A DNA stretch of 64,000 bases from Pleurocapsa sp. FMAR1 (GTDB lineage Bacteria; Cyanobacteriota; Cyanobacteriia; Cyanobacteriales; Xenococcaceae): the NCBI RefSeq assembly GCF_963665995.1, contig NZ_OY762512.1, positions 3,720,001-3,784,000 of the forward strand, written 5' to 3'. Shown one piece after another: positions 1 to 64,000 of the stretch (within the stretch, counting starts at the first letter, position 1; the number at the start of each line of letters is the position of its first letter). The notes beneath the pieces are model-generated. The model saw only the letters and a list, made by a program, of their open reading frames with translations. It was not told the origin of the DNA and ran no database searches. Both the position numbers and the translations under genes were made by a program.

Positions 1-155
1 AGAAAAACCTGAGAATAGAGATTCAGTAAAGAGTTGAGGGATTGACACAAAGCAAGGGGAGTCAGCACTCTGAGATTAGATACCACTCATAATTTCAGAA
101 TACTGTGAATCAAAACTCCCGTCTCTACAATGCCTTGAATCAATGGATGAGTCAA

Positions 156-1140
156 TAGAAGTTTGAAGACAGAAGTATGAAGGCGCGAAGTTTCAAGTTT
201 GTTCGAGGGCTTGTACCTCATACGAAGGAAGAAGTTTGAAGTTTGAAGGAAGAAGGAATTCGGAATTCGGGAAGGATTTTTTGTAGCTCATACCTCACAC
301 CTCATACTTCGCGCCTTCATACCTCATACACAGGGCTATCGCCCAGATCGTCCGTCCTTCGGACGACTTCGATGCTTCGCATCGTGTAGGGCGAAGCCCT
401 GGTACCTCTACCAAACTAAGAGCGATCGTGAACGACGGGGCTTGCAACTATAGTGGAACAAAGGACTTGTCCGCATGTAGGAGGAAGTAGCTGTTTACGA
501 AGTTTGAAGGAAGAAGTTTGAAGGAAGAAGGAAGAAAGATTTTTTGTACCTCATACGAAGGAAGAAGTAGCTGTTTTACTTCATACTTCATACCTCATAC
601 TTCATACTTCATGCAGCTGTTTTACTTCATACACGGACTCTCTGTCCGTCGCCGTTCCCAAGGAGACGTCGGAACGCAGAGAGCGTTCACCTCACACTTC
701 GCGCCACAGGGCTATCGCCCAGATCGTCCGTCCTTCGGACGACTTCGATGCTTCGCATCGTGTAGGGCGAAGCCCTGGTACCTCTACCAAACTAAGAGCG
801 ATCGTGAACGACGGGGCTTGCAACTATAGTGGAACAAAGGACTTGTCCGCATGTAGGAGGAAGTAGCTGTTTACGAAGTTTGAAGGAAGAAGTTTGAAGG
901 AAGAAGGAAGAAAGATTTTTTGTACCTCATACGAAGGAAGAAGTAGCTGTTTTACTTCATACTTCATACCTCATACTTCATACTTCATGCAGCTGTTTTA
1001 CTTCATACACGGACTCTCTGTCCGTCGCCGTTCCCAAGGAGACGAGCGTTCACCTCACACTTCGCGCCACAGGGCTATCGCCCAGATCGTCCGTCCTTCG
1101 GACGACTTCGATGCTTCGCATCGTGTAGGGCGAAGCCCTG
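156..1140 (+). repeat. GTCAA-bounded heptamer/palindrome element (insert 1a)
   Basis: The insert lies between GTCAA at 151-155 and GTCAA at 1141-1145. It begins with GAAGTTT/GAAGTAT-type heptamers and ends in GGGCGAAGCCCTG. Inside are three copies of a 71-bp branched palindrome (331-401, 707-777, 1070-1140), alternating purine-rich heptamers (GAAGTTT, GAAGGAA) and their complements (CTTCATA, CTCATAC), and a second palindromic module around 640-690. The block 401-776 is repeated as 777-1139 with one 13-nt deletion; copies 2 and 3 lack this extra unit. Distance between the GTCAA starts is 990 bp. Confidence 0.85.
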
Positions 1141-1700
1141 GTCAAGCTACTGACTGGTTACATTTATGTCATCTTCAAACTTGTATTTGGATGATAATTG
1201 CTTTAATACACACGGGCAATGTCAACCTGACAAAATGGTCGATGTACATCCCTGGTCGAGGGAAGTTGGCTGGGGGTAGACAGAGACGTATTCAGCGTTG
1301 GCTAAACAATCCTCGAATCAATGTCCATCGAATCAGAAAGTCCTTGGTCAAAGCAGCACTTGATGATTGGTCAGAATCAAAAATATTTTTGGCATTAGAC
1401 ACTTCACTGTTCTGGGATGAGTATTGCCTTGTGCGGCTTTGGGTTATTCATCGAGGGAGAGCTTTACCGTTGGTGTGGAGAGTGATGAACCATGAAAGTG
1501 CTAGTATTTCAGTTACCGATTATCGAGAGATGATTAAGCAGGCACAAGTTAGGCTACGAGAATCAGTTAAGGTAATTTTACTCGCGGAGCGAGGATTTAT
1601 ACATACCGAATTGATGACCATGCTGACAACTCAACTAGGATGGCATTATCGTCTCCGAATTAAGAGTAATACCTGGATTTGGCGTGGAAGTTGGTGTCAA

Positions 1701-2322
1701 CAGAAGTTTGAAGACAGAAGTATGAAGGCGCGAAGTTTCAAGTTTGTTCGAGGGCTTGTACCTCATACGAAGGAAGAAGTTTGAAGTTTGAAGGAAGAAG
1801 GAATTCGGAATTCGGGAAGGATTTTTTGTAGCTCATACCTCACACCTCATACTTCGCGCCTTCATACCTCATACACAGGGCTATCGCCCAGATCGTCCGT
1901 CCTTCGGACGACTTCGATGCTTCGCATCGTGTAGGGCGAAGCCCTGGTACCTCTACCAAACTAAGAGCGATCGTGAACGACGGGGCTTGCAACTATAGTG
2001 GAACAAAGGACTTGTCCGCATGTAGGAGGAAGTAGCTGTTTACGAAGTTTGAAGGAAGAAGTTTGAAGGAAGAAGGAAGAAAGATTTTTTGTACCTCATA
2101 CGAAGGAAGAAGTAGCTGTTTTACTTCATACTTCATACCTCATACTTCATACTTCATGCAGCTGTTTTACTTCATACACGGACTCTCTGTCCGTCGCCGT
2201 TCCCAAGGAGACGTCGGAACGCAGAGAGCGTTCACCTCACACTTCGCGCCACAGGGCTATCGCCCAGATCGTCCGTCCTTCGGACGACTTCGATGCTTCG
2301 CATCGTGTAGGGCGAAGCCCTG
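1701..2322 (+). repeat. GTCAA-bounded heptamer/palindrome element (insert 1b)
   Basis: Same architecture as insert 1a, between GTCAA at 1696-1700 and at 2323-2327 (627 bp between the two starts). Order of modules: heptamer arms, 71-bp branched palindrome (1876-1946), a module starting TACCTCTACCAAAC, the motif GGAGGAAGTAGCTG, a second set of heptamer arms, a second palindromic module (ACGGACTCTCTGTCCGT hairpin), and a final 71-bp palindrome (2252-2322). It interrupts the transposase between a TGT-CAA codon pair and CCT. Confidence 0.85.
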
Positions 2323-2993
2323 GTCAACCTAAAAACTTTCACTTTCATTTAGCAGAGGCAATTTGCTTACACAACGTACAGATTCACAAAGGTGAATTTT
2401 CTGGCAAAGTTCATGTGATTCTTGGTCGCAACAACGTTAACGGCGAACTATGGGCAATTGTCAGTAATGAAAAAACTACTCTACAAACCTTTGCTGAATA
2501 TGGATTACGTTTTGATATCGAAGCGAATTTTTTAGATGACCAATCTGGTGGTTGGAATGTTCAACGCTCGATGATTCGAGATGTATGCGCTTTGTCCCGT
2601 TTGTGGTTTATCTTATCTGTGGCTACTCTCTACGTTAGTGCCCAAGGTGTTGAGGTAGTTCGTATTGGCAAACGAAGATGGGTTGATACTCATTGGTTTC
2701 GTGGTAATAGCTATTTTAGGATTGGTTGGGATTGGGTCAAAGCTGCACTCATTAATGGTTGGAATTTACTTCATTGCGTGACTTTCTCTAGTAATCAAGA
2801 TCCCTCACCTGCAATGGCATCACGATCGCAATATCAAAAACGAGCAGATCAGTTGGAGTTCAAAGTTTTAACTTATTCCTACAATATTTCTTGAAAGTTT
2901 TGTCAGTCAATCAGGTATAGATGAGTTGTTACTACTACATTCCCATTATCTGTTTTGCCGATTTCTCCTATATACTGACGACCTACTCCTGCC

Positions 2994-4732
2994 GTAACCG
3001 TTCATTCCCCCCCTACAAAAACGCCAGAAAAATTTGGGACATAAAGCAGCGAAGCCCTATGTCCATCAATTAATTTCCAAGAGGAAATTGTGGTGGAGCA
3101 AGACCTCGTCGAGCATTAGCTAAAACCGAAGCTATATAAATCCAAGGATTAAGCTCTCTCAGACAACAGGTTTCAATCACACTGAGCAGCGAACTGTATG
3201 CCAAACTTCCTTCGCCAGTACGAGTACCAAATCCAATATTGCGGGCAATTACAGCATGACGTAAAGCCCTTTCTGCTTCATTATTAATGGGCGGTAACTC
3301 AGGATTTTTGACAAAAGCGACCACTGCATCCCAGTCGTTGAGTATTTCTTTAGCTAAAGCTTGTAACTTAGCATGGTCGGCTTTTTTTCCTAGATGACAA
3401 ACCCGCCTCAAGCCAGCTATCCGTTTTCTCGAAAGACGATTATCTTCACTGGCATCGGCAATCAGGGCAATTAATTCTCTTAAGTCATTCAAAATCCATT
3501 GTCCGATTTGGGCTGCTTCTTGCTCAATATCCTCAACGGGGGGAACCCCCGCAACGGATTTTCGCGCTTTTTGGTTAATCGCACCGGTAATAGCGATCGC
3601 TTTACGAATCAGATGAGCTAAACATCTCTGTCTTTTGGGGTGAGAACGATATGTAGCATAACCATCCGTTACTAACCAACCCATAAAAGCTTCTCGAACC
3701 AAATAAGATAATTCTTCTTTTCGACCAGAGCCAATATGAAATACAGCAGTTTTAGTATTGATTGCCACCCATAACCAATGAAGCTTTCCCCTCTCGTACC
3801 AATGGGTTTCACGCCATTTGTAGAATATCTGATTTTTGTAGTTGTTCCACTAATTCTTCAACCACAGGCACACAAGCAATTCCCGCCTCTCTAACACACC
3901 TATCTATAGTTCCGATACTTAATTCGGTGTTAGTCCAATCCTTTAAAAACTCTTGAATTTTTCGACGACTCATTCGGTAGCGAACGCCAAGACTCGCGAT
4001 GAAAGTTGCCAGGAATACTCCTACTAAAACATATTCGGTTAGTTGTAAATCTTTGTTTCTTCCTTCTATAACAGAAACAAATCTTGTTCCTGGTTTCTCA
4101 TCAGTGCAATGACCACAACTGCAAGTTGTCCGATAGTAATGATGTAATTGAGTTACGATTCTTAACCCGAATAATTTTGGTTCTAGTTCCAAGACATAAT
4201 ATCCCATATACCTTTGAGATTCAGATTCCTTTAAATCGTAATTACAAGCAGCACATATAAGGGGATAGTGTCGAATGATTACCTCTGCTTTTAAAGTTTG
4301 CTGACGACCAAAACCTTTTCCTCCTAATTGTTTGCCTGATTTCCTCTTGGATTTTTGCTTTTTTTCTTTGACTCTCGACTCATTTATTTGCTTCTCTTCT
4401 GTTTTGACTGTGGCGGATTCAGATTTTGAACTAGGGTGTTCTGGTTCTTGTGTCTTTTTGAGATGATAAGGATTATCGAGTGATGGAGGCTGGGAGCTAT
4501 TTTCTGAATTCTGCTGCTGCTTTTCCCATAAGTCCGTAGCTAAGATATGTAAATTATCTGCTAGTTCCACCAATCTCTCTTGAGACAACAATTGGAAGTA
4601 ACTTCGATTCATTTGTGCTAAATCATCTTTGTTTAGTCTAGCCATGGTTCATAGCATACATCAATTTACTCGAATGAGAATTATTTAGCTTCGAGTTCTG
4701 CTTTTTTCGCAGGGGGGGGAATGAACGGTTAC
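2994..4732 (-). mobile_element. IS66-family insertion sequence (1739 bp)
   Basis: The ends are inverted repeats: GTAACCGTTCATTCCCCCC at 2994 and its complement ending at 4732. The direct repeat ACTCCTGCC flanks both sides (2985-2993 and 4733-4741), so the target duplication is 8-9 bp; IS66 elements classically make 8 bp. Only a tnpC-like gene is inside; no tnpA/tnpB partners are visible. It inserted into the IS701 relic. Confidence 0.9.
3070..4645 (-). pseudogene. IS66 transposase (TnpC-type), frameshifted
   Basis: The first part (4645-3809, 278 aa) has the IS66 N-terminal coiled region, a Lys-rich linker and a zinc-ribbon (CAACNYDL ... CSCGHC). The second part (3768-3070) carries the catalytic and C-terminal core, including NNEAERALR and a typical IS66 tail. 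The two are separated by a one-base length change at about 3808-3815: where the family has M-DET-x-W-Y the DNA reads ATGGCGTGAAACC instead of the expected ATGGATGAAACC, so the lesion lies in the codon for the first catalytic Asp. Downstream, HWYERGKLHWLWVA continues intact. The element is probably immobile unless complemented. Confidence 0.85.
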
Positions 4733-4774
4733 ACTCCTGCCGTGAAATTTCCACTTCTTGCTCCGTCTTTACGC

Positions 4775-4850
4775 TGAGGAGACCTCAGCCCTAAAGGATT
4801 AGCTTCGCGTCACGCAGGCGGTGCGCTTTTTCGATGTCCCGAATCATCCA
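4775..4850. repeat. Small palindromic repeat inside IS701 relic
   Basis: The coding text of IS701 is interrupted by GC-rich hairpin sequence with GCTGAGGAGACCTCAGC near 4772-4788 and the stretch GCTTCGCGTCACGCAGGC. Edges are approximate. It resembles the small dispersed repeats of cyanobacteria in size and hairpin content. Confidence 0.5.
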
Positions 4851-5154
4851 CAATTAGACTAAAACCTCGACTAATTCTGGTCTAACTGCACTTATTCATC
4901 ACTTCTAAACGACGTTCATTTATCTCCTCTGCCGACCAAGTAGCTTCTGCTAAGAAATGATGTAATTTGTGGTAAGTTACTCCTACAGAGTCTGAAGCCA
5001 TCTGATATAAATTTTTTCGCTCACTTTCTCCCAATAATCCTCCTAAATAGTTTCTAAACTCTCGTTTTTGTGCCTTTGTTCTTAACAAATCATCGAAGCG
5101 TTTACACCATTTATCGAAACAAGGTGGCATGGCTGCGGGAGTGGTTTCTCTCAT

Positions 5155-5356
5155 GATGGCGATCGCCTTAAAGAATAATGCTCAAGTCCTTTCACTAAAG
5201 CATTTTACCTTATTTTGAACATCAAAATTGTTTAAGTCCCGTTAGGAGTAGTTTCTTTTATCGAAGCGCGATCGCTATCTAGGATAATGTTAAACTCAAT
5301 CAGTAAAAGCATTATATCTCATTTTGACTTCTAAAATTGTTTAAGTACCGTTAGAG
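5155..5356. repeat. Two diverged copies of a ~88-bp sequence
   Basis: About 5158-5247 and 5268-5356 align: each begins near a GCGATCGC site, then has GATAATG- or GAATAATG-like text, AAAGCATT, TATTTTGA or CATTTTGA, and ends AAATTGTTTAAGT(C/A)CCGTTAG. The first copy lies just upstream of the IS701 transposase start, so these may be element ends. No gene is seen here. Confidence 0.45.
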
Positions 5357-6144
5357 AAAACTCTAAAACAAAACACAAAGACCTGGAAACATCAAGGATT
5401 ACGGGAAATACCTATCCCTAAAGATGTTCTTGAATATGGCGCGACAAGGCTTCCCAATCCAGCTTGCGCTTTCAGGCATTAGTTGGAAGAAAACGCAAAA
5501 GTGCAACCCAAAAAAAGATCCAGAGTTAGTGCAAAAAAAAACTAGAAATTCTTGCCCAGCTAAGTCAATGGCTACCGGAGATAGGAACAGGAAAAATGAG
5601 TGTGTTTTTCCGAGCAGGAGTGGGTCACCTACTGTGGGGAGATGTCTGCGGTTATATCTAGGGTAAGAGTAATCGCCGAATTGAAGTGCCTATAGTCAAC
5701 GAGCGCCAGAAGCAAACCTATTATGGGGTATTAGATTACTTCAATCACGAGTTTTTGACTCAAGCCTATCCTATAGCTAACTCCGAACATATTATCAGTT
5801 TTCTAGACTATTTACAAACCCAGCGTCCCAATCAACGGATTGCCATTATTTGGGACGATGCCAGTTATCATCGTTCCCAAGAAGTGAAAGATTACTTGCA
5901 ATCACTCAATGTTGCACATGAACAACAGTTTTGGCAACTGGTTTGTATTCGGTTCGCACCCAATGCTCTCGAACAAAATCCCGTAGAAGATGTTTGGTTG
6001 CAGGCTAAACGCTTCTTACGAGAGTTTTACCACCTGTGTAATTCATTCTCTCTTGTCAAACTACTGTTTGAACTTGTAACTCACGGTCGAACCTTTAATT
6101 TCCCAAAGTTATTTGAGTATGCTGTCTTTCCACAACCCACCTAG
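5340..6144 (+). pseudogene. IS630-family transposase remnant
   Basis: The best-preserved part is 5686-6144: GVLDYFNHEFL, IAIIWDDASYHRSQEVKDYL and APNALEQNPVEDVWLQAKRFLRE match the IS630 DDE core (middle Asp and final Glu visible). Upstream, 5340-5680, matching text is scattered over different frames with stops (for example FFRAGVGHLLWGDVCGYIWG), so this is a decayed gene. No inverted repeats could be assigned. Confidence 0.7.
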
Positions 6145-6284
6145 GATTGCTATAGGAAATATCTCTTTTGCCAAGATCTGGCTTGAGAGGATTAGGCAAT
6201 CATCTGCGAGGTTTGTGCATTTAAGTCCCCGATTTTTGCTCATATAATGAAGCTACTCGAGTACAACATCAAGAGGATAAGGTT

Positions 6285-7136
6285 ATGACAAACGACAAGA
6301 AAATCTGGTTGATCACAGGTGTTTCCCGTGGCTTGGGCAAAGCACTTGCCCAAGCGGTGCTGAATCAAGGTGATATTGTGATTGGTACCACACGCAGCGG
6401 AAAAGCCGATCTCAGTGGAGATGCTAACTCCCTTAAACTTTTTGAGCTTGAATTAACAGATCCGGCACAGATTAAACAGACAGTAGAAGCGGCTTATCAG
6501 CTACATGGGCGCTTGGATGTGATCGTTAACAATGCTGGCTATGGCTTGCTGGGCGCACTCGAAGAGACCAGTGACGAAGACATTCAACGGGTGTTTGATG
6601 TGAACTTCTTTGGAGTCGTTCACCTGGTCCAGGCGGTACTGCCGTATCTCAGACGACAGCGGAGCGGACATCTTGTGAACCTCTCGTCGATCGCAGGCTT
6701 GGCACCGATGGCGGGTTCAAGTCTGTATGCGGCAGCTAAAAGCGCTATAGAAGGGGTTTCACAAGCGCTAGCACAAGAAGTTGAACCGCTGGGGATTAAA
6801 GTGACTCTGGTTGAACCGGGTGCCTTTAAAACGGATTTTTTGAGCGCCCACTCCATTGTCAATAGCCACACCAAGATTGCAGACTATCAACCGACCAGCG
6901 GCAAGGCGGTGCAGCATCTAGCTGACATTGCCGGAAAACAGCTTGGCGATCCGAACTTGGGCGCACAGGCAATCATCAAAGCCGTTGAGTCGGAAGATCC
7001 GCCCTTACACCTGGTGCTGGGATCGGATGCCCTAAAACGAACCCGCGCAAAACTCGAAGCAATGACCAAAAATCTAGATGCTTGGGAAGCAGTCTCTAAA
7101 AGTACAGATTTCCTAGATTTGGCAACGGTTTTATAG
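6285..7136 (+). CDS. Short-chain dehydrogenase/reductase
   Basis: Classical NAD(P)-dependent SDR of 283 aa. The dinucleotide-binding motif TGVSRGLG is at residues 11-18, NNAG at 82-85, catalytic Ser at about 135, and Tyr148/Lys152 in the YAAAK motif, so the active site is complete. The substrate cannot be told from sequence. A purine-rich ribosome site (GAGGATAAGG) precedes the ATG. It is the first gene of a GC-richer block running to 11.7 kb that contrasts with the AT-rich, IS-laden surroundings. A carboxymuconolactone decarboxylase fragment follows directly, a pairing common in stress or xenobiotic clusters of other bacteria. Probably horizontally acquired (inference). Confidence 0.9.
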   Translation: MTNDKKIWLITGVSRGLGKALAQAVLNQGDIVIGTTRSGKADLSGDANSLKLFELELTDPAQIKQTVEAAYQLHGRLDVIVNNAGYGLLGALEETSDEDIQRVFDVNFFGVVHLVQAVLPYLRRQRSGHLVNLSSIAGLAPMAGSSLYAAAKSAIEGVSQALAQEVEPLGIKVTLVEPGAFKTDFLSAHSIVNSHTKIADYQPTSGKAVQHLADIAGKQLGDPNLGAQAIIKAVESEDPPLHLVLGSDALKRTRAKLEAMTKNLDAWEAVSKSTDFLDLATVL

Positions 7137-7394
7137 CGAAGTCTGGTCGCGTAGAGGACTAGATGATCGTACTCGTCAGCTTGCGACCGTTGCCGCCTTT
7201 GCTGCCCAGGGTAATCTGCCACAGATGAAGATCCATGCGGGCTATGCGCTCAGGTTAGGCGCGACACAGGATGAACTCAAAGAAATCGTTTACCTGACTA
7301 CAGTCACGGCTGGATTTCCCCGCTCCATTGATGCAGCGCAAGCATTGCGGGAAGTATTTACTGCGTCTTTGCGAAGGTCTAGTACTGCTCAGTA
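7131..7394 (+). pseudogene. Carboxymuconolactone decarboxylase C-terminal fragment
   Basis: In the frame overlapping the end of the dehydrogenase, the DNA reads SEVWSRRGLDDRTRQLATVAAF, then LPQMKIHAGYALRLGAT and ELKEIVYLTTVTAGFP, the second half of a gamma-carboxymuconolactone decarboxylase-like (AhpD-fold) protein. There is no start codon or N-terminal half, so the 5' part was lost by a deletion that joined it to the dehydrogenase gene. Confidence 0.75.
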
Positions 7395-7435
7395 ATCCAG
7401 TCCCACCCAAGACTCTACAACTCAACAGAAAAAAC

Positions 7436-7858
7436 ATGAGCAACACAACTCATCGACCCCCTAAACGCTTTAAGATTACTCCCCTTTGTTTCAGTGTCGT
7501 TTTACTGATGATTGGCTGTTCACCCCGATCCTACTTAAATCCGGAAAACATATCCCCTTCACAAACTATGAAAGAAGCTCAAAACTCTCAAACCGAAGTA
7601 GTCACACAAACTACTGGTCAGCAGTCCTATGTAGGTATGTGGGTGACCAAGGACGGCTATATCCGCCACGAACTTCTACCCAATGGGCGTTACGACGAAG
7701 CACGCGGTCAGAAGCAAAGTGCCTATCAGGGTAGCTACACCCTCACCGGCAACCACATCGATTACGTTGATGACACTGGCTTTACCGCCGACGGCGAATT
7801 TCGCGATGGCGTACTCTATCACGGCGGCATGATTCTGTACCGCGAAGAGAACAAGTAA
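7436..7858 (+). CDS. Atu4866-like lipoprotein
   Basis: The start ATG at 7436 is preferred over the upstream 7328, because it puts a lipoprotein signal (hydrophobic LCFSVVLLMIG then Cys of an LMIGC lipobox) near the N-terminus. The mature part (about 100 aa) has VGMWVTKDGYIRHELLPNGRYDEARG and YQGSYTLTGNHIDYVDDTGF, which resemble the small beta-rich Atu4866 domain family. Function unknown; often found beside dehydrogenases and SnoaL-like proteins, as here. Length 140 aa. Confidence 0.7.
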   Translation: MSNTTHRPPKRFKITPLCFSVVLLMIGCSPRSYLNPENISPSQTMKEAQNSQTEVVTQTTGQQSYVGMWVTKDGYIRHELLPNGRYDEARGQKQSAYQGSYTLTGNHIDYVDDTGFTADGEFRDGVLYHGGMILYREENK

Positions 7859-7927
7859 CCGCGCGATCGCAGAAGTCACAGCACTACATGGTGATTCAGA
7901 CCCACAACTATAAAACAACTATGAATT

Positions 7928-8023
7928 ATGAGATACACTCTCATGAAGATTAACGAAAACACACGGAAAGTCGTGCTGATCGCTGACGCAAGCAGCGGCA
8001 TCGGTGAAGCCACATCTCACTAA
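7928..8023 (+). pseudogene. SDR N-terminal fragment
   Basis: The short frame reads KVVLIADASSGIGEAT and then stops. This is the Rossmann glycine motif of a dehydrogenase (normally TGASSGIG, here ADASSGIG). The rest of the enzyme is missing; a matching C-terminal piece occurs at 8527-8601. Confidence 0.65.
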
Positions 8024-8038
8024 ACAGCTCAACAAGGA

Positions 8039-8521
8039 ATGAAACAGATGAACATGAATACACCCGATTTCGCACAACTCGCGCAGCGGCTACAGGTGCT
8101 GGAGGACAAAGAGGCGATCCGCAGCACACTCATTCGCGGCTGGCGTGCGCTCGACTTCAAAGACTGGGACGGCTGGATCGCACACTGGGCTGAGGACGCG
8201 GAATTCGAGTTTGGTCCGTGGGGCGTCCTCAAGGGCCGGCAGGCGATCCGCAAAAAGGTTGTGGCAGCAGAGACACCCTACGCGGCGATGGAACACCAAC
8301 TGCTTAACATGGACTTTGAGGTCTCCGGCGACCAAGCTACCGGTATCGGATTCATGTGGTTTATCGGAATTGCCGATAGCCAAAAGCCCGATGAGCTCAT
8401 TTCGATGGGCGGACCATACGACTGGGAGTTTGTGCGCGAAGCAGAAGGCTGGAAGATACGACGAATTAAGCTCGGTGTCTGGTGGTCGCAGGGAGAAGAC
8501 TCGATTAGCGCCTTTAAATGA
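8039..8521 (+). CDS. SnoaL-like / NTF2-fold protein
   Basis: A 160-aa cone-shaped alpha+beta barrel protein by pattern: LQVLEDKEAIRSTLIRGWRALD at the N-terminus, then DWDGWIAHWAEDAEFEFG and the C-terminal GWKIRRIKLGVWWSQGE. Members act as small hydrolases, isomerases or dehydratases, or have no known activity. It is clearly GC-rich, and it lies between the N- and C-terminal fragments of a dehydrogenase, as though inserted in place of its middle. Confidence 0.8.
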   Translation: MKQMNMNTPDFAQLAQRLQVLEDKEAIRSTLIRGWRALDFKDWDGWIAHWAEDAEFEFGPWGVLKGRQAIRKKVVAAETPYAAMEHQLLNMDFEVSGDQATGIGFMWFIGIADSQKPDELISMGGPYDWEFVREAEGWKIRRIKLGVWWSQGEDSISAFK

Positions 8522-8526
8522 AGTGT

Positions 8527-8601
8527 GCCTTTGCGATCGAGCAGCCTGCCGATGTGGATGTGAATGAAATCATCGTTCGATCGATTGGACAGAGTGGTTA
8601 A
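8527..8601 (+). pseudogene. SDR C-terminal fragment
   Basis: The frame reads AFAIEQPADVDVNEIIVR and ends at TAA. This is the usual C-terminal end of one SDR subgroup (QPADVDVNEI...RP), without the body of the gene. Together with 7928-8023 it looks like the two ends of one dehydrogenase. Confidence 0.6.
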
Positions 8602-8717
8602 ACATCAATCTGACGTGAGAAAAATCATTTGGTTATCCCACTGCTAGCCTTTGCCAACCCTCAGCAACGCCCGCAATACATTAGTTTTTATCATTGAACC
8701 CAAAATAGGAAAGCATC

Positions 8718-9485
8718 ATGCAAAATACTCCCGACTACTTTGACCGCTATTCGACCCTGCATTTAAGCCGCAGTCCATCTGGTGTGTTAACGCTGCAATT
8801 TCACACCAACGGTGGAGCCGCTGCGTTCAGTGGTCCGATGCAGATCGAGTTCCCGCAAGCGCTCTATGAAATTGGCGAAGACCGGAATAACCGCGTGCTA
8901 ATTCTCACTGGCACTGGCGATCGCTTCATGACTGATATCGATCGTACAAGCCTCGGTGATCTCACCAAGCCAGCAGTTTGGGATGAAATCTTCTCGCGGG
9001 GACGCATTACGATGCAGCGCTTGGTAGACCTGGAAATGCCCATTATTACAGCAGCAAATGGTCCAGCTAGTATCCACAGCGAATGGGTAATGATGGGGGA
9101 TATTGCCATTGTGTCTGATACAACCGTATTCTCAGACTACTCGCATCCCAAGTTCGGTACAGTGCCCGGTGATGGTGTGGCGCTAATCTGGGAAGAAGTG
9201 CTAGGTCTCAATCGGGCACGCCATCTCACGCTCACAGGCGGCTCGTTTACTGCACAAGAAGCTAAAGAATGGGGTGTCGTCGCCGAGGTTGTCCCGCTCG
9301 ATCAAGTCTTGCCCCGCGCTCAAGCGATCGCGGAATCGCTCTCGAAAAAGCCGCAGATGCTAACCCGATTTATGTCTGTAACGCTCCGTCAACGCCTCAG
9401 CAGGCGGGTTGCGGAGGGCGTTCAGCTTGGCATGGCGCTCGAAGGCTTGGCAGCTTCTGACAAAGCCTATCAATCAACTCACTAG
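8718..9485 (+). CDS. Enoyl-CoA hydratase/isomerase family protein
   Basis: A 255-aa crotonase-fold protein. Visible family blocks: [18 protein letters not shown] near the N-terminus, [17 protein letters not shown], the oxyanion-hole region [26 protein letters not shown], and [13 protein letters not shown]. The CoA-binding oxyanion region is present, but the second acid typical of true hydratases is not obvious, so the reaction is left open. It lies about 40 bp before the aldo/keto reductase gene, in the same direction, likely in one transcript. GC-rich, like its neighbours. Confidence 0.85.
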
Positions 9486-9523
9486 CTACCCCTCAGCACT
9501 TTGAAATCTCAGGAGAATTATTT

Positions 9524-10510
9524 ATGAAAACTCGAACACTTGGAACTCAAGGCTTGACCGTCTCAGCACTTGGTCTTGGCTGCATGGGCATGAGCTATGC
9601 CTATGGCAGCGCTGATGAACAGGAGTCAATCGCTGTCATTCATCGCGCTATTGAACTCGGCATCACTTTGCTTGATACCGCTGAGGCCTATGGCCCGTTC
9701 ACCAACGAGCAGTTAATTGGTCGTGCCCTACAAGGCAAACGCGATCGAGTTGTGATCGCTACCAAATTTGGTCATGCCATCTCCGGTGATGTGCGGCAAG
9801 GACTCAACAGTAGACCTGAACACGTTCGCGAAGTTTGTGATGCGTCGCTGAAGCGGTTAGGCACTGATTACATTGATTTGTTCTACCAGCATCGAGTCGA
9901 TCCAGCCGTGCCGATCGAGGAGACCGTGGGCGCAATGGCTGAACTAGTTCAGCAAGGCAAAGTCCGCTATTTGGGACTCTCGGAGGCGAGTCCGAACACT
10001 ATCCGCCGTGCTCATGCGGTGCATCCGATCAGTGCCCTTCAGAGCGAATACTCACTCTGGGAACGGGGAGCCGAAGCCCAAGTCTTACCTACAGTTCGGG
10101 AGCTTGGCATCGGGTTTGTTCCCTACAGCCCCATTGGACGAGGCTTTTTGACAGGTCAGATCGAGCGCGTTGAAGACTTTGCTGAGGACGACTACCGTCG
10201 CACCGATCCCCGCTTTCAAGGCGAAAACTTCAATCAAAACCTGAAGCTGGTCGATCGCGTTAAACAGATTGCTCAGGAAAAGAACGCAACACCTAGTCAG
10301 ATCGCCCTAGCCTGGTTGCTACATCAAGGAGATGACATTGTGCCGATTCCAGGAACCAAGCGCAGAGCCTACCTGGAAGAGAACGCGGCGGCGGCTGAGA
10401 TTGAGTTGAGCCATGAGGTACTCGATAGGCTCAGTCAAGCGGCACCTGTCGGCGCAGCATCGGGCGATCGCTACAACCAGAAAATGATGAGTATGCTCGA
10501 TCGATCGTAG
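9524..10510 (+). CDS. Aldo/keto reductase
   Basis: A 328-aa NADPH-dependent (beta/alpha)8 reductase. The catalytic tetrad is visible: Asp51 (LLDTAEAYG), Tyr56, Lys81 (ATKFG) and His123 (FYQHRVDP). The C-terminal cofactor-binding motif [17 protein letters not shown] is intact. Subgroup resembles YakC/AKR13-type enzymes that act on small aldehydes; the physiological substrate is not known. A Shine-Dalgarno-like AGGAGAA lies before the ATG. Confidence 0.92.
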
Positions 10511-10775
10511 GTTAAGCGTCATCGTGGTCGCCATTCGTCACTCCTTTTCTTGAATTTAGTACTAACCCTTGTGTTTTCCTACCTGGTTTGGATCATGGCG
10601 ATCGCTGCTGACGGCAGATGATGTCTGCGATCGATGCTAGCTTAAAACTTTTAAAAGTTTAAAAGTTTTAAAGGTGTAATGATGCGTCATTTAATTTGAG
10701 TTTCAATCGGGTCGATCGCTATTCTAGGAACGATCTACAGCTTATGCTACGAAAGCAACTGTTCGGGCGCAGGTC
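10511..10775. other. Intergenic stretch
   Basis: No gene seen. It has one HIP1 site (GGCGATCGCTGC) and an AT-rich palindrome AAAACTTTTAAAAGTTTAAA near 10646, which could be an operator but has no recognised binding motif. Confidence 0.5.
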
Positions 10776-11123
10776 GTGTCAATTTTCGATCGAGCCACAC
10801 TGAATCAACAACAATCGCTAGATCGATCTCCAGAGATCGCTAAGTTCACTCAGGTAACTCAATTCCATGCAGCAAACTTATCGGATACCGAGACAATTGA
10901 ACAGCGCAACAAACAAATCGTCCAGCAATATTTCGACAATTGGCGCAACAAAACTGGCAGTGTCTTTGACCTACTCACTCCTGATGCAACCTGGACAGTG
11001 TCTGGAACGGGTGCAGGTGTAGGTACTTTTCGTAAGCAGGAACTGCTCGATCAAGTCGTCGCAATGCTTAAAGAATCGAAATTTCTGGCAGTATATTTCT
11101 TTAAGTCCAATCAAATGCTTTAA
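10776..11123 (+). CDS. Truncated SnoaL-like / NTF2-fold protein
   Basis: The frame opens with GTG at 10776. The part from about residue 40 onward (IEQRNKQIVQQYFDNWRNKTGSVFDLLTPDATWTVSG, GTFRKQELLDQVV) matches the first half of ketosteroid-isomerase/SnoaL-like proteins. The second half of the fold is missing after residue 105, replaced by FKSNQML, so the gene is probably a 3'-truncated remnant. A short direct repeat (TGCTTTAATAAGAT) follows the stop. Confidence 0.55.
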   Translation: MSIFDRATLNQQQSLDRSPEIAKFTQVTQFHAANLSDTETIEQRNKQIVQQYFDNWRNKTGSVFDLLTPDATWTVSGTGAGVGTFRKQELLDQVVAMLKESKFLAVYFFKSNQML

Positions 11124-11158
11124 TAAGATCTTAATTGCTTTAATAAGATGGTGGCATT

Positions 11159-11692
11159 ATGAACCGTAATTTTTCGTCGACGCGCGTTACAATGGCCGCG
11201 CTGGGCTTGGGAATCTCGCTGTGGTCAGTGGCTTGCGCCGATTTTCGGTCGACAGGGGCGCAAGTTCCGAACGAGGTCGTGGGAACGTGGCGTCCGGTTT
11301 CGGCGACGTTGGAGAAGAATGGCGAGAGGTCGTACCCCTACGGGACCGAGCCACATGGCATGCTCACATTCACGCGCGATCTGCACTTCGTGGAGCTCCT
11401 GAACGATCCGCGCGTTCCGCGCTTTGAATCGAACGAGCGCAGCGATGGCACGGACCAGGAGAACGCCGCGGCGATGGCGGGCGCGTTCGCCATCTATGGC
11501 CGGTACACGGTCGACGCCAATGGTAACTTCAGCGGCAACACCGTCGAGGGTTCCAACTTTCCCAACGTGATCGGGGACGTCCGAACCACGAAGGAGCTGA
11601 CGCTGGATGTCCAGGGCAATCGGATGATCGAAAATTTTCAGAGGCCTGGCGGGGCAAAGGTGACGATCGTCTGGGAGCGGATCGGCCGTTAA
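11159..11692 (+). CDS. Lipocalin-like domain lipoprotein
   Basis: 177 aa with an N-terminal hydrophobic signal ending in SVACAD, a likely lipobox. The body has VGTWRPVSATLEKNG, GMLTFTRDLHFVELL, YGRYTVDANGNFSG and TKELTLDVQGNRMIENF, typical of the bacterial lipocalin-like domain that binds small hydrophobic molecules. Codons end strongly in G/C (GCG, GGC, CGC), much more than in flanking cyanobacterial genes, pointing to recent transfer from a high-GC donor. It is the last gene of the acquired block; an IS1 fragment follows directly. Confidence 0.8.
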   Translation: MNRNFSSTRVTMAALGLGISLWSVACADFRSTGAQVPNEVVGTWRPVSATLEKNGERSYPYGTEPHGMLTFTRDLHFVELLNDPRVPRFESNERSDGTDQENAAAMAGAFAIYGRYTVDANGNFSGNTVEGSNFPNVIGDVRTTKELTLDVQGNRMIENFQRPGGAKVTIVWERIGR

Positions 11693-11900
11693 GCCAGTCA
11701 AATGCTTACGCTCAATCCGCTGAGTGTTGGTCTGGCTAACCGTATGCTTCTGGGAATCTAACAGTCGCAAGTATGCACCCCAACTATCAGTGTAGAATCG
11801 CTCGATTGAAAACGGGGCAAGCAGTTGCTGAAGTTGCTTGAGGGCTGCATCCTCATGTGGAGCAAGGACATAAGCGAGAACTGCTCCTGTGCGATGTCAC
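11693..11900 (-). pseudogene. IS1-family transposase (InsB) C-terminal fragment
   Basis: The reverse strand reads FYTDSWGAYLRLL and then QTNTQRIERKHLT, hallmarks of the IS1 InsB catalytic core. The start and end are missing, and no inverted repeats remain next to it. Confidence 0.7.
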
Positions 11901-11931
11901 GGTTATTAGTTATTAGTAGCTAATAACTAAT

Positions 11932-13078
11932 AATATGAAATACAAAAAAGAATGTTACAAATAAAGGAGAGAGAAAAATAAATTGAGAACTTAATGAGTG
12001 GTGTAATCAAAATAGAAATTTTGGAAACAGTTGACGAATTAAGACAACTGCTCCAGTCAACTGCGACGAAGGAGGTTAAAGAAAGAGTACAAGCATTGTA
12101 TTGGCTCAAAAGTGGTCAAGTACAAACAACAAAAGCGATCGCCAACTTAATTGGAAAACATAGAGTCACAGTATCGAGATGGCTAAGTAGCTACAAAGTA
12201 CAAGGCATCAACGCTTTGCTGACAAAAGGTAAAAGTAGCGGGAGAAAAAACAAACTCAATCCATTGGTCGAAGCAAGTCTCAGGCGAGAATTAATAGATG
12301 AACAGGGATTTTCTAGCTATAAAGAGGTTCAAACTTGGCTGCGAGTGGTTCATGATGTAGAAATGAGCTATACAGGGGTTCATCAGTTGGTCAGGTATCG
12401 ATTAAAAGCTAAGTTAAAAGTTCCTCGTCCAGTTCACATCAAACAAGAGGCAGGAATAGTCGAAGACTTTAAAAAAAACTAGGAAAACGTCTTAAGCAAA
12501 TTCTTCACCAGAATCAAGATAAAGTAGCTCGATATAAGCAAGTTCGATATTGGTGTCGTAGCGTGAATCGAGAATTGGACTAATCACACTTTGGGCCAGG
12601 AAACTAACTGCTAGAGGAATTCAACCAGTTGGTATTGAGCAATGGTGCTTCGATTATCTTTGGTTATATGGCTTGATTGAACCTCGTTCAGGAGCGAGTT
12701 TTTTTGCTGAATTTTCTCATGTCGATGGTGTTTGTTTTCAACAATACCTTAATTGGTTTTCTCAGGCTTATCCCAAGCAATTACACATTATTCAGCTAGA
12801 TAATGGTCGCTGGCACATTTGGTCAGAGCTTGAGATTCCTGACAATGTAATTTTGTTTTTTCAGCCTCCTTACTGTCCCCAAGTCAATCCCCCACACGCG
12901 ACTGTGGAAAGAAATCAAGAAGCATCTTAAATGGTCGCTATTCGATAACCTCGACCGCTTAAGAGAAAAGCTATCTGATGTCTTATCAAAATTAACTTCA
13001 TCTACGATCGCATCAGTTACAGGATGGGATTTGATTTTAGATGCCTTATTTGTAGCAAACATTTAAGTATTTCATATA
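11932..13078 (+). mobile_element. IS630-family element, decayed
   Basis: Terminal inverted repeats TATGAAATAC (from 11934) and GTATTTCATA (to 13076) sit next to TA dinucleotides, as expected for IS630/Tc1-type insertion at TA. The left end abuts a palindrome (TTATTAGTTATTAG...). It directly abuts the next IS630 element at 13079. Confidence 0.7.
11994..13062 (+). pseudogene. IS630-family transposase, broken
   Basis: The N-terminal half (11994-12482, 162 aa) has the helix-turn-helix region ATKEVKERVQALYWLKSGQ and HRVTVSRWLSSY and ends in a frameshift after DFKKN. The catalytic half resumes as GLIEPRSGASFFAEFSHVDG, IIQLDNGRWH and FFQPPYCPQVNP, then shifts frame again near 12890. Several lesions in the middle (12483-12670) remove the first catalytic Asp region. 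Confidence 0.8.
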
Positions 13079-13145
13079 TAGCAATACGTGGCTAGGTTAG
13101 GACAAAATTAGCTAAAATAAAAGCGCTCGCCAAAACCGAAAAATA

Positions 13146-14097
13146 ATGCCTGCTCCCTATAGCTACGATTTAAGAAAAAAAGCCGTAGATGCCTGTTCTA
13201 GAGGTGAAAAGAAGAGAACTATTTGTCGATTGATGAAAATAAGCCGTAACACCTTAGACCTATGGCTGAAAAGAGAACAAGAAACAGGAGACTTTAAAGC
13301 GGTCGCCGAGCGTCTTACCAGAGAAGAGCGAAAAATTCAGGATTTAGAGAGATTCAAACAGTTTGTTAAACAACATAAAGATAAGACACAACAGCAAATG
13401 GCAGATTTGTGGGGAGAGAATCTTACCCAGCAAAATATTAGTGATGGAATTAAAAAGTTAGGCATAACCAGAAAAAAAGCGGTCAGACCCCGCGTCGCCG
13501 ACAGGCGCAAGACAAAGGGCTTGCCCGCATGTACGCTGACCAAGACAAACTTACGGGTATCAAGAAACAGATGAAGAGAAAAGAAAAGAATTTCAAGAGC
13601 AACTAAAACATCAACAGGCAAATAACCTAGTTTATGTGGATGAAGCAGGATTCGATAACCGAGACGATTATCCCTATGGTTATAGCCCCAAAGGAGAAAG
13701 ATGTTAGGCACTCAAATCTGGTAAAAGAAATGAGAGAGTAAGTTGGATTGCTGCATTCAAAGAAGGAAAAGTGTTTGCTCCGTTAACTTTTGAAGGGTCA
13801 TGTAATCGAGATTTATTTGAGACATGGCTTAAAGAAAGTTTGATTCCTCAACTTCAACCTGGAAATATCATTATTATTGATAATGCTACTTTTCATAAAG
13901 GACAAAGTATTCAAGAAATAGTAGAAGAAGCAGGGTGCCAGATTTGGTATTTGCCCTCTTATTCTGCCGATCTAAACAAGATAGAGCGTTGGTGGTCGGT
14001 TCTCAAAACTTGGATGAAGCAGAGAGTTAAAGAATTTGAGACTGTTAGAGAATGTGTTGATACAGCTTTCAAAAAATGTCCTAACGTATATGCGTAA
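13146..14097 (+). pseudogene. IS630-family transposase with insertion and stop
   Basis: N-terminal HTH part starts MPAPYSYDLRKKAVDAC and runs in frame to an A7 tract (13472-13478), the usual site of programmed frameshifting in this IS group. A 62-bp palindromic insert follows at once (13480-13541). The catalytic part then continues in another frame (TYGYQETDEEKRKEF, VYVDEAGFD), has a TAG at about 13706-13708, and goes on as 13771-14097 with IIIIDNATFHKG, YSADLNKIERWWSVLK. The DDE residues are otherwise preserved. Confidence 0.8.
13480..13541. repeat. 62-bp inverted-repeat insert at IS630 slip site
   Basis: Begins CGGTCAG and ends GCTGACC (inverted), with a possible 3-bp AAG duplication on each side. 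Inside, AAAGGGCTTGCCCGCATGTA is close to AAGGACTTGTCCGCATGTA of the large GTCAA elements, so the modules are shared between repeat families. Confidence 0.65.
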
Positions 14098-14109
14098 TGC
14101 TATATCGAA

Positions 14110-14829
14110 GGGCAAGTACCCTGCGATGGGGTAGGCTTTAAACCCAGAGCGACGGTAATACCTTGAGGTTTGATACCTTGAAGAGTGATAATTTTGCCAG
14201 TCAATGTTTTAAGTCCCAAACGGCTCTCATCTTGACACCAGTAGCGAACTTGCTGTCCCGTACCTAAATGGTCAATTAATACTTTGATGATGTCTTTGAG
14301 TTTTTTTTAAAGGCATCTTGAACTTGAGGTTTGGTTTTCTGGCTTTGTGAACGTGGTATTTTTAGTTTAGCTTTTAGTTTGTAGCGAATAATTTTGTGTA
14401 CGCTTTTATAAGCAAGATCTATGCTAAATTCTTGATTTAGCCACTCTTGAATTTCTCTATAACTTTTAAATCCTTGAGGTTGACTCAAACGTTTTTTTTA
14501 CTGATTCATTTCTCTTACAGAAATTTGGCTTTTCCTACCTGGAGGGGTTTTGACATCAAGCAAATTTTTCAGACCTCCTTGACGGTATTTCTTTAGCCAT
14601 CGATATATTGTCGATTCATCGATCGCCCAATTTTTGAGATAGTTCTTTTCTGCTGGCGATCCCTTCGGGGTACGCGGAGCGTAATCGCGTCTTGTTTGAG
14701 CCAATACAGCATCTGCAATCTCTCTTTGCTACTTGCAGTAACTGCGTAATGCAATCGATGTTTTAATTCTTCTTGGCTTTCGTTAACTTCTACCTCAAAC
14801 TTATTGCCCATTTTTTCATACCGTATCAT
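14110..14829 (-). pseudogene. IS630-family transposase remnant
   Basis: On the minus strand: the N-terminus near 14829-14700 (NESQEELKHRLHYAVTASSKERLQMLYWLKQ), HTH part (IDESTIYRWLKKYRQGGLKNLL), then GFKSYREIQEWL near 14480, and YWCQDESRLGLKTLTGKIIT near 14250-14170 with the first catalytic Asp. Several frameshifts separate the pieces and the C-terminal catalytic part is absent. It is related to the element at 11932. Confidence 0.75.
14656..14688. repeat. Small palindromic repeat in IS630 remnant
   Basis: GCGATCCC-TTCGGGGT-ACGCGGAGCGTAATCGC forms nested hairpins and shifts the frame of the transposase at the point where the coding text YWLKQ should continue. This type of GCGATC...CGGAGCG repeat is common in cyanobacteria. 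Confidence 0.6.
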
Positions 14830-14834
14830 TATTA

Positions 14835-15053
14835 TTAATTTAGTGCATCTTCATGGAGAATTGGTATGAGCGCACGAATAAACATTCTGCGCCAGCATCG
14901 CCAATTAGTGCAGCCGTTTTTTCTCCTTCTTCCTTGCGTCTGCCTGAAAAAACAACTTTTGCGCCAGCAGTACCAAGAGCGATCGCAGTTACTCGCCCAA
15001 TTCCCGATGTTCCACCAGTGACTAAAGGCCACTTTATTTTCAAGTATCATCAT
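14835..15053 (-). pseudogene. SDR N-terminal fragment
   Basis: Minus-strand text LVTGGTSGIGRVTAIALGTA and AKVVFSGRRKEEGEKT is the cofactor-binding start of a dehydrogenase. It has a one-base shift right after MILENKVA, and the gene stops after about 65 residues; the catalytic part is gone. Confidence 0.7.
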
Positions 15054-15086
15054 ATTTTTTTGCTAGTTTTTAGTTGAGGTTATTTA

Positions 15087-15209
15087 ATGCGAACTCAAGC
15101 TTGCGATCCAACCTACTTAAACTTTATCGATCACCCAATTTTCATCACTGAGAAAAAGATGGGATATAAACTCGACGATAGTGGTGGAATCGTCTCTGTT
15201 TTAGAATGA
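15087..15209 (+). CDS. Short frame of unknown function (40 aa)
   Basis: ATG-initiated, 40 aa (MRTQACDPTYLNFIDHPIFI...). It is flanked by two dehydrogenase fragments and may be the remnant of a larger gene. No recognisable family; kept only because start, stop and codon use are plausible. Confidence 0.25.
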   Translation: MRTQACDPTYLNFIDHPIFITEKKMGYKLDDSGGIVSVLE

Positions 15210-15239
15210 GCGTCAAACTTAAGTACTTTCTTCTAATAA

Positions 15240-15430
15240 TTAATATGCACTCGCCGTTGGACGAACAATCACTTCATTAACATCCACATCATCTGACTGA
15301 GACACGGCATATAAGACAGCACAGGCGATCGCGTCGGTCGTTAGTGCAGTTTTGCGTAACTCTTGCAAAAAGCCTTTGGCTGAATCGTCCGTAATATCTG
15401 AGCCAAGTTCGGTTTCTACCGCACCTGAAG
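15240..15430 (-). pseudogene. SDR C-terminal fragment
   Basis: Minus-strand text GAVETELGSDITDDSAKGFL, then LTTDAIACAVLYAVSQSDDVDVNEVIVRPT, is the C-terminal third of an SDR. At about 15430 it runs into the truncated helicase gene on the other strand. It is not collinear with the N-terminal fragment at 14835-15053, so two different fragments are present. Confidence 0.7.
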
Positions 15431-15455
15431 AAAGTGCGATCGCCAATATACTTAA

Positions 15456-16854
15456 AGAGATGGTCACCGAAGAACAGTTAATTAGAGAAATAGATGATGA
15501 AATATTTTATTACAAGCCCAGTTTCTTCCACAGTGAACGGCATTTAGCTAAACTACTACAACAGAAGCTAGAAACCAAAATCGATGTAGATAGCGCTCGC
15601 GTAAAAAGCTGGATTAATCGCTTTACCGCCTCCAATCAAATTCAATTATCACCCCAGCAATTGCAGGCTGTAGAAACGGCAGCATTAGAAAAGGTAGTGA
15701 TTCTCACTGGAGGACCAGGAACGGGAAAAACTTTTGTGACTCGCACTATCGTTACTCTCTGGAAAGCGATGGGTAAAAAGATTGCTTGTGCTGCACCGAC
15801 AGGTAGAGCAGCTAAAAGACTATCTGAAATGACGGGCTTAGAGGCAAAAACCCTACATCGGCTGTTGGAATTTGACCCCAGTAAGATGGGTTTTAAACGC
15901 GACTTGGATAATCAACTCAATTGCAGTGCGATTGTAGTAGATGAATCGAGTATGGTGGATTTATTTATGTCTCATTCTCTACTTAAAGCCATACCTAAAG
16001 ATTGTTTACTTTTAATGGTGGGAGATATAGATCAGTTGCCATCCGTAGGACCTGGAAATATCCTCAAAGATTTGATTAGTTCGGAGAAGATTCCCGTCGT
16101 GCGTCTGACTCAGGTATTCAGACAGGCAGCCGAGAGTGCCATTATCCGTACTGCTCACCAAATCAATCACGGTCACATACCCAAACTCGAACCAATCAGT
16201 ATGAAGGCTACCTCCGACTGTCTCTGGCATTCAGGGGGAACAGAAGCAGAACACGGCGTACAGACTATCTGTGAACTTATCGAGCATTACATCCCTCAAG
16301 CTGGTTTTAATCCCGCTACTGATGTTCAGGTATTGTGTCCCATGACTCGCGGTTTAATTGGAACTCGCAACTTAAACAAAGTACTGCAACAGTTAATCAA
16401 TCCTCCATCTGAAGATAAAGAAAAATTAGTTAGAGGCGATAGTATTCTACGGATAGGCGATCGCGTAATGCAGCTAAAGAATGACTACAATAAGGAAGTC
16501 TTTAATGGTGATTTGGGAATAGTCAGGGCGATCGATCATACTGAAAAGGAAGTGACTATCGACTTCGATGGTCGAGATGTAACTTACGACTATGCAGACT
16601 TGAATGAAATTACCTTAGCTTGGGCAACCTCAATACATAAAAGCCAAGGTTCTGAATATCCCGTGGTTATTCTACCTCTCTATACTCAACACTACGTTAT
16701 GCTGTCACGCAATCTGTTTTACACTGGATTGACTAGAGCTAAGAAGCTGGCGTTAATTGTCGGTTCGTCAAAAGCTATTGCGATCGCTGTGAAGCAGGTT
16801 AAGCAGCAGCAAAGGTATACAAGGTTAAAGGAGAGACTAGAAGGTAAAAATTAA
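15456..16854 (+). CDS. RecD2-type helicase, N-terminally truncated
   Basis: SF1B DNA helicase core: motif I GGPGTGKTFVTRT, Ia CAAPTGRAAKRL, motif II VVDESSMVD, motif III MVGDIDQLPSVGPG, then a UvrD/RecD C-terminal part with WATSIHKSQGSEYPVVILPL and YTGLTRAKKLALIVG. ATPase motifs are intact. RecD2 proteins are usually above 700 aa; here only about 466 follow the ATG at 15456, so the N-terminal domain is lost. A longer frame opens at 15352, but its first ~30 residues are only the antisense of a dehydrogenase fragment, hence the later start. Possibly inactive or a partial helicase. It marks the left side of the plasmid-like island. Confidence 0.8.
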
Positions 16855-16983
16855 CCAGCTATCTATTTTGGGGTAGAATTAGCGAGATTGCCCTTCATAA
16901 CACTCTCGCTAGTTTTGCCTCAAGAAGCCAAGACTAGTCATTCTTAGCTTATGTACTAGTTCGATAATCAATTTTAAGTATGC

Positions 16984-17826
16984 TTAAAAAGCTATTGGTT
17001 CGGGGGTCAAACCCGCTTTAATACCGTTTTGCCCTTTCGGTTCAGTCGATTGGCTTACCTCATTCTCATCATGCTCGTGTTCTACTGTTTCTGTCTTTAA
17101 CCAGGGTTTAGTAGTCTGGGTAAATTCTTTAATTTGGTTGCTAGCATTAGAACCATTTTTAATAATTAGTGAAGCAAAATTATCTTTAGTTGGTTCGATA
17201 AAGCTATCGGTCATCACGGCAAAACTAGATTGACCGTTAACGCTAGAAGTTGCTTTCTGTCTAATAAGTGTTGGCTGGTAAACGCCATGAGCATAGAAGA
17301 CATCATTCTTGTTAATTGCGCGATCGCAACTCAGCGTTTTGTAAGTAGTAAGAAATTTTTGGCAAAAAGAATCGGGATTGTTGTAATAGCTGTAGTTTTT
17401 TAGAAAAGTATAGCCTGAGTAGCCCGAACACTTTAATCGGAATGGTAGTTTTGACAACGGCTTGTTGAAGTTATCTAAAAACCAAACTACGAGATAAGAA
17501 AAGGCTTTATAGTTCCCCGAATGAAACTTAGCTTTACTGTAGGCTATAGTCTCAAATTCATTACTCATTAAAGGCATAGAGCGATTTAAGATTAGCAGTC
17601 TTGGCTGCTGAGTTACTAAAAGCGTCTCTGTCGTACCGTCGCTAAATTCATGCTCTAGCGGTTGCCAAGTATCTATTAGTTCAAACTCAGCTAACTGGAC
17701 ATTAGCTGGCGTAATTGCTATGCCGTAATTTTTACTCCCAGCATTAAGAAACTGACAATAAGGAGGGGTAGTTAACTCGCCATTGTACTCATTACTAGCG
17801 AAGCCAAAGTCTTGATAGTTGCTCAC
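16984..17826 (-). CDS. DUF5895-like protein
   Basis: 280 aa, starts MSNYQDFGFASNEYNGELTTPPYCQFLNAG, which matches from memory a cyanobacterial family of unknown function (DUF5895) often seen on plasmids and genomic islands. No transmembrane segment. The C-terminal ~40 residues are acidic and Pro/Gln-rich. Upstream (17830-17880) is AT-rich and could hold its promoter. Function unknown. Confidence 0.6.
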   Translation of the reverse strand: MSNYQDFGFASNEYNGELTTPPYCQFLNAGSKNYGIAITPANVQLAEFELIDTWQPLEHEFSDGTTETLLVTQQPRLLILNRSMPLMSNEFETIAYSKAKFHSGNYKAFSYLVVWFLDNFNKPLSKLPFRLKCSGYSGYTFLKNYSYYNNPDSFCQKFLTTYKTLSCDRAINKNDVFYAHGVYQPTLIRQKATSSVNGQSSFAVMTDSFIEPTKDNFASLIIKNGSNASNQIKEFTQTTKPWLKTETVEHEHDENEVSQSTEPKGQNGIKAGLTPEPIAF

Positions 17827-17879
17827 GATTATTGATGGTTATTGATAATTGGTAACTAGTATAATTATACTATTTTTTA

Positions 17880-18105
17880 CTTTTATATTGACATTTTATT
17901 CAACAAAAATATCTTTCTACTTGGAGAAAACTATCGAAGCTATTGGGACTAAGCTGATACAGCTTGAAACGCCTATTTCGTAAAGCAAACGTTTCAAAAC
18001 AGTTAAAGAGCGATCTCTCTCGAAGCAGCAGTAGAGATATACAAGACTGAGGGAGAAATTAGGGTTTGTGATTGGGATTAGCATTTTGAGCAGGTATAAT
18101 TAGGC
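17880..18105. other. Intergenic: 3' exon side of group II intron
   Basis: No gene seen. It has an inverted pair AGCTTGAAACG / CGTTTCAAA (17961-17998) that could be a hairpin, and downstream sequence up to the intron 3' end. Confidence 0.35.
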
Positions 18106-18146
18106 GTTAGACTAAGCCAGGTTGTCACCAACCCGACTCGTCAAAT

Positions 18147-18180
18147 GAACGCAGCATGAGACTTTAACCTCACTGCGCTC
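18147..18180 (-). ncRNA. Group II intron domain V
   Basis: 34-nt hairpin on the minus strand: stem GAGCGCAG paired with CTGCGTTC, an upper TGAG/CTCA stem and a short A-rich loop. This is the catalytic core position just 3' of the maturase gene. Confidence 0.7.
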
Positions 18181-18212
18181 CTCTCTTTTCAGACTCATAC
18201 GTGAGTACCCAA

Positions 18213-19985
18213 TTACAGTAAGGTAGGAATATCGTTGACCCATAGCCAGTCCAAGTTATTGAACCATTTTTGAGTCTTCTCTCCTGACTTTTTCGCTTGA
18301 TGGAGCTTTATAACCAATTGGTCACTGTACGTTTTGGCATCATGGCAATGTTTGTGTAGTAGCTGGAGATTATCTCTACTATTGCTACCACCCGCCTTTT
18401 TGGGGATGATATGGTCAGTTTCTATCAAATCTCCATCAAGGAAGTTAAGATTACACCAATTACATAAACCCATTTGTTTTTTCAACAATTTAGCTGTTGA
18501 AGGCTTCAATTCAGGATGCGAACCCTTTCTTTTTGCCCAGTAAATGGTGTCTCCGTCATAGGGGGTTTTATTTCCTCTAACTTTGACATGGCGTACAATT
18601 GCTGTTTTAGTATGTCTTTCTAAGGTAATAAAATCATCCTTATATTCCTTACCAAAAACCCAATTATCTTCTCCTATAGTTACCCAGTATTTATCTCCCA
18701 CCCAGTATTTACTTTTGTTGGGATGTCTTCTATCCGCCCATCTACGTAGCCTTTTGTGAGTTAAATGACCAACTTTTGAGTAAGTTTCTTGACTACACAC
18801 TGTTCTGTAATAGTTACACCATCCTCTAATAATCGGATTCAACTCACTGATGATTTTTTCTTGGGGTGCAGCTTTTAACCTTCCGATTTTAAGGGAAAGT
18901 TTTTCATAGTGCCTCCTAACACTATCGGATGATGGTCTTATAATTGTTTTGAACCCCAATAATTTACCCTGTCCGTTCTTCCCTGACTGGTATTTGCCAA
19001 CTTTATATTGGCGTATATTGAATCCCAGAAAATCGAATCCTGGTTGATGTTTATCCAGTTCAAGTTGAGTGTGAACAACTTTGGTTTTGCTAAATTTTAA
19101 TTCAAGGTCGTAGTGGGATAACCATTCACTTATGACATTTTGACAAACCTTGAGAGTATCCAAATTTTTATAAAAGATTACGAAATCGTCAGCATATCTG
19201 ATTAAAGATGCACCCTTAATTTGTTTAATCCTATTTTCCATTCCGTGTAGGGCTATATTGCTTAAAAGCGGGGAAATTACGCCTCCCTGTGGCGTTCCCT
19301 GACGGTTTGGAGTCTTTTGATTCTTCTCAAAGTCATAAATGTCGGCTCTCAACCAGGCTCGGATTTGTCTCCTAATGGTAGGAAATGTATTGAGCTTGGC
19401 TAGGAGGTGATGGTGGTTAATTCGGTCAAAACATTTCGCTATATCTGCATCCAACACAAATTTTGATTTATATCTAATCTGGTTGAAGATGGCTTCCACA
19501 GCGTCATGTGCGCTTCTTCCAGGTCGAAAGCCATAAGAATTATTTTCAAATCTTGACTCCCATTCTGGTTCTAGAGCAGCTTTAACTAAAGCTTGTGTTG
19601 CTCTGTCGCGCATCACAGGAATACCTAGAGGTCGCTTTTCGTTTCTTCCAGGCTTGGGAATCCAAACTCTTCTAATGGGTTGGGATTTATCCTCTAGTTT
19701 TAAACCGTTTGCGAGTTGAAATCGCTGCTTTGGGGTCAAGGATTTCACCTGATCCACTCCCGCAGTTTTCTTTCCTGAATTATCCTGTGTGACCAGTCTT
19801 ACGGATAAAAGTCGGTTGTAATAGGATTTGATGAGGGTTTTTTGTAGCCTTCTTCCTTGTTTGACATCACCATTGATGTAGGCTCGGTAGATTCTCTTTT
19901 GCAACTTCCAAACAGCCTTCTGGATTTTACGCCAATCAAGCTGTTTCCATTCCACAGTATTCTGATTTGAATCTGTTTTAGACAT
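18213..19985 (-). CDS. ltrA: Group II intron reverse transcriptase/maturase with HNH
   Basis: 590 aa. The RT fingers and palm hold KRPLGIPVMRDRATQALV, SYGFRPGRSAHDAV, the catalytic YADDF (SLIRYADDFVIFY) and QGGVISPLLSN. The maturase X domain follows (IIRGWCNYYRTVCS). The C-terminus has an HNH endonuclease with zinc pairs: CNWCNL, then ETDHIIPKKAGGSNSRDNLQLLH. All catalytic residues appear present, so the protein may be active in splicing and retrohoming. It acts by binding its own intron RNA. Start ATG at 19985 gives a full-length N-terminus (VEWKQLDWRKIQKAVWKLQ). Confidence 0.95.
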   Translation of the reverse strand: MSKTDSNQNTVEWKQLDWRKIQKAVWKLQKRIYRAYINGDVKQGRRLQKTLIKSYYNRLLSVRLVTQDNSGKKTAGVDQVKSLTPKQRFQLANGLKLEDKSQPIRRVWIPKPGRNEKRPLGIPVMRDRATQALVKAALEPEWESRFENNSYGFRPGRSAHDAVEAIFNQIRYKSKFVLDADIAKCFDRINHHHLLAKLNTFPTIRRQIRAWLRADIYDFEKNQKTPNRQGTPQGGVISPLLSNIALHGMENRIKQIKGASLIRYADDFVIFYKNLDTLKVCQNVISEWLSHYDLELKFSKTKVVHTQLELDKHQPGFDFLGFNIRQYKVGKYQSGKNGQGKLLGFKTIIRPSSDSVRRHYEKLSLKIGRLKAAPQEKIISELNPIIRGWCNYYRTVCSQETYSKVGHLTHKRLRRWADRRHPNKSKYWVGDKYWVTIGEDNWVFGKEYKDDFITLERHTKTAIVRHVKVRGNKTPYDGDTIYWAKRKGSHPELKPSTAKLLKKQMGLCNWCNLNFLDGDLIETDHIIPKKAGGSNSRDNLQLLHKHCHDAKTYSDQLVIKLHQAKKSGEKTQKWFNNLDWLWVNDIPTLL

Positions 19986-20280
19986 ATCTATTGCTACTTA
20001 ATCACTACTTGACTGAAAACAGTGAGGACGTGGGCATATCTTATTCATTACAAATAAGCCTTAGCTTTTTCCTCAATCCTTCGCCCTCTATAGCCTCCTG
20101 ATATCGGAGAGTTTACGTCTTGGTTGATTACTCAGGTATTTCGACCAATAGCCTGAGAGCTATAGAGGGATTTCCTCGTTCCGAATATTTCGTTGGTATG
20201 AATCTTTAGGATGTGTCTGTCCACCGAGCGCGGTTAGTGTTGTGATTGTCATATTCACACTGACAATTAACCAGATGCGC

Positions 20281-20360
20281 TGATGCCTTTTGGCACAGGG
20301 CGAATGCCCAGATCGTCGTCTAACGACGACTGGCGACGCTACCGCGTCGCGTGCCTGTCA
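20281..20360. repeat. Branched palindromic repeat in intron RNA
   Basis: Nested hairpins GGGCGAATGCCC, GTCGTCTAACGACGAC and GCGACGCTACCGCGTCGC enclosed by GGCAC/GTGCC. The CAGGGC...GCCCAGATCGTC opening is like the 71-bp palindrome of the GTCAA elements, so this is a diverged solitary relative inserted into the 5' part of the intron. Confidence 0.7.
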
Positions 20361-20729
20361 GACCTGATTTGGCTGTTTACCCTTAACGATGGTTATGACG
20401 GGAAGATTATTCCTTTTACTTCAGAATTAATCTTATCCATAGACTTCTTGCTAGCAGAGAACCAGTCCAGACTACCAGTTAGAGCTACATTTAACCCCGC
20501 TTTACGGATTGATGACCAGTCGCTACCGTAGGGGTTATGCTTTTACTCCCAACACCGAGAGAGTAGGACTTGATGATTTGAGCTTTTGTTAATATTTAGC
20601 ACCTTATTACAGGCTCTCTCACCTACACGAAATATTCAGTTGTCATGGTTCAGATACTCATGATTGAGTCTTATCCAAGCTAGTCATACCAAGGGTTTTT
20701 ACTCCTTGTTTCAACTAAACGAGTCGCAC

Positions 20730-21379
20730 TTAAATATAGGGTTCGTGCGACCGAGTGCAGTCTGTCTCTGAAACCTTTGTTATACAAAAGATACAGAGTT
20801 CGATCTTTAAAATTTAAGCGGTCGCCAGAATATAAGTTACATAAATGTTTTCCTGAACGCACCTATCGAAAAAAACGCTCCTTAAAATAGAAGTTAAGAC
20901 ACATCAAAACAACGATGCTAAAGTATTGTAATCCTGTATTGAATTTCAAAAATATTGCCTAAAAGAAGACAAACTGGGCAATGTAATAATTTGTATTACT
21001 TATTATTCAAGCCTCATACGTTACTTAGTGCTGATTGCGTTATCGAAGCACCTAGTAGAGGTTTCTTCTCTCAGCTTTTTTTATTATAAGGGGTGACTCC
21101 AAACGTCAAGGGAGTCTTTGTGAAGCTCTAACTTTCTGTAGCGAAATATGCTTTTTAAAGAGTTTATAGGACTCGCTTTGCTGCTTTTAAATCTTTAATT
21201 TCTGCTTATAGGTTGGTTCGCTTCGTCCACAAACTCTAAGTTAAAAACCGTATTCCGAACAGAAAATAACTCGCTAACAAAAACTAAACCCATTGACTTT
21301 TGAAGCCTCCACCCCTTGCCCCAGAGATAGCTGGGATAAGAAAAATCAGCATATAAAATAACACGAGGAAAATCAAATC
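20730..21379. other. Intergenic, 5' exon side of intron
   Basis: No gene supported. A short minus-strand frame at 20862-20680 crosses the intron boundary and is judged spurious. An inverted copy of text near 20735-20760 (TTCGTGCGACCGAGTGC) echoes the intron start and may be an EBS/IBS-related or older intron end. Confidence 0.4.
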
Positions 21380-21829
21380 ATGACGATCGATCACAACGCT
21401 CCATCATCCAAATTTCAGGTTCCCACACTCAAAGAACAAGAAAAAAAGGCTGCTTTTCGTAAATGGCAGGCAGTGTTTTACACCTTGCGTCAAAAGAAGG
21501 CAGAAGACGCTGCGCTACAAGGGCAGATGGCAGAAGGTAACTTGTTTGGAAGAGGCTTGTACCTCTACCAAACCCTTTTCGTCGTAAACGACGAGGCTTG
21601 TATCCTGACGGAAGAAGGAGGAAGTAGCTGCTTTTCCTTCTGCCATCTGCCATCTGCCTTCTGCCTTCAAGGGCGAAGCCCTGGTCAAAAGAAGGCAGAA
21701 GAGTTAAAGTTATTTGATGCTCAACACCAAGTTTATGCTGCAAGGATGAACGAGCGACAGGTAGAACTCCCAGAACTTCCAACCGCCAAACCAGTTTACG
21801 AAGAAGAAGAAGTCGAAGTTGACTTTTAA
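21380..21829 (+). CDS. Small protein with in-frame GTCAA element
   Basis: 149 aa, of which 65 come from an inserted repeat element. Without it the protein would be 84 aa: an N-terminal basic helix (LKEQEKKAAFRKWQAVFYTLRQKKAEELKLFDAQHQVY) and an acidic tail ending EEEEVEVDF. The insert adds VVNDEACILTEEGG and a Ser/Cys-rich stretch with no stop. No known family. It may act with the neighbouring Gp157-like gene as a phage- or plasmid-type recombination accessory, but that is guesswork. Confidence 0.55.
   Translation: MTIDHNAPSSKFQVPTLKEQEKKAAFRKWQAVFYTLRQKKAEDAALQGQMAEGNLFGRGLYLYQTLFVVNDEACILTEEGGSSCFSFCHLPSAFCLQGRSPGQKKAEELKLFDAQHQVYAARMNERQVELPELPTAKPVYEEEEVEVDF
21494..21683 (+). repeat. GTCAA-bounded heptamer element, GAAGGCA type (190 bp)
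   Basis: It lies between GTCAA at 21489-21493 and 21684-21688. The left arm has AGAAGGCAGAAG and GGGCAGATGGCAGAAGG; the right arm has CTTCTGCCATCTGCC and CTTCTGCCTTC, the exact complement type. Shared modules with the large elements: TACCTCTACCAAAC, TTCGTCGTxAACGACGxGGCTTG, GGAGGAAGTAGCTG and the terminal AGGGCGAAGCCCTG. The distance between the two GTCAA starts is 195 bp (65 codons). Confidence 0.85.
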
Positions 21830-21857
21830 GTAAAAAAACATGACAGGTAAGTAACTA

Positions 21858-22232
21858 TTACCTGCCTGCCATGTTTTCCAATTCCTCGATTGTGGGAATA
21901 TTCACAATTTTGAGCTTAGTTAAGTCTCCATTGATAAAGTAGCCTTTAAAAGAAAAGCTGGTTAGATCCCAACACCAGTAGAGTTTACAGTTCTCGCCAA
22001 TGGCAAGAACTGTCCGCTCGATACCAAGACCATGCAAAAGTTGACCGAAATTACCTGACAGCAAACGTTCGCGTAACTGCTTTTCAGTCCAAATATTTGG
22101 ACAACGAATCATTAACGCTGACTTCTCTTGCACTACAACCAACTGTAACTGGCAAAACTTTAGCAACTCTGTTTCTGTCTTTCCGCAGTGTTTTGTTACA
22201 CGGTCGCCTATTAATTGATTTAAACTTTCCAT
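21858..22232 (-). CDS. Hypothetical protein (124 aa)
   Basis: The longer frame opens at 22331, but ATG at 22232 (MESLNQLIGDRV...) is a more likely start, because the extra residues are low-quality and overlap the promoter region of the divergent gene at 22346. Visible: RCPNIWTEKQLRERL, YWCWDLTSFSFKGYFI. Not recognised. Confidence 0.5.
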   Translation of the reverse strand: MESLNQLIGDRVTKHCGKTETELLKFCQLQLVVVQEKSALMIRCPNIWTEKQLRERLLSGNFGQLLHGLGIERTVLAIGENCKLYWCWDLTSFSFKGYFINGDLTKLKIVNIPTIEELENMAGR

Positions 22233-22345
22233 GATTAATATTTTTGCCTCGTTAATAACAAGGATATCAAATAAATTAAAAGTTAAAAAACAATAATAAG
22301 TCCTTCGGGGCAAATGAAATCTACATAACAAAGAAAATACAAATC

Positions 22346-22879
22346 ATGAACAATAATCTTTGGAACAAAACTCAAGATTTAATCGAACTAGAAGATGCGA
22401 TCGCCGAAATTGCCAACAGCGAAGAATTAACTGAAGCCGAAAAAGACGAACGTTCCCAAGAGCTTTTTCAACAATGGTTAGGTCAAGAGGAGGACTGGAA
22501 AGCAAAGCTAGAGTCTGCTGCCTATGCTGCTAAATGCCTTGAAAAAGAAGCCGAGGCAATTAAATCGATGATTGATGATTTAAAAGTCAGATACGCCAGC
22601 CAACTTAACTCTGCCAGTAAGCTAAAGCAGTACATTTTGCTAGCAATGCAGGAACGAGGAATTAACAAAGTCAAGGGTAAATACTCAACTATTTATCAGC
22701 AAACCAGACAGCCAGTAGTTCTCAAAGTAGCACCAGAAGAACTGCCAGAAGAATATCAGCGAGTCAAAGTAGAAGCCAAGCTAAACGATCTAAAACAAGC
22801 TTTGAAGACTAGCAAAGATGACTTTCCTTGGGCTGATTGGGGAGAAACCGAAACCAGTTTGGTAATTAGGATTAAATAG
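22346..22879 (+). CDS. Siphovirus Gp157-like protein
   Basis: 177 aa, highly charged, mostly helical: a coiled coil over residues 45-95 (EEDWKAKLESAAYAAKCLEKEAEAIKSMI), then SKLKQYILLAMQERGINKVKGKYSTIYQQ and PEELPEEYQRVKVEAKLNDLKQALK. This matches the Gp157 family of phages that infect Gram-positive bacteria and cyanobacterial islands, linked to phage resistance or recombination. It is a marker that the 15-34 kb island has phage or plasmid ancestry. Confidence 0.8.
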   Translation: MNNNLWNKTQDLIELEDAIAEIANSEELTEAEKDERSQELFQQWLGQEEDWKAKLESAAYAAKCLEKEAEAIKSMIDDLKVRYASQLNSASKLKQYILLAMQERGINKVKGKYSTIYQQTRQPVVLKVAPEELPEEYQRVKVEAKLNDLKQALKTSKDDFPWADWGETETSLVIRIK

Positions 22880-22956
22880 AAAACAAGTTAGATAAAAAAT
22901 AAATAATTACTGTCTCGTGCTGAGGAGTGAATGAAGTTTATTAGATAACAATTACT

Positions 22957-23175
22957 ATGAACTATTCACAACTTAGTTCGAGAGATGAAGATGCTCTATT
23001 TGAGTACATCAATGGTGAAAATGATGCTTTAACTTTAGAAACTCCAGCCTCAGATAATTGTTACTATCTTTCAGGCTGGCATGAAACCAAAGCCAAACTC
23101 GCTAGTGGCGAATTGACTAATGAGATGACAAAAAGAGATTTAGGCGAAGAAAAATATAATCTAGAGATTTTCTGA
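22957..23175 (+). CDS. Hypothetical protein (72 aa)
   Basis: Small acidic protein starting MNYSQLSSRDEDALFEYING; includes CYYLSGWHETKAKLASGEL. Same direction as the Gp157-like gene and probably part of the same island operon. Not recognised. Confidence 0.5.
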   Translation: MNYSQLSSRDEDALFEYINGENDALTLETPASDNCYYLSGWHETKAKLASGELTNEMTKRDLGEEKYNLEIF

Positions 23176-23200
23176 TGTAATAAAAGTCCTACAGCAACTT

Positions 23201-23464
23201 GTGAAGTTAATTCTGAATCGAACTATGAACGTTATTACTTTGCAAAAAGCCGTAGCTAACCTCAATTGGCACATTAATTTTTATGAATTCTGTCGAGAAA
23301 TTCTTCAAAAACATAACTGGACTGACCGACGGTTAGAAAAAGATGCTTACTGTCTGGAAAAATGGCGCGATTGGCAGAAGTTAAATAAGGCGTTACATCT
23401 ATTCGACGATGAAACTTTAGAGCGCATCGTCACCGTATACGAACGAAGACATAAAAACAAATAA
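23201..23464 (+). CDS. Hypothetical protein (87 aa)
   Basis: Starts MKLILNRTMNVITLQK; an internal ATG at 23225 is an alternative. Rich in Trp and charged residues (NWHINFYEFCREILQKHNW, DAYCLEKWRDWQKL). No family recognised. Follows the previous gene by 25 bp. Confidence 0.5.
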   Translation: MKLILNRTMNVITLQKAVANLNWHINFYEFCREILQKHNWTDRRLEKDAYCLEKWRDWQKLNKALHLFDDETLERIVTVYERRHKNK

Positions 23465-23472
23465 ACAATAGT

Positions 23473-24036
23473 ATGTCTGAAATTTTAAATAAACTTTCAA
23501 TTTCAGCCATGAATAACTGTATACAAGCAGTGTTGAATGTTGAGGTAGCGATTGCCTGCGGCAAGAAATTAATGAAGCCATTCCCCTTCGCCAACAAATC
23601 GCAGCTAAACCCGTCAACTTTCTCAAGACCAAAACGAAGAAGCTCATCTCTTAGTCCAAGCCAACGCCAAAATCAAAGACTTGCGCGATTGCACCGATAC
23701 TCGTTTCTAGCTATTTTACCCCAATTACATACTTTCCATTGGGAATTGGAATTTCCAGAGGTGTTTCTTCGCAATGATAAAAGCGAAACGATGAAAAAGG
23801 TAGAGACAGTTCATCCTTCATCCCTCATCATTCATCCTTACAACGTGGCTTCCATGAAACAGTGACTCCGTTACACCATCAGCGAAGTAGCCAGACGCGA
23901 AATCCTAGACCGTTTGCTGCAATTAAACCATCATCGCTACGCCGAGGAAGTTGAACAGGGATTACACAGCAAAAAGAAAGGTAAATCGAAGAAAAAAGCA
24001 AGCAATCATAAAATCAAGCAAAAAAGTTTGTTTTAG
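23473..24036 (+). pseudogene. Eco57I-like restriction-modification methylase remnant
   Basis: Fragments in different frames resemble the C-terminal third of large Eco57I-type methylases: NEAIPLRQQIAAKPVNFLKT, FHWELEFPEVF, and near 23880-24036 ISEVARREILDRLLQLNHHRYAEEVEQG followed by a Lys-rich tail. A heptamer block (23812-23840) has replaced part of the gene. The frame 23473-23865 is a by-product of these joins. The methyltransferase core motifs are missing. Confidence 0.55.
23812..23840 (+). repeat. Tandem heptamers (TTCATCC type)
   Basis: Four consecutive 7-mers of the type TTCATCC/CTCATCA lie inside the methylase remnant. They differ from the GAAGTTT and GAAGGCA heptamers elsewhere, giving a third heptamer type in the window. 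Confidence 0.65.
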
Positions 24037-24098
24037 TTGCTAAAGCTCCCGTATACTTAGCTAAAATGGTATCGGACATATATGTCCTCTCATTAACC

Positions 24099-24358
24099 AT
24101 GACAGGTAATGAATTTATCAAGAGAGTGAAAAAACTGGCTAAAGCTAAAGGTAAGACAATTTCTATAGATAAAAGTCGTGGCAAAGGTAGCCATATTACA
24201 CTTTACTATGGCGAAAAATTTACAGTAGTTCGGAATCTCAAAGATGAGTTCTAGCAAGACTTGCGCTTGCCGAACTAAATTCGGCGCGCTTCCTTGCTCA
24301 AAATTGGCACTTACAAAGCACGCTTGCTCAATTGGGAATCAAAGAAGATGAATTTTAA
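24099..24358 (+). pseudogene. hicA: hicA toxin, disrupted
   Basis: The start ATG at 24099 gives MTGNEFIKRVKKLAKAKGK, then GKGSHITLYYGEKFTVVRN, the double-stranded-RBD-like HicA mRNA interferase with its conserved GSH. After KDE a ~49-bp palindrome is inserted, and the final residues (KIGTYKA...LLNWESKKMNF region, originally xGTYKALLAQLGIKEDEF) follow in a shifted context. Truncated toxin is likely inactive. Confidence 0.7.
24250..24298. repeat. Palindromic repeat in hicA
   Basis: AGCAAGacttgcgc / gcgcgcttccTTGCT with inner TTGCCGAA/TTCGGC stem; it interrupts the hicA reading frame just before its last ~15 codons. Confidence 0.6.
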
Positions 24359-24781
24359 AACCAATCAAACAGAGAGTCGCTTTTCTTTTCCTGTAACCTT
24401 AACAACCGATGAAGTAGACGGTGGTTTTACAGTTACCTTTCGTGACCTACCGTGACCGCTATTACTCAAGGAGAAAGTATTGAGGATGCTCTCAGTGAAG
24501 CTGCTGATTGTTTGGAAGAAGCGATCGCTAACAGAGTTATTCGCCGTTCAGAAATTCCCGTTCCTTCCGAACCAGATGAAAACGAATATACGGTAACAAC
24601 ACCACTACAGACCTCCTTTAAAGCTTCAATTTGGCTAGCAATGCAGGAGAAAAACATTAATCAAACCCAACTTGCTAATGTTTTGAGTGTGGATGAGAAA
24701 GAGGTTAGAAGAATACTTGACCCCAGCCATAATACTAAGCTGGAAACTTTGGAGCGATCGCTCTGTAAGATAATACTTTAG
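24348..24781 (+). pseudogene. hicB: hicB antitoxin, frameshifted
   Basis: The ATG at 24348 overlaps the end of hicA, the normal hicAB arrangement. The N-terminus (FSFPVTLTTDEVDGGFTVTFRDLP) is followed by a frameshift and TGA near 24454, then continues as AITQGESIEDALSEAADCLEEAI, a C-terminal HTH (LAMQEKNINQTQLANVLSVDEKEVRRIL) and ends at 24781. Both HicB domains are recognisable but not joined in one frame. Confidence 0.7.
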
Positions 24782-24993
24782 ATCTTTAGTGCCTTTTCGT
24801 ACGCCCGATCCGCTTTGCCGAGTGACCCAGTATAAAACAACAACATTAGTTTTTGCGTTTTTGGTCATATAGGTAACGAAAACTAAGTTAATCTTAAGAA
24901 GTTTTGAAATAAAGTCAAAAGTTTTGTAGCTTCTTCAGCTATGCAAGATGAGACTGTAGAGTAAAAGTGGCAAAAATTTGTTTCACAGCGCGT

Positions 24994-25632
24994 TCAAAGA
25001 TTGTCTCTAACCCACTTTTTAAAAGCCCTAATTGCTTTACCTCTGCCTTCAGTTTGAGCTTGTTTAACGTATTTTTCAATAAGTTTGACGATAGGAATGT
25101 CAGGAAAATTGGAGCTTATTTGAGATTTTGTGTAATGATTTTCCTCTAACAAATAAATTTGTAACCCTTTTCTAGTGTATCGCCACAATTCAGGAACTTT
25201 TAACAACAGATAGTTATCTAACTGTGTTCTATTAGTTATGTCTATTTCGATAGCTAAATCTGGGGGAGAGTCGATTTCTAAGTCTAATCTATTCTTGCCA
25301 ATGACAACTTGATAATTCTGGATGTAAAAACAAGAATCTGGTTCGACAGCCTGTATCATCTGTTTATTCTTAAATGTTGTCGAACCTAGAGGTTCAAAAT
25401 CAATTTCTAATTCGTCAAGCAAGATTTTGACGATTTCGTTAATTATTTCTTTGTCTTTTTCATGTTCTGGTAGGGGAACCATAATTTCCAATACTCCGTT
25501 GCTGTATGAAATTTTGGAACTGCGATGTTCTCCTAGTTCTTCTAAGATTTCTTCAAAATCCTGCCAGTTAATATCTTGTAGTAATAATTGCTGACCTGGT
25601 TTTACAACAATTTTTTCTAAAGCTACTTGCAT
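24994..25632 (-). CDS. Uma2 family protein
   Basis: 212 aa, PD-(D/E)XK-like Uma2/DUF820 family, which is expanded in cyanobacteria. Visible: WQDFEEILEELGEHRSSKISYSNGVLEIM, PLPEHEKDKEIINEIV, EPDSCFYIQ, and the catalytic-type core LDLEIDSPPDLAIEIDIT. Thought to be a nuclease-like fold; the real role is unknown. Stand-alone gene with AT-rich flanks. Confidence 0.85.
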   Translation of the reverse strand: MQVALEKIVVKPGQQLLLQDINWQDFEEILEELGEHRSSKISYSNGVLEIMVPLPEHEKDKEIINEIVKILLDELEIDFEPLGSTTFKNKQMIQAVEPDSCFYIQNYQVVIGKNRLDLEIDSPPDLAIEIDITNRTQLDNYLLLKVPELWRYTRKGLQIYLLEENHYTKSQISSNFPDIPIVKLIEKYVKQAQTEGRGKAIRAFKKWVRDNL

Positions 25633-25814
25633 AGTACTAATTTATTTGTAAATAAATTAAATAGTCGGTCGATATAAGTAATTCAGTTCTATTTTGCTAA
25701 TATATAAATTTCTACTAAATAAACATACATTAAAATAGTAGAAAATAATCTAGCTTATTATGCATAATGTTCGACAAAATTAGGTCAAAAATTCAAAGCC
25801 GATTATTTCATATT

Positions 25815-27023
25815 TTAAGAAGATTTTTCTAATTTTTCTATAATGTTTTGAATATCTTTGCAGTTATCTTTACTCAAACTAGAATTAATAATCTGCCACT
25901 GATTTCCTTCAGGTTTAACTCTCATCAATTCGATTTTTGCTTCCCAATTAGTCACCACAGCAACTTCTCCTTTATTTTTTGTTAAAGTATAATTTTCGTC
26001 AATAAATTCATCACTATTCGTTACATCGAGAATTCTTATAACTATTGGTGCTATTAGCTCAATTCGCTCTTTCTGAGTCTTTTCTTCATATTCAACCATT
26101 CCTTTTAGCATTTCAATATCATCTGGATTGAGATTACTCTCTACAATCCCATCATCTATTGTCAAGATTATACGAGGTTCATGTATCTCTTTTTTTAAAA
26201 AACCACCTTGCAATAAATGAACAATCTTCACAAATAAATACGTATTGTCAGTTTCTCTAATTTCACAATAAGGTATTATACTATTGCTTCTTCTTTGCTC
26301 AATATTGCTGCAAATACGAAATCCATAAGTCTGGCTGTATTCACAATATTTTTTGATGATAATATTTGATAACTTGACTGCTTCTTCCTCCATCTGGCAT
26401 AATTGAATGAATTTTTTAGTAAGCGAAGGATTTTCGCGATGCAAATAGATGGTTTGTGCTAACTTCAAGTTATTTATTGTAAGAGATTCCTTGATTTTAG
26501 GAGAAATATATACATTGTTTAACTTTATTTCTTCAGCTTTAGTTCCCCATAATGAAACTCCATAAATAGAACAATCATCAAGAGTTGCTTTTTCAAGAGT
26601 TGCCTCATTTAAATTAGCATCATCAAAAAAAGAATTTACCAAATTTATTTTTTTTAAGTTGGCTTTTTTTAAAAATGCTTTTTTTAAAGTTACTCTAACA
26701 CCTTCGACTCCACTTAAATTTGCCATATACATATTGGCATTTTCAAAATTAGTAAAACTCAAACAAGCTTCTTTAAAATTCGCTTGGGTTAAATCTGCTT
26801 GTCCGAACCATATATTTTTAAGCCGAGCATTTTCTAAGTTTGCCTCAACAAGAGATGCTTTTGAAAAATCACTCTCATTAAACTCTACATTCTTCAAATT
26901 AGCTTTATTTAAGCTTGCATTCCTAAAAGAAATAGCCGTGCCACAAACATCGCTTAAATCAGCATAATCTAAATTGGGTAGTCCTAAAGATGTAAGGATA
27001 TAAAATAGGAAATTGTAGATCAT
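25815..27023 (-). CDS. Pentapeptide-repeat protein, 5' end altered by IS1
   Basis: About 155 residues of A(N/D)LxX-type repeats (YADLSD, KANLKN, EANLENA, QANFKEA ...) form a right-handed beta-helix, followed by a ~225-aa C-terminal region of unknown type (IIPYCEIRETDNTYLF, EPRIILTIDDGIVES). The start falls inside the IS1 element (left end at 26977), so the first ~16 residues of the frame derive from the IS end and the native N-terminus is lost. Probably inactive or fused. Confidence 0.75.
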   Translation of the reverse strand: MIYNFLFYILTSLGLPNLDYADLSDVCGTAISFRNASLNKANLKNVEFNESDFSKASLVEANLENARLKNIWFGQADLTQANFKEACLSFTNFENANMYMANLSGVEGVRVTLKKAFLKKANLKKINLVNSFFDDANLNEATLEKATLDDCSIYGVSLWGTKAEEIKLNNVYISPKIKESLTINNLKLAQTIYLHRENPSLTKKFIQLCQMEEEAVKLSNIIIKKYCEYSQTYGFRICSNIEQRRSNSIIPYCEIRETDNTYLFVKIVHLLQGGFLKKEIHEPRIILTIDDGIVESNLNPDDIEMLKGMVEYEEKTQKERIELIAPIVIRILDVTNSDEFIDENYTLTKNKGEVAVVTNWEAKIELMRVKPEGNQWQIINSSLSKDNCKDIQNIIEKLEKSS

Positions 27024-27758
27024 TTGATTTCCATGCCAGTAGATTTGCCATCTTGTCCATCATGTAATTCAGAACAAATTGTTAAAAACGGTCACATTCA
27101 CAATGGCAAGCAAAATTATAAATGTCGCGACTGTGGTAGACAATATGTGGAAAATCCACAGAATAAAATGATCGACCAACCAACCAAAAACTTGATTGAC
27201 AAATTACTCTTAGAGAAGATTCCTTTAGCTGGAATTGCCCGAGTTACAGAAGTTTCAGAACCTTGGTTACAGAGTTATGTCAATGCTAAATACGAATCAG
27301 TTTCTCAGCAAGTTAAAGTGAGAACAAAAAAAAAGGAAAATTAACGATTCAGTGTGATGAAATGTGGTCATTTGTCGGTAATAAAGCCAATAAACAATGG
27401 ATTTGGTTGGCTTTGGCTGCAAAAACTAAAGAAATAGTCGGGGTTCATATCGGCGATCGCCGTCGTCATGGAGCGAGAAAGCTATGGCAATCTTTGCCCT
27501 CAGTCTATCGACAGTGTGCCGTTTGTTATAGTGACTTCTGGGAAGCCTATGAACAGGTAATTCCTTCAAAACGCCATCAAGCGGTGGGGAAAGAGAGAAA
27601 AACCAATTACATAGAACGATTTAATTGCACAATGCGACAAAGAGTTTCTCGATTAGTCAGGAAGACTCTATCGTTCTCTAAGAAAATCGAAAATCAGATC
27701 GGGGCAATCTGGTATTTTGTCCATCATTACAACACGTCCTTACATCTTTAGGACTACC
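26977..27758 (+). mobile_element. IS1-family insertion sequence (782 bp)
   Basis: Near-perfect inverted repeats: GGTAGTCCTAAAGATGTAAG at the left, complement at the right ending at 27758. No clear target duplication is seen (left flank AATCTAAATT, right flank ATTTTAACTA), suggesting a later deletion next to it. Confidence 0.85.
27033..27751 (+). CDS. IS1 transposase (InsA + InsB', probable -1 frameshift)
   Basis: InsA (27033-27344) has the zinc-ribbon CPSCNSEQIVKNG ... YKCRDCGRQYV and an HTH. It ends at an A-rich tract (ACAAAAAAAAAGG) from which a shift gives InsB' (27345-27751) with CDEMWSFVGNKANKQWIWLAL, CYSDFWEAYEQVIP and ERFNCTMRQRVSRLVRK, the DDE residues. This is the standard IS1 programmed-frameshift layout; both parts look intact and the IS may be active. 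Confidence 0.85.
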
Positions 27759-28273
27759 ATTTTAACTAATTTCGTTTCAAGTCGAAAGACCTTTATTTTG
27801 AAAGAATACTTTCAGCTTTATCGGATATTTCAATTACGGATCGGGGGGTAGTATGAAAAACTTATCCACTATAGTCTCAAAAGTTGAAAATCCAGAAGAT
27901 GGTCTTTGGCTCAGTAAACGCAAAATTGCCGAGAAATTAGATATCTCGGTACATACCTTAAAGTCGTATCGTAAACTTTACTGGTGTGAAGGAATACACT
28001 TTCAATACATAAGTACACGAACAATTAAGTACAACAGTCTACTAATCATAAATTGGTTGGTAAATATTTTTTGCCCGGAAGCACACCAAAGAGGCTGGTT
28101 GACTGACAAAAGATGAAGAGAAAAACCTGAGAATAGAGATTCAGTAAAGAGTTGAGGGATTGACACAAAGCAAGGGGAGTCAGCACTCTGAGATTAGATA
28201 CCACTCATAATTTCAGAATACTGTGAATCAAAACTCCCGTCTCTACAATGCCTTGAATCAATGAATGAGTCAA

Positions 28274-28895
28274 TAGAAGTTTGAAGACAGAAGTATGAAG
28301 GCGCGAAGTTTCAAGTTTGTTCGAGGGCTTGTACCTCATACGAAGTTTGAAGTTTGAAGGCGCGAAGTTTGAAGGAATTCGGAATTCGGGAAGGATTTTT
28401 TGTAGCTCATACCTCACACCTCATACTTCGCGCCTTCATACCTCATACACAGGGCTATCGCCCAGATCGTCCGTCCTTCGGACGACTTCGATGCTTCGCA
28501 TCGTGTAGGGCGAAGCCCTGGTACCTCTACCAAACCTCTTTCGTCGTGAACGACGGGGCTTGCAACTATAGTGGAACAAAGGACTTGTCCGCATGTAGGA
28601 GGAAGTAGCTGTTTACGAAGTTTGAAGGAAGAAGTTTGAAGGAAGAAGGAAGAAAGATTTTTTGTACCTCATACGAAGGAAGAAGTAGCTGTTTTACTTC
28701 ATACTTCATACCTCATACTTCATACTTCATGTAGCTGTTTTACTTCATACACGGACTCTCTGTCCGTCGCCGTTCCCGAGGAGACGTCGGAACGCAGAGA
28801 GCGTTCACCTCACACTTCGCGCCACAGGGCTATCGCCCAGATCGTCCGTCCTTCGGACGACTTCGATGCTTCGCATCGTGTAGGGCGAAGCCCTG
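28274..28895 (+). repeat. GTCAA-bounded heptamer/palindrome element (insert 2a)
   Basis: Between GTCAA at 28269-28273 and 28896-28900 (627 bp between starts). Two 71-bp palindromes (28450-28520, 28825-28895). It differs from insert 1a in the module after the first palindrome (AAACCTCTTTCGTCGTGAACGACGG instead of a GCGATCG-containing version) and lacks the tandem duplication. Confidence 0.85.
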
Positions 28896-29455
28896 GTCAA
28901 GCTACTGACTGGTTACATTTATGTCATCTTCAAACTTGTATTTGGATGATAATTGCTTTAATACACACGGGCAATGTCAACCTGACAAAATGGTCGATGT
29001 ACATCCCTGGTCGAGGGAAGTTGGCTGGGGGTAGACAGAGACGTATTCAGCGTTGGCTAAACAATCCTCGAATCAATGTCCATCGAATCAGAAAGTCCTT
29101 GGTCAAAGCAGCACTTGATGATTGGTCAGAATCAAAAATATTTTTGGCATTAGACACTTCACTGTTCTGGGATGAGTATTGCCTTGTGCGGCTTTGGGTT
29201 ATTCATCGAGGGAGAGCTTTACCGTTGGTGTGGAGAGTGATGAACCATGAAAGTGCTAGTATTTCAGTTACCGATTATCGAGAGATGATTAAGCAGGCAC
29301 AAGTTAGGCTACGAGAATCAGTTAAGGTAATTTTACTCGCGGAGCGAGGATTTATACATACCGAATTGATGACCATGCTGACAACTCAACTAGGATGGCA
29401 TTATCGTCTCCGAATTAAGAGTAATACCTGGATTTGGCGTGGAAGTTGGTGTCAA

Positions 29456-30077
29456 CAGAAGTTTGAAGACAGAAGTATGAAGGCGCGAAGTTTCAAGTTT
29501 GTTCGAGGGCTTGTACCTCATACGAAGGAAGAAGTTTGAAGTTTGAAGGAAGAAGGAATTCGGAATTCGGGAAGGATTTTTTGTAGCTCATACCTCACAC
29601 CTCATACTTCGCGCCTTCATACCTCATACACAGGGCTATCGCCCAGATCGTCCGTCCTTCGGACGACTTCGATGCTTCGCATCGTGTAGGGCGAAGCCCT
29701 GGTACCTCTACCAAACTAAGAGCGATCGTGAACGACGGGGCTTGCAACTATAGTGGAACAAAGGACTTGTCCGCATGTAGGAGGAAGTAGCTGTTTACGA
29801 AGTTTGAAGGAAGAAGTTTGAAGGAAGAAGGAAGAAAGATTTTTTGTACCTCATACGAAGGAAGAAGTAGCTGTTTTACTTCATACTTCATACCTCATAC
29901 TTCATACTTCATGCAGCTGTTTTACTTCATACACGGACTCTCTGTCCGTCGCCGTTCCCAAGGAGACGTCGGAACGCAGAGAGCGTTCACCTCACACTTC
30001 GCGCCACAGGGCTATCGCCCAGATCGTCCGTCCTTCGGACGACTTCGATGCTTCGCATCGTGTAGGGCGAAGCCCTG
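29456..30077 (+). repeat. GTCAA-bounded heptamer/palindrome element (insert 2b)
   Basis: Between GTCAA at 29451-29455 and 30078-30082; the same 627-bp spacing as insert 1b. Palindromes at 29631-29701 and 30007-30077. Confidence 0.85.
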
Positions 30078-30825
30078 GTCAACCTAAAAACTTTCACTTT
30101 CATTTAGCAGAGGCAATTTGCTTACACAACGTACAGATTCACAAAGGTGAATTTTCTGGCAAAGTTCATGTGATTCTTGGTCGCAACAACGTTAACGGCG
30201 AACTATGGGCAATTGTCAGTAATGAAAAAACTACTCTACAAACCTTTGCTGAATATGGATTACGTTTTGATATCGAAGCGAATTTTTTAGATGACCAATC
30301 TGGTGGTTGGAATGTTCAACGCTCGATGATTCGAGATGTATGCGCTTTGTCCCGTTTGTGGTTTATCTTATCTGTGGCTACTCTCTACGTTAGTGCCCAA
30401 GGTGTTGAGGTAGTTCGTATTGGCAAACGAAGATGGGTTGATACTCATTGGTTTCGTGGTAATAGCTATTTTAGGATTGGTTGGGATTGGGTCAAAGCTG
30501 CACTCATTAATGGTTGGAATTTACTTCATTGCGTGACTTTCTCTAGTAATCAAGATCCCTCACCTGCAATGGCATCACGATCGCAATATCAAAAACGAGC
30601 AGATCAGTTGGAGTTCAAAGTTTTAACTTATTCCTACAATATTTCTTGAAAGTTTTGTCAGTCAATCAGCCAAAGAGGTATTGAAGTTTACTTATCCTTT
30701 TTGCCTTCTAATCAAAAGAAAAAACGCGGTCGTAAGACTCAATAGATTAATTTTAGCTTTGACATTCTAAAACATAAGTGCCTCTTAAGAGGCACAGATT
30801 CGCTACACCTTGTTTTTCACTAATC

Positions 30826-31812
30826 ATGACGACTCAAACCAAAATTAGAGGAAAATTCTATCCCATCCAAATTGAAGAATGGCTGGAAAGTATTAAGCAG
30901 CTAACTTTTTCAGAAATTAAAATTCTCTACTATTTGAGGATTACCGATCCATATAACAAAGGTATCAATATAACACCAGCACAGATTGCGAAAGATTTAT
31001 CTACAGAAGAAGCTGGTATGCACCGTTCTACTGTTAGTAGAGCATTAAAGTCTTTAGAGAGCAAAGGTTTTCTGGAAACGGAGTTGCTCCAGGTCTATAT
31101 CAAAGTTAATCCTAAAGGATTTCTCTCGAAAGAAAAAACAGCAGATGTTGCTACTACAAAACTAAATTGCAACCAGACAACACCAGTTGTGCCATCACAA
31201 CCAGATGTGCTTCCACGCAACATTGAGTGTGGTCAGACAACAGAATGTGCGACTAGACAACAAGCATCGCCTGAAACCAAGACTAAGCATGGCTTTCAAA
31301 AGTCTAAGACTTATATAGACTTTAAAGACTCTCTCTCAGAAAGCGAGCGAGAGTCTTTTTTTATATTTGTTCGGAAGCAAATTCAAAACTTTAATCAGCC
31401 CATCAACGATCTTGAAGCTTGGTTAGCCAGTCAAACAAAAGCACGGCAGAATCGCTGGGAGGTGTATTACCAGAAATTTCGAGAAGAAAAAAACAGTAGC
31501 TTCGCAAACTCCGACCGAAGTTCTACTATCTCTGAAGCCAAACAAAAAGCGATCGCTAGATATCAAGAATTTTTAAAGCGACAAAATAAACAATTAGAGC
31601 AGCATTTAGAACCGAATACAGACGTAAAAATCGAACGAGAAATAGATCGATCGAGGCACGATCACCAGCGTAGTATTAATAGTTTAGAAAGCCAATCAAA
31701 ACCAGTTGCCAAACCTCTCAGTCAAAAAACTGCCCAAGGTTGCGAAACCTTACGTAATTGGAGCATAGATCGAGATTTTGCTGGCAAAACAGTTCGTGGA
31801 GGTCTAGTATGA
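30826..31812 (+). CDS. Plasmid-type HTH replication-associated protein
   Basis: ATG at 30826 (MTTQTKIRGKFYPIQIEEWL) is preferred over the upstream 30778. A winged-HTH region (LTFSEIKILYYLRITDPYNKGINITPAQIAKDL, HRSTVSRALKSLESKGFLE) fills residues 25-90; the rest is polar, with a conserved-looking RQNRWEVYYQKFREEK. It overlaps the next gene by 4 nt (ATGA), so the two are translationally coupled. Similar proteins precede DnaB-like helicases on cyanobacterial plasmids; a role in replication initiation is inferred. Confidence 0.65.
   Translation: MTTQTKIRGKFYPIQIEEWLESIKQLTFSEIKILYYLRITDPYNKGINITPAQIAKDLSTEEAGMHRSTVSRALKSLESKGFLETELLQVYIKVNPKGFLSKEKTADVATTKLNCNQTTPVVPSQPDVLPRNIECGQTTECATRQQASPETKTKHGFQKSKTYIDFKDSLSESERESFFIFVRKQIQNFNQPINDLEAWLASQTKARQNRWEVYYQKFREEKNSSFANSDRSSTISEAKQKAIARYQEFLKRQNKQLEQHLEPNTDVKIEREIDRSRHDHQRSINSLESQSKPVAKPLSQKTAQGCETLRNWSIDRDFAGKTVRGGLV
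31324..31362 (+). terminator. Terminator-like hairpin inside the HTH gene
   Basis: AAGACTCTC ... GAGAGTCTT followed at once by TTTTT, entirely inside the coding frame (residues ~167-179). By form it is a rho-independent terminator and would cut transcription before the helicase gene. Confidence 0.5.
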
Positions 31813-33163
31813 ACGAACCAAATCTCCCTCCAGCCAATATCGAAGCCGAAAAGAGATTTTAGGTGGAATCTTACTCGACCCACAGGCAATGTATCGGATC
31901 GAAGCACAATTAAAACCCGAAGCCTTCTATGTCCTAGCTCATCGTGAAATTTATCAAACAGCCTTAAAACTCCATCATCGAGGCGAACCTACCGATCTCA
32001 TGGCAATCAGCAGTTATTTGAGCGATCGCGACCGATTAGACCGTGTAGGCGGTACGACTAAACTAGCTCAACTACTAAATCGTACTGTTTCGGCAGTCAA
32101 TATTGATCGCTACGCCAACTTGATTGTGGATAAGTATTTGCGACGTAAGGTTATTGAAGCGGGAAATAAAATAGTTGACTTGGGCTATGATTCTACTATC
32201 GAACTCGAACGGGTTTTAAATGATTCGCAGAGAGCCATCTTTAGTGTTTCTCAACAAAAGCTAAAATCTGATACTGAAGATAATAGCGAAATTGCCATGT
32301 CAGCATTTAACCTGCTAGAAGCTGATAATCCTATCTATCCTACTGGAATTGAGGAGTTAGATGCTCTGATGATCGGATTTGAACCAGGAACCTTAACTAT
32401 TCTGGCTGGTAGACCGTCTATGGGCAAAAGCGCGATCGCTCTATTTATGGCTCTTCAAGAGTTGATTATCCACAAGCTACCTGTAATTATCTTTTCTTTG
32501 GAAATGTATAAGTATCAGTTAGAGTATCGACTTTGGAGTTTGATGAGTCGTATGGATTGCTATCAGGAATTAAATCTAACTCCAATTTCTGTCGAACGTC
32601 TTCGCGGTTATCGCGCTAAACTTTCTTCTCTAAGCGTAGCTGAAATGGATAGCATTGCCAAGATTGTCAAAATTGCGATGGAGTTACCCCTCTACATGAA
32701 TGAGAATCGCGGCATCAATGTAACTGGGATTGCTTCTGAGTGTCGTCGGGTCAAAGCTAGAGAAGGTAGGTTAGGTTTGGTAATAGTAGATTATCTACAA
32801 ATGATGGCTACCGATAGTGGTGGCAATCGTAGTTACGATCTTGGTGATGTCGCTAGAGAACTATACAAACTGGCGGGAGAGCTAGATGTGCCAATTTTAG
32901 CTCTTTCCCAAGTCAGTCGAGGTGTAGAAAGCAGACAGAATAAACGTCCGTTGATGTCAGATCTTTCTCAGTCGGGAATTCTAGAGATGGTAGCGGATAA
33001 TATTATCTTTGCTTATCGGGATGAATATTATGACCGAAAGACTTCACAACCAGGAATTTTAGAATTGATTTTGGCTAAGGCGAGACATGGCAAGACGGGA
33101 ACGGCAGAGGTGCTATTCGACGACTCTTCTGGAATAATTCGTTTTCTTAAAGAATTTGTTTGA
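31809..33163 (+). CDS. dnaB: DnaB-type replicative helicase (5' frameshift)
   Basis: The true start is ATG 31809 (MNEPNLPPANIEAEK), after which the frame shifts at an AAAA tract near 31849 (an extra A would give AEKEILGGILLDPQAM). The rest is in frame from 31864 to 33163. DnaB N-terminal domain, linker, and RecA-like core are complete: Walker A GRPSMGKSAIAL, LVIVDYLQMM Walker B, ALSQVSRGVESRQNKRPLMSDLSQSGILEMVADNIIF. Hexameric 5'-3' helicase for island or plasmid replication. Either a sequencing error or a recent inactivation explains the shift. Confidence 0.85.
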
Positions 33164-33270
33164 ACAGCTAAAATCTCAAATTAAGAATTTAGCAAGACTA
33201 ATTATTTTAAGTGATCTTCAGCACAATGAGCGGCTATTAACTTGAGTATTTCTATTAATGGAGTTTTTTA

Positions 33271-33564
33271 ATGAACAAAGCTGAAATAGAAGCTATTGTA
33301 GAAGCCAAGATTGAAGCTATATTTTCTCGTTTATTTAACTACGAAATACGGAGCGATGTTGAATTTCTGCCAACAAAAGATGCCTATCGTAAGCTTGGCT
33401 ATAGTTCTGGCAAAAACTTAAGAACCACCGTCGAAAATGGAACTTTTAGATTGGGAATTGAAGTGCAAGACAGGCGATCGCCTGATAGTGTCTATGCTAA
33501 CTATTATTTCAACATACCAGCCTGTATAAAACGACTAAACACACCACCTGAAAAAAGAGCCTAA
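33271..33564 (+). CDS. Small protein next to tRNA fragment (97 aa)
   Basis: MNKAEIEAIVEAKIEAIFSRLF then FLPTKDAYRKLGYSSGKNLRTTVENGTFRLG: a helical start and a possible HTH/excisionase-like core. Its place about 330 bp from the tRNA-Thr fragment fits a recombination directionality factor, but there is no firm match. Confidence 0.45.
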   Translation: MNKAEIEAIVEAKIEAIFSRLFNYEIRSDVEFLPTKDAYRKLGYSSGKNLRTTVENGTFRLGIEVQDRRSPDSVYANYYFNIPACIKRLNTPPEKRA

Positions 33565-33890
33565 TGTTAATTTACAGAGTCAGGAAACGAATGCTACGCT
33601 GTTTCATAATTCGATACGATCGCTGTAATTGGTCTGATAGCGCAGGCAAAAAACGAGAAAAACAAAAAATTAGTCTCTAATAATAAAAGAGTGTCTACCA
33701 ATGTAATTTTCGATTTCTTTCACAATTATTGGGGCGATCGCTTTTTTGTTAACTACTATTTCGCTCTTTAAAATCTAGATCGTATTTAGATCGCTTTTCA
33801 AAAACTATCGATTAGGAAATAGCAAGTAAAAGCCAAAAGCCTGTATGGGTATAGCTTTCATCTTATACTTTCTATTTCATGCTCATTGCC
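33565..33890. other. Intergenic before tRNA fragment
   Basis: No gene supported. Two HIP1-like sites occur (TACGATCGCT, GGGCGATCGC). A short overlapping frame from 33564 (CFIIRYDRCNWSDSAGKKREK) is too short to call. Confidence 0.4.
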
Positions 33891-33941
33891 TTTTACTGAT
33901 TTGTAATCAGCCGGTCGCAGGTTCAAGTCCTGTTGCCAGCT
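33891..33941 (+). tRNA. 3' fragment of tRNA-Thr (UGU), likely att site
   Basis: From the anticodon arm onward the sequence is tRNA-like: ACTGA-TTTGTAA-TCAGC with anticodon TGT, a T-arm GCAGG-TTCAAGT-CCTGT and an acceptor end TTGCCAGC plus T. The 5' half (acceptor 5' strand and D-arm) is absent: the preceding bases do not form GCTGGC...AGCTCA. Such 3' tRNA pieces are left by integrases that use the gene as attachment site. Confidence 0.75.
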
Positions 33942-33988
33942 TTATTCGTCCTGTAAGGAAGAAGCAGGAAGGCTTTTGTTAACCAACG

Positions 33989-34008
33989 GTCAGAGTAATC
34001 TCTGACCA
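33989..34008. terminator. Hairpin downstream of the SLC13 gene
   Basis: GGTCAGAG-TAAT-CTCTGACC, 12 bp beyond the stop of the minus-strand transporter gene. There is no U-tract, so termination is only a possibility. Confidence 0.35.
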
Positions 34009-34019
34009 GTTTGGAATTG

Positions 34020-35924
34020 TCAAAAAGGGTAAAATAGGGGAGTTAGAGTAACTGTAATCAGCCAAAATAAAATATTTAGGGGAATACCGACGCGCATAAA
34101 ATCGGTAAACTTATAGCCTCCTGGTCCATATACCATCAGATTTGTTTGATAGCCGATAGGAGTAGAAAAGCTGGCGGAGGCAGCGATCATAATAGCGATC
34201 GCAAAAGGCATAAAGCTAACGTCCAAGCTTTTAGACAAAGCTAGGGCAATAGGAAAGATCAATGCTGCTGCTGCGTTGTTGGTAATTGCTTCGGTGAGAA
34301 TATTGGTAACACCATAAATTATCGCTAAAGCTAGCCAGGGATTATCTCCTGCAAAATGAGTCAGGCTAGATGCGATCGCTCCTGCTGCCCCCGTAGACTC
34401 TAATGCCTTGCCGATACTCAAAGCTGCGCCAATTACTAATAGTACCGACCATTCAATATTACGCAATGCCCTAATTGAGGAACAGCAGCCTGTTAAAATC
34501 ATAACGATTGAAGCCAAAATTGCTGCCTTGAGCATACTCATCAAGCCAAAAGCAGTTAGAAAAACCATAACTGCCAAAATTGCGATCGCCAGAGTCGCTT
34601 TTTCGTGACGTAGAGGCTCAGTATCAGGAATACCGTTAACTAGATAAAAGTCATTGGATATACGCTGTTGAGCTAAAAAATTGGCGTTGGCTTCTAATAA
34701 TAGAGTATCTCCAGGTCGCAGACAGATACTACCTATTTTGCCTCGTAAACGTTCGCCGTTACGGGCTACAGCTAAGACCACAGCATTGTACTGAGTCCTA
34801 AATTTACCTTCGCGAATGGTTAGACCCACCATCGGACAAGTATTAGATACCACTGCTTCAATTAAACACCTCTCAGAGCGCGGAGTATCGAGCTTGAACA
34901 CTTCATCAGTATCAGGCTGTAGTCCTCTGAGGCGATGCAAATCCACAATTGAATCAATCATGCCAATAAATGCCAGGCGATCGCCATCTCGCAAAATTTC
35001 TTTGGGGCTAACCGCAGGTATAACGAGCCGATCGCGCATAATTTCAACTAAATATAATCCTGGTAGGTGTCTTAAGCCCGCATCTTCAATACTCTTGCCA
35101 GCTAGGGGACTATTCTTAGAAACCATCATTTCTACGGTGTACTGGCGCACATCATCGTTTTCGCTAATTACAGGCTGACGATTTGGTAAGACCCAAGGAT
35201 GAGCAACAAACAAATAAATCATCCCAGCGATCGCGCAGGGCAATCCGACTACCGCTAAATCAAATAACTTCAAGCCAGGTAAATCTGTCGCCGATATCAA
35301 TAAGCCATTAACAACTAAATTGGTACTAGTACCAATTAAAGTACAAATGCCCCCAAATATAGCTGCATAACTCAGGGGAATCATTAATTTAGAAGGACTG
35401 ATTCGCAGCTTTCTAGACCAATTACTCACCACAGGAATAAACATCGCCACTACGGGAGTATTATTGAGAAAAGCACTCATGCCCATTACAGGAGTCATCA
35501 AACGTAATAGAGCAGCATTTTGTCCTTTGGGCAAGCCTAAAACTCTTTGGGAAATCCAGTTTAAACCTCCCGTTTGCGATAAACCAGTAACTACAATATA
35601 AAGTACGGCTACAGTAATCATGCCTGGATTGCTAAACCCAGCCAAAGCATCTGACTCGCTCAAAATGCCGCTAACATACAAAACTCCCGTACCACCTAAA
35701 AAAATAATTTCTGCGGGTAAAGTCGCGATCGCGTTAAGCACAAAAACACCGAGAGTAACGGCAATTGTTGCCCATCCTTGCCAAGAAAGCTCGAAACCAG
35801 AATCAGCAACCAACGAAAATAAACCAATGGCGCAGGAGGCAATAAGACCTACCAATGCTAATAAAAATAGTTGTTTACGAGTCCTAAAAGCGAAAATACG
35901 GCTAGAAAATCGTCGCGTCTCCAT
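34020..35924 (-). CDS. SLC13-family permease with TrkA-C domains
   Basis: 634 aa. N-terminal membrane half with about six helices (LFLLALVGLIASCAIGLF; ILYIVVTGLSQTGGLNW), SNTPVVAMFIPVV-type signature (FLNNTPVVAMFIPV), and a central cytosolic part with two RCK_C/TrkA-C domains (SPLAGKSIEDAGLRHLPGLYL; CPMVGLTIREGKFRTQYNAVVL). The C-terminal membrane half repeats the fold and has ITNNAAAALIFPIALALS. Transports a small anion such as sulfate or a dicarboxylate; the substrate is not clear. Single gene, first chromosomal gene right of the island. Confidence 0.9.
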   Translation of the reverse strand: METRRFSSRIFAFRTRKQLFLLALVGLIASCAIGLFSLVADSGFELSWQGWATIAVTLGVFVLNAIATLPAEIIFLGGTGVLYVSGILSESDALAGFSNPGMITVAVLYIVVTGLSQTGGLNWISQRVLGLPKGQNAALLRLMTPVMGMSAFLNNTPVVAMFIPVVSNWSRKLRISPSKLMIPLSYAAIFGGICTLIGTSTNLVVNGLLISATDLPGLKLFDLAVVGLPCAIAGMIYLFVAHPWVLPNRQPVISENDDVRQYTVEMMVSKNSPLAGKSIEDAGLRHLPGLYLVEIMRDRLVIPAVSPKEILRDGDRLAFIGMIDSIVDLHRLRGLQPDTDEVFKLDTPRSERCLIEAVVSNTCPMVGLTIREGKFRTQYNAVVLAVARNGERLRGKIGSICLRPGDTLLLEANANFLAQQRISNDFYLVNGIPDTEPLRHEKATLAIAILAVMVFLTAFGLMSMLKAAILASIVMILTGCCSSIRALRNIEWSVLLVIGAALSIGKALESTGAAGAIASSLTHFAGDNPWLALAIIYGVTNILTEAITNNAAAALIFPIALALSKSLDVSFMPFAIAIMIAASASFSTPIGYQTNLMVYGPGGYKFTDFMRVGIPLNILFWLITVTLTPLFYPF

Positions 35925-36077
35925 GCTTAATCCCCTAGAGATATTAATTTCTAAGTCAGTGTATCACGAATAAATCTTAAGCGTTTTAAAATGCAATTGA
36001 ATATTAATCCTACTTAATTTTAAAATTTACTGCACCTGAAAAATCCTTAATTTAGCTAGAGCATATAGCAATTAAAC

Positions 36078-36866
36078 ATGAGCAAATTAACTGTAGAATC
36101 TCAAAAATCAGAGATAATTAAATATCTGACTCAAAATAACTTTTTGTTTAAGGATTTGGATCGATCGTGGCTAGCCAAACAAATCGCTTCACAGCAGTTT
36201 ATTGAGGAAAAGTTATACTCTAGTCGCCCTGTATATACGGCATTTCGCCCCGATACATCTTTAGAATATTTATATGTAGTAATTCAGGGTGGACCAATTG
36301 TTGTTCGCACCACTCCTTTAGACCGTATTATTGCCCTAACCTATGCCAATAGCTGTTTTGGAATGCAAAATTTGGCTTTGAGCTATGGTAATTTCTCCAG
36401 TGGTTTTCCTAGTTTGGTAGAAGCTTATAAAACGGCAGACGTAGTTAAAATTCCGCTTGAGGTGATTAAATCAATACATCAAGAATGTGAAATATTTCGT
36501 CAGCGTTATGGGCTGATGTTTGAATTGCAGGAAAAATTTCAATATCATCTGCTCAATTGCAGCACTTACCCTCCTCAAGCCGTGGCAGCCTTATTAAGAG
36601 CTTTGATTTATCAAGAAAGAGGACTAGGTAATCAACCTCAAGCTGATGGAGTATTTGTCTTCGATTTGCCCGTAGATGTGATTGCCAAAGCTTGCCAACT
36701 AAATAATCGCACGGTCGAACAAGTTTTAAAGGGAATGACAAAGGTTGGGTTGCTTAAATCCCAAAAAGGTTCTCAAAATGATTTGCTGAGTGTAGTTAAT
36801 CCAGAAGAATTGAAGGTAGTTTATGGAGCAACTCGCGATAAAGTTGCTTGGTGGCCTTTACGTTAA
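36078..36866 (+). CDS. Crp/Fnr-like regulator, cyanobacterial subgroup
   Basis: 262 aa. Residues 40-150 form a cNMP-binding-like beta-roll (VYTAFRPDTSLEYLYVVIQGGPIVVRTTPLDR), but without the PRSx ligand motif. The C-terminal winged HTH contains VFDLPVDVIAKACQLNNRTVEQVLKGMTKVGLLK. Probably a transcription factor whose effector site has degenerated. Divergent from the SLC13 gene by 150 bp. Confidence 0.65.
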   Translation: MSKLTVESQKSEIIKYLTQNNFLFKDLDRSWLAKQIASQQFIEEKLYSSRPVYTAFRPDTSLEYLYVVIQGGPIVVRTTPLDRIIALTYANSCFGMQNLALSYGNFSSGFPSLVEAYKTADVVKIPLEVIKSIHQECEIFRQRYGLMFELQEKFQYHLLNCSTYPPQAVAALLRALIYQERGLGNQPQADGVFVFDLPVDVIAKACQLNNRTVEQVLKGMTKVGLLKSQKGSQNDLLSVVNPEELKVVYGATRDKVAWWPLR

Positions 36867-36911
36867 CTATAGTTTCTTTAATTGACTAATTTGTTTTATA
36901 ACAACAACTAA

Positions 36912-37097
36912 TCAAAAGATAATTATTGATAAAATTACGCTGATAATTGCCGTAAACAACAACATAATCTTGTGCCAGAATTTCCTGGAATTGCCAATAG
37001 TTTTAAATGGTTTAGAGGCTTGATTTAAGAAATTGGCTGACATAGAATAGTCTACAGCTTGAATTCGATCCCGATTGAGCGATTTAAAAATCGGCAC
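36912..37097 (-). CDS. Small single-pass membrane protein (61 aa)
   Basis: Polar N-terminus and a C-terminal membrane segment (IMLLFTAIISVILSIIIF). No family recognised. Convergent with the regulator upstream. Confidence 0.4.
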   Translation of the reverse strand: MPIFKSLNRDRIQAVDYSMSANFLNQASKPFKTIGNSRKFWHKIMLLFTAIISVILSIIIF

Positions 37098-37189
37098 TGG
37101 ACTGGCTTTACTAAGACCAGACTTGTATTTATTATTTCTAGCTTTAGTGTTAATATCCCCTAAAGCTTGACTTTTATAGTCATTCTAAA

Positions 37190-37826
37190 TAGGAAACATA
37201 TGGAATAATAGGATTGAGTTGAAAAATCAATCCTATTAGATGACTTATAGTGTAGATTTACGAAAACGAGTAGTTGACTTTGTAGCGACGGGAGGCTCAA
37301 AGGCAGAAGCATCAAGAAGATATGAGGTAAGTTTGTGGTGTGTGAATGATTGGTGTCAAAGAAAGAATTTAACTCCAACACCACAACTAGGAAGAAAGCG
37401 AAAACTAGATTGGAAAGCACTTATCCAACATATTCAAGAAAATCCAGACGCTCTTTTGAGAGAGCGGGCGCAACATTTTGGAGTCCATACGAGTGCGATT
37501 GGATCTGCTCAAAAACAAATGAAATTGACTCGTAAAAAAAACTCTGAAATATAGTGAACGTAAGCATGGTCAACGAATCGCTTTTCTGAGAAATTTGCGT
37601 GAGATTGTTGTTTTAGATGGTTCAAATAACTTAGTTTACTTGGATGAATCGGGCTTTGAAGAATATGTTTATCGCCCATATGGATGGTCAAAACGAGGAC
37701 AAAAAACCTATGGCGAGCGCAATGGCAAAAGAGGAACGAGAACAAGCTTAATAGCAGGAAAAAGAGGCAAAGAATTATTAGCACCAGTTCTTTTTAAAGG
37801 AAGTACTAACGCTTTATGGTTTAATC
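37190..37826 (+). pseudogene. IS630-family transposase cut by IS4 copy 3
   Basis: HTH part 37240-37554 (MTYSVDLRKRVVDFVATGGSKAEASRRY) ends at an A8 tract (CGTAAAAAAAACTC) where this IS group shifts frame; the catalytic part continues as KTLKYSERKHGQRIAFL and VYLDESGFEEYVYRPYGWSKRG (first Asp). It is cut after GSTNALWFN by the right end of IS4 copy 3. The rest of the IS630 element is not found on the other side. Confidence 0.8.
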
Positions 37827-38418
37827 CTGATTGACTGACAAAACTTTCAAGAAATATTGTAGGAATAAGTTAAAACTTTGAACTCCAACTGATCTGCTCG
37901 TTTTTGATATTGCGATCGTGATGCCATTGCAGGTGAGGGATCTTGATTACTAGAGAAAGTCACGCAATGAAGTAAATTCCAACCATTAATGAGTGCAGCT
38001 TTGACCCAATCCCAACCAATCCTAAAATAGCTATTACCACGAAACCAATGAGTATCAACCCATCTTCGTTTGCCAATACGAACTACCTCAACACCTTGGG
38101 CACTAACGTAGAGAGTAGCCACAGATAAGATAAACCACAAACGGGACAAAGCGCATACATCTCGAATCATCGAGCGTTGAACATTCCAACCACCAGATTG
38201 GTCATCTAAAAAATTCGCTTCGATATCAAAACGTAATCCATATTCAGCAAAGGTTTGTAGAGTAGTTTTTTCATTACTGACAATTGCCCATAGTTCGCCG
38301 TTAACGTTGTTGCGACCAAGAATCACATGAACTTTGCCAGAAAATTCACCTTTGTGAATCTGTACGTTGTGTAAGCAAATTGCCTCTGCTAAATGAAAGT
38401 GAAAGTTTTTAGGTTGAC

Positions 38419-39040
38419 CAGGGCTTCGCCCTACACGATGCGAAGCATCGAAGTCGTCCGAAGGACGGACGATCTGGGCGATAGCCCTGTGGCGCGAAGT
38501 GTGAGGTGAACGCTCTCTGCGTTCCGACGTCTCCTTGGGAACGGCGACGGACAGAGAGTCCGTGTATGAAGTAAAACAGCTGCATGAAGTATGAAGTATG
38601 AGGTATGAAGTATGAAGTAAAACAGCTACTTCTTCCTTCGTATGAGGTACAAAAAATCTTTCTTCCTTCTTCCTTCAAACTTCTTCCTTCAAACTTCGTA
38701 AACAGCTACTTCCTCCTACATGCGGACAAGTCCTTTGTTCCACTATAGTTGCAAGCCCCGTCGTTCACGATCGCTCTTAGTTTGGTAGAGGTACCAGGGC
38801 TTCGCCCTACACGATGCGAAGCATCGAAGTCGTCCGAAGGACGGACGATCTGGGCGATAGCCCTGTGTATGAGGTATGAAGGCGCGAAGTATGAGGTGTG
38901 AGGTATGAGCTACAAAAAATCCTTCCCGAATTCCGAATTCCTTCTTCCTTCAAACTTCAAACTTCTTCCTTCGTATGAGGTACAAGCCCTCGAACAAACT
39001 TGAAACTTCGCGCCTTCATACTTCTGTCTTCAAACTTCTG
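38419..39040 (-). repeat. GTCAA-bounded heptamer/palindrome element (insert 3b)
   Basis: Between the TTGAC complements at 38414-38418 and 39041-39045 (627 bp). Palindromes at 38419-38489 and 38795-38865. Confidence 0.85.
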
Positions 39041-39600
39041 TTGACACCAACTTCCACGCCAAATCCAGGTATTACTCTTAATTCGGAGACGATAATGCCA
39101 TCCTAGTTGAGTTGTCAGCATGGTCATCAATTCGGTATGTATAAATCCTCGCTCCGCGAGTAAAATTACCTTAACTGATTCTCGTAGCCTAACTTGTGCC
39201 TGCTTAATCATCTCTCGATAATCGGTAACTGAAATACTAGCACTTTCATGGTTCATCACTCTCCACACCAACGGTAAAGCTCTCCCTCGATGAATAACCC
39301 AAAGCCGCACAAGGCAATACTCATCCCAGAACAGTGAAGTGTCTAATGCCAAAAATATTTTTGATTCTGACCAATCATCAAGTGCTGCTTTGACCAAGGA
39401 CTTTCTGATTCGATGGACATTGATTCGAGGATTGTTTAGCCAACGCTGAATACGTCTCTGTCTACCCCCAGCCAACTTCCCTCGACCAGGGATGTACATC
39501 GACCATTTTGTCAGGTTGACATTGCCCGTGTGTATTAAAGCAATTATCATCCAAATACAAGTTTGAAGATGACATAAATGTAACCAGTCAGTAGCTTGAC

Positions 39601-40223
39601 CAGGGCTTCGCCCTACACGATGCGAAGCATCGAAGTCGTCCGAAGGACGGACGATCTGGGCGATAGCCCTGTGGCGCGAAGTGTGAGGTGAACGCTCTCT
39701 GCGTTCCGACGTCTCCTTGGGAACGGCGACGGACAGAGAGTCCGTGTATGAAGTAAAACAGCTGCATGAAGTATGAAGTATGAGGTATGAAGTATGAAGT
39801 AAAACAGCTACTTCTTCCTTCGTATGAGGTACAAAAAATCTTTCTTCCTTCTTCCTTCAAACTTCTTCCTTCAAACTTCGTAAACAGCTACTTCCTCCTA
39901 CATGCGGACAAGTCCTTTGTTCCACTATAGTTGCAAGCCCCGTCGTTCACGATCGCTCTTAGTTTGGTAGAGGTACCAGGGCTTCGCCCTACACGATGCG
40001 AAGCATCGAAGTCGTCCGAAGGACGGACGATCTGGGCGATAGCCCTGTGTATGAGGTATGAAGGCGCGAAGTATGAGGTGTGAGGTATGAGCTACAAAAA
40101 ATCCTTCCCGAATTCCGAATTCCTTCAAACTTCGCGCCTTCAAACTTCTTCCTTCGTATGAGGTACAAGCCCTCGAACAAACTTGAAACTTCGCGCCTTC
40201 ATACTTCTGTCTTCAAACTTCTA
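39601..40223 (-). repeat. GTCAA-bounded heptamer/palindrome element (insert 3a)
   Basis: Between 39596-39600 and 40224-40228 (628 bp, the only one in the window that is not a multiple of three). The extra base is in the module after the palindrome, which has the AACTAAGAGCGATCG version. Palindromes at 39601-39671 and 39977-40047. Confidence 0.85.
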
Positions 40224-40402
40224 TTGACTCATCCATTGATTCAAGGCATTGTAGAGACGGGAGTTTTGATTCACAGTATTCTGAAATTATGAGTGGTATC
40301 TAATCTCAGAGTGCTGACTCCCCTTGCTTTGTGTCAATCCCTCAACTCTTTACTGAATCTCTATTCTCAGGTTTTTCTCTTCATCTTTTGTCAGTCAACC
40401 AG

Positions 40403-41244
40403 CCTCTTTGGTGTGCTTCCAAGATTAGGCATTGATCGTCTACAAGAAAAATTTTGATCATTATCGAATTTAGTTAATTCATCAATTTGTAACTTAGGGA
40501 CTTAAAATAACAAACATATTACTGGCGAGGATCTTAATGACTTGTTGAAGTTTTATAAAATTGATTGACGATTGCTTTGAGTAGCAGGATCATATTGTCT
40601 AGCATTCATTATTTATAAGCCAAATGAAAAAAGTTAGAGATTAGTCACAGATTATAACAATTCGCCAAACAAAGGCTATCAATGGTAAGACTATATTGTG
40701 AGGTCAAATTGAGTTAAATTATCAAACTTAGGACTTACGCAGTTAAACCTAAAATAAGGCTCTTGGCAGGGGTAAAGGGGAAAGGACAATGGAGATAGAG
40801 CAAAAAAAATGGCGGAAAATCTAGCACGATTAAACTGGTGTGCGATCGCGCTTTTTGGCAGCTACCAAAAACTTTAGAACGATCAAGCAATGGCGATCGC
40901 ACTATACTCATTTTCGCGATCGCTCATAAATCTCGATAATTTTTCAACTTTAGATTATTACGTAACCTAATATATTGTATAGCATTACCTTTTTAGGTTA
41001 TGACATCAGGTTTGTGTAAGGGGGAACGACCGTTTACACTTAAAATTCGTATTATTCTAAGCAGAGATAATATTGCGAGCAAATGTCATTTGACCAGTAA
41101 ATTTAACTAGAACAAAGAGAGATAAAAATAATTTATTTATTCTGTAACTTTTAATTATTGTTACTACATTTAATTAAAGCTGGATATAGCCTTATAGCCT
41201 TTATGTATACAAAAACTATAGCTAGATAAATTAATTAGATTACA
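40403..41244. other. Intergenic, 842 bp
   Basis: No gene supported. Contains three HIP1-like sites near 40845-40925, a GGACTTACGCAG stretch near 40732 as often seen at cyanobacterial element ends, and AT-rich DNA before the pseudokinase gene. The first 18 bp are the foreign flank discussed under IS4 copy 3. Confidence 0.5.
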
Positions 41245-42906
41245 ATGCCAGAGGCTCAAACTCTACTAGATAATCGCTATTCCATTTTACATATAGAACG
41301 TACCAGTAATTTTAGTAAGGTTTTTTTCGCTTTAGACACTTACCAAAATCCACCACGTAGTTGTGTAATTAAAATACTCCAACCGTTTGTCCAAAAACCA
41401 GAGGTTGCTCAATGGATACAAGAAGAATTCCAAAAAGAGGCAAACCATCTTAAACAATTAAGCTTGTGTAATCCTTATCTTCCTCAAATTTATACTTATT
41501 CAAAAGATTCTTTAGGCTATTATCTAGTTCGGGAATTAATTGAAGGCACAACTTTAAAAGAAAAAGTTGAGACTAAGGGTAAGCTATTTGCCATAGAGGT
41601 TAAACAGATATTAGTCAAACTTCTAAAAGTGTTGAACTATCTGCACAAAAGAAAAGTAATTCACCAAAACATTAAACCCAAAAATATCATTTTACGCGAC
41701 AACGATCATCTGCCGATGCTGATCAACTTTGGCAGTATTAGGCAGATAGTCACAACCTTTGATTTTTGTAGAGACAAGCGAATATTCTCTTGCAACAATG
41801 TTTATGGTTATATTCCCTCAGAACAAGCTTTAGGTCAGCCTGTACCTGCTAGTGATTTGTACAGCTTAGGATTGACGGCAGTTTATTTACTGACGGCTAA
41901 AAATCCCAAGGATTTGCATATTGATTTAAATCATGGCAACTTTAAAATGCCTTTAGAAATAAGTCATACAGATCCTGAGTTAGCAGCGATTCTTGCTCGT
42001 GCTATCAGTTTAAACTCAAGCGATCGCTATAGTTCGGCTCAAGAAATGCTCGATGCTTTACTACGAATAAAATCTCAGCCATATTTAGACAAGCACAAGC
42101 CAGAAAATTCCTACCTTAATCTTGATACACCGTCATCAAAGTCTAAAGGCTTATTTATTTCGACTTCCAAAGCTGTAGCCGCCGATCGACAAAGCAAATA
42201 TGACCGACGCTCACAGCAGCGGAGTAATTCCGCATTGGTCGAAGGCGACGCGGAGTCTCGCCTCTTTTACGGCGCAGTAATCTATGACTTCAATTGGTGG
42301 AAAATCATCATTTACATTCTGAGTAGCTTTTATTTTTTAGGTGCAGGCATAATTGCTCTATACGACTGGAATTCAAGCCAAAATACTTTTATTCCTCAAT
42401 TGCCTGAACCATCAACACCATTCCCTTCTACCTTACCCCATTCAATCAAAGCAGTCAGTAAAAAGCCATATATGCTTAATATTCAATCAAAAGATTTAGT
42501 TGAAGTACCTATTTTTGCTACGGGGACTCAAAAAAAGCAGTTAAGAAAAGTTCTGGGAGAACCTAACGCCATTCAAAAAGGATACTGGGTCAACAGTAGT
42601 GCCTGGATTTATAAAGGCAGGGGTAATGGCTTAATAGATATAGGTTATTTGTTCGATCTTAATACCAATAAATTGCGACAAACCGAAATGGCGATTGCAC
42701 CCTCTGTAGGTTTAGGAACAACCACCGAAATTTTAGGCAGTTTGCTTCAGGGTAATATTACTCCATCGGTAAACCAAGGGTTAAAAAAAATATACCAGCG
42801 TCAGGCAAATGAATATTCGTTTAGGCTGGGAGATTTGTCAGGAAGTATCGAAAGGGATAAAAATGACAATATTTATTTGGGAGTATGGCAGTCAGATTTC
42901 CACTAA
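41245..42906 (+). CDS. Membrane-anchored Ser/Thr pseudokinase
   Basis: 553 aa. The N-terminal 280 residues have a protein-kinase fold: the ATP lysine is in CVIKIL (Lys43), but the catalytic HRD is HQN (140-142) and the metal-binding DFG is NFG (161-163), so both essential Asp residues are Asn. APE is close to IPSEQ. After a linker there is one membrane helix (about 352-375, IIIYILSSFYFLGAGIIALYDW) and a C-terminal extracytoplasmic domain of ~150 aa (RKVLGEPNAIQKGYWVNSSAWIYKGRGNG) seen with cyanobacterial kinases. A scaffold or sensor role is likely. A GC-rich stretch (about 42230-42280) may be a small inserted repeat. Confidence 0.8.
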   Translation: MPEAQTLLDNRYSILHIERTSNFSKVFFALDTYQNPPRSCVIKILQPFVQKPEVAQWIQEEFQKEANHLKQLSLCNPYLPQIYTYSKDSLGYYLVRELIEGTTLKEKVETKGKLFAIEVKQILVKLLKVLNYLHKRKVIHQNIKPKNIILRDNDHLPMLINFGSIRQIVTTFDFCRDKRIFSCNNVYGYIPSEQALGQPVPASDLYSLGLTAVYLLTAKNPKDLHIDLNHGNFKMPLEISHTDPELAAILARAISLNSSDRYSSAQEMLDALLRIKSQPYLDKHKPENSYLNLDTPSSKSKGLFISTSKAVAADRQSKYDRRSQQRSNSALVEGDAESRLFYGAVIYDFNWWKIIIYILSSFYFLGAGIIALYDWNSSQNTFIPQLPEPSTPFPSTLPHSIKAVSKKPYMLNIQSKDLVEVPIFATGTQKKQLRKVLGEPNAIQKGYWVNSSAWIYKGRGNGLIDIGYLFDLNTNKLRQTEMAIAPSVGLGTTTEILGSLLQGNITPSVNQGLKKIYQRQANEYSFRLGDLSGSIERDKNDNIYLGVWQSDFH

Positions 42907-42947
42907 ACTAGATCTCAAATCAAAATTATAAAAATAAATATATAGAA

Positions 42948-43466
42948 ATGAGGTTGATTTCAAAATTATTCAATCGGCAATATTTTAATCAGTTAGCGAT
43001 TTTTACTATGTTGATGGCTGTTACACCTATGGCGATCGCCCAGCAGGTATCTGTATCTACTAAAAAAACCGCTAGTAAATACTTAAATAGCATCTTACCA
43101 GAGGCAGAAAGAATTCAAAAACAATACGGTATTCCTCTCGATCTGACTCTGGCGATCGCCCGTCAAGAGAGTGGTAACTGAGAGTATATAATTGGCAAGG
43201 GCAACCACTTTGGTCTAAGGTGCGATAGTGATGACTGTATAACCTTAGAAAAAAATGGACAGATGATTAGCTATGAAACTTGTCCTGATGTTTCTGAGTG
43301 CTTTAATATTTTCGCCGAAAGTATCAAAGCTTTGAGTGATGGATCTATTACTCCCGCCGAACTGTATGAGAGGGGTTATGCTACCAGTTTTACCTGGGTA
43401 AAAAAAGTAAATACAATTCAAAAAGAAGTGCAGCAAACTTTATCAGCAGCAGGTATTAAATACTAA
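42948..43466 (+). pseudogene. Glucosaminidase/lysozyme-like gene with nonsense codon
   Basis: The frame starts with a signal peptide (ending TPMAIAQQ), then LPEAERIQKQYGIPLDLTLAIARQESGN followed by TGA (43179-43181) and in the same frame EYIIGKGNHFGLRCDSDDC ... YATSFTWVKKVNTIQKEVQQ to TAA at 43464. This is a mannosyl-glycoprotein endo-beta-N-acetylglucosaminidase-like (PF01832-type) domain of about 172 aa. A single TGG-to-TGA change explains the break. Acts on peptidoglycan if read through. Confidence 0.7.
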
Positions 43467-43603
43467 CTGATGTTACGCACTAATTAATCTGTGAAAAACA
43501 GGTAGTAGGTAATAGGTAGTGGATAGTGGGTAGTAGATTTTATTTCTCTGCTGACCTACGCTTGATGAAAGTATTGATTTTTTGCTATTCTGCGTAACGT
43601 CAG
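43467..43603. repeat. Inverted-repeat element with GGTAGTA heptamers
   Basis: Ends CTGATGTTACGCA (43467-43479) and TGCGTAACGTCAG (43591-43603) are inverted. Inside is a run of five 7-mers (AGGTAGT, AGGTAAT, AGGTAGT, GGATAGT, GGGTAGT). MITE-like size (137 bp), fourth heptamer type in the window. Confidence 0.7.
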
Positions 43604-43664
43604 ATACTAAGCAATAGCTCAGATTATTTATTCACTAGGTTTCTATCTTGTGATGTTTGATCTT

Positions 43665-44417
43665 CTAAAATAGCAATTCCAAATTAATTCCAGCACGATT
43701 ATCGTTGTTTTCTATGGAGTTTTGCCATTCTAAATCCGTAGATAAGCGCAGTTTAGAAGTAACGGCATAGCCAACAGATAATGAAGTTATACCCACTTCT
43801 GTTTCACTTCCTGGAGAAATAAAGCTTTGTGATAGAGAAATATCTCCTGCACCAGTGCGAGAAAGAGCCAGCATCAACCTTAAACCAATGTGCAAACCAT
43901 CGGTATTAAAGTCATTGCTCTGCACATAACGATAGCCAACCAGCGGCGCAAAATTAATATAGCTACCTAAAGGGAATAAAAAATAATCTAAGTCTGCACC
44001 AAAAGCATTGCGATCGCCATTAAATGCTGATTGGTAGTCGGCACTAAGGGTTAAGCCAGTACGACCAATAAATATATCTTCAATACCAATATTAATTCCT
44101 CCTGCATTATTATTAGAAGGAAAAGTAGTAAAACCTAAACGAAAGCGAGTGTCAAAACTCGGATCGTGGCGAATATCCTCTAGTACATCAGGAACTTCTA
44201 TGAGCCAGCGTTGTAGAGTCGGACTTTCTTTGATGACCTTTTCGGGAATATCTAGCTTGTCGCTAACAGTATTAGTGGGAATTTTAGACTCTTGAGCTAA
44301 AAGAGGAAGGTTGACAATGCCAACTAAAGCAACTTGCCAACCAATCTGAATAGATAACAGCTTTAAGAAATAATTGACGTTCAAAGATATACCTTGAGTT
44401 TTTTTACGCCAATCCAT
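43665..44417 (-). CDS. Outer-membrane beta-barrel-like protein
   Basis: 250 aa. N-terminal hydrophobic segment (LLSIQIGWQVALVGIVNLPLLAQ, signal peptide), an alpha-rich linker, then amphipathic strands (TGLTLSADYQSAFNG, YINFAPLVGYRYVQS, LRLSTDLEWQNSI) and a terminal Phe (LELLF), typical for an outer-membrane barrel. No named family. Confidence 0.55.
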   Translation of the reverse strand: MDWRKKTQGISLNVNYFLKLLSIQIGWQVALVGIVNLPLLAQESKIPTNTVSDKLDIPEKVIKESPTLQRWLIEVPDVLEDIRHDPSFDTRFRLGFTTFPSNNNAGGINIGIEDIFIGRTGLTLSADYQSAFNGDRNAFGADLDYFLFPLGSYINFAPLVGYRYVQSNDFNTDGLHIGLRLMLALSRTGAGDISLSQSFISPGSETEVGITSLSVGYAVTSKLRLSTDLEWQNSIENNDNRAGINLELLF

Positions 44418-44446
44418 CTTAAATCACTAGATAAGGCATGATGCCA

Positions 44447-44857
44447 CTATTTTTCTGGAGTAAATTCTAGAGATACACCATTCATACAGTAACGTAAACC
44501 AGTAGGTTTAGGACCATCATTAAATACATGACCCAAATGACCGCCACAACGACTACAGTGGACTTCTGTTCTAGTCATAAATAAAGAGCGATCGCTCTTT
44601 GTATCAATCCCATCTTTTAATGGCTGATAAAAACTGGGCCATCCTGTACCGCTATCAAACTTGGCATCAGCATTAAATAGAGGTTGACCACAACCAGCAC
44701 ACACATAAGTCCCCTGATCATAAACTTTATCTAAAGGACTTGTTCCTGCTCTTTCTGTACCATGTTTGCGTAATACTTTAAACTGCTCTGGAGTCAGGGT
44801 TTCTTTCCACTCCTGCTCGGTTTTTTCAATTTCGTATTTATTTTCGGATGTTGTCAT
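44447..44857 (-). CDS. msrB: Peptide-methionine (R)-S-oxide reductase
   Basis: 136 aa; repairs Met-R-sulfoxide. Zinc cysteines Cys53/Cys56 (CAGCGQPLF) and Cys101/Cys104 ([12 protein letters not shown]); [11 protein letters not shown]; catalytic Cys124 in [12 protein letters not shown]. The second recycling Cys is absent, as in many 1-Cys forms, so thioredoxin may reduce the enzyme directly. Located 30 bp upstream of the OMP-like gene in the same direction, perhaps co-transcribed. Confidence 0.95.
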
Positions 44858-45216
44858 AATCAGTAAATTAATAATTGTGAAGAATCTTTAACTATATTTT
44901 AATGGGAAATATAGCTTTTCAAGCAAATTACGATATTGGAAACTGTAATAGCTAATTTGTCATCTAGCATCAGGCATCTAATAGCAACAGCCTACGGCAC
45001 AGCTTTGGCTAATCGAGATAATCTGTGACTTAGCCAGTAACGTAAATTGTTATGTTTCGTAAGAATTTATGGCTAGGTAGGTTTGATAAACTGGACAGTG
45101 AAGTTGAATAGCTAGTATTTTTTTATCTAGCCATAGACTAACTATATAAGAAAATTGCCTTTGGTATTTTCTTATCGAAAACAAAATAAAATTTATTTTC
45201 AGGAGACTAATCAATT

Positions 45217-45549
45217 ATGGTTCAACGAGGGTCTACAGTCAGAATTCTTCGTCCAGAATCCTATTGGTATAATGAAGTTGGCTCAGTAGCATCGGTAGAT
45301 ACAAGCGGTATTCGTTACCCTGTAGTCGTACGCTTTGAGAAAGTTAACTATGCTGGCGTGAATACCAATAACTTTGGAGAAGCAGAAGTCAAGGAAGTAT
45401 CTCCTCCTCCCAAAAAAGCTGCTAAAAAAGCACCTGCTGGGAAGAAAGCACCCGCTGAGAAGAAAATACCCCCTGAGGAGAAAGCACCCTCTGCTAAACA
45501 AGATCCAGCACCAGCTAAAGAAAAAGAACCTGAGTCAGGTGCAGGCTAA
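45217..45549 (+). CDS. psaE: Photosystem I subunit IV (PsaE) with extended tail
   Basis: 110 aa. The SH3-like PsaE core is clear: [28 protein letters not shown], then [25 protein letters not shown]. It binds ferredoxin at the stromal side of photosystem I. After residue 63 there is a ~45-residue Lys/Ala/Pro tail ([21 protein letters not shown] ...), longer than in many cyanobacteria. AGGAG is 11 bp before the ATG. Terminator follows at 45659-45697. Confidence 0.97.
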
Positions 45550-45658
45550 TTTAAAATTAGCGAGTTAAGCATCTTCAACATAGATATATTTCTAGAAATA
45601 CTTTTCCTAGAAATATATTTGCTCAATTAAGTGTCGTTATTATACTTTGTCCTAATCT

Positions 45659-45697
45659 AATCCCTCAGTCCTAAATTGTTCTGAGGGATTGTTTTTT
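45659..45697 (+). terminator. psaE terminator
   Basis: AATCCCTCAG / CTGAGGGATT hairpin with a 12-nt loop, then GTTTTTT. Confidence 0.8.
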
Positions 45698-45938
45698 AGC
45701 TAACGATCTTGATCGCTTATAGATAGAGATTTCCAAACTGAAAAACATTATCTATAATTGATTTTCATAATTTATATCCTCTCATTGGGAACAATCTAGC
45801 AGGGTAATAGCTTTATTTTGCTAATATTCTAATTGCGGGAAGTGCGATCGCATATTTTTTATTCTTACAACAACGCTGCTTTAAATTAGAATCTCATTTA
45901 TTTCTTATTCGTGCAACAATGCCGTCTTAGCCTATACA

Positions 45939-47549
45939 TTGACTACTATATATATGAGTAATCGAGATTTATTTGCTCGCGAGGCATTGGCGCAGATTCC
46001 CAAAATTTTGACTCTATTGGATCGCAATCGTCACAGCCCTACCTATGGTTGTTTTGATCGTACTTTTTGGCAGTATAAAGTAATTGATTTTCCTGCGGGG
46101 ATGTCACAGGAATTCGTTTACCCTTTGGCTTTGGCATATCACTGTAACCTAAACAACAATATTTTTTATCAACAGCCAGCTATTAAAGAGTGGGTGGAAG
46201 CAGGTATTGTTTATGCAGCCAGAAGTAGTCATCTTAACGGTTCATGTGATGATTATTTTCCCTACGAAAGAGCAGCGGGGGCAGCAGCTTTTTCTTTGCT
46301 TGCCTGTATTGAAAGCTATAAACTAATGGGTTTAGACAACTCTGAAGTACTTAAGTTTTTTTGTAGACGAGCAGACTGGTTAGCAAAACATCAAGAAAGT
46401 GGACGTTTAACTAATCATCAGGCTTTAATTGTCTTGAGCCTAGAGTCTTTGGGTAATCTGCTTAAAATAGATCGCTGGGATGTCTATAAACAAGAGCGTT
46501 TAGAACAGGTGCTAGCTTGGCAAAACTCCGAAGGCTGGTTTATTGAATATGAGGGTTGCGATCCTGGATATCATACTTTGACTATTTCCTGTTTAGCGCG
46601 CATATATGAGCTTAATCCAAGTGACAAACTTAAAAGAGCGATCGCCTTAGCAGTCAAACTTGCAGCCCAATTTGTCCATCCTGATGGTTCTTATGGGGGA
46701 GAATATACTAGTCGCAACACCTACAATTTTTTTCCTCATGGCTTTGAGTTGGTAGGTAAATGGCTACCAGAAGCATTAAATGTCAACGATCGCTTTTTAC
46801 AGGGACTTGCTCATGGTTTAGGCTCTTGTTATGCTGACGATCGCATTATTGGTCATCATACCTGGAACTATCTTTTAGCCTGGAGCGACTTTATTCCCAT
46901 CCGTCCGACTTTGCAGCCTCGTCCCCAGGGACGTGTTTATCTAGAGCAAGGTGGTATTTTGATCGAGCGTCGTGGCACAACTGAATTATATTTGGCTTTG
47001 AATAAAGGTGGTGTGTTTAAGCTATTTCGTGATGGTCAGTTAGTTGCTTCAGATACTCAGTTTTCTCTATTAGTCCAAGAAGGTAATAAGCTCAAAAATG
47101 CAGTGGCGCATTTGGTAGGCAATTACGAAATTGAGCTAGAAGCAAATCAAATTGCGATCGCTGGAAACTTGGGCTGGGCAAAACAAAAGCAGATGAATTC
47201 TCTCAATTTAATTATTCTGCGTCTAGTTATGTTATCTCTTGGGCGGTTTTTTCCTAATCTAATTCGTCGAATATTACAAAAAATCTTAATTACGGGTAAG
47301 ACAGACGCACCTTTTAAATTCTGCCGACGTTTATCTTGGCAAAACGGTTGCTGGTGCGTTGAGGATCGATTAACGGCGGAATCCTGGGCTAATGTAGTAG
47401 CAGCAGATATTGGCTGCGATCGCACTTCTATTTATGTGGTGATGAGCCGTACTTTTCAATCAGGACAACTTCAACCCGCTTTAGATTTAAGCGATCGGAT
47501 TAATAGATTAAATCCAAACGAACCACTTAATCTATCTAGAAATATCTAA
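45939..47549 (+). CDS. Heparinase II/III-like (alpha/alpha toroid) protein
   Basis: 536 aa. An internal ATG at 45954 (MSNRDLFAREALAQIPKILTLL) is an equally good start. Helical blocks LLDRNRHSPTYGCFDRTFWQYKVIDFP, RSSHLNGSCDDYFPYERAAGAAAFSLLAC, HPDGSYGGEYTSRNTYNFFPHG and GRVYLEQGGILIERRGTTELYLALNKGG resemble alginate/heparinase-like lyases seen in exopolysaccharide clusters. Activity not proven. Next polysaccharide genes are wecB (50 kb) and the sugar transferase (63 kb). Confidence 0.6.
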   Translation: MTTIYMSNRDLFAREALAQIPKILTLLDRNRHSPTYGCFDRTFWQYKVIDFPAGMSQEFVYPLALAYHCNLNNNIFYQQPAIKEWVEAGIVYAARSSHLNGSCDDYFPYERAAGAAAFSLLACIESYKLMGLDNSEVLKFFCRRADWLAKHQESGRLTNHQALIVLSLESLGNLLKIDRWDVYKQERLEQVLAWQNSEGWFIEYEGCDPGYHTLTISCLARIYELNPSDKLKRAIALAVKLAAQFVHPDGSYGGEYTSRNTYNFFPHGFELVGKWLPEALNVNDRFLQGLAHGLGSCYADDRIIGHHTWNYLLAWSDFIPIRPTLQPRPQGRVYLEQGGILIERRGTTELYLALNKGGVFKLFRDGQLVASDTQFSLLVQEGNKLKNAVAHLVGNYEIELEANQIAIAGNLGWAKQKQMNSLNLIILRLVMLSLGRFFPNLIRRILQKILITGKTDAPFKFCRRLSWQNGCWCVEDRLTAESWANVVAADIGCDRTSIYVVMSRTFQSGQLQPALDLSDRINRLNPNEPLNLSRNI

Positions 47550-47997
47550 AACAAATAATCAGACTAATGGCTGAATTTTGGTTGGCCGTAAATAAATGCA
47601 ATCTAATTTACCAAAATATACAAATATAATTTCTCATTTAAATTGCATAGCTATTATTAGTTATATTCAAGCATAATTTTTCTGATTTTATGCTGCTTTT
47701 TGTATCTATTTTCTATATCAAAAACAATATTAAATACTTTGGTATTTGCTTTTATAAGTTATTTAATAATGAGTATTAAAAGAAAAATATAACTTACTAA
47801 TGAATTTAGCTAAATAGCTGATGCTTCCTGATTATTATGTTAACTATAGTCTATTCATAGGAACAAAAAAAGGTTGTGTATTCAACTACAGTTTAAATCA
47901 GAATTTAAGTAAAAATACAGTTGAAAAAACTTTTATCTTTTTATAAATCTATTTAAACCCAAAAGTTGCTAAACTAAGCTGAAATAGATAGAACATT
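47550..47997. other. Intergenic, AT-rich
   Basis: No gene or RNA seen. Confidence 0.4.
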
Positions 47998-48495
47998 ATG
48001 GCAATGATTGACCAAACTAAATCTACTCTCACTTTAAGTTGGCTCAAAACCAAGCTAATCCATTGCGAAAGCGGCGTGATCATTGAAAATACCTGTTCTT
48101 GTAGTTTTGAAGGTATTCAAAGTTTTATTGAAAGTATCGATCATAGTTCTAAGACTCCAGCTATTTACTATCAGGCTTTTCCCGAAGAAAGTGCAGATCA
48201 ATTCTTAGATACTTTGAGAGAGGAATTAGCCTCTAAATTAGGAAATATTGAATTTAAATCCAATCAATCTTTATTAGATATCGTCAAAGCAGCAGCCTTG
48301 AAAATGGTAATTATAGATCGAAGCTATCTTCATCCTTTAAACACCATCAATCAGCTTTTAAATTTCCTTGGTTACTGCAATGTTTCTTTAATTTTGGTTG
48401 GTTCTCGCAATAAATTGAAAATAGCTCAAGTTTTAAGTCATCCTGCTATTTCTCAGTGGGAACAATTTACCATTTGTGACAAATCTGAGGCGTAA
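47998..48495 (+). CDS. Hypothetical protein, degenerate TniB/AAA-like
   Basis: 165 aa. Residues 95-150 read MVIIDRSYLHPLNTINQLLNFLGYCNVSLILVGSRNKLKIAQVL, with the shape of a Walker B and sensor region of a TniB-like ATPase, but a P-loop is missing and Asp-Glu is Asp-Arg. Probably a regulatory or decayed protein. An RBS-like GAAATAGATAG is upstream. Confidence 0.4.
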   Translation: MAMIDQTKSTLTLSWLKTKLIHCESGVIIENTCSCSFEGIQSFIESIDHSSKTPAIYYQAFPEESADQFLDTLREELASKLGNIEFKSNQSLLDIVKAAALKMVIIDRSYLHPLNTINQLLNFLGYCNVSLILVGSRNKLKIAQVLSHPAISQWEQFTICDKSEA

Positions 48496-49359
48496 TCAAA
48501 ATTGCCCTAAAACAAGCTTATAAATTTCTTCTATTTGTTTTAATTTTATCTGCCTCGTCTTTTACAATTAAAATTATCGGGACATTAGAATCTGAAGCTT
48601 AAATTCGTTGACGATTAAATGTTAAACTGCATCTACTTTAAAGCGAGGAAATGCTGACAAAGGGCTTGCACGTATATTTTCCTCGGCTAGTTGAACCATT
48701 ATCACTCGAAACTAGAAGAAGGTATTATTGAGCTAGACATAGCGATCGCCGATTATTTAGACTATTTGATGTTCAACAGCCTTGAGTAAATTATCTGCGA
48801 TCGCATAAACAACTATAGTTTTTAGAACGCATTTTAGTCCCTCTAAGCTTTTTAGTTTTTAGAAAGATTTTTTTACTTTCTGTTCCTCTATTTTAATAAT
48901 TAGCAATTTGTGTTATTGATTAACCAAAACTATTTTTTGCTTTTGATACTCTTTGATATGTTTACGAAATTTAGTCTAGTAAAACATATTTATTGCCAAT
49001 TAGCTTTAACTTTTTTTATTGTTAGTTTTAATAATTCAGACATATTTATTCAAATCAAGCTTTTGAAAATGCTAAGTATAAATACTTATTTTTAGTAATT
49101 TACTTACAATTTATATATTTTATAAAACATAAATAAAACTTTTATATCTATAGGATTAGCTGCAATATTAGTTATTAAGGTCAACAAATAACTAGGGATC
49201 AATAGTCATCAGTACCAAAAACCTATACTTGAGTTACATTTTGCCTTTAGGCAAATTGTAAAATTATATTTAAAAAATGAATTTTATTTATTAAAGTTTT
49301 TTATACTTATTCTTAACGAGTAAAGAGAGCTAGCAGTAGTTCATAATTATCGCCATAAG
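48496..49359. other. Intergenic, 864 bp
   Basis: No gene supported. At 48655-48685 the text GACAAAGGGCTTGCAC is close to the GGGCTTGCCCGC module found in the repeat elements, so a decayed repeat lies here. The rest is AT-rich. Confidence 0.4.
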
Positions 49360-49383
49360 TTGTTGTTGTTTAGCCTTAAAAAA

Positions 49384-49749
49384 ATGGAATTAGTACGAAA
49401 GAATAGTTATTTTGGTTTAGTAAAGAGCTTCTTGATTTGGAGCTTTACCTTAACGGTATGCTTGTTAGTAGTTGGATTTCCTGTAGGAGCTTTAATCGTT
49501 ACGATTGGTATTTTAGCTACCATTATCTTGCAAACTGTTATCCCTGCCAGTGCGGTTTTGGTCGTTACGGCTGGTATTTTTAGCTTAAATATTGCTGTAG
49601 TTTTAGTTAGTGCAGCAGTTCTTTCTTTTAAAGGAATTCATCCTGAAGAAGTAAGCTGGTTGAGTTGGCTACACGGACAAAAAGATTTAGTTAATCTGCC
49701 AGTCTATGCGTCTTGTCCTTTGACTTGCCAGTTTGATAACAATCATTAA
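49384..49749 (+). CDS. Small membrane protein (~121 aa)
   Basis: Start chosen at ATG 49384. Four-helix-like hydrophobic stretch (SFLIWSFTLTVCLLVVGFPVGALIVTIGILATIIL; SAVLVVTAGIFSLNIAVVLVSAAVL), then a short polar tail ending CPLTCQFDNNH. No known family. Followed by a strong terminator. Confidence 0.5.
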   Translation: MELVRKNSYFGLVKSFLIWSFTLTVCLLVVGFPVGALIVTIGILATIILQTVIPASAVLVVTAGIFSLNIAVVLVSAAVLSFKGIHPEEVSWLSWLHGQKDLVNLPVYASCPLTCQFDNNH

Positions 49750-49772
49750 ATTTAAAACAATGAATTATAGAT

Positions 49773-49810
49773 GACGAGGATTAGAGCCTATTCTAGTCCT
49801 CGTCTTTTTT
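49773..49810 (+). terminator. Rho-independent terminator
   Basis: GACGAGGA ... TCCTCGTC hairpin and TTTTTT directly downstream of the small membrane-protein gene. Confidence 0.85.
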
Positions 49811-49895
49811 ATAGTTGCTTACATCTGAAAGATAGCTAAAGTATCAACAAGAAACATCAGCTTTAGCTAACTAGAATAAATGCTCAAGAATAAAG

Positions 49896-49916
49896 CCCAG
49901 TGTATACTGGGTTTTT
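49896..49916 (+). terminator. Short terminator-like hairpin before wecB
   Basis: CCCAG-TGTATA-CTGGG followed by TTTTT. It could act as a leader attenuator for wecB, which starts 67 bp downstream. Confidence 0.5.
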
Positions 49917-49982
49917 CTGTGTTCATAGTCGACACTGTTTCTGATTGTTCCCAATCTAGTTTTTGCTTTTTATTGAATAAAT

Positions 49983-51104
49983 ATGACTACACCAACTATT
50001 TCTGTCGGGGTAATTTTAGGAACTCGTCCCGAAGCAATCAAACTAGCTCCAGTTATCAAGCAGCTTAATTCTGTTGCTCAAATTAAAACTCATCTTATTC
50101 TTACGGGACAACACAGAGAAATGGTAGATCGAGTCATGGAGTTATTTAACTTGAGTGCAGACCATGATTTAGCAATCATGAAGCCAAAACAAACATTAAC
50201 TAGTATTACCTGTGATAGTTTGCTGGGATTAGAAAAAATTTTTGCGACAGTCCAACCTAAACTAATTTTTGTACAAGGGGATACAACTACTGCTTTTTCT
50301 GCTGCATTGGCAGCATTCTACCATCAGATTCCTGTAGGTCATGTTGAGGCTGGTTTGCGGACTAATAATCTGTATAATCCATATCCAGAAGAAGCTAATC
50401 GCCGTTTAATCTCGCAAATTGCTCAATTTCACTTTGCGCCAACAGAATTAGCTGTTAAAAATTTACAAAAATCTGGGGTTACAGGAGAAATTCACCATAC
50501 GGGGAACACCGTAATAGATACTCTTTTGACTGTGGCGAATAATAAACCTGAATGCCGAATACCTAATCTAGACTGGTCTAAATACCGAGTCTTACTAGCA
50601 ACGGTACACCGTCGAGAAAATTGGGGCAAACCTTTACAAGACATTTTGCAGGGATTTAACGCTATCTTAGATCGTTTTCCCGATACAGCATTACTTCTGC
50701 CTTTGCATCGTAATCCTACAGTGCGAGAGCCAATTAAAGCTGCATTAGGCGATCGCCCTAGAGTATTTTTGACCGAACCTTTAGACTATACAGAATTAGT
50801 GGGAGCAATTTCTGGTTGCTATATGCTACTGACAGATTCAGGAGGATTACAAGAAGAAGCTCCGAGTTTAGGCAAGCCTGTATTAGTTTTACGAGAAACT
50901 ACAGAAAGACCAGAAGCTGTTGAAGCTGGTACTGCAAAGCTAATTGGTACAGATCCCCAAGCAATTTTAGATTACACTGCCGAATTGCTAGAAAACCAAG
51001 CTATTTATCAACAAATGGCAACAGCAATTAATCCTTTCGGTGATGGTCAGGCTTCAGAGAGAATTGTTAAAATCATCCAAGATTATCTATTAAAGAACGT
51101 CTAA
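49983..51104 (+). CDS. wecB: UDP-N-acetylglucosamine 2-epimerase (non-hydrolysing)
   Basis: 373 aa. Interconverts UDP-GlcNAc and UDP-ManNAc for surface polysaccharide. Family motifs: ILGTRPEAIKLAPVI at residues 10-24, LTGQHREMV, QGDTTTAFSAALAAFY, GHVEAGLRTNNLYNPYPEE, HRRENWG and TDSGGLQEEAPSLGKPVLVLRETTERPE. GT-B fold, complete length. Terminator-like hairpin at 51141 follows. Confidence 0.96.
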   Translation: MTTPTISVGVILGTRPEAIKLAPVIKQLNSVAQIKTHLILTGQHREMVDRVMELFNLSADHDLAIMKPKQTLTSITCDSLLGLEKIFATVQPKLIFVQGDTTTAFSAALAAFYHQIPVGHVEAGLRTNNLYNPYPEEANRRLISQIAQFHFAPTELAVKNLQKSGVTGEIHHTGNTVIDTLLTVANNKPECRIPNLDWSKYRVLLATVHRRENWGKPLQDILQGFNAILDRFPDTALLLPLHRNPTVREPIKAALGDRPRVFLTEPLDYTELVGAISGCYMLLTDSGGLQEEAPSLGKPVLVLRETTERPEAVEAGTAKLIGTDPQAILDYTAELLENQAIYQQMATAINPFGDGQASERIVKIIQDYLLKNV

Positions 51105-51140
51105 AAAATCAAGCATTATTGCGCTGGTTCATTATAAAAA

Positions 51141-51169
51141 CTAAAGGATCGGTAACACCGATCCTTTAG
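51141..51169 (+). terminator. Hairpin downstream of wecB
   Basis: A perfect 12-bp stem CTAAAGGATCGG / CCGATCCTTTAG with loop TAACA. No U-tract, so it may protect RNA ends rather than terminate. Confidence 0.55.
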
Positions 51170-51438
51170 TACATAGGCTAAGTTACCTGTTTTTAGTTAA
51201 GAGCAAATTTTAAAAGCTGAAGTACTGTCAATCGCTAGTTTAAGACGACTTAGTTATTTTAAGACAGAGTAATTAACTATCCGCAACAGCTTTAGAGAAA
51301 ATTATTTTATGATTTCTTATTGATTTATAAGTCTAGCTAACATTAGCTATCAAACTAAGATAGGTAAGGTCGTAAAGTAAACAAGATTACTTAATGACGC
51401 TATTAAATTATGAGCTTCTTTAGTAGCAAAAGTATTTA

Positions 51439-51714
51439 CTAAATAAAATAGTAGTTCAAATTTAGCCTGGCTTTGCTAATTTTTTCAGAAAGACGGTTGA
51501 CTGTAGCTATTTTTTGCTCAATTTGTCCAGATAGCTGAGAATTTTGGTTGTATTTTTTTTGATGACTTTGTAGTTTAGCTAAAGTTGCTTTTACGGTAGC
51601 CAATTCTTTTTCAATTTTGATTAATAAAATAATTAGTCTGGCTATTTTTACGGTTTTTTCCTCAGCCACAACTTCTTGTTGGATCGAGGTGATGTACTTA
51701 CTAATATCTTCCAT
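51439..51714 (-). CDS. Coiled-coil hypothetical protein (91 aa)
   Basis: Nearly all helical: IARLIILLIKIEKELATVKATLAKLQSHQKKY and QIEQKIATVNRLSEKISKARLN. No family recognised. Confidence 0.4.
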   Translation of the reverse strand: MEDISKYITSIQQEVVAEEKTVKIARLIILLIKIEKELATVKATLAKLQSHQKKYNQNSQLSGQIEQKIATVNRLSEKISKARLNLNYYFI

Positions 51715-52114
51715 GGATTTACTGATATATATTATTGATATGACAGAATAACTGGCGTTTTTTGTTCTTTAAACTCAGTATATCCGTGAATATGTGGACA
51801 TGGTATAAAGTTTCGGTAATTGTTGAAGTATTTTTGTAAATAATGTATGAATTTACCTAAATACCTCTCAAAAGCGAACAATTGCAGGAGTTTCTGGCTT
51901 ATAGCATCTGCACTTTTTAACGCCTTAATTAATATTTTACAGGTTTGGATACAGCATTTTCGTGATTATTTCGTAGATAAATATACTTAAGGAAATATTT
52001 CAAGCTACGAATGGTAGTAATTATCGATTGGTTGTATGTTCAGCTAAAAATTTCGTTATTTACCGTCAAGAATGTTAAAACATATGTCTATATATGTTTA
52101 TGAGTAGATAAGGT

Positions 52115-53002
52115 ATGACTGAGATTATCAATACTATTGTCAGAGCTCTGCTGAAATTACTAGATCAGGGTATCGCAGCTTTGCCAGGTGTAATGTCGGC
52201 TTTGATCGTTTTGTTTTTGACTAAATATGCAGTGCAGGTAGTCCTAAAACTTGCCGACGAAACGGGTAGACGCACGATTAAAAGTACTTCTTTACAGTTG
52301 TTACTCAGAAAAATTTGTCGTATTGGCGTGTGGACAATTGGTATTTTGCTTGCCTGCATCTTAGCTGTTCCTGGATTTAGCTTGGGAGATATTGTCGCTA
52401 CTTTAGGTATAGGTTCAGTAGCTGTTGGTTTTGCCTTCCAAGATATATTTAAAAACTTTTTGGCAGGGATTATTTTATTGGTCGAAGAGCCATTTAGGAT
52501 TGGAGATGAAGTAGAGATTAATGACTACCAAGGAAAAGTAGAAAACATTAGTATTCGCACTACTAAAATTCGCACCTATACTGGAGAAAAAATTTTACTG
52601 CCCAACTCTACCGTGTTTACTGATGCGGTAAAAGTAGTTACAGCCTATCCTTTTCGGAGAACGGATTTGGCTGTGGGGGTGGACTACAATTCTTCTTTGC
52701 CAGAGGCTGCTAGAATCTTAGAACAAACTATCAAAAGTGTTTCTGGAGTAATAGAAGACCCTGCACCTGAGATTGATATAGTCAATTTTAATGACAGTTC
52801 TATTGATTTTATGGTGCATTACTGGACAGGTTCTTCCAAAAAGCAGCTACGCAACGTGCAAACTATAGCAATGATCGCCATTAAAAAAGCTTTGGATGAT
52901 GCTGACATCAATATTCCTTACCCTATTCGCACCGTCTATCATTACGACCAGGAAAAATATAATGATTATTTTCCCGATCGCCATGTTCAACAAAATAATT
53001 AG
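52115..53002 (+). CDS. Small-conductance mechanosensitive channel (MscS)
   Basis: 295 aa. Three membrane helices (ALPGVMSALIVLFLTKYAVQ, RKICRIGVWTIGILLACIL) ending in the pore helix TLGIGSVAVGFAFQDIFKNFLAGIILLVEEPFRIGDEVEI, the MscS hallmark, then the cytosolic beta domain (GKVENISIRTTKIRTYTGEKILLPNSTVF) and C-terminal cage. Releases osmolytes upon hypo-osmotic shock. Stand-alone gene. Confidence 0.93.
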   Translation: MTEIINTIVRALLKLLDQGIAALPGVMSALIVLFLTKYAVQVVLKLADETGRRTIKSTSLQLLLRKICRIGVWTIGILLACILAVPGFSLGDIVATLGIGSVAVGFAFQDIFKNFLAGIILLVEEPFRIGDEVEINDYQGKVENISIRTTKIRTYTGEKILLPNSTVFTDAVKVVTAYPFRRTDLAVGVDYNSSLPEAARILEQTIKSVSGVIEDPAPEIDIVNFNDSSIDFMVHYWTGSSKKQLRNVQTIAMIAIKKALDDADINIPYPIRTVYHYDQEKYNDYFPDRHVQQNN

Positions 53003-53013
53003 ATTGAGAAAAG

Positions 53014-54474
53014 TTAACTTTGTCCTAGTCGAGGAATAGTAACATCTACCAGATTTATTTCTTGTTCTAGGCTACTTAAAGGTGGTTTCATTGCCTGACG
53101 ATTACCTACTACTAAAGTAACTATCTGATTTGGTTGAAGATATTTTTGAGCCACCTTTAAAATATCTTCTTCATTTGTATTTTGCACCTTGTCCTGATAT
53201 TCAAAGATAAAATCTTCTGGATAATCAAAGTATTCGTAACGAATCAGACGAGAAAGGGTCTGACTAGGATTCTCAAAGTTAAACACAAAAGAGTTAAGAA
53301 TTGATTCTTTGGCATTTGCTAATTCTTTTTCTGTAACTAAACTATTACGTAGCTTTTTGATCTCACTGACAATAGCTTTAATAAAAGGAACAGTATTATT
53401 GGTTTGAGTTTGTCCTCCTGCAATAAATAAACCGTCATAGTCATAGCTAGGACTCCAAGATCCGTATACGCTGTATGCCAAACCCTGACGCGATCGCACT
53501 TCGTTAAATAAGCGTCCTCCAAAACCGTTTAAAACGCCATTTAAAACGCTTAATGCTGGATAATCTGGGCTGTTAAACTGCCCTCCAATATGACCCATTA
53601 AAACATTGCTCTGAGTTGCCTTGGGGCGATCTACCACAAAAATACCCCGATCTTCTTCTTGGGTTGCTGCGGGTGCTTCTAAAGCTGGTAGAGAAGTATC
53701 AACCTGCCAATCACCAAAAGCAGACTGCACTCTTTCGATCATCCGAGCGGAATCAAAGTCCCCGACTATACCTAAAATTATGCTCTGGGGACGAACATAG
53801 TTTTGATAAAAGTTAACTACATCTGGGCGAGAAATATTTGCCAAAATAGCATATTCTTCAGTTCGAGCATAGGGGCTAGTTGCACCATAAATTAGCTTGT
53901 CAAATTCACGACTGGCGATACTTTGAGGATCGTCATTGCGGCGGGCAATTCCTCCTTCTTCCTGTTTTTTGGCGATCGCAAATTGCTCGGCAGCAAAAGC
54001 TGGTTGACGCAATACTTCGGCAAATAGAGAGAAAACTGTGTCTAAATCTTCAGTGAGGGTATTAAAGCTGGCACTACCTGAAGTATCGCCAATACTAGTT
54101 TCGACGCTAGCTGCTTTTTGTTCTAAGATTAGATTTAACTCGGCTGCGAGATGATTTTCTGTACCGCCACTACGCATTACAGTCCCTGTTAGGCTTGCCA
54201 AACCGACTTTATTGGCAGGTTCAAAGCGAGATCCAGTGCGAATTAAAGCCGTACCATTAATTAGGGGTAAATCTCGATCTTCCATAAGATAAACCACCAT
54301 GCCATTATCTAATTCATAACGTTCATAATCGGGAATCTGAATTTCTGGCGGGGTTGAAAATTTTAATTCTGTATAGTGTTTAGGAGTATCGGCGATCGCT
54401 GGAAGCCGAATCGCAAATGATAAAAAAATTGTCACTAACCCTAAACTTAACCAAGAAATTAGTCTTCTGCTCAT
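53014..54474 (-). CDS. M16-family peptidase lacking the zinc motif
   Basis: 486 aa with a signal peptide (ISWLSLGLVTIFLSFAIRLPAIA). Both M16 halves are present, but where HxxEH should be, the N-terminal half reads LASLTGTVMRSGGTENH, so no zinc site. The C-terminal half has the RQGLAYSVY R/Y motif. This is the non-catalytic partner type of bacterial M16 heterodimers; no catalytic partner is next to it. Confidence 0.9.
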   Translation of the reverse strand: MSRRLISWLSLGLVTIFLSFAIRLPAIADTPKHYTELKFSTPPEIQIPDYERYELDNGMVVYLMEDRDLPLINGTALIRTGSRFEPANKVGLASLTGTVMRSGGTENHLAAELNLILEQKAASVETSIGDTSGSASFNTLTEDLDTVFSLFAEVLRQPAFAAEQFAIAKKQEEGGIARRNDDPQSIASREFDKLIYGATSPYARTEEYAILANISRPDVVNFYQNYVRPQSIILGIVGDFDSARMIERVQSAFGDWQVDTSLPALEAPAATQEEDRGIFVVDRPKATQSNVLMGHIGGQFNSPDYPALSVLNGVLNGFGGRLFNEVRSRQGLAYSVYGSWSPSYDYDGLFIAGGQTQTNNTVPFIKAIVSEIKKLRNSLVTEKELANAKESILNSFVFNFENPSQTLSRLIRYEYFDYPEDFIFEYQDKVQNTNEEDILKVAQKYLQPNQIVTLVVGNRQAMKPPLSSLEQEINLVDVTIPRLGQS

Positions 54475-54527
54475 ACATAATTTAATTTAAAAAGCCTTTC
54501 TATTGTATCGAGCTAGGATTGAGTGCG

Positions 54528-54558
54528 GGAAAAGCTTGCCAAGTCAAACAGCTTTTCC
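54528..54558. repeat. Hairpin between M16 and RTX genes
   Basis: GGAAAAGCT / AGCTTTTCC stem, upstream of the M16 gene on the minus strand. Role unknown. Confidence 0.35.
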
Positions 54559-54591
54559 AATTAGTAAATTTCTTAAAAGACTCCCTATATC

Positions 54592-54629
54592 TAAAAAAAT
54601 TGAGCATAAACTATTTTTGTTTATGCTCA
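54592..54629 (-). terminator. RTX gene terminator
   Basis: On the minus strand TGAGCATAAAC / GTTTATGCTCA hairpin followed by ATTTTTTT, about 30 bp after the stop of the RTX gene. Confidence 0.8.
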
Positions 54630-54657
54630 GTATATTAAGGAAGTAATTTAGATGGAT

Positions 54658-55335
54658 TTACATTAATTCAAAATCACCATCATCATTTTTCTCCATGTCC
54701 ATGTCCGTAGAATCACCAATAGTATTGAGATTAATTGCAACTTCGCCGTCAATAGATATTAAGCCATTTTTAGAATCGAAAGATATTTCATCAGCATCAC
54801 TTGTACCTTTGATAACTAGGCTATCTTCATCTAAAGTAAAGTCTCCAACTCTATTAATAAAGGTGCCATCAAAGTTTTGAGCATCAAATTCAAATAGATC
54901 ATCTCCAGCATTACCAAAGATCAGATCATTGCCAAGACCACCATTAATAGTATCTTGACCGTCACCACCTAAAATGGTGTCATCACCGAAACTGCCATAG
55001 AGATAATCGTCGCCACCTTCACCAAAGATAACGTCGTTGCCTTCACCACCATCAACTAAATCATTTTCTCCACCAGTAAAAATAACATCACTTCCACCTT
55101 GACCAAGAACAATATCGTTCCCCTCACCCGCCTCAACAAAATCTCCACCAAGTCCGCCATCAATTAAGTCGTTTCCAGCAGCACCACGTAAAAAATCAGG
55201 TGCGCTAAGTCCTTTAATTAAATCGCCTTTATTTGAACCTACTAATGCATCAAATCCCTTTGTTCCAATTAACTCTAAACCATCAGCTACAAAATCAGCG
55301 ACGGCTGAGTCTATAGAACTAATAACTGAGGACAT
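54658..55335 (-). CDS. RTX calcium-binding repeat protein
   Basis: 225 aa, about 11 RTX nonapeptides of the type GGxGNDxIx between residues 45 and 150 (GAAGNDLID, GGLGGDFVE, AGEGNDIVL, GQGGSDVIF, ... GNAGDDLFE). These bind Ca2+ in a beta-roll. The N-terminus is short, without an obvious signal; export probably by a type I system through a C-terminal signal (end DGDFELM). A surface or secreted role is inferred. Confidence 0.85.
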   Translation of the reverse strand: MSSVISSIDSAVADFVADGLELIGTKGFDALVGSNKGDLIKGLSAPDFLRGAAGNDLIDGGLGGDFVEAGEGNDIVLGQGGSDVIFTGGENDLVDGGEGNDVIFGEGGDDYLYGSFGDDTILGGDGQDTINGGLGNDLIFGNAGDDLFEFDAQNFDGTFINRVGDFTLDEDSLVIKGTSDADEISFDSKNGLISIDGEVAINLNTIGDSTDMDMEKNDDGDFELM

Positions 55336-55722
55336 AATCTAAAACACTCCCTATTGAATAAACCTTCTCATTTATAAGTTCTTTCTTTCAAAATGACAAC
55401 AGCAAATTGTAAGTTTGAGAACAATAAGCTATTTTTATTCCAAAAGACCCATAAGTAAAAAGTAATTTTAAACACATTATTTTGCATATAAAGTAACAGG
55501 TAATACTTTTATTGGCAAATTTAAAGGACTATAAATAAAAGCTCGCTATTACTTTTTGTCTAGGGTGCTGATATTTAGATAACATAAATATTAAGTATGT
55601 TTAATTACGCTATTAAGCATATTTAACTAGACTAAAAATACAAAAGATTATTGCTCAAAATCCTGAATAGTAACAAAGTAGTGCAGGCGTGGTTGCGGTC
55701 ATCAATTAGTGCGATCGCACCT
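55336..55722. other. Intergenic, 387 bp
   Basis: No gene seen; AT-rich, with one HIP1 site near 55711 and probably the RTX gene promoter. Confidence 0.4.
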
Positions 55723-56634
55723 TTACCTAATAGTATAAAACCGATATCTAGCAGCAATTAACATATATATTCCGTAGGCAATAAATCCACTGCCAATTAA
55801 TCCTAACCATAACCAGCCTAAAGGTTGTGCTGCTAAAAGCCGAAAAGCGTGTTGCAGCCCTCCTGCCAAGTCGGAATTAGATGCAACCGAAGCGAGAATC
55901 AAACAACCACCAGTAACTATAAAAGCAATACCTCTGGCTGCTATGCCAATTTTTCCCATCAGCCTGGCACAGTATTCTAATCGATGATCCATATTAGCTG
56001 AGGTGAATTTACTAATATACGAACCAGTATAAGCACCCTGACAATAGGCAATTCCCACGCCAGTTACGGCAATTCCTGCCATCAAAACTATAGCTTCTCC
56101 TATAATTGGCTGCTCAAATAACTTTTCTACCGAGTGCTTAATTTTATCGTCATATTTTCCCAATCTAAAGACTACGTTCAACGCTGAATAAGCTATCCCA
56201 GCATAACTCAGGCTACTTATGATATAGCCCGTTCTTTGTAATATGCCTTTATAACTAAAATTTGCAGCGTGTCCAGGATAAATTATTGCCTGAAGTAATC
56301 GACGTATTACGTAGCCAAGCAAGGCAACTGACAAGAGGCACAAAAGTACGCTGCCTAAAGGCTGTCTGGATAGGTGTTCTAAAGCATTGTAGGTTCCTGC
56401 TGCCTTTTTTTCTGGTAAGATTGCAGCTTCAATCGCTAGGATGCCAATCAAAAAGTAAACAACTCCTTTGGCAGCAAATCCTAATAAAATGTACTGTCTT
56501 AAGAAAGGATTAGAGACTATTTCTGAATTTGATCTTTTTGATGTTGAGGCAGAATGATACTGAGATAATTTTGCTTCTACTTGAGATAATATACTTTCTC
56601 GCTCTTCTTTATTCACTGCCTCAGACTGCTCCAT
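55723..56634 (-). CDS. DUF1206 membrane protein
   Basis: 303 aa, six membrane helices in three pairs (YILLGFAAKGVVYFLIGILAI; VLLCLLSVALLGYVIRRLLQ; GIAARGIAFIVTGGCLIL; PLGWLWLGLIGSGFIAYGIYML). The repeated GxxxxGxxY(F)xxxG pattern fits the DUF1206 family of unknown function. Stand-alone; GCGATCGC in the upstream region. Confidence 0.75.
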   Translation of the reverse strand: MEQSEAVNKEERESILSQVEAKLSQYHSASTSKRSNSEIVSNPFLRQYILLGFAAKGVVYFLIGILAIEAAILPEKKAAGTYNALEHLSRQPLGSVLLCLLSVALLGYVIRRLLQAIIYPGHAANFSYKGILQRTGYIISSLSYAGIAYSALNVVFRLGKYDDKIKHSVEKLFEQPIIGEAIVLMAGIAVTGVGIAYCQGAYTGSYISKFTSANMDHRLEYCARLMGKIGIAARGIAFIVTGGCLILASVASNSDLAGGLQHAFRLLAAQPLGWLWLGLIGSGFIAYGIYMLIAARYRFYTIR

Positions 56635-56718
56635 TTAACCAAAATTTTTCTTTAATCTTTTCTTAATTAAAGCAGCGATCGCGTTACTAAAGCAGAAACT
56701 TTGTTAATTTAACTAAAT

Positions 56719-58185
56719 TTATCGGCGACAGTTACCACAATTACCACATCTAAACCCTTGCGCTTCTCGCTCAAATCCAAAAGCCTGTAACAAATAGCGC
56801 CAAAGACATTGCTTAGTTTTTAGATATTGCTGCATCTGACTTTGGTGATGTTTTTGATTGGCAGCCAAGCTTTCGATGGCTAAATTAGATGAGCGTTTAC
56901 AGTAATGAAATGGGTCTTGCCAAATTATTAAACCCAAGCTGTGTAAAATGCCCAGAGCAATTTCTCCTTGGGGAAACTGTTCTTTAATTTTGGCAACCTC
57001 CCCTTTACTGGGTAGGTGTTTAATTAGCTGCTGTGAGGCGCGATACTGTTGTTCTAATTTACGGTTGAAAAACTGACTTCGCTGCTTATCTTCAGGATTT
57101 AATAAGCTAGTAGGTTCACTGATTAGGGTCAAAGCCTCGGCTGGTTGACCGTTTCTACCACCTCTGCCGACTTCTTGGATATATTCAGCTAATAATTCAG
57201 GTGCATGATGATGAACCACAAAAGCTACGTCGGGTTTATCGATCCCCATGCCAAAAGCCGAGGTGCAAATTACAAACTGAATTTTGCCTGAGATCCAGTC
57301 TTGTTCAATTTTTCTTCTTTCTGTCGTAATTAACCCTGCATGGTATGCAGCAACAGAATAACTCAAAGATTGAAACCATGTTGCCAAAGCTTGGCTATCT
57401 TGACGAGAGCGAACATATACTAAACCCGATCGCTTTTGTTTAGCTTGAATAAACTGCAACATCTTTTGCTTTCTGCCTTTGGGTGTCCAAACCGTTTTAA
57501 TGTTCAAACTGAGATTAGATCGGTAAGGACTAACTAAAAAAGTCTCAGGCTGCTTTAACTCCAAAGCTTTAATAATCTCTTGCTGTGCTTGAGGATCGGC
57601 TGTAGCGGTAAAAGCTGCGATCGCAATTTTTGTGCCAGTCGGTTTAGATTTTAATAGGCTACGGCGCACCGCCCCCAAACGACGATAAGCAGGGCGAAAA
57701 GTAGTTCCCCACTGGGTCAAGCAATGTACCTCATCTAAGATTATCCCCGTAATTTTAACTTTTGGTTGGGAGATAATTTTCCAAACTGGAATACTCAATA
57801 AAGTTTCAGGAGATAAATACAAAAGGCTTAGTTTTTGCTGTTCGATTGCTTGTAAAGTTCTTTGCTTTTCACTTCTAGACAACTCACTGTGTAACAATGC
57901 CCCAGATAGTCCCAGATGTTTTAACTGGTTAACCTGATTTTCCATTAAGGCAACTAAAGGAGAAACTACTAGGGTTAAACCTGTTTGCAACAGCGCAGGT
58001 AACTGAAAGCAAACTGATTTGCCTCCACCAGTGGGCAAAATAACTAGAGCATCTCGACCAGCCAAAAGAGTATGTATAATCTCTCCTTGAGGCGATCTAA
58101 AGTCATCATATCCCCAAACTTGTTTAAACTTCTCTTTAATAGCCTCGTGATTAATATCTCTGTTTATTTTCTCTTCCTCTTTCAT
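56719..58185 (-). CDS. recQ: RecQ-family DNA helicase
   Basis: 488 aa. SF2 motifs: FRSPQGEII (motif 0), PTGGGKSVCFQLPAL (Walker A, residues 51-58), DEVHCLTQWGTTFRPAYRRLG (DEVH instead of DEAH plus aromatic loop), FTATADPQ, SGLVYVRSRQ, AYHAGLI, CTSAFGMGIDKPDVAFVVHH and QEVGRGGRNG. The zinc subdomain ends the protein (CGNCGNCRR). It lacks a long RQC/HRDC tail, so a short RecQ. Acts in repair of replication forks. The start lies in a heptamer repeat and the stop-start gap to the solute-binding gene is 10 bp. Confidence 0.9.
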   Translation of the reverse strand: MKEEEKINRDINHEAIKEKFKQVWGYDDFRSPQGEIIHTLLAGRDALVILPTGGGKSVCFQLPALLQTGLTLVVSPLVALMENQVNQLKHLGLSGALLHSELSRSEKQRTLQAIEQQKLSLLYLSPETLLSIPVWKIISQPKVKITGIILDEVHCLTQWGTTFRPAYRRLGAVRRSLLKSKPTGTKIAIAAFTATADPQAQQEIIKALELKQPETFLVSPYRSNLSLNIKTVWTPKGRKQKMLQFIQAKQKRSGLVYVRSRQDSQALATWFQSLSYSVAAYHAGLITTERRKIEQDWISGKIQFVICTSAFGMGIDKPDVAFVVHHHAPELLAEYIQEVGRGGRNGQPAEALTLISEPTSLLNPEDKQRSQFFNRKLEQQYRASQQLIKHLPSKGEVAKIKEQFPQGEIALGILHSLGLIIWQDPFHYCKRSSNLAIESLAANQKHHQSQMQQYLKTKQCLWRYLLQAFGFEREAQGFRCGNCGNCRR

Positions 58186-58195
58186 CCCTTATCCC

Positions 58196-59389
58196 TCATT
58201 CCTTCTCTGCCGATTGCCGAATTTTAAGCCATAAATCTCGATATTGTTGTTCTGTTTTTGCCGACAAAGGTAATAAAAACTCGCTCTTTGGCGAATTTAA
58301 GACTTGAGAATTTGACAGCAGATTATCTCTCAAATCTGAAGGTAGTTCTTCTGGTTTGATTGTCGACAAAATTGGTGAAATTCCATCAGTAAATAAAGAT
58401 ATTTGTTCTGCTGCTTTTGGTTGCCAACAAAAGTCAATCCATTCGGCAATGGTTTTAAAAGAATTGTTATTATTTATTAGTTTTGATACTTGAGGTTTTA
58501 TCCAAATATCTGTCCATAAAGAAGCTCCAGAGGCGGGAATCACTAACTTGATATCGGGATAACGTTTAAGCAAAGGAAGTATATCCGTAGACCAAGCAAC
58601 AGCTACCCAGGTATCACCTAATATTAATGGTTCTAAATAATGATCTGAACTGTATAATTTTGTTTGTTTGTGTAATGCTAATAACTCTGTTTCTAGTTCG
58701 GGTATAGAGTCTATATTTTCGGTATTGTAAGAATGCCCTAGTTTTTTCAAAGTCAAACCAATAGTTTCTCTGGGAGAGTCCAAGAGAGAAAGGCGATCGC
58801 CTAATTCTGGTTGCCACAGATCGCTCCAATTTTTAATTGTTACACCCATTTTGTCTAGCTTTTTACTTTGATAGGCAATTACCGTGCTTCCCCAACGATA
58901 AGGTGCGCCCCAAATTTGACCATCAGCAGCTAAGTTTCCCTGGTCATTGCGTTGAACTATTTTTTGCCAAATAGCGGGTAATTTTTGCCAGCTAGCTAAG
59001 TCCTTGGTTGTTAAAGGTTGAATCAGATTTTGCTTGATTGCTGAAGATAGCCAGAAATCTCCCAGAGTAGTCAAACTAGGATAGATTACAGGTTTGCTGA
59101 GAATTTGATCGAATAGCTTTCTTTTGTCTGCATCTGACTCTTTGCCCTGATGCAAATTTAAAAGTGAATCAAAAATTTGTTCTAGTTGAGCTTGAGGTTG
59201 AAAATTTATTTTTGCCTGGTTATTAATTGCCTGATGAAAGTCTTTAATTAACTGTGGCGGAATAGAATTTTCGAGAAAAAATATTTTGAAATCTGCTTTG
59301 GAATTGCTACATCCTGATATTGCCTGAGTTAAAGCTATAAAAGTAGTAGCGTGGATAAAAGAACGTCGAGATAGCTGATAATTCATCAA
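58196..59389 (-). CDS. Extracellular solute-binding lipoprotein (PotD-like)
   Basis: 397 aa. N-terminal SRRSFIHATTFIALTQAISGC: a twin-Arg motif followed by a lipobox Cys. Middle and end resemble spermidine/putrescine-type binding proteins (LGDTWVAVAWSTDILPLLKRYPDIKLVIPASGASLW). The ligand is not known. It lies upstream of recQ in the same direction with a 10-bp gap, so the two may be co-transcribed, an unusual pairing. No ABC transporter genes nearby. Confidence 0.8.
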   Translation of the reverse strand: MMNYQLSRRSFIHATTFIALTQAISGCSNSKADFKIFFLENSIPPQLIKDFHQAINNQAKINFQPQAQLEQIFDSLLNLHQGKESDADKRKLFDQILSKPVIYPSLTTLGDFWLSSAIKQNLIQPLTTKDLASWQKLPAIWQKIVQRNDQGNLAADGQIWGAPYRWGSTVIAYQSKKLDKMGVTIKNWSDLWQPELGDRLSLLDSPRETIGLTLKKLGHSYNTENIDSIPELETELLALHKQTKLYSSDHYLEPLILGDTWVAVAWSTDILPLLKRYPDIKLVIPASGASLWTDIWIKPQVSKLINNNNSFKTIAEWIDFCWQPKAAEQISLFTDGISPILSTIKPEELPSDLRDNLLSNSQVLNSPKSEFLLPLSAKTEQQYRDLWLKIRQSAEKE

Positions 59390-59620
59390 GATTCAAAACT
59401 AAAAATAAAAGAGTACAAATACTTAGCTGAAACCAACTGTTTTTCCTAAACCATAAATATATTAATCAACGGTTTTTAGGTAATTTTGGCGTTTTTGAGT
59501 AGTTTCAATATTTTTACCAACACAATTGAGCAATTATTAAATGAATCAGGAATAGTGGTATTTTTTTCAAACAATTCTTTTAGCATATAAAACATAATCT
59601 TAATAAATGCCAGAAATTAT

Positions 59621-59998
59621 ATGGATACATTGCAAGTACAAATCAGCGAACTACGAGCAAAAATAGATACATTACACCAGTTGATTGAGCAAATTGGCAC
59701 CCAGGTTCAAGAATTAAGTTCTCAGCAGCCAAAGCGCACAGAGCATGATTCTTATTCTTTACCAAACTTTGCTTCAGGCGCAGCTGGTTTTGCGAATCGG
59801 CAAGGCAAATTAGACTATCAGCTTACTCATAAAGATGTTTTGGTAGACGATAATAGCAGTACTAGTAGTGCTAATTCTAACAGCGAAAATTTAGCCCCTG
59901 ATACTCAAATTCGTCGTCTAACAGCGCAGCTTACCGCAGCTTACAACCGTATTGCAGCTTTAGAAGAACAGTTATTGACCTACAGAATTCATTCTTGA
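59621..59998 (+). CDS. Coiled-coil hypothetical protein (125 aa)
   Basis: Leucine-rich coil at the N-terminus (MDTLQVQISELRAKIDTLHQLIEQIG) and a second near the end (DTQIRRLTAQLTAAYNRIAALEEQLL). Convergent with and overlapping the cobT-like gene by 27 bp. No family. Confidence 0.5.
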   Translation: MDTLQVQISELRAKIDTLHQLIEQIGTQVQELSSQQPKRTEHDSYSLPNFASGAAGFANRQGKLDYQLTHKDVLVDDNSSTSSANSNSENLAPDTQIRRLTAQLTAAYNRIAALEEQLLTYRIHS

Positions 59999-61084
59999 GT
60001 AGCGATAACGAGCAAATAAGGTTTCAATAATGGTAAGCAACTGAGTAGAAGTCCAGTTTTGTGAGAGGTGAGCAGCGATCGCGCAACCACCAGCCCCAAC
60101 ACCTTCTTTGACATATCCTTGTTCATAAGCACGAAAACTAGGGTAACCAGAAGTGGCAAAATTTAACCCAGTAGCTAATAGGGGGACTCCACCGATAGTT
60201 TTAGCCAACTCGACTGTATTGCCTGTGGGATCTTCTGCTACCCAGCGAGTTGTACCCACTACAATTTGAGACAGTCGAGTTGATATGTTATTTTGTTTAG
60301 CGATCGCTTTAATTAGAGCATATACCGCTAACATTTGTGTTCCACCTGCCAGCATCACTCCCACTCGACGACTAGCCGAAAGTGCCATTCCTGCTGCCAC
60401 AATCTGCATGGGATCGCCCACTGCTGCTACGACTGTAAAAGGATCGTTAAACTGATTTAATAAACCTGCTCTATCCAAGCCAGTTTGCACTACAGACCAT
60501 TTTTGAGCATGATTACAGTGAGGATGACTACTATTAACCATTCCCTTTGCCTCTATTCCTAAAGCCGTTAATAGAGCCAGTGCCGTGGTTGTGCCACCGA
60601 CAACACATTCACCAATAATCAAATAATCAGTTGTATTAGCTAGTTTTTCGCCCCACTCCTGACCCTTTTTAAATAGGTGATCGACCTTTTCAAGAGGTAA
60701 AGCTTGACCAGAAGCAACGCAAGCAGCAGGAACTCCGTGAAGATCAATCGTATTTACCGTCGGCTGATGGGGCAAACCAGCATTAAAAATATAGGTTGGT
60801 ATGTTTAATGCTTCTACTACTGCACGAGAAATAAAGGTCGGAGACGCTCCTGCCGTTAGTATAGGTAAAGGATGTTGATAATTCTTTTGTACTCCTTTAG
60901 CCAAAAATTCAGCATCAGCGATCGCTGTATACTCCCGCTCTTGTGGCGTTGCACCCGCAGCGGAAATACCAGGAATTAGTCCCGTGGCGGTAAAGCCTAA
61001 AATACAGGCGAAACAAGGCTTTTTGTGCTGATATTGTCTTAACCAATTAATTCCTGAGCGTAGCTGAGAATAAACATGAATCAT
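59972..61084 (-). CDS. cobT: CobT-like nicotinate-nucleotide phosphoribosyltransferase
   Basis: 370 aa. Cyanobacterial-type CobT homologue (TIGR00303-like) for activation of the lower ligand of cobamides. Seen: AGVQ-like region FILGFTATGLIPGISAAGATPQE, AGASPTFISRAVVEAL, IIGECVVGGTTTALALLTAL (GE-C-x-GG-T-TA), and DPMQIVAAGMALSASRRVGVMLAGGTQMLAVYAL. Length and motifs complete. No cobalamin riboswitch is visible upstream. Confidence 0.85.
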   Translation of the reverse strand: MIHVYSQLRSGINWLRQYQHKKPCFACILGFTATGLIPGISAAGATPQEREYTAIADAEFLAKGVQKNYQHPLPILTAGASPTFISRAVVEALNIPTYIFNAGLPHQPTVNTIDLHGVPAACVASGQALPLEKVDHLFKKGQEWGEKLANTTDYLIIGECVVGGTTTALALLTALGIEAKGMVNSSHPHCNHAQKWSVVQTGLDRAGLLNQFNDPFTVVAAVGDPMQIVAAGMALSASRRVGVMLAGGTQMLAVYALIKAIAKQNNISTRLSQIVVGTTRWVAEDPTGNTVELAKTIGGVPLLATGLNFATSGYPSFRAYEQGYVKEGVGAGGCAIAAHLSQNWTSTQLLTIIETLFARYRYSRMNSVGQ

Positions 61085-61123
61085 TTTTGCGAAGCTTCAA
61101 GCTCTAAGCCGTAAGCTTTCTAA

Positions 61124-61885
61124 TTAATAATCTAGTAACACTCTAACCCATTCAGGAGGGCGAGAAATAGGATTATCAAGACGATCTAGCAGCATTAAGG
61201 CTACCAAATGAACGGCAAACAAATAAACCAGATTGTTAACTATAATTAAGCCAAAAGCTAACGCTTGAATCAAAACAAAATTAGGCTCAGCCAAAATCCC
61301 TAGTTTTAAAAATAGCCAGTCCGCTATTTGTGTAATTTGGGTAATTACATATATCCAAAGATTTTCTCCTACAAGTATTGAAGTCAGCCAAAAGCGAAAA
61401 AATATCCCCAATGAGCCAATAGCTGCACCAAAAACAATCGAGACTAACCAACTTACCTGACGCTGCCAACAAGCTCCTAATAGCACACCCATCAAACCAT
61501 AAGGCATTAAAAAAATAATGCTACGAGTAGGGCCCATCAAGACTAAGAGTAATAACCCTGAAACAACTGCTGCCATCCAAGAAGCGCGATTACCCCGTCT
61601 TAAATAAATCAAAGCAATAGGAATAGGAAAGAAAACTTTTAAAACAGGTCCAACAGGAAAATAAAAATTAATTAACCACACTAAACTAGCTGCGCTAGCT
61701 AAGAAGGCAGTTTCTACCATGACGATAGTGTTGGTCGGAGTTTTTACCTGCTTAGTTTTTGACTGGGAAGATTTTAATCTCTCAGATTGAGGTAGCGCAG
61801 AATCCTCTTGATCGACCCAGTTAATCTCATCATCAGCTTGTTTGGCAGCATCAAATGATGAGTTTTTATGGTCTTCTGTAGACAT
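61124..61885 (-). CDS. DUF2232 membrane protein
   Basis: 253 aa with a polar N-terminus (60 aa) and seven or so membrane segments (TIVMVETAFLASAASLVWLINFYF, VVSGLLLLVLMGPTRSIIFLMPYGLMG, WLVSIVFGAAIGSLGIFF...). It matches the DUF2232 family, unknown role. 40 bp upstream of the CobT-like gene in the same direction. Confidence 0.7.
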   Translation of the reverse strand: MSTEDHKNSSFDAAKQADDEINWVDQEDSALPQSERLKSSQSKTKQVKTPTNTIVMVETAFLASAASLVWLINFYFPVGPVLKVFFPIPIALIYLRRGNRASWMAAVVSGLLLLVLMGPTRSIIFLMPYGLMGVLLGACWQRQVSWLVSIVFGAAIGSLGIFFRFWLTSILVGENLWIYVITQITQIADWLFLKLGILAEPNFVLIQALAFGLIIVNNLVYLFAVHLVALMLLDRLDNPISRPPEWVRVLLDY

Positions 61886-61951
61886 AAGGTTATCTAGTTG
61901 ATTTAACCAACAAAAATTATAGATAAATAAATATTAGGAGATCTGAGTATC

Positions 61952-62659
61952 TTAGCAGATAGTGTCTTCTAGAGCAGGCAAATCGGGAATACGCATCGAG
62001 TCAGCATCTCTTTGAATCAAGCCTTTTTTTTCTAGCTTAGTCAAGACTCTAGTGACGGTTTCCCTAGCTAATCCGCTTAGACTGCTAATTTCTCGATGAG
62101 GTAAGTTAGGTATTTCTGTGCCTTTTTCCCCTTCTGTACCCTGTCCTTCAACCAAAAACAAAATTGCGTCGGCAACTCTAGAAATGCTGTTTGCCTCTCT
62201 TAGTTGAAGTCTGCGGTTAACTTGGCGTAGACGCTTTGCCATTAACTGAACTAAGCGAACTCCAGCCATAGGCTCGTTGTTGATTAAACTGACAAAATCT
62301 TCTGCTGGTATTCTACCAATCAGAGTCTTGGTCAAGGTAATAGCATCAGTCGAGCGCGGCATTTTATCCATGGCAGCCATTTCTCCAAAAATTTCGCCTC
62401 TGCCAATGATATTAAGGGTCACTTCTTTGCCGTCAAGATTGTAGGTACGAATTTTCACCCATCCCTCCAAAATAAAATAGACTGAGCCACCCCAATCATT
62501 TTCGAGTAAGAGTACCTGATTAGCTGGATGAGATATGGTCACAAAATGACCAGCAATTTTTTGTATGCTGTCTTCTGGCAAATCAGACATAAAAGGAACT
62601 AAAGCCATTAGTTCTTCAAGATTGATATTAGATTCTAGATAACGGGATTGGTCTTCCAT
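61952..62659 (-). CDS. Crp/Fnr-family transcription regulator
   Basis: 235 aa. The cyclic-nucleotide-binding beta-roll is at residues 20-115, with the ligand cassette GEIFGEMAAMDKMPRSTDA (Glu, Arg and Ser in CRP positions), so it may bind cAMP or c-di-nucleotides. The C helix and a winged HTH follow (REISSLSGLARETVTRVLTKLEKKGLI). A Gly/Glu-rich loop (VEGQGTEGEKGTEIP) lies between. Regulator of unknown targets. Confidence 0.85.
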   Translation of the reverse strand: MEDQSRYLESNINLEELMALVPFMSDLPEDSIQKIAGHFVTISHPANQVLLLENDWGGSVYFILEGWVKIRTYNLDGKEVTLNIIGRGEIFGEMAAMDKMPRSTDAITLTKTLIGRIPAEDFVSLINNEPMAGVRLVQLMAKRLRQVNRRLQLREANSISRVADAILFLVEGQGTEGEKGTEIPNLPHREISSLSGLARETVTRVLTKLEKKGLIQRDADSMRIPDLPALEDTIC

Positions 62660-63146
62660 AAAGAAATCTATTATTTACTATAAGTTCGTTATAAATATCT
62701 CCTTTGTATCATCAAAAAAAGGAAAATAATTAAATATGCACTAGATACCTAAACAAACTTGAGTCAATGAAATCTTTCAAACTTTTGAAAATGTAAACTA
62801 TTAATATTAAAAATCATGATAAAAAGCTATGTTTTGGCTACTAAAGCCACTTTATATTATCAATATACGCCTATTTTGAAACTACACAATATTGACATAT
62901 TTTTTTAGGGCTTTTGAAATTTGTTTATTTAATTAATCCAATTTGCTAGTTCTTTAGCACAAATAATTGGGCTAAAAACTAAAAAAACATGAAACCTTTA
63001 AAATTATCAATGATTTTTTAAAGATTTGGTGAAGAACCCCTTAATTCCTGGCAATATATACTGCTAAACACATAAGATTGCATAAAGATAATAATTAAAA
63101 GCTATTAATTCTTAGACTTAACCCAATTTTATAAATTATTTTTTTC
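62660..63146. other. Intergenic, 487 bp
   Basis: No gene seen; very AT-rich. Likely holds promoters for the divergent regulator and sugar transferase. Confidence 0.4.
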
Positions 63147-63821
63147 ATGACTTCACCTACTAATTTTCAGCTTAGAAACATAAAAGTTCTGCCGTTACCT
63201 ATAGAACGTAGAGTTCATCCCTCCGTAACAAGCAAATCTAAACGAATACTAGACATATTTGGAGCAATTATAGGGCTAACTTTTACAGCTATTATTGCCA
63301 TGCCAATAATGATTGCCATGCAGTTTACCGACCCTGGCGCGCTTCTTTATAGCCAAATTCGCTGTGGTTTTGAAGGCAAACCTTTTAGAATTTGGAAATT
63401 TCGCTCGATGATTGCCGATGCAGATCTTAAAAAGCATCTGGTAGAAAATCAGGCAAAAGGACACATTTTCAAAAACGATAATGATCCCCGTATTACTGCA
63501 ATCGGTCATTTTCTACGTCGTACTAGCTTAGATGAGTTTCCTCAATTTTGGAACGTGCTTAAGGGTGAAATGAGCCTAGTCGGGACTCGTCCTCCCACTA
63601 CTGAAGAAGTTGCTATGTACCAGGCGCACCATCTTCAACGTTTAAAAGTCAAGCCTGGTATCACAGGGGAATGGCAAGCTAAAGGTCGTTCCCAAATTCA
63701 AGATTTTGAAGATGTGGTTCGTATGGATCTTGACTATCAAAAAAGATGGTCTTTTATGTACGATATTAACTTAATTATCAAAACCATTGCGGTGGTTGTG
63801 GCTCGTAAAGGAGCGTGTTAA
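63147..63821 (+). CDS. Undecaprenyl-phosphate sugar phosphotransferase
   Basis: 224 aa, PglC/WcaJ C-terminal type with a single N-terminal membrane helix (DIFGAIIGLTFTAIIAMPIMIAM). Catalytic core: GFEGKPFRIWKFRSMIADAD, RRTSLDEFPQFWNVLKGEMSLVGTRPPT (Asp-Glu dyad), and KPGITGEWQAKGRS. Starts exopolysaccharide repeat-unit synthesis by moving a sugar-1-phosphate to the lipid carrier. Confidence 0.92.
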   Translation: MTSPTNFQLRNIKVLPLPIERRVHPSVTSKSKRILDIFGAIIGLTFTAIIAMPIMIAMQFTDPGALLYSQIRCGFEGKPFRIWKFRSMIADADLKKHLVENQAKGHIFKNDNDPRITAIGHFLRRTSLDEFPQFWNVLKGEMSLVGTRPPTTEEVAMYQAHHLQRLKVKPGITGEWQAKGRSQIQDFEDVVRMDLDYQKRWSFMYDINLIIKTIAVVVARKGAC

Positions 63822-63883
63822 AAATTGAATATAGAAAACACTATGATTAATCTTAGCTTCCACGCTCAATTATTTTGTAGCTT

Positions 63884-64000
63884 ATGAATCTTCCCACTTG
63901 GATTACTCTATCTCGTCTTCTAGGACTTCCTTTTATTCTTTACCTACTCAATGACCCCACACCAGACAACCGTTGGCTCTGTGTGGGGATTTTTGTAGTT
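63884..64000 (+). CDS. pgsA: CDP-diacylglycerol-glycerol-3-phosphate phosphatidyltransferase (partial)
   Basis: Begins MNLPTWITLSRLLGLPFILY, the typical PgsA start with the first membrane segment (NLPTxLTLxR). The catalytic CDP-alcohol motif lies beyond the window. Makes phosphatidylglycerol phosphate. Confidence 0.85.
   Translation, partial: MNLPTWITLSRLLGLPFILYLLNDPTPDNRWLCVGIFVV

Follow-up and report, generated by a model that had tools for sequence, protein, structure and literature searches.

The window, that is, the whole stretch of 64,000 nucleotides analysed here (G000:C1:3720001-3784000), belongs to a genome that consists of a single contig of 5.43 Mb. It holds three copies of a DDE-transposase element, each interrupted by two composite inserts, and one single mini-element, with the following features:

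156..1140, + strand: composite insert 1 in a DDE-transposase gene; GTCAA at 151-155 and 1141-1145; empty site in four relatives
331-401, 707-777 and 1070-1140, + strand: palindromes inside composite insert 1
1701..2322, + strand: composite insert 2 in the same DDE-transposase gene; GTCAA at 1696-1700 and 2323-2327; empty site in relatives
1876-1946 and 2252-2322, + strand: palindromes inside composite insert 2
1986-1989, + strand: hairpin-2 guide CTTG of composite insert 2
21494..21683, + strand: single mini-element; GTCAA at 21489-21493 and 21684-21688
21494..21540, + strand: its left heptamer arm, limits approximate
21544..21573, + strand: hairpin 1 of its core (R1 match G000:C1:3741544-3741610), with the loop guide CTTG at 21556-21559
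21579..21594, + strand: hairpin 2 of its core, followed by GG and the guide CTTG at 21597-21600; this module is the tnpA-side end of IS200/IS605 elements
21607..21669, + strand: its right heptamer arm, complementary to the left arm, limits approximate
21670..21682, + strand: its terminal hairpin, AGGGCGAAGCCCT
28274..28895, + strand: insert 1 in the second copy of the transposase element
29456..30077, + strand: insert 2 in the second copy
38419..39040, - strand: insert 2 in the third copy
39601..40223, - strand: insert 1 in the third copy

The inserts at 156-1140, 1701-2322 and 21494-21683 all begin with AGAAG-type heptamers, end in GGGCGAAGCCCTG and carry GTCAA on both sides, exactly as the sequence-only reading of this DNA had described them. 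Its further statement that deletion of the insert reopens a frame at each site needs a qualification for 21489, where the frame is open with the insert present too. At that position (window 21380-21829), as well as at locus L333, the mini-element is read through as a net addition of 195 nt free of stop codons, and thus adds 65 residues in frame to the host ORF. The direct repeat at 21489 is not the proposed one of 5 bp but one of 19 bp (21489-21507 and 21684-21702), as the host sequence following GTCAA matches the left end of the element itself; relatives diverge there. The window also contains 3.7 copies of an 18-bp tandem repeat, AAAGCACCCGCTGAGAAG, at 45427-45493.

A 71-bp palindrome is indeed present 13 times in the window and is predicted to fold so that a long closing stem encloses two inner hairpins (z = -7.9 relative to 200 shuffles). 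These copies are not independent observations, since all of them lie in a DDE-transposase element of which the window has three nearly identical copies (5+4+4). Judged by insert 2, the twice-interrupted element is present at 15 places genome-wide (including window 151-2894, 28.2-30.6k and 38.4-40.3k); no uninterrupted copy was found in this genome among the matches listed, all of which are split at the insert, and relative G006 has an uninterrupted version of 390 aa (PF01609, DDE_Tnp_1, E = 3.5e-6). Genome-wide, AGGGCGAAGCCCTGG occurs 58 times and GGGCGAAGCCCTGGTCAA at 31 places. Among the latter, GTCAA-flanked right ends, insert 2 accounts for 15 and insert 1 for 12, including two variants from one rearranged copy; three more belong to other complete copies (21489, L005 and L025), and one (L011) stands alone. 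The 15 and 12 ends of the two inserts therefore indicate that the interrupted transposase element has multiplied together with its passengers. Many copies without flanking GTCAA had been named as an observation that would speak against the proposed family, and 27 of the 58 hairpin ends do lack it, yet by their coordinates these are located inside composite inserts, some hundreds of bases before a GGGCGAAGCCCTGGTCAA end of the same transposase element.

Since the palindrome is missing from the insert at 21489, from L025 and from the copies L031, L033 and L034 of relatives, it does not define the family. The idea that the palindrome itself is the mobile unit was rejected, as among the delimited copies only the inserts of the transposase element and L005 possess it; it was probably added to the right end in one lineage and multiplied with the transposase element as its carrier. 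A GTDB scan with GGGCGAAGCCCTGGTCAA returned 70 stretches, and the element is present in three of them, all from Pleurocapsa (L053 and L111 with both ends, L074 with the right end only, at a contig edge). The remaining stretches show no heptamer start at the upstream GTCAA and look like chance matches. A separate repeat of ~100-140 bp, starting with AATACTGTTCGGTTAGTC and ending with CGGTATT, was observed beside L025 (G000:C1:4260.8k) and at L113, L115, L120, L122, L125, L129, L133 and L136.

For the comparison with relatives, 25 sites were prepared, 11 searched, L025 among them with a shortened right flank, and eight aligned, with L005, L025 and L162 left out of the alignment. Empty sites carrying a single GTCAA, as the sequence-only reading had anticipated, do exist, and four of the eight aligned sites are empty in relatives, namely both sites in the transposase gene, L033 and L145. 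The site of insert 1 reads as a single GTCAA in G006, G004, G016 and G012. That of insert 2 reads GTCAA in G004 and in one copy of G006, and GTCAG in another G006 copy and in G005. At L033, GTCAA is found in G011, and at L145 the relatives read GTCAA (G007), GTCAT (G019), a gapped TGTCAT (G012) and GCCA (G004). Elsewhere, the site of L031 reads ATTAA in a relative, L034 aligned poorly, five relatives have no GTCA at the site of L143, and two homologs diverge at 21489.

In the relatives G006, G012 and G005, further copies (L031, L033 and L034) are flanked by GTCAA at either end. Altogether, 31 insertions from the window genome and its relatives were delimited by eye. Their common site is GTCA, the motif for which they had been selected at both ends, and the fifth base is variable, being A on the left in 26 and on the right in 21 of the 31. 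Together with the single GTCA(A) of the empty sites, these insertions support the proposed mobile family and a strict choice of target; the part of the proposal that has to be amended is the target itself, which is GTCA and not GTCAA. A 5-base target duplication, the other option that had been offered, is not supported, given that in 12 of the 31 sites the left and right fifth bases are not the same and that in two copies, L340 and L341, the left site is GTCA and the right one ATAA. These two copies carry two different guides, and their unlike end sites speak against a duplication of the target. The elements show a fixed short target without duplication, apart from the longer repeats at L173 (26 bp) and 21489 (19 bp). 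At L173 (G005:C85:6300-8400) the mini-element lies inside a gene, and the direct repeat on either side, which ends in GTCAA, is 26 bp long in place of the 4-5 bp seen elsewhere.

The same observations bear on the idea that the inserts are miniature elements of an ordinary DDE transposase that prefers GTCAA and duplicates 5 bp. The GTCAA on both sides of the first sites read and the presence of DDE elements would suit it. The mini-elements contain no transposase gene, and single elements measure 93-317 bp. However, neither terminal inverted repeats nor an equal target duplication were found; the two ends are unlike each other, and with the differing fifth base and the unlike ends of L340 and L341 we regard this origin as very improbable.

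The core shared by the mini-elements consists of two hairpins. A model of it (R1), built from nine copies chosen by the analyst, matches in 15 of the 27 genomes of the taxonomic family (E <= 0.001) and, with stricter filters, in 25 of the 291 genomes of the order, the own genome included (E <= 1e-5). Of 75 aligned hits, 67 were retained once six weak ones and two duplicates at contig edges had been discarded, and control windows located 530 nt further on existed for 55 and 53 of these. GGTCA follows within 242 nt downstream in 37 of the 48 hits with a CTTG guide (seven in control windows), and GTCAA precedes within 230 nt upstream in 34 of 43 hits (eight in control windows), whereas GATAA is found 17 times in the same CTTG group and 17 times in its controls. 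A four-letter guide inside the hairpin appears to spell out the GTCA site, in the manner known from the single-strand transposons of the IS200/IS605 group.

The second half of this core has a counterpart elsewhere in these bacteria, where hairpin 2, with GGCTTGTATCC and further on GGTCA behind it, forms the end of IS200/IS605 elements on the side of tnpA. At L286 and L296 the stop codon of tnpA lies within the hairpin GCCGTC..GACGG, which is the second hairpin of the mini-elements; GGCTTGTATCCC comes next, and GGTCA lies 14-15 nt past the guide. This near-terminal palindrome, of the kind expected for IS605-related elements, is common to L286, L296, L313, L322 and L320, while other tnpA elements (L288, L294, L321, L327 and others) end in GGTTTTNNACCC..GATAA. 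The loci L313 and L322 are two autonomous copies of 1.75 kb in G010 that are 99.9% identical and have the GGTCA end. Since their other, right end is TCAA with GAAT, like that of IS608, the mini-elements are not simple deletions of them. Another segment of the element, GGACTTGTCCGCATGTAG, is matched at G010:C7:5349280-5349301 and 5397628-5397649, where it adjoins two Y1 tnpA genes and may mark the end of a further IS200-like element.

A relationship to REP/REPIN repeats, which are moved by a TnpA-REP (RAYT) protein, might be suspected, as the mini-elements are likewise small, dispersed and hairpin-bearing, use a guide tetranucleotide and coexist with Y1 genes. Compared with the REPs covered by excerpts of PMC6006769, they are longer, possess arms, and have CAAG or AAAA as guide and not GT[AG]G. 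Their end module further belongs to another class of tnpA neighbours, namely short IS200-like genes of 134-138 aa (PF01797 in two). By guides and neighbours alike, a REP-type origin appears highly doubtful.

In IS608, as given in excerpts of PMC5934647, the guide GL AAAG pairs with TTAC and GR GAAT with TCAA, from which we read the rule that a site T-x-A-y corresponds to a guide x'-A-A-y'. Leaving out the seven Y1 loci of the own genome, 49 tnpA loci were inspected, 35 with a guide motif and 14 without a recognisable one. The predicted site is located 11-19 nt further on in 9/9 CTTG, 10/11 TTTT and 3/3 CTTT loci (22 of 23, counts that are not independent since one element is represented by several of the loci), as well as in 1/2 TTTC loci and the one ACTG locus. 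To this extent the IS608 rule, as excerpted, carries over, but not to the CTTC loci, which show the predicted site in 0/9 cases and GCTAA instead; a guide shifted by one base would fit these, an idea that arose post hoc. The tnpA group with GCTAA ends, a GCTTC motif and the need for this shift comprises L277, L278, L280, L284, L300-L302, L317, L324, L325 and L332.

The mini-elements agree with the rule by group, although many single copies miss it. Where the guides are TTTT/TTTT or TCTT, the site is ATAA (in L197, L213 and L216 on both sides), and the mixed copies L340 and L341, with the guides CTTG and TTTT, have the sites that these guides predict. L334, with the sites TTAA and GTGA, fits if its first guide is read by eye as ATTT. 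Against the rule, copies with CTTC at hairpin 2 have GGTGA downstream in only two of six cases and GGTCA in four. Misses on one side concern L186, L387, L393, L394, L190, L206, L390, L338, L189, L218, L034, L388 and L392, those on both sides L395, L386 and L185.

Cyanobacterial genomes contain heptamer arrays (STRRs) and small dispersed repeats, reportedly a subject of Elhai in 2008. The link to these repeats that had been drawn is partly right: many heptamers are the arms of an element with defined ends, and what had been overlooked is that the core between them is an IS200/IS605-type transposon end. For the element at 21489, the predicted fold has z = -7.5. In 16 of 18 mini-elements the left arm pairs more strongly with the right arm of the same copy than with the median foreign one (its own partner ranking first in four and among the top three in ten), with L206 and L209 as exceptions. 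As the short copies L337, L338, L344, L389 and L394 have no second arm and keep the short distance from guide to site, the arm looks like an expansion of the guide-to-site linker. The generalisation that all heptamer arrays are arms of elements was rejected, since L376, L378 and L379, from the listed part of 139 places, carry heptamers without a core hit. L376 and L379 (G000:C1:3088400-3091600) are small heptamer foldbacks in or near genes without core hairpins.

Such foldbacks, along with the long direct repeats at L173 and 21489, could be taken to mean that the heptamer repeats spread by template switching or via an RNA intermediate, as has reportedly been proposed for small dispersed repeats in Nostoc, with GTCA as a by-product. 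This would leave the end shared with tnpA elements, the agreement of guides and sites and the clean empty sites unexplained, and we consider it improbable, if slightly less so than a DDE- or REP-type origin.

From our point of view, the inserts are best explained as non-autonomous, PATE-like derivatives of IS200/IS605 elements that are moved in trans by a Y1 transposase, a reading to which we assign a probability of roughly 0.83. It accounts for the absence of genes and terminal inverted repeats, the subterminal hairpins, the fixed border tetranucleotide, the precise empty sites and the end module shared with tnpA; the long repeats at L173 and 21489 are left unexplained by it. The mini-elements would thus probably borrow the enzyme of IS200/IS605 transposons, although their transposition, including the action of a Y1 TnpA in trans, is inferred. 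On the strand presumed to be used by TnpA, the order is TGAC, terminal hairpin, arm, guide, hairpin 2, hairpin 1 with its loop guide, arm and TGAC. A Y1 (HUH) TnpA supplied in trans would act on this strand, opposite to the printed one, and cut after TGAC (GTCA on the + strand), the site being chosen by pairing with the guide CAAG beside the hairpin, while the heptamer arms, complementary within one copy, would fold the two ends together. A single-strand circle would then form and be reinserted 3' of another TGAC. Because the other end of the element is TGAC as well, insertion would resemble a short duplication and excision would leave one copy.

The closest parallel is provided by the palindrome-associated transposable elements (PATEs) of Haloquadratum walsbyi and a PATE-like element in Halanaerobium. 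According to excerpts of PMC3119063 and PMC7290912, PATEs share with the mini-elements the lack of terminal inverted repeats and of target duplication, palindromes near the ends, a size too short for a transposase, a targeting sequence of 4-5 bp, a relationship to IS605-type ends and heterogeneity of the ends. Unlike PATEs as portrayed there, the mini-elements have complementary heptamer arms, a second guide hairpin, copies with mixed guides, and carriage inside a DDE element. With IS608 and the IS200/IS605 group, so far as covered by the excerpts of PMC5934647, they have in common a tetranucleotide site, a guide 5' of the hairpin foot and the retention of the site at the left flank. They differ from IS608 as excerpted by lacking tnpA and tnpB, by a far end of TGAC with a CAAG guide instead of TCAA with GAAT, and by a second guide that, in contrast to the right end of IS608, is placed within the loop of a hairpin. 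No description of this mini-element was found in the open-licence literature, a scope that excludes most subscription journals.

Y1 transposase genes are present in all 27 genomes of the taxonomic family, with seven in the own genome. No L286-like TnpA was detected among the latter at E <= 1e-30, nor was the end module of the mini-elements within 130 nt downstream of any of the seven genes. The own copies may therefore be dormant or be served by another of the seven Y1 proteins. Mini-elements and L286-like TnpA do not tightly co-occur in general, as G004 has the TnpA without a core hit and G007, G017, G019 and G023 have core hits without such a TnpA.

Overall, what is unusual in these mini-elements are the complementary heptamer arms and the mixed guides. 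One could tentatively go further and picture a modular, target-programmable mini-transposon with two guide hairpins, each setting the site of its own end and exchanged between copies (GTCA/GTCA, ATAA/ATAA, GTCA/ATAA), and with fast-changing complementary arms as an end clamp that replaces a short fixed linker; from our point of view, this is possible rather than probable. If it is true, part of the long-known heptamer repeats of cyanobacteria would be the arms of such transposons. The natural series of guide/site pairs offers material for testing the pairing rule of IS608, and the gene-free elements of 100-300 bp are cleanly removable or, at two sites, translated in frame with the host ORF. 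The present analysis offers a likely mechanism for one class of heptamer-rich repeats in cyanobacteria.
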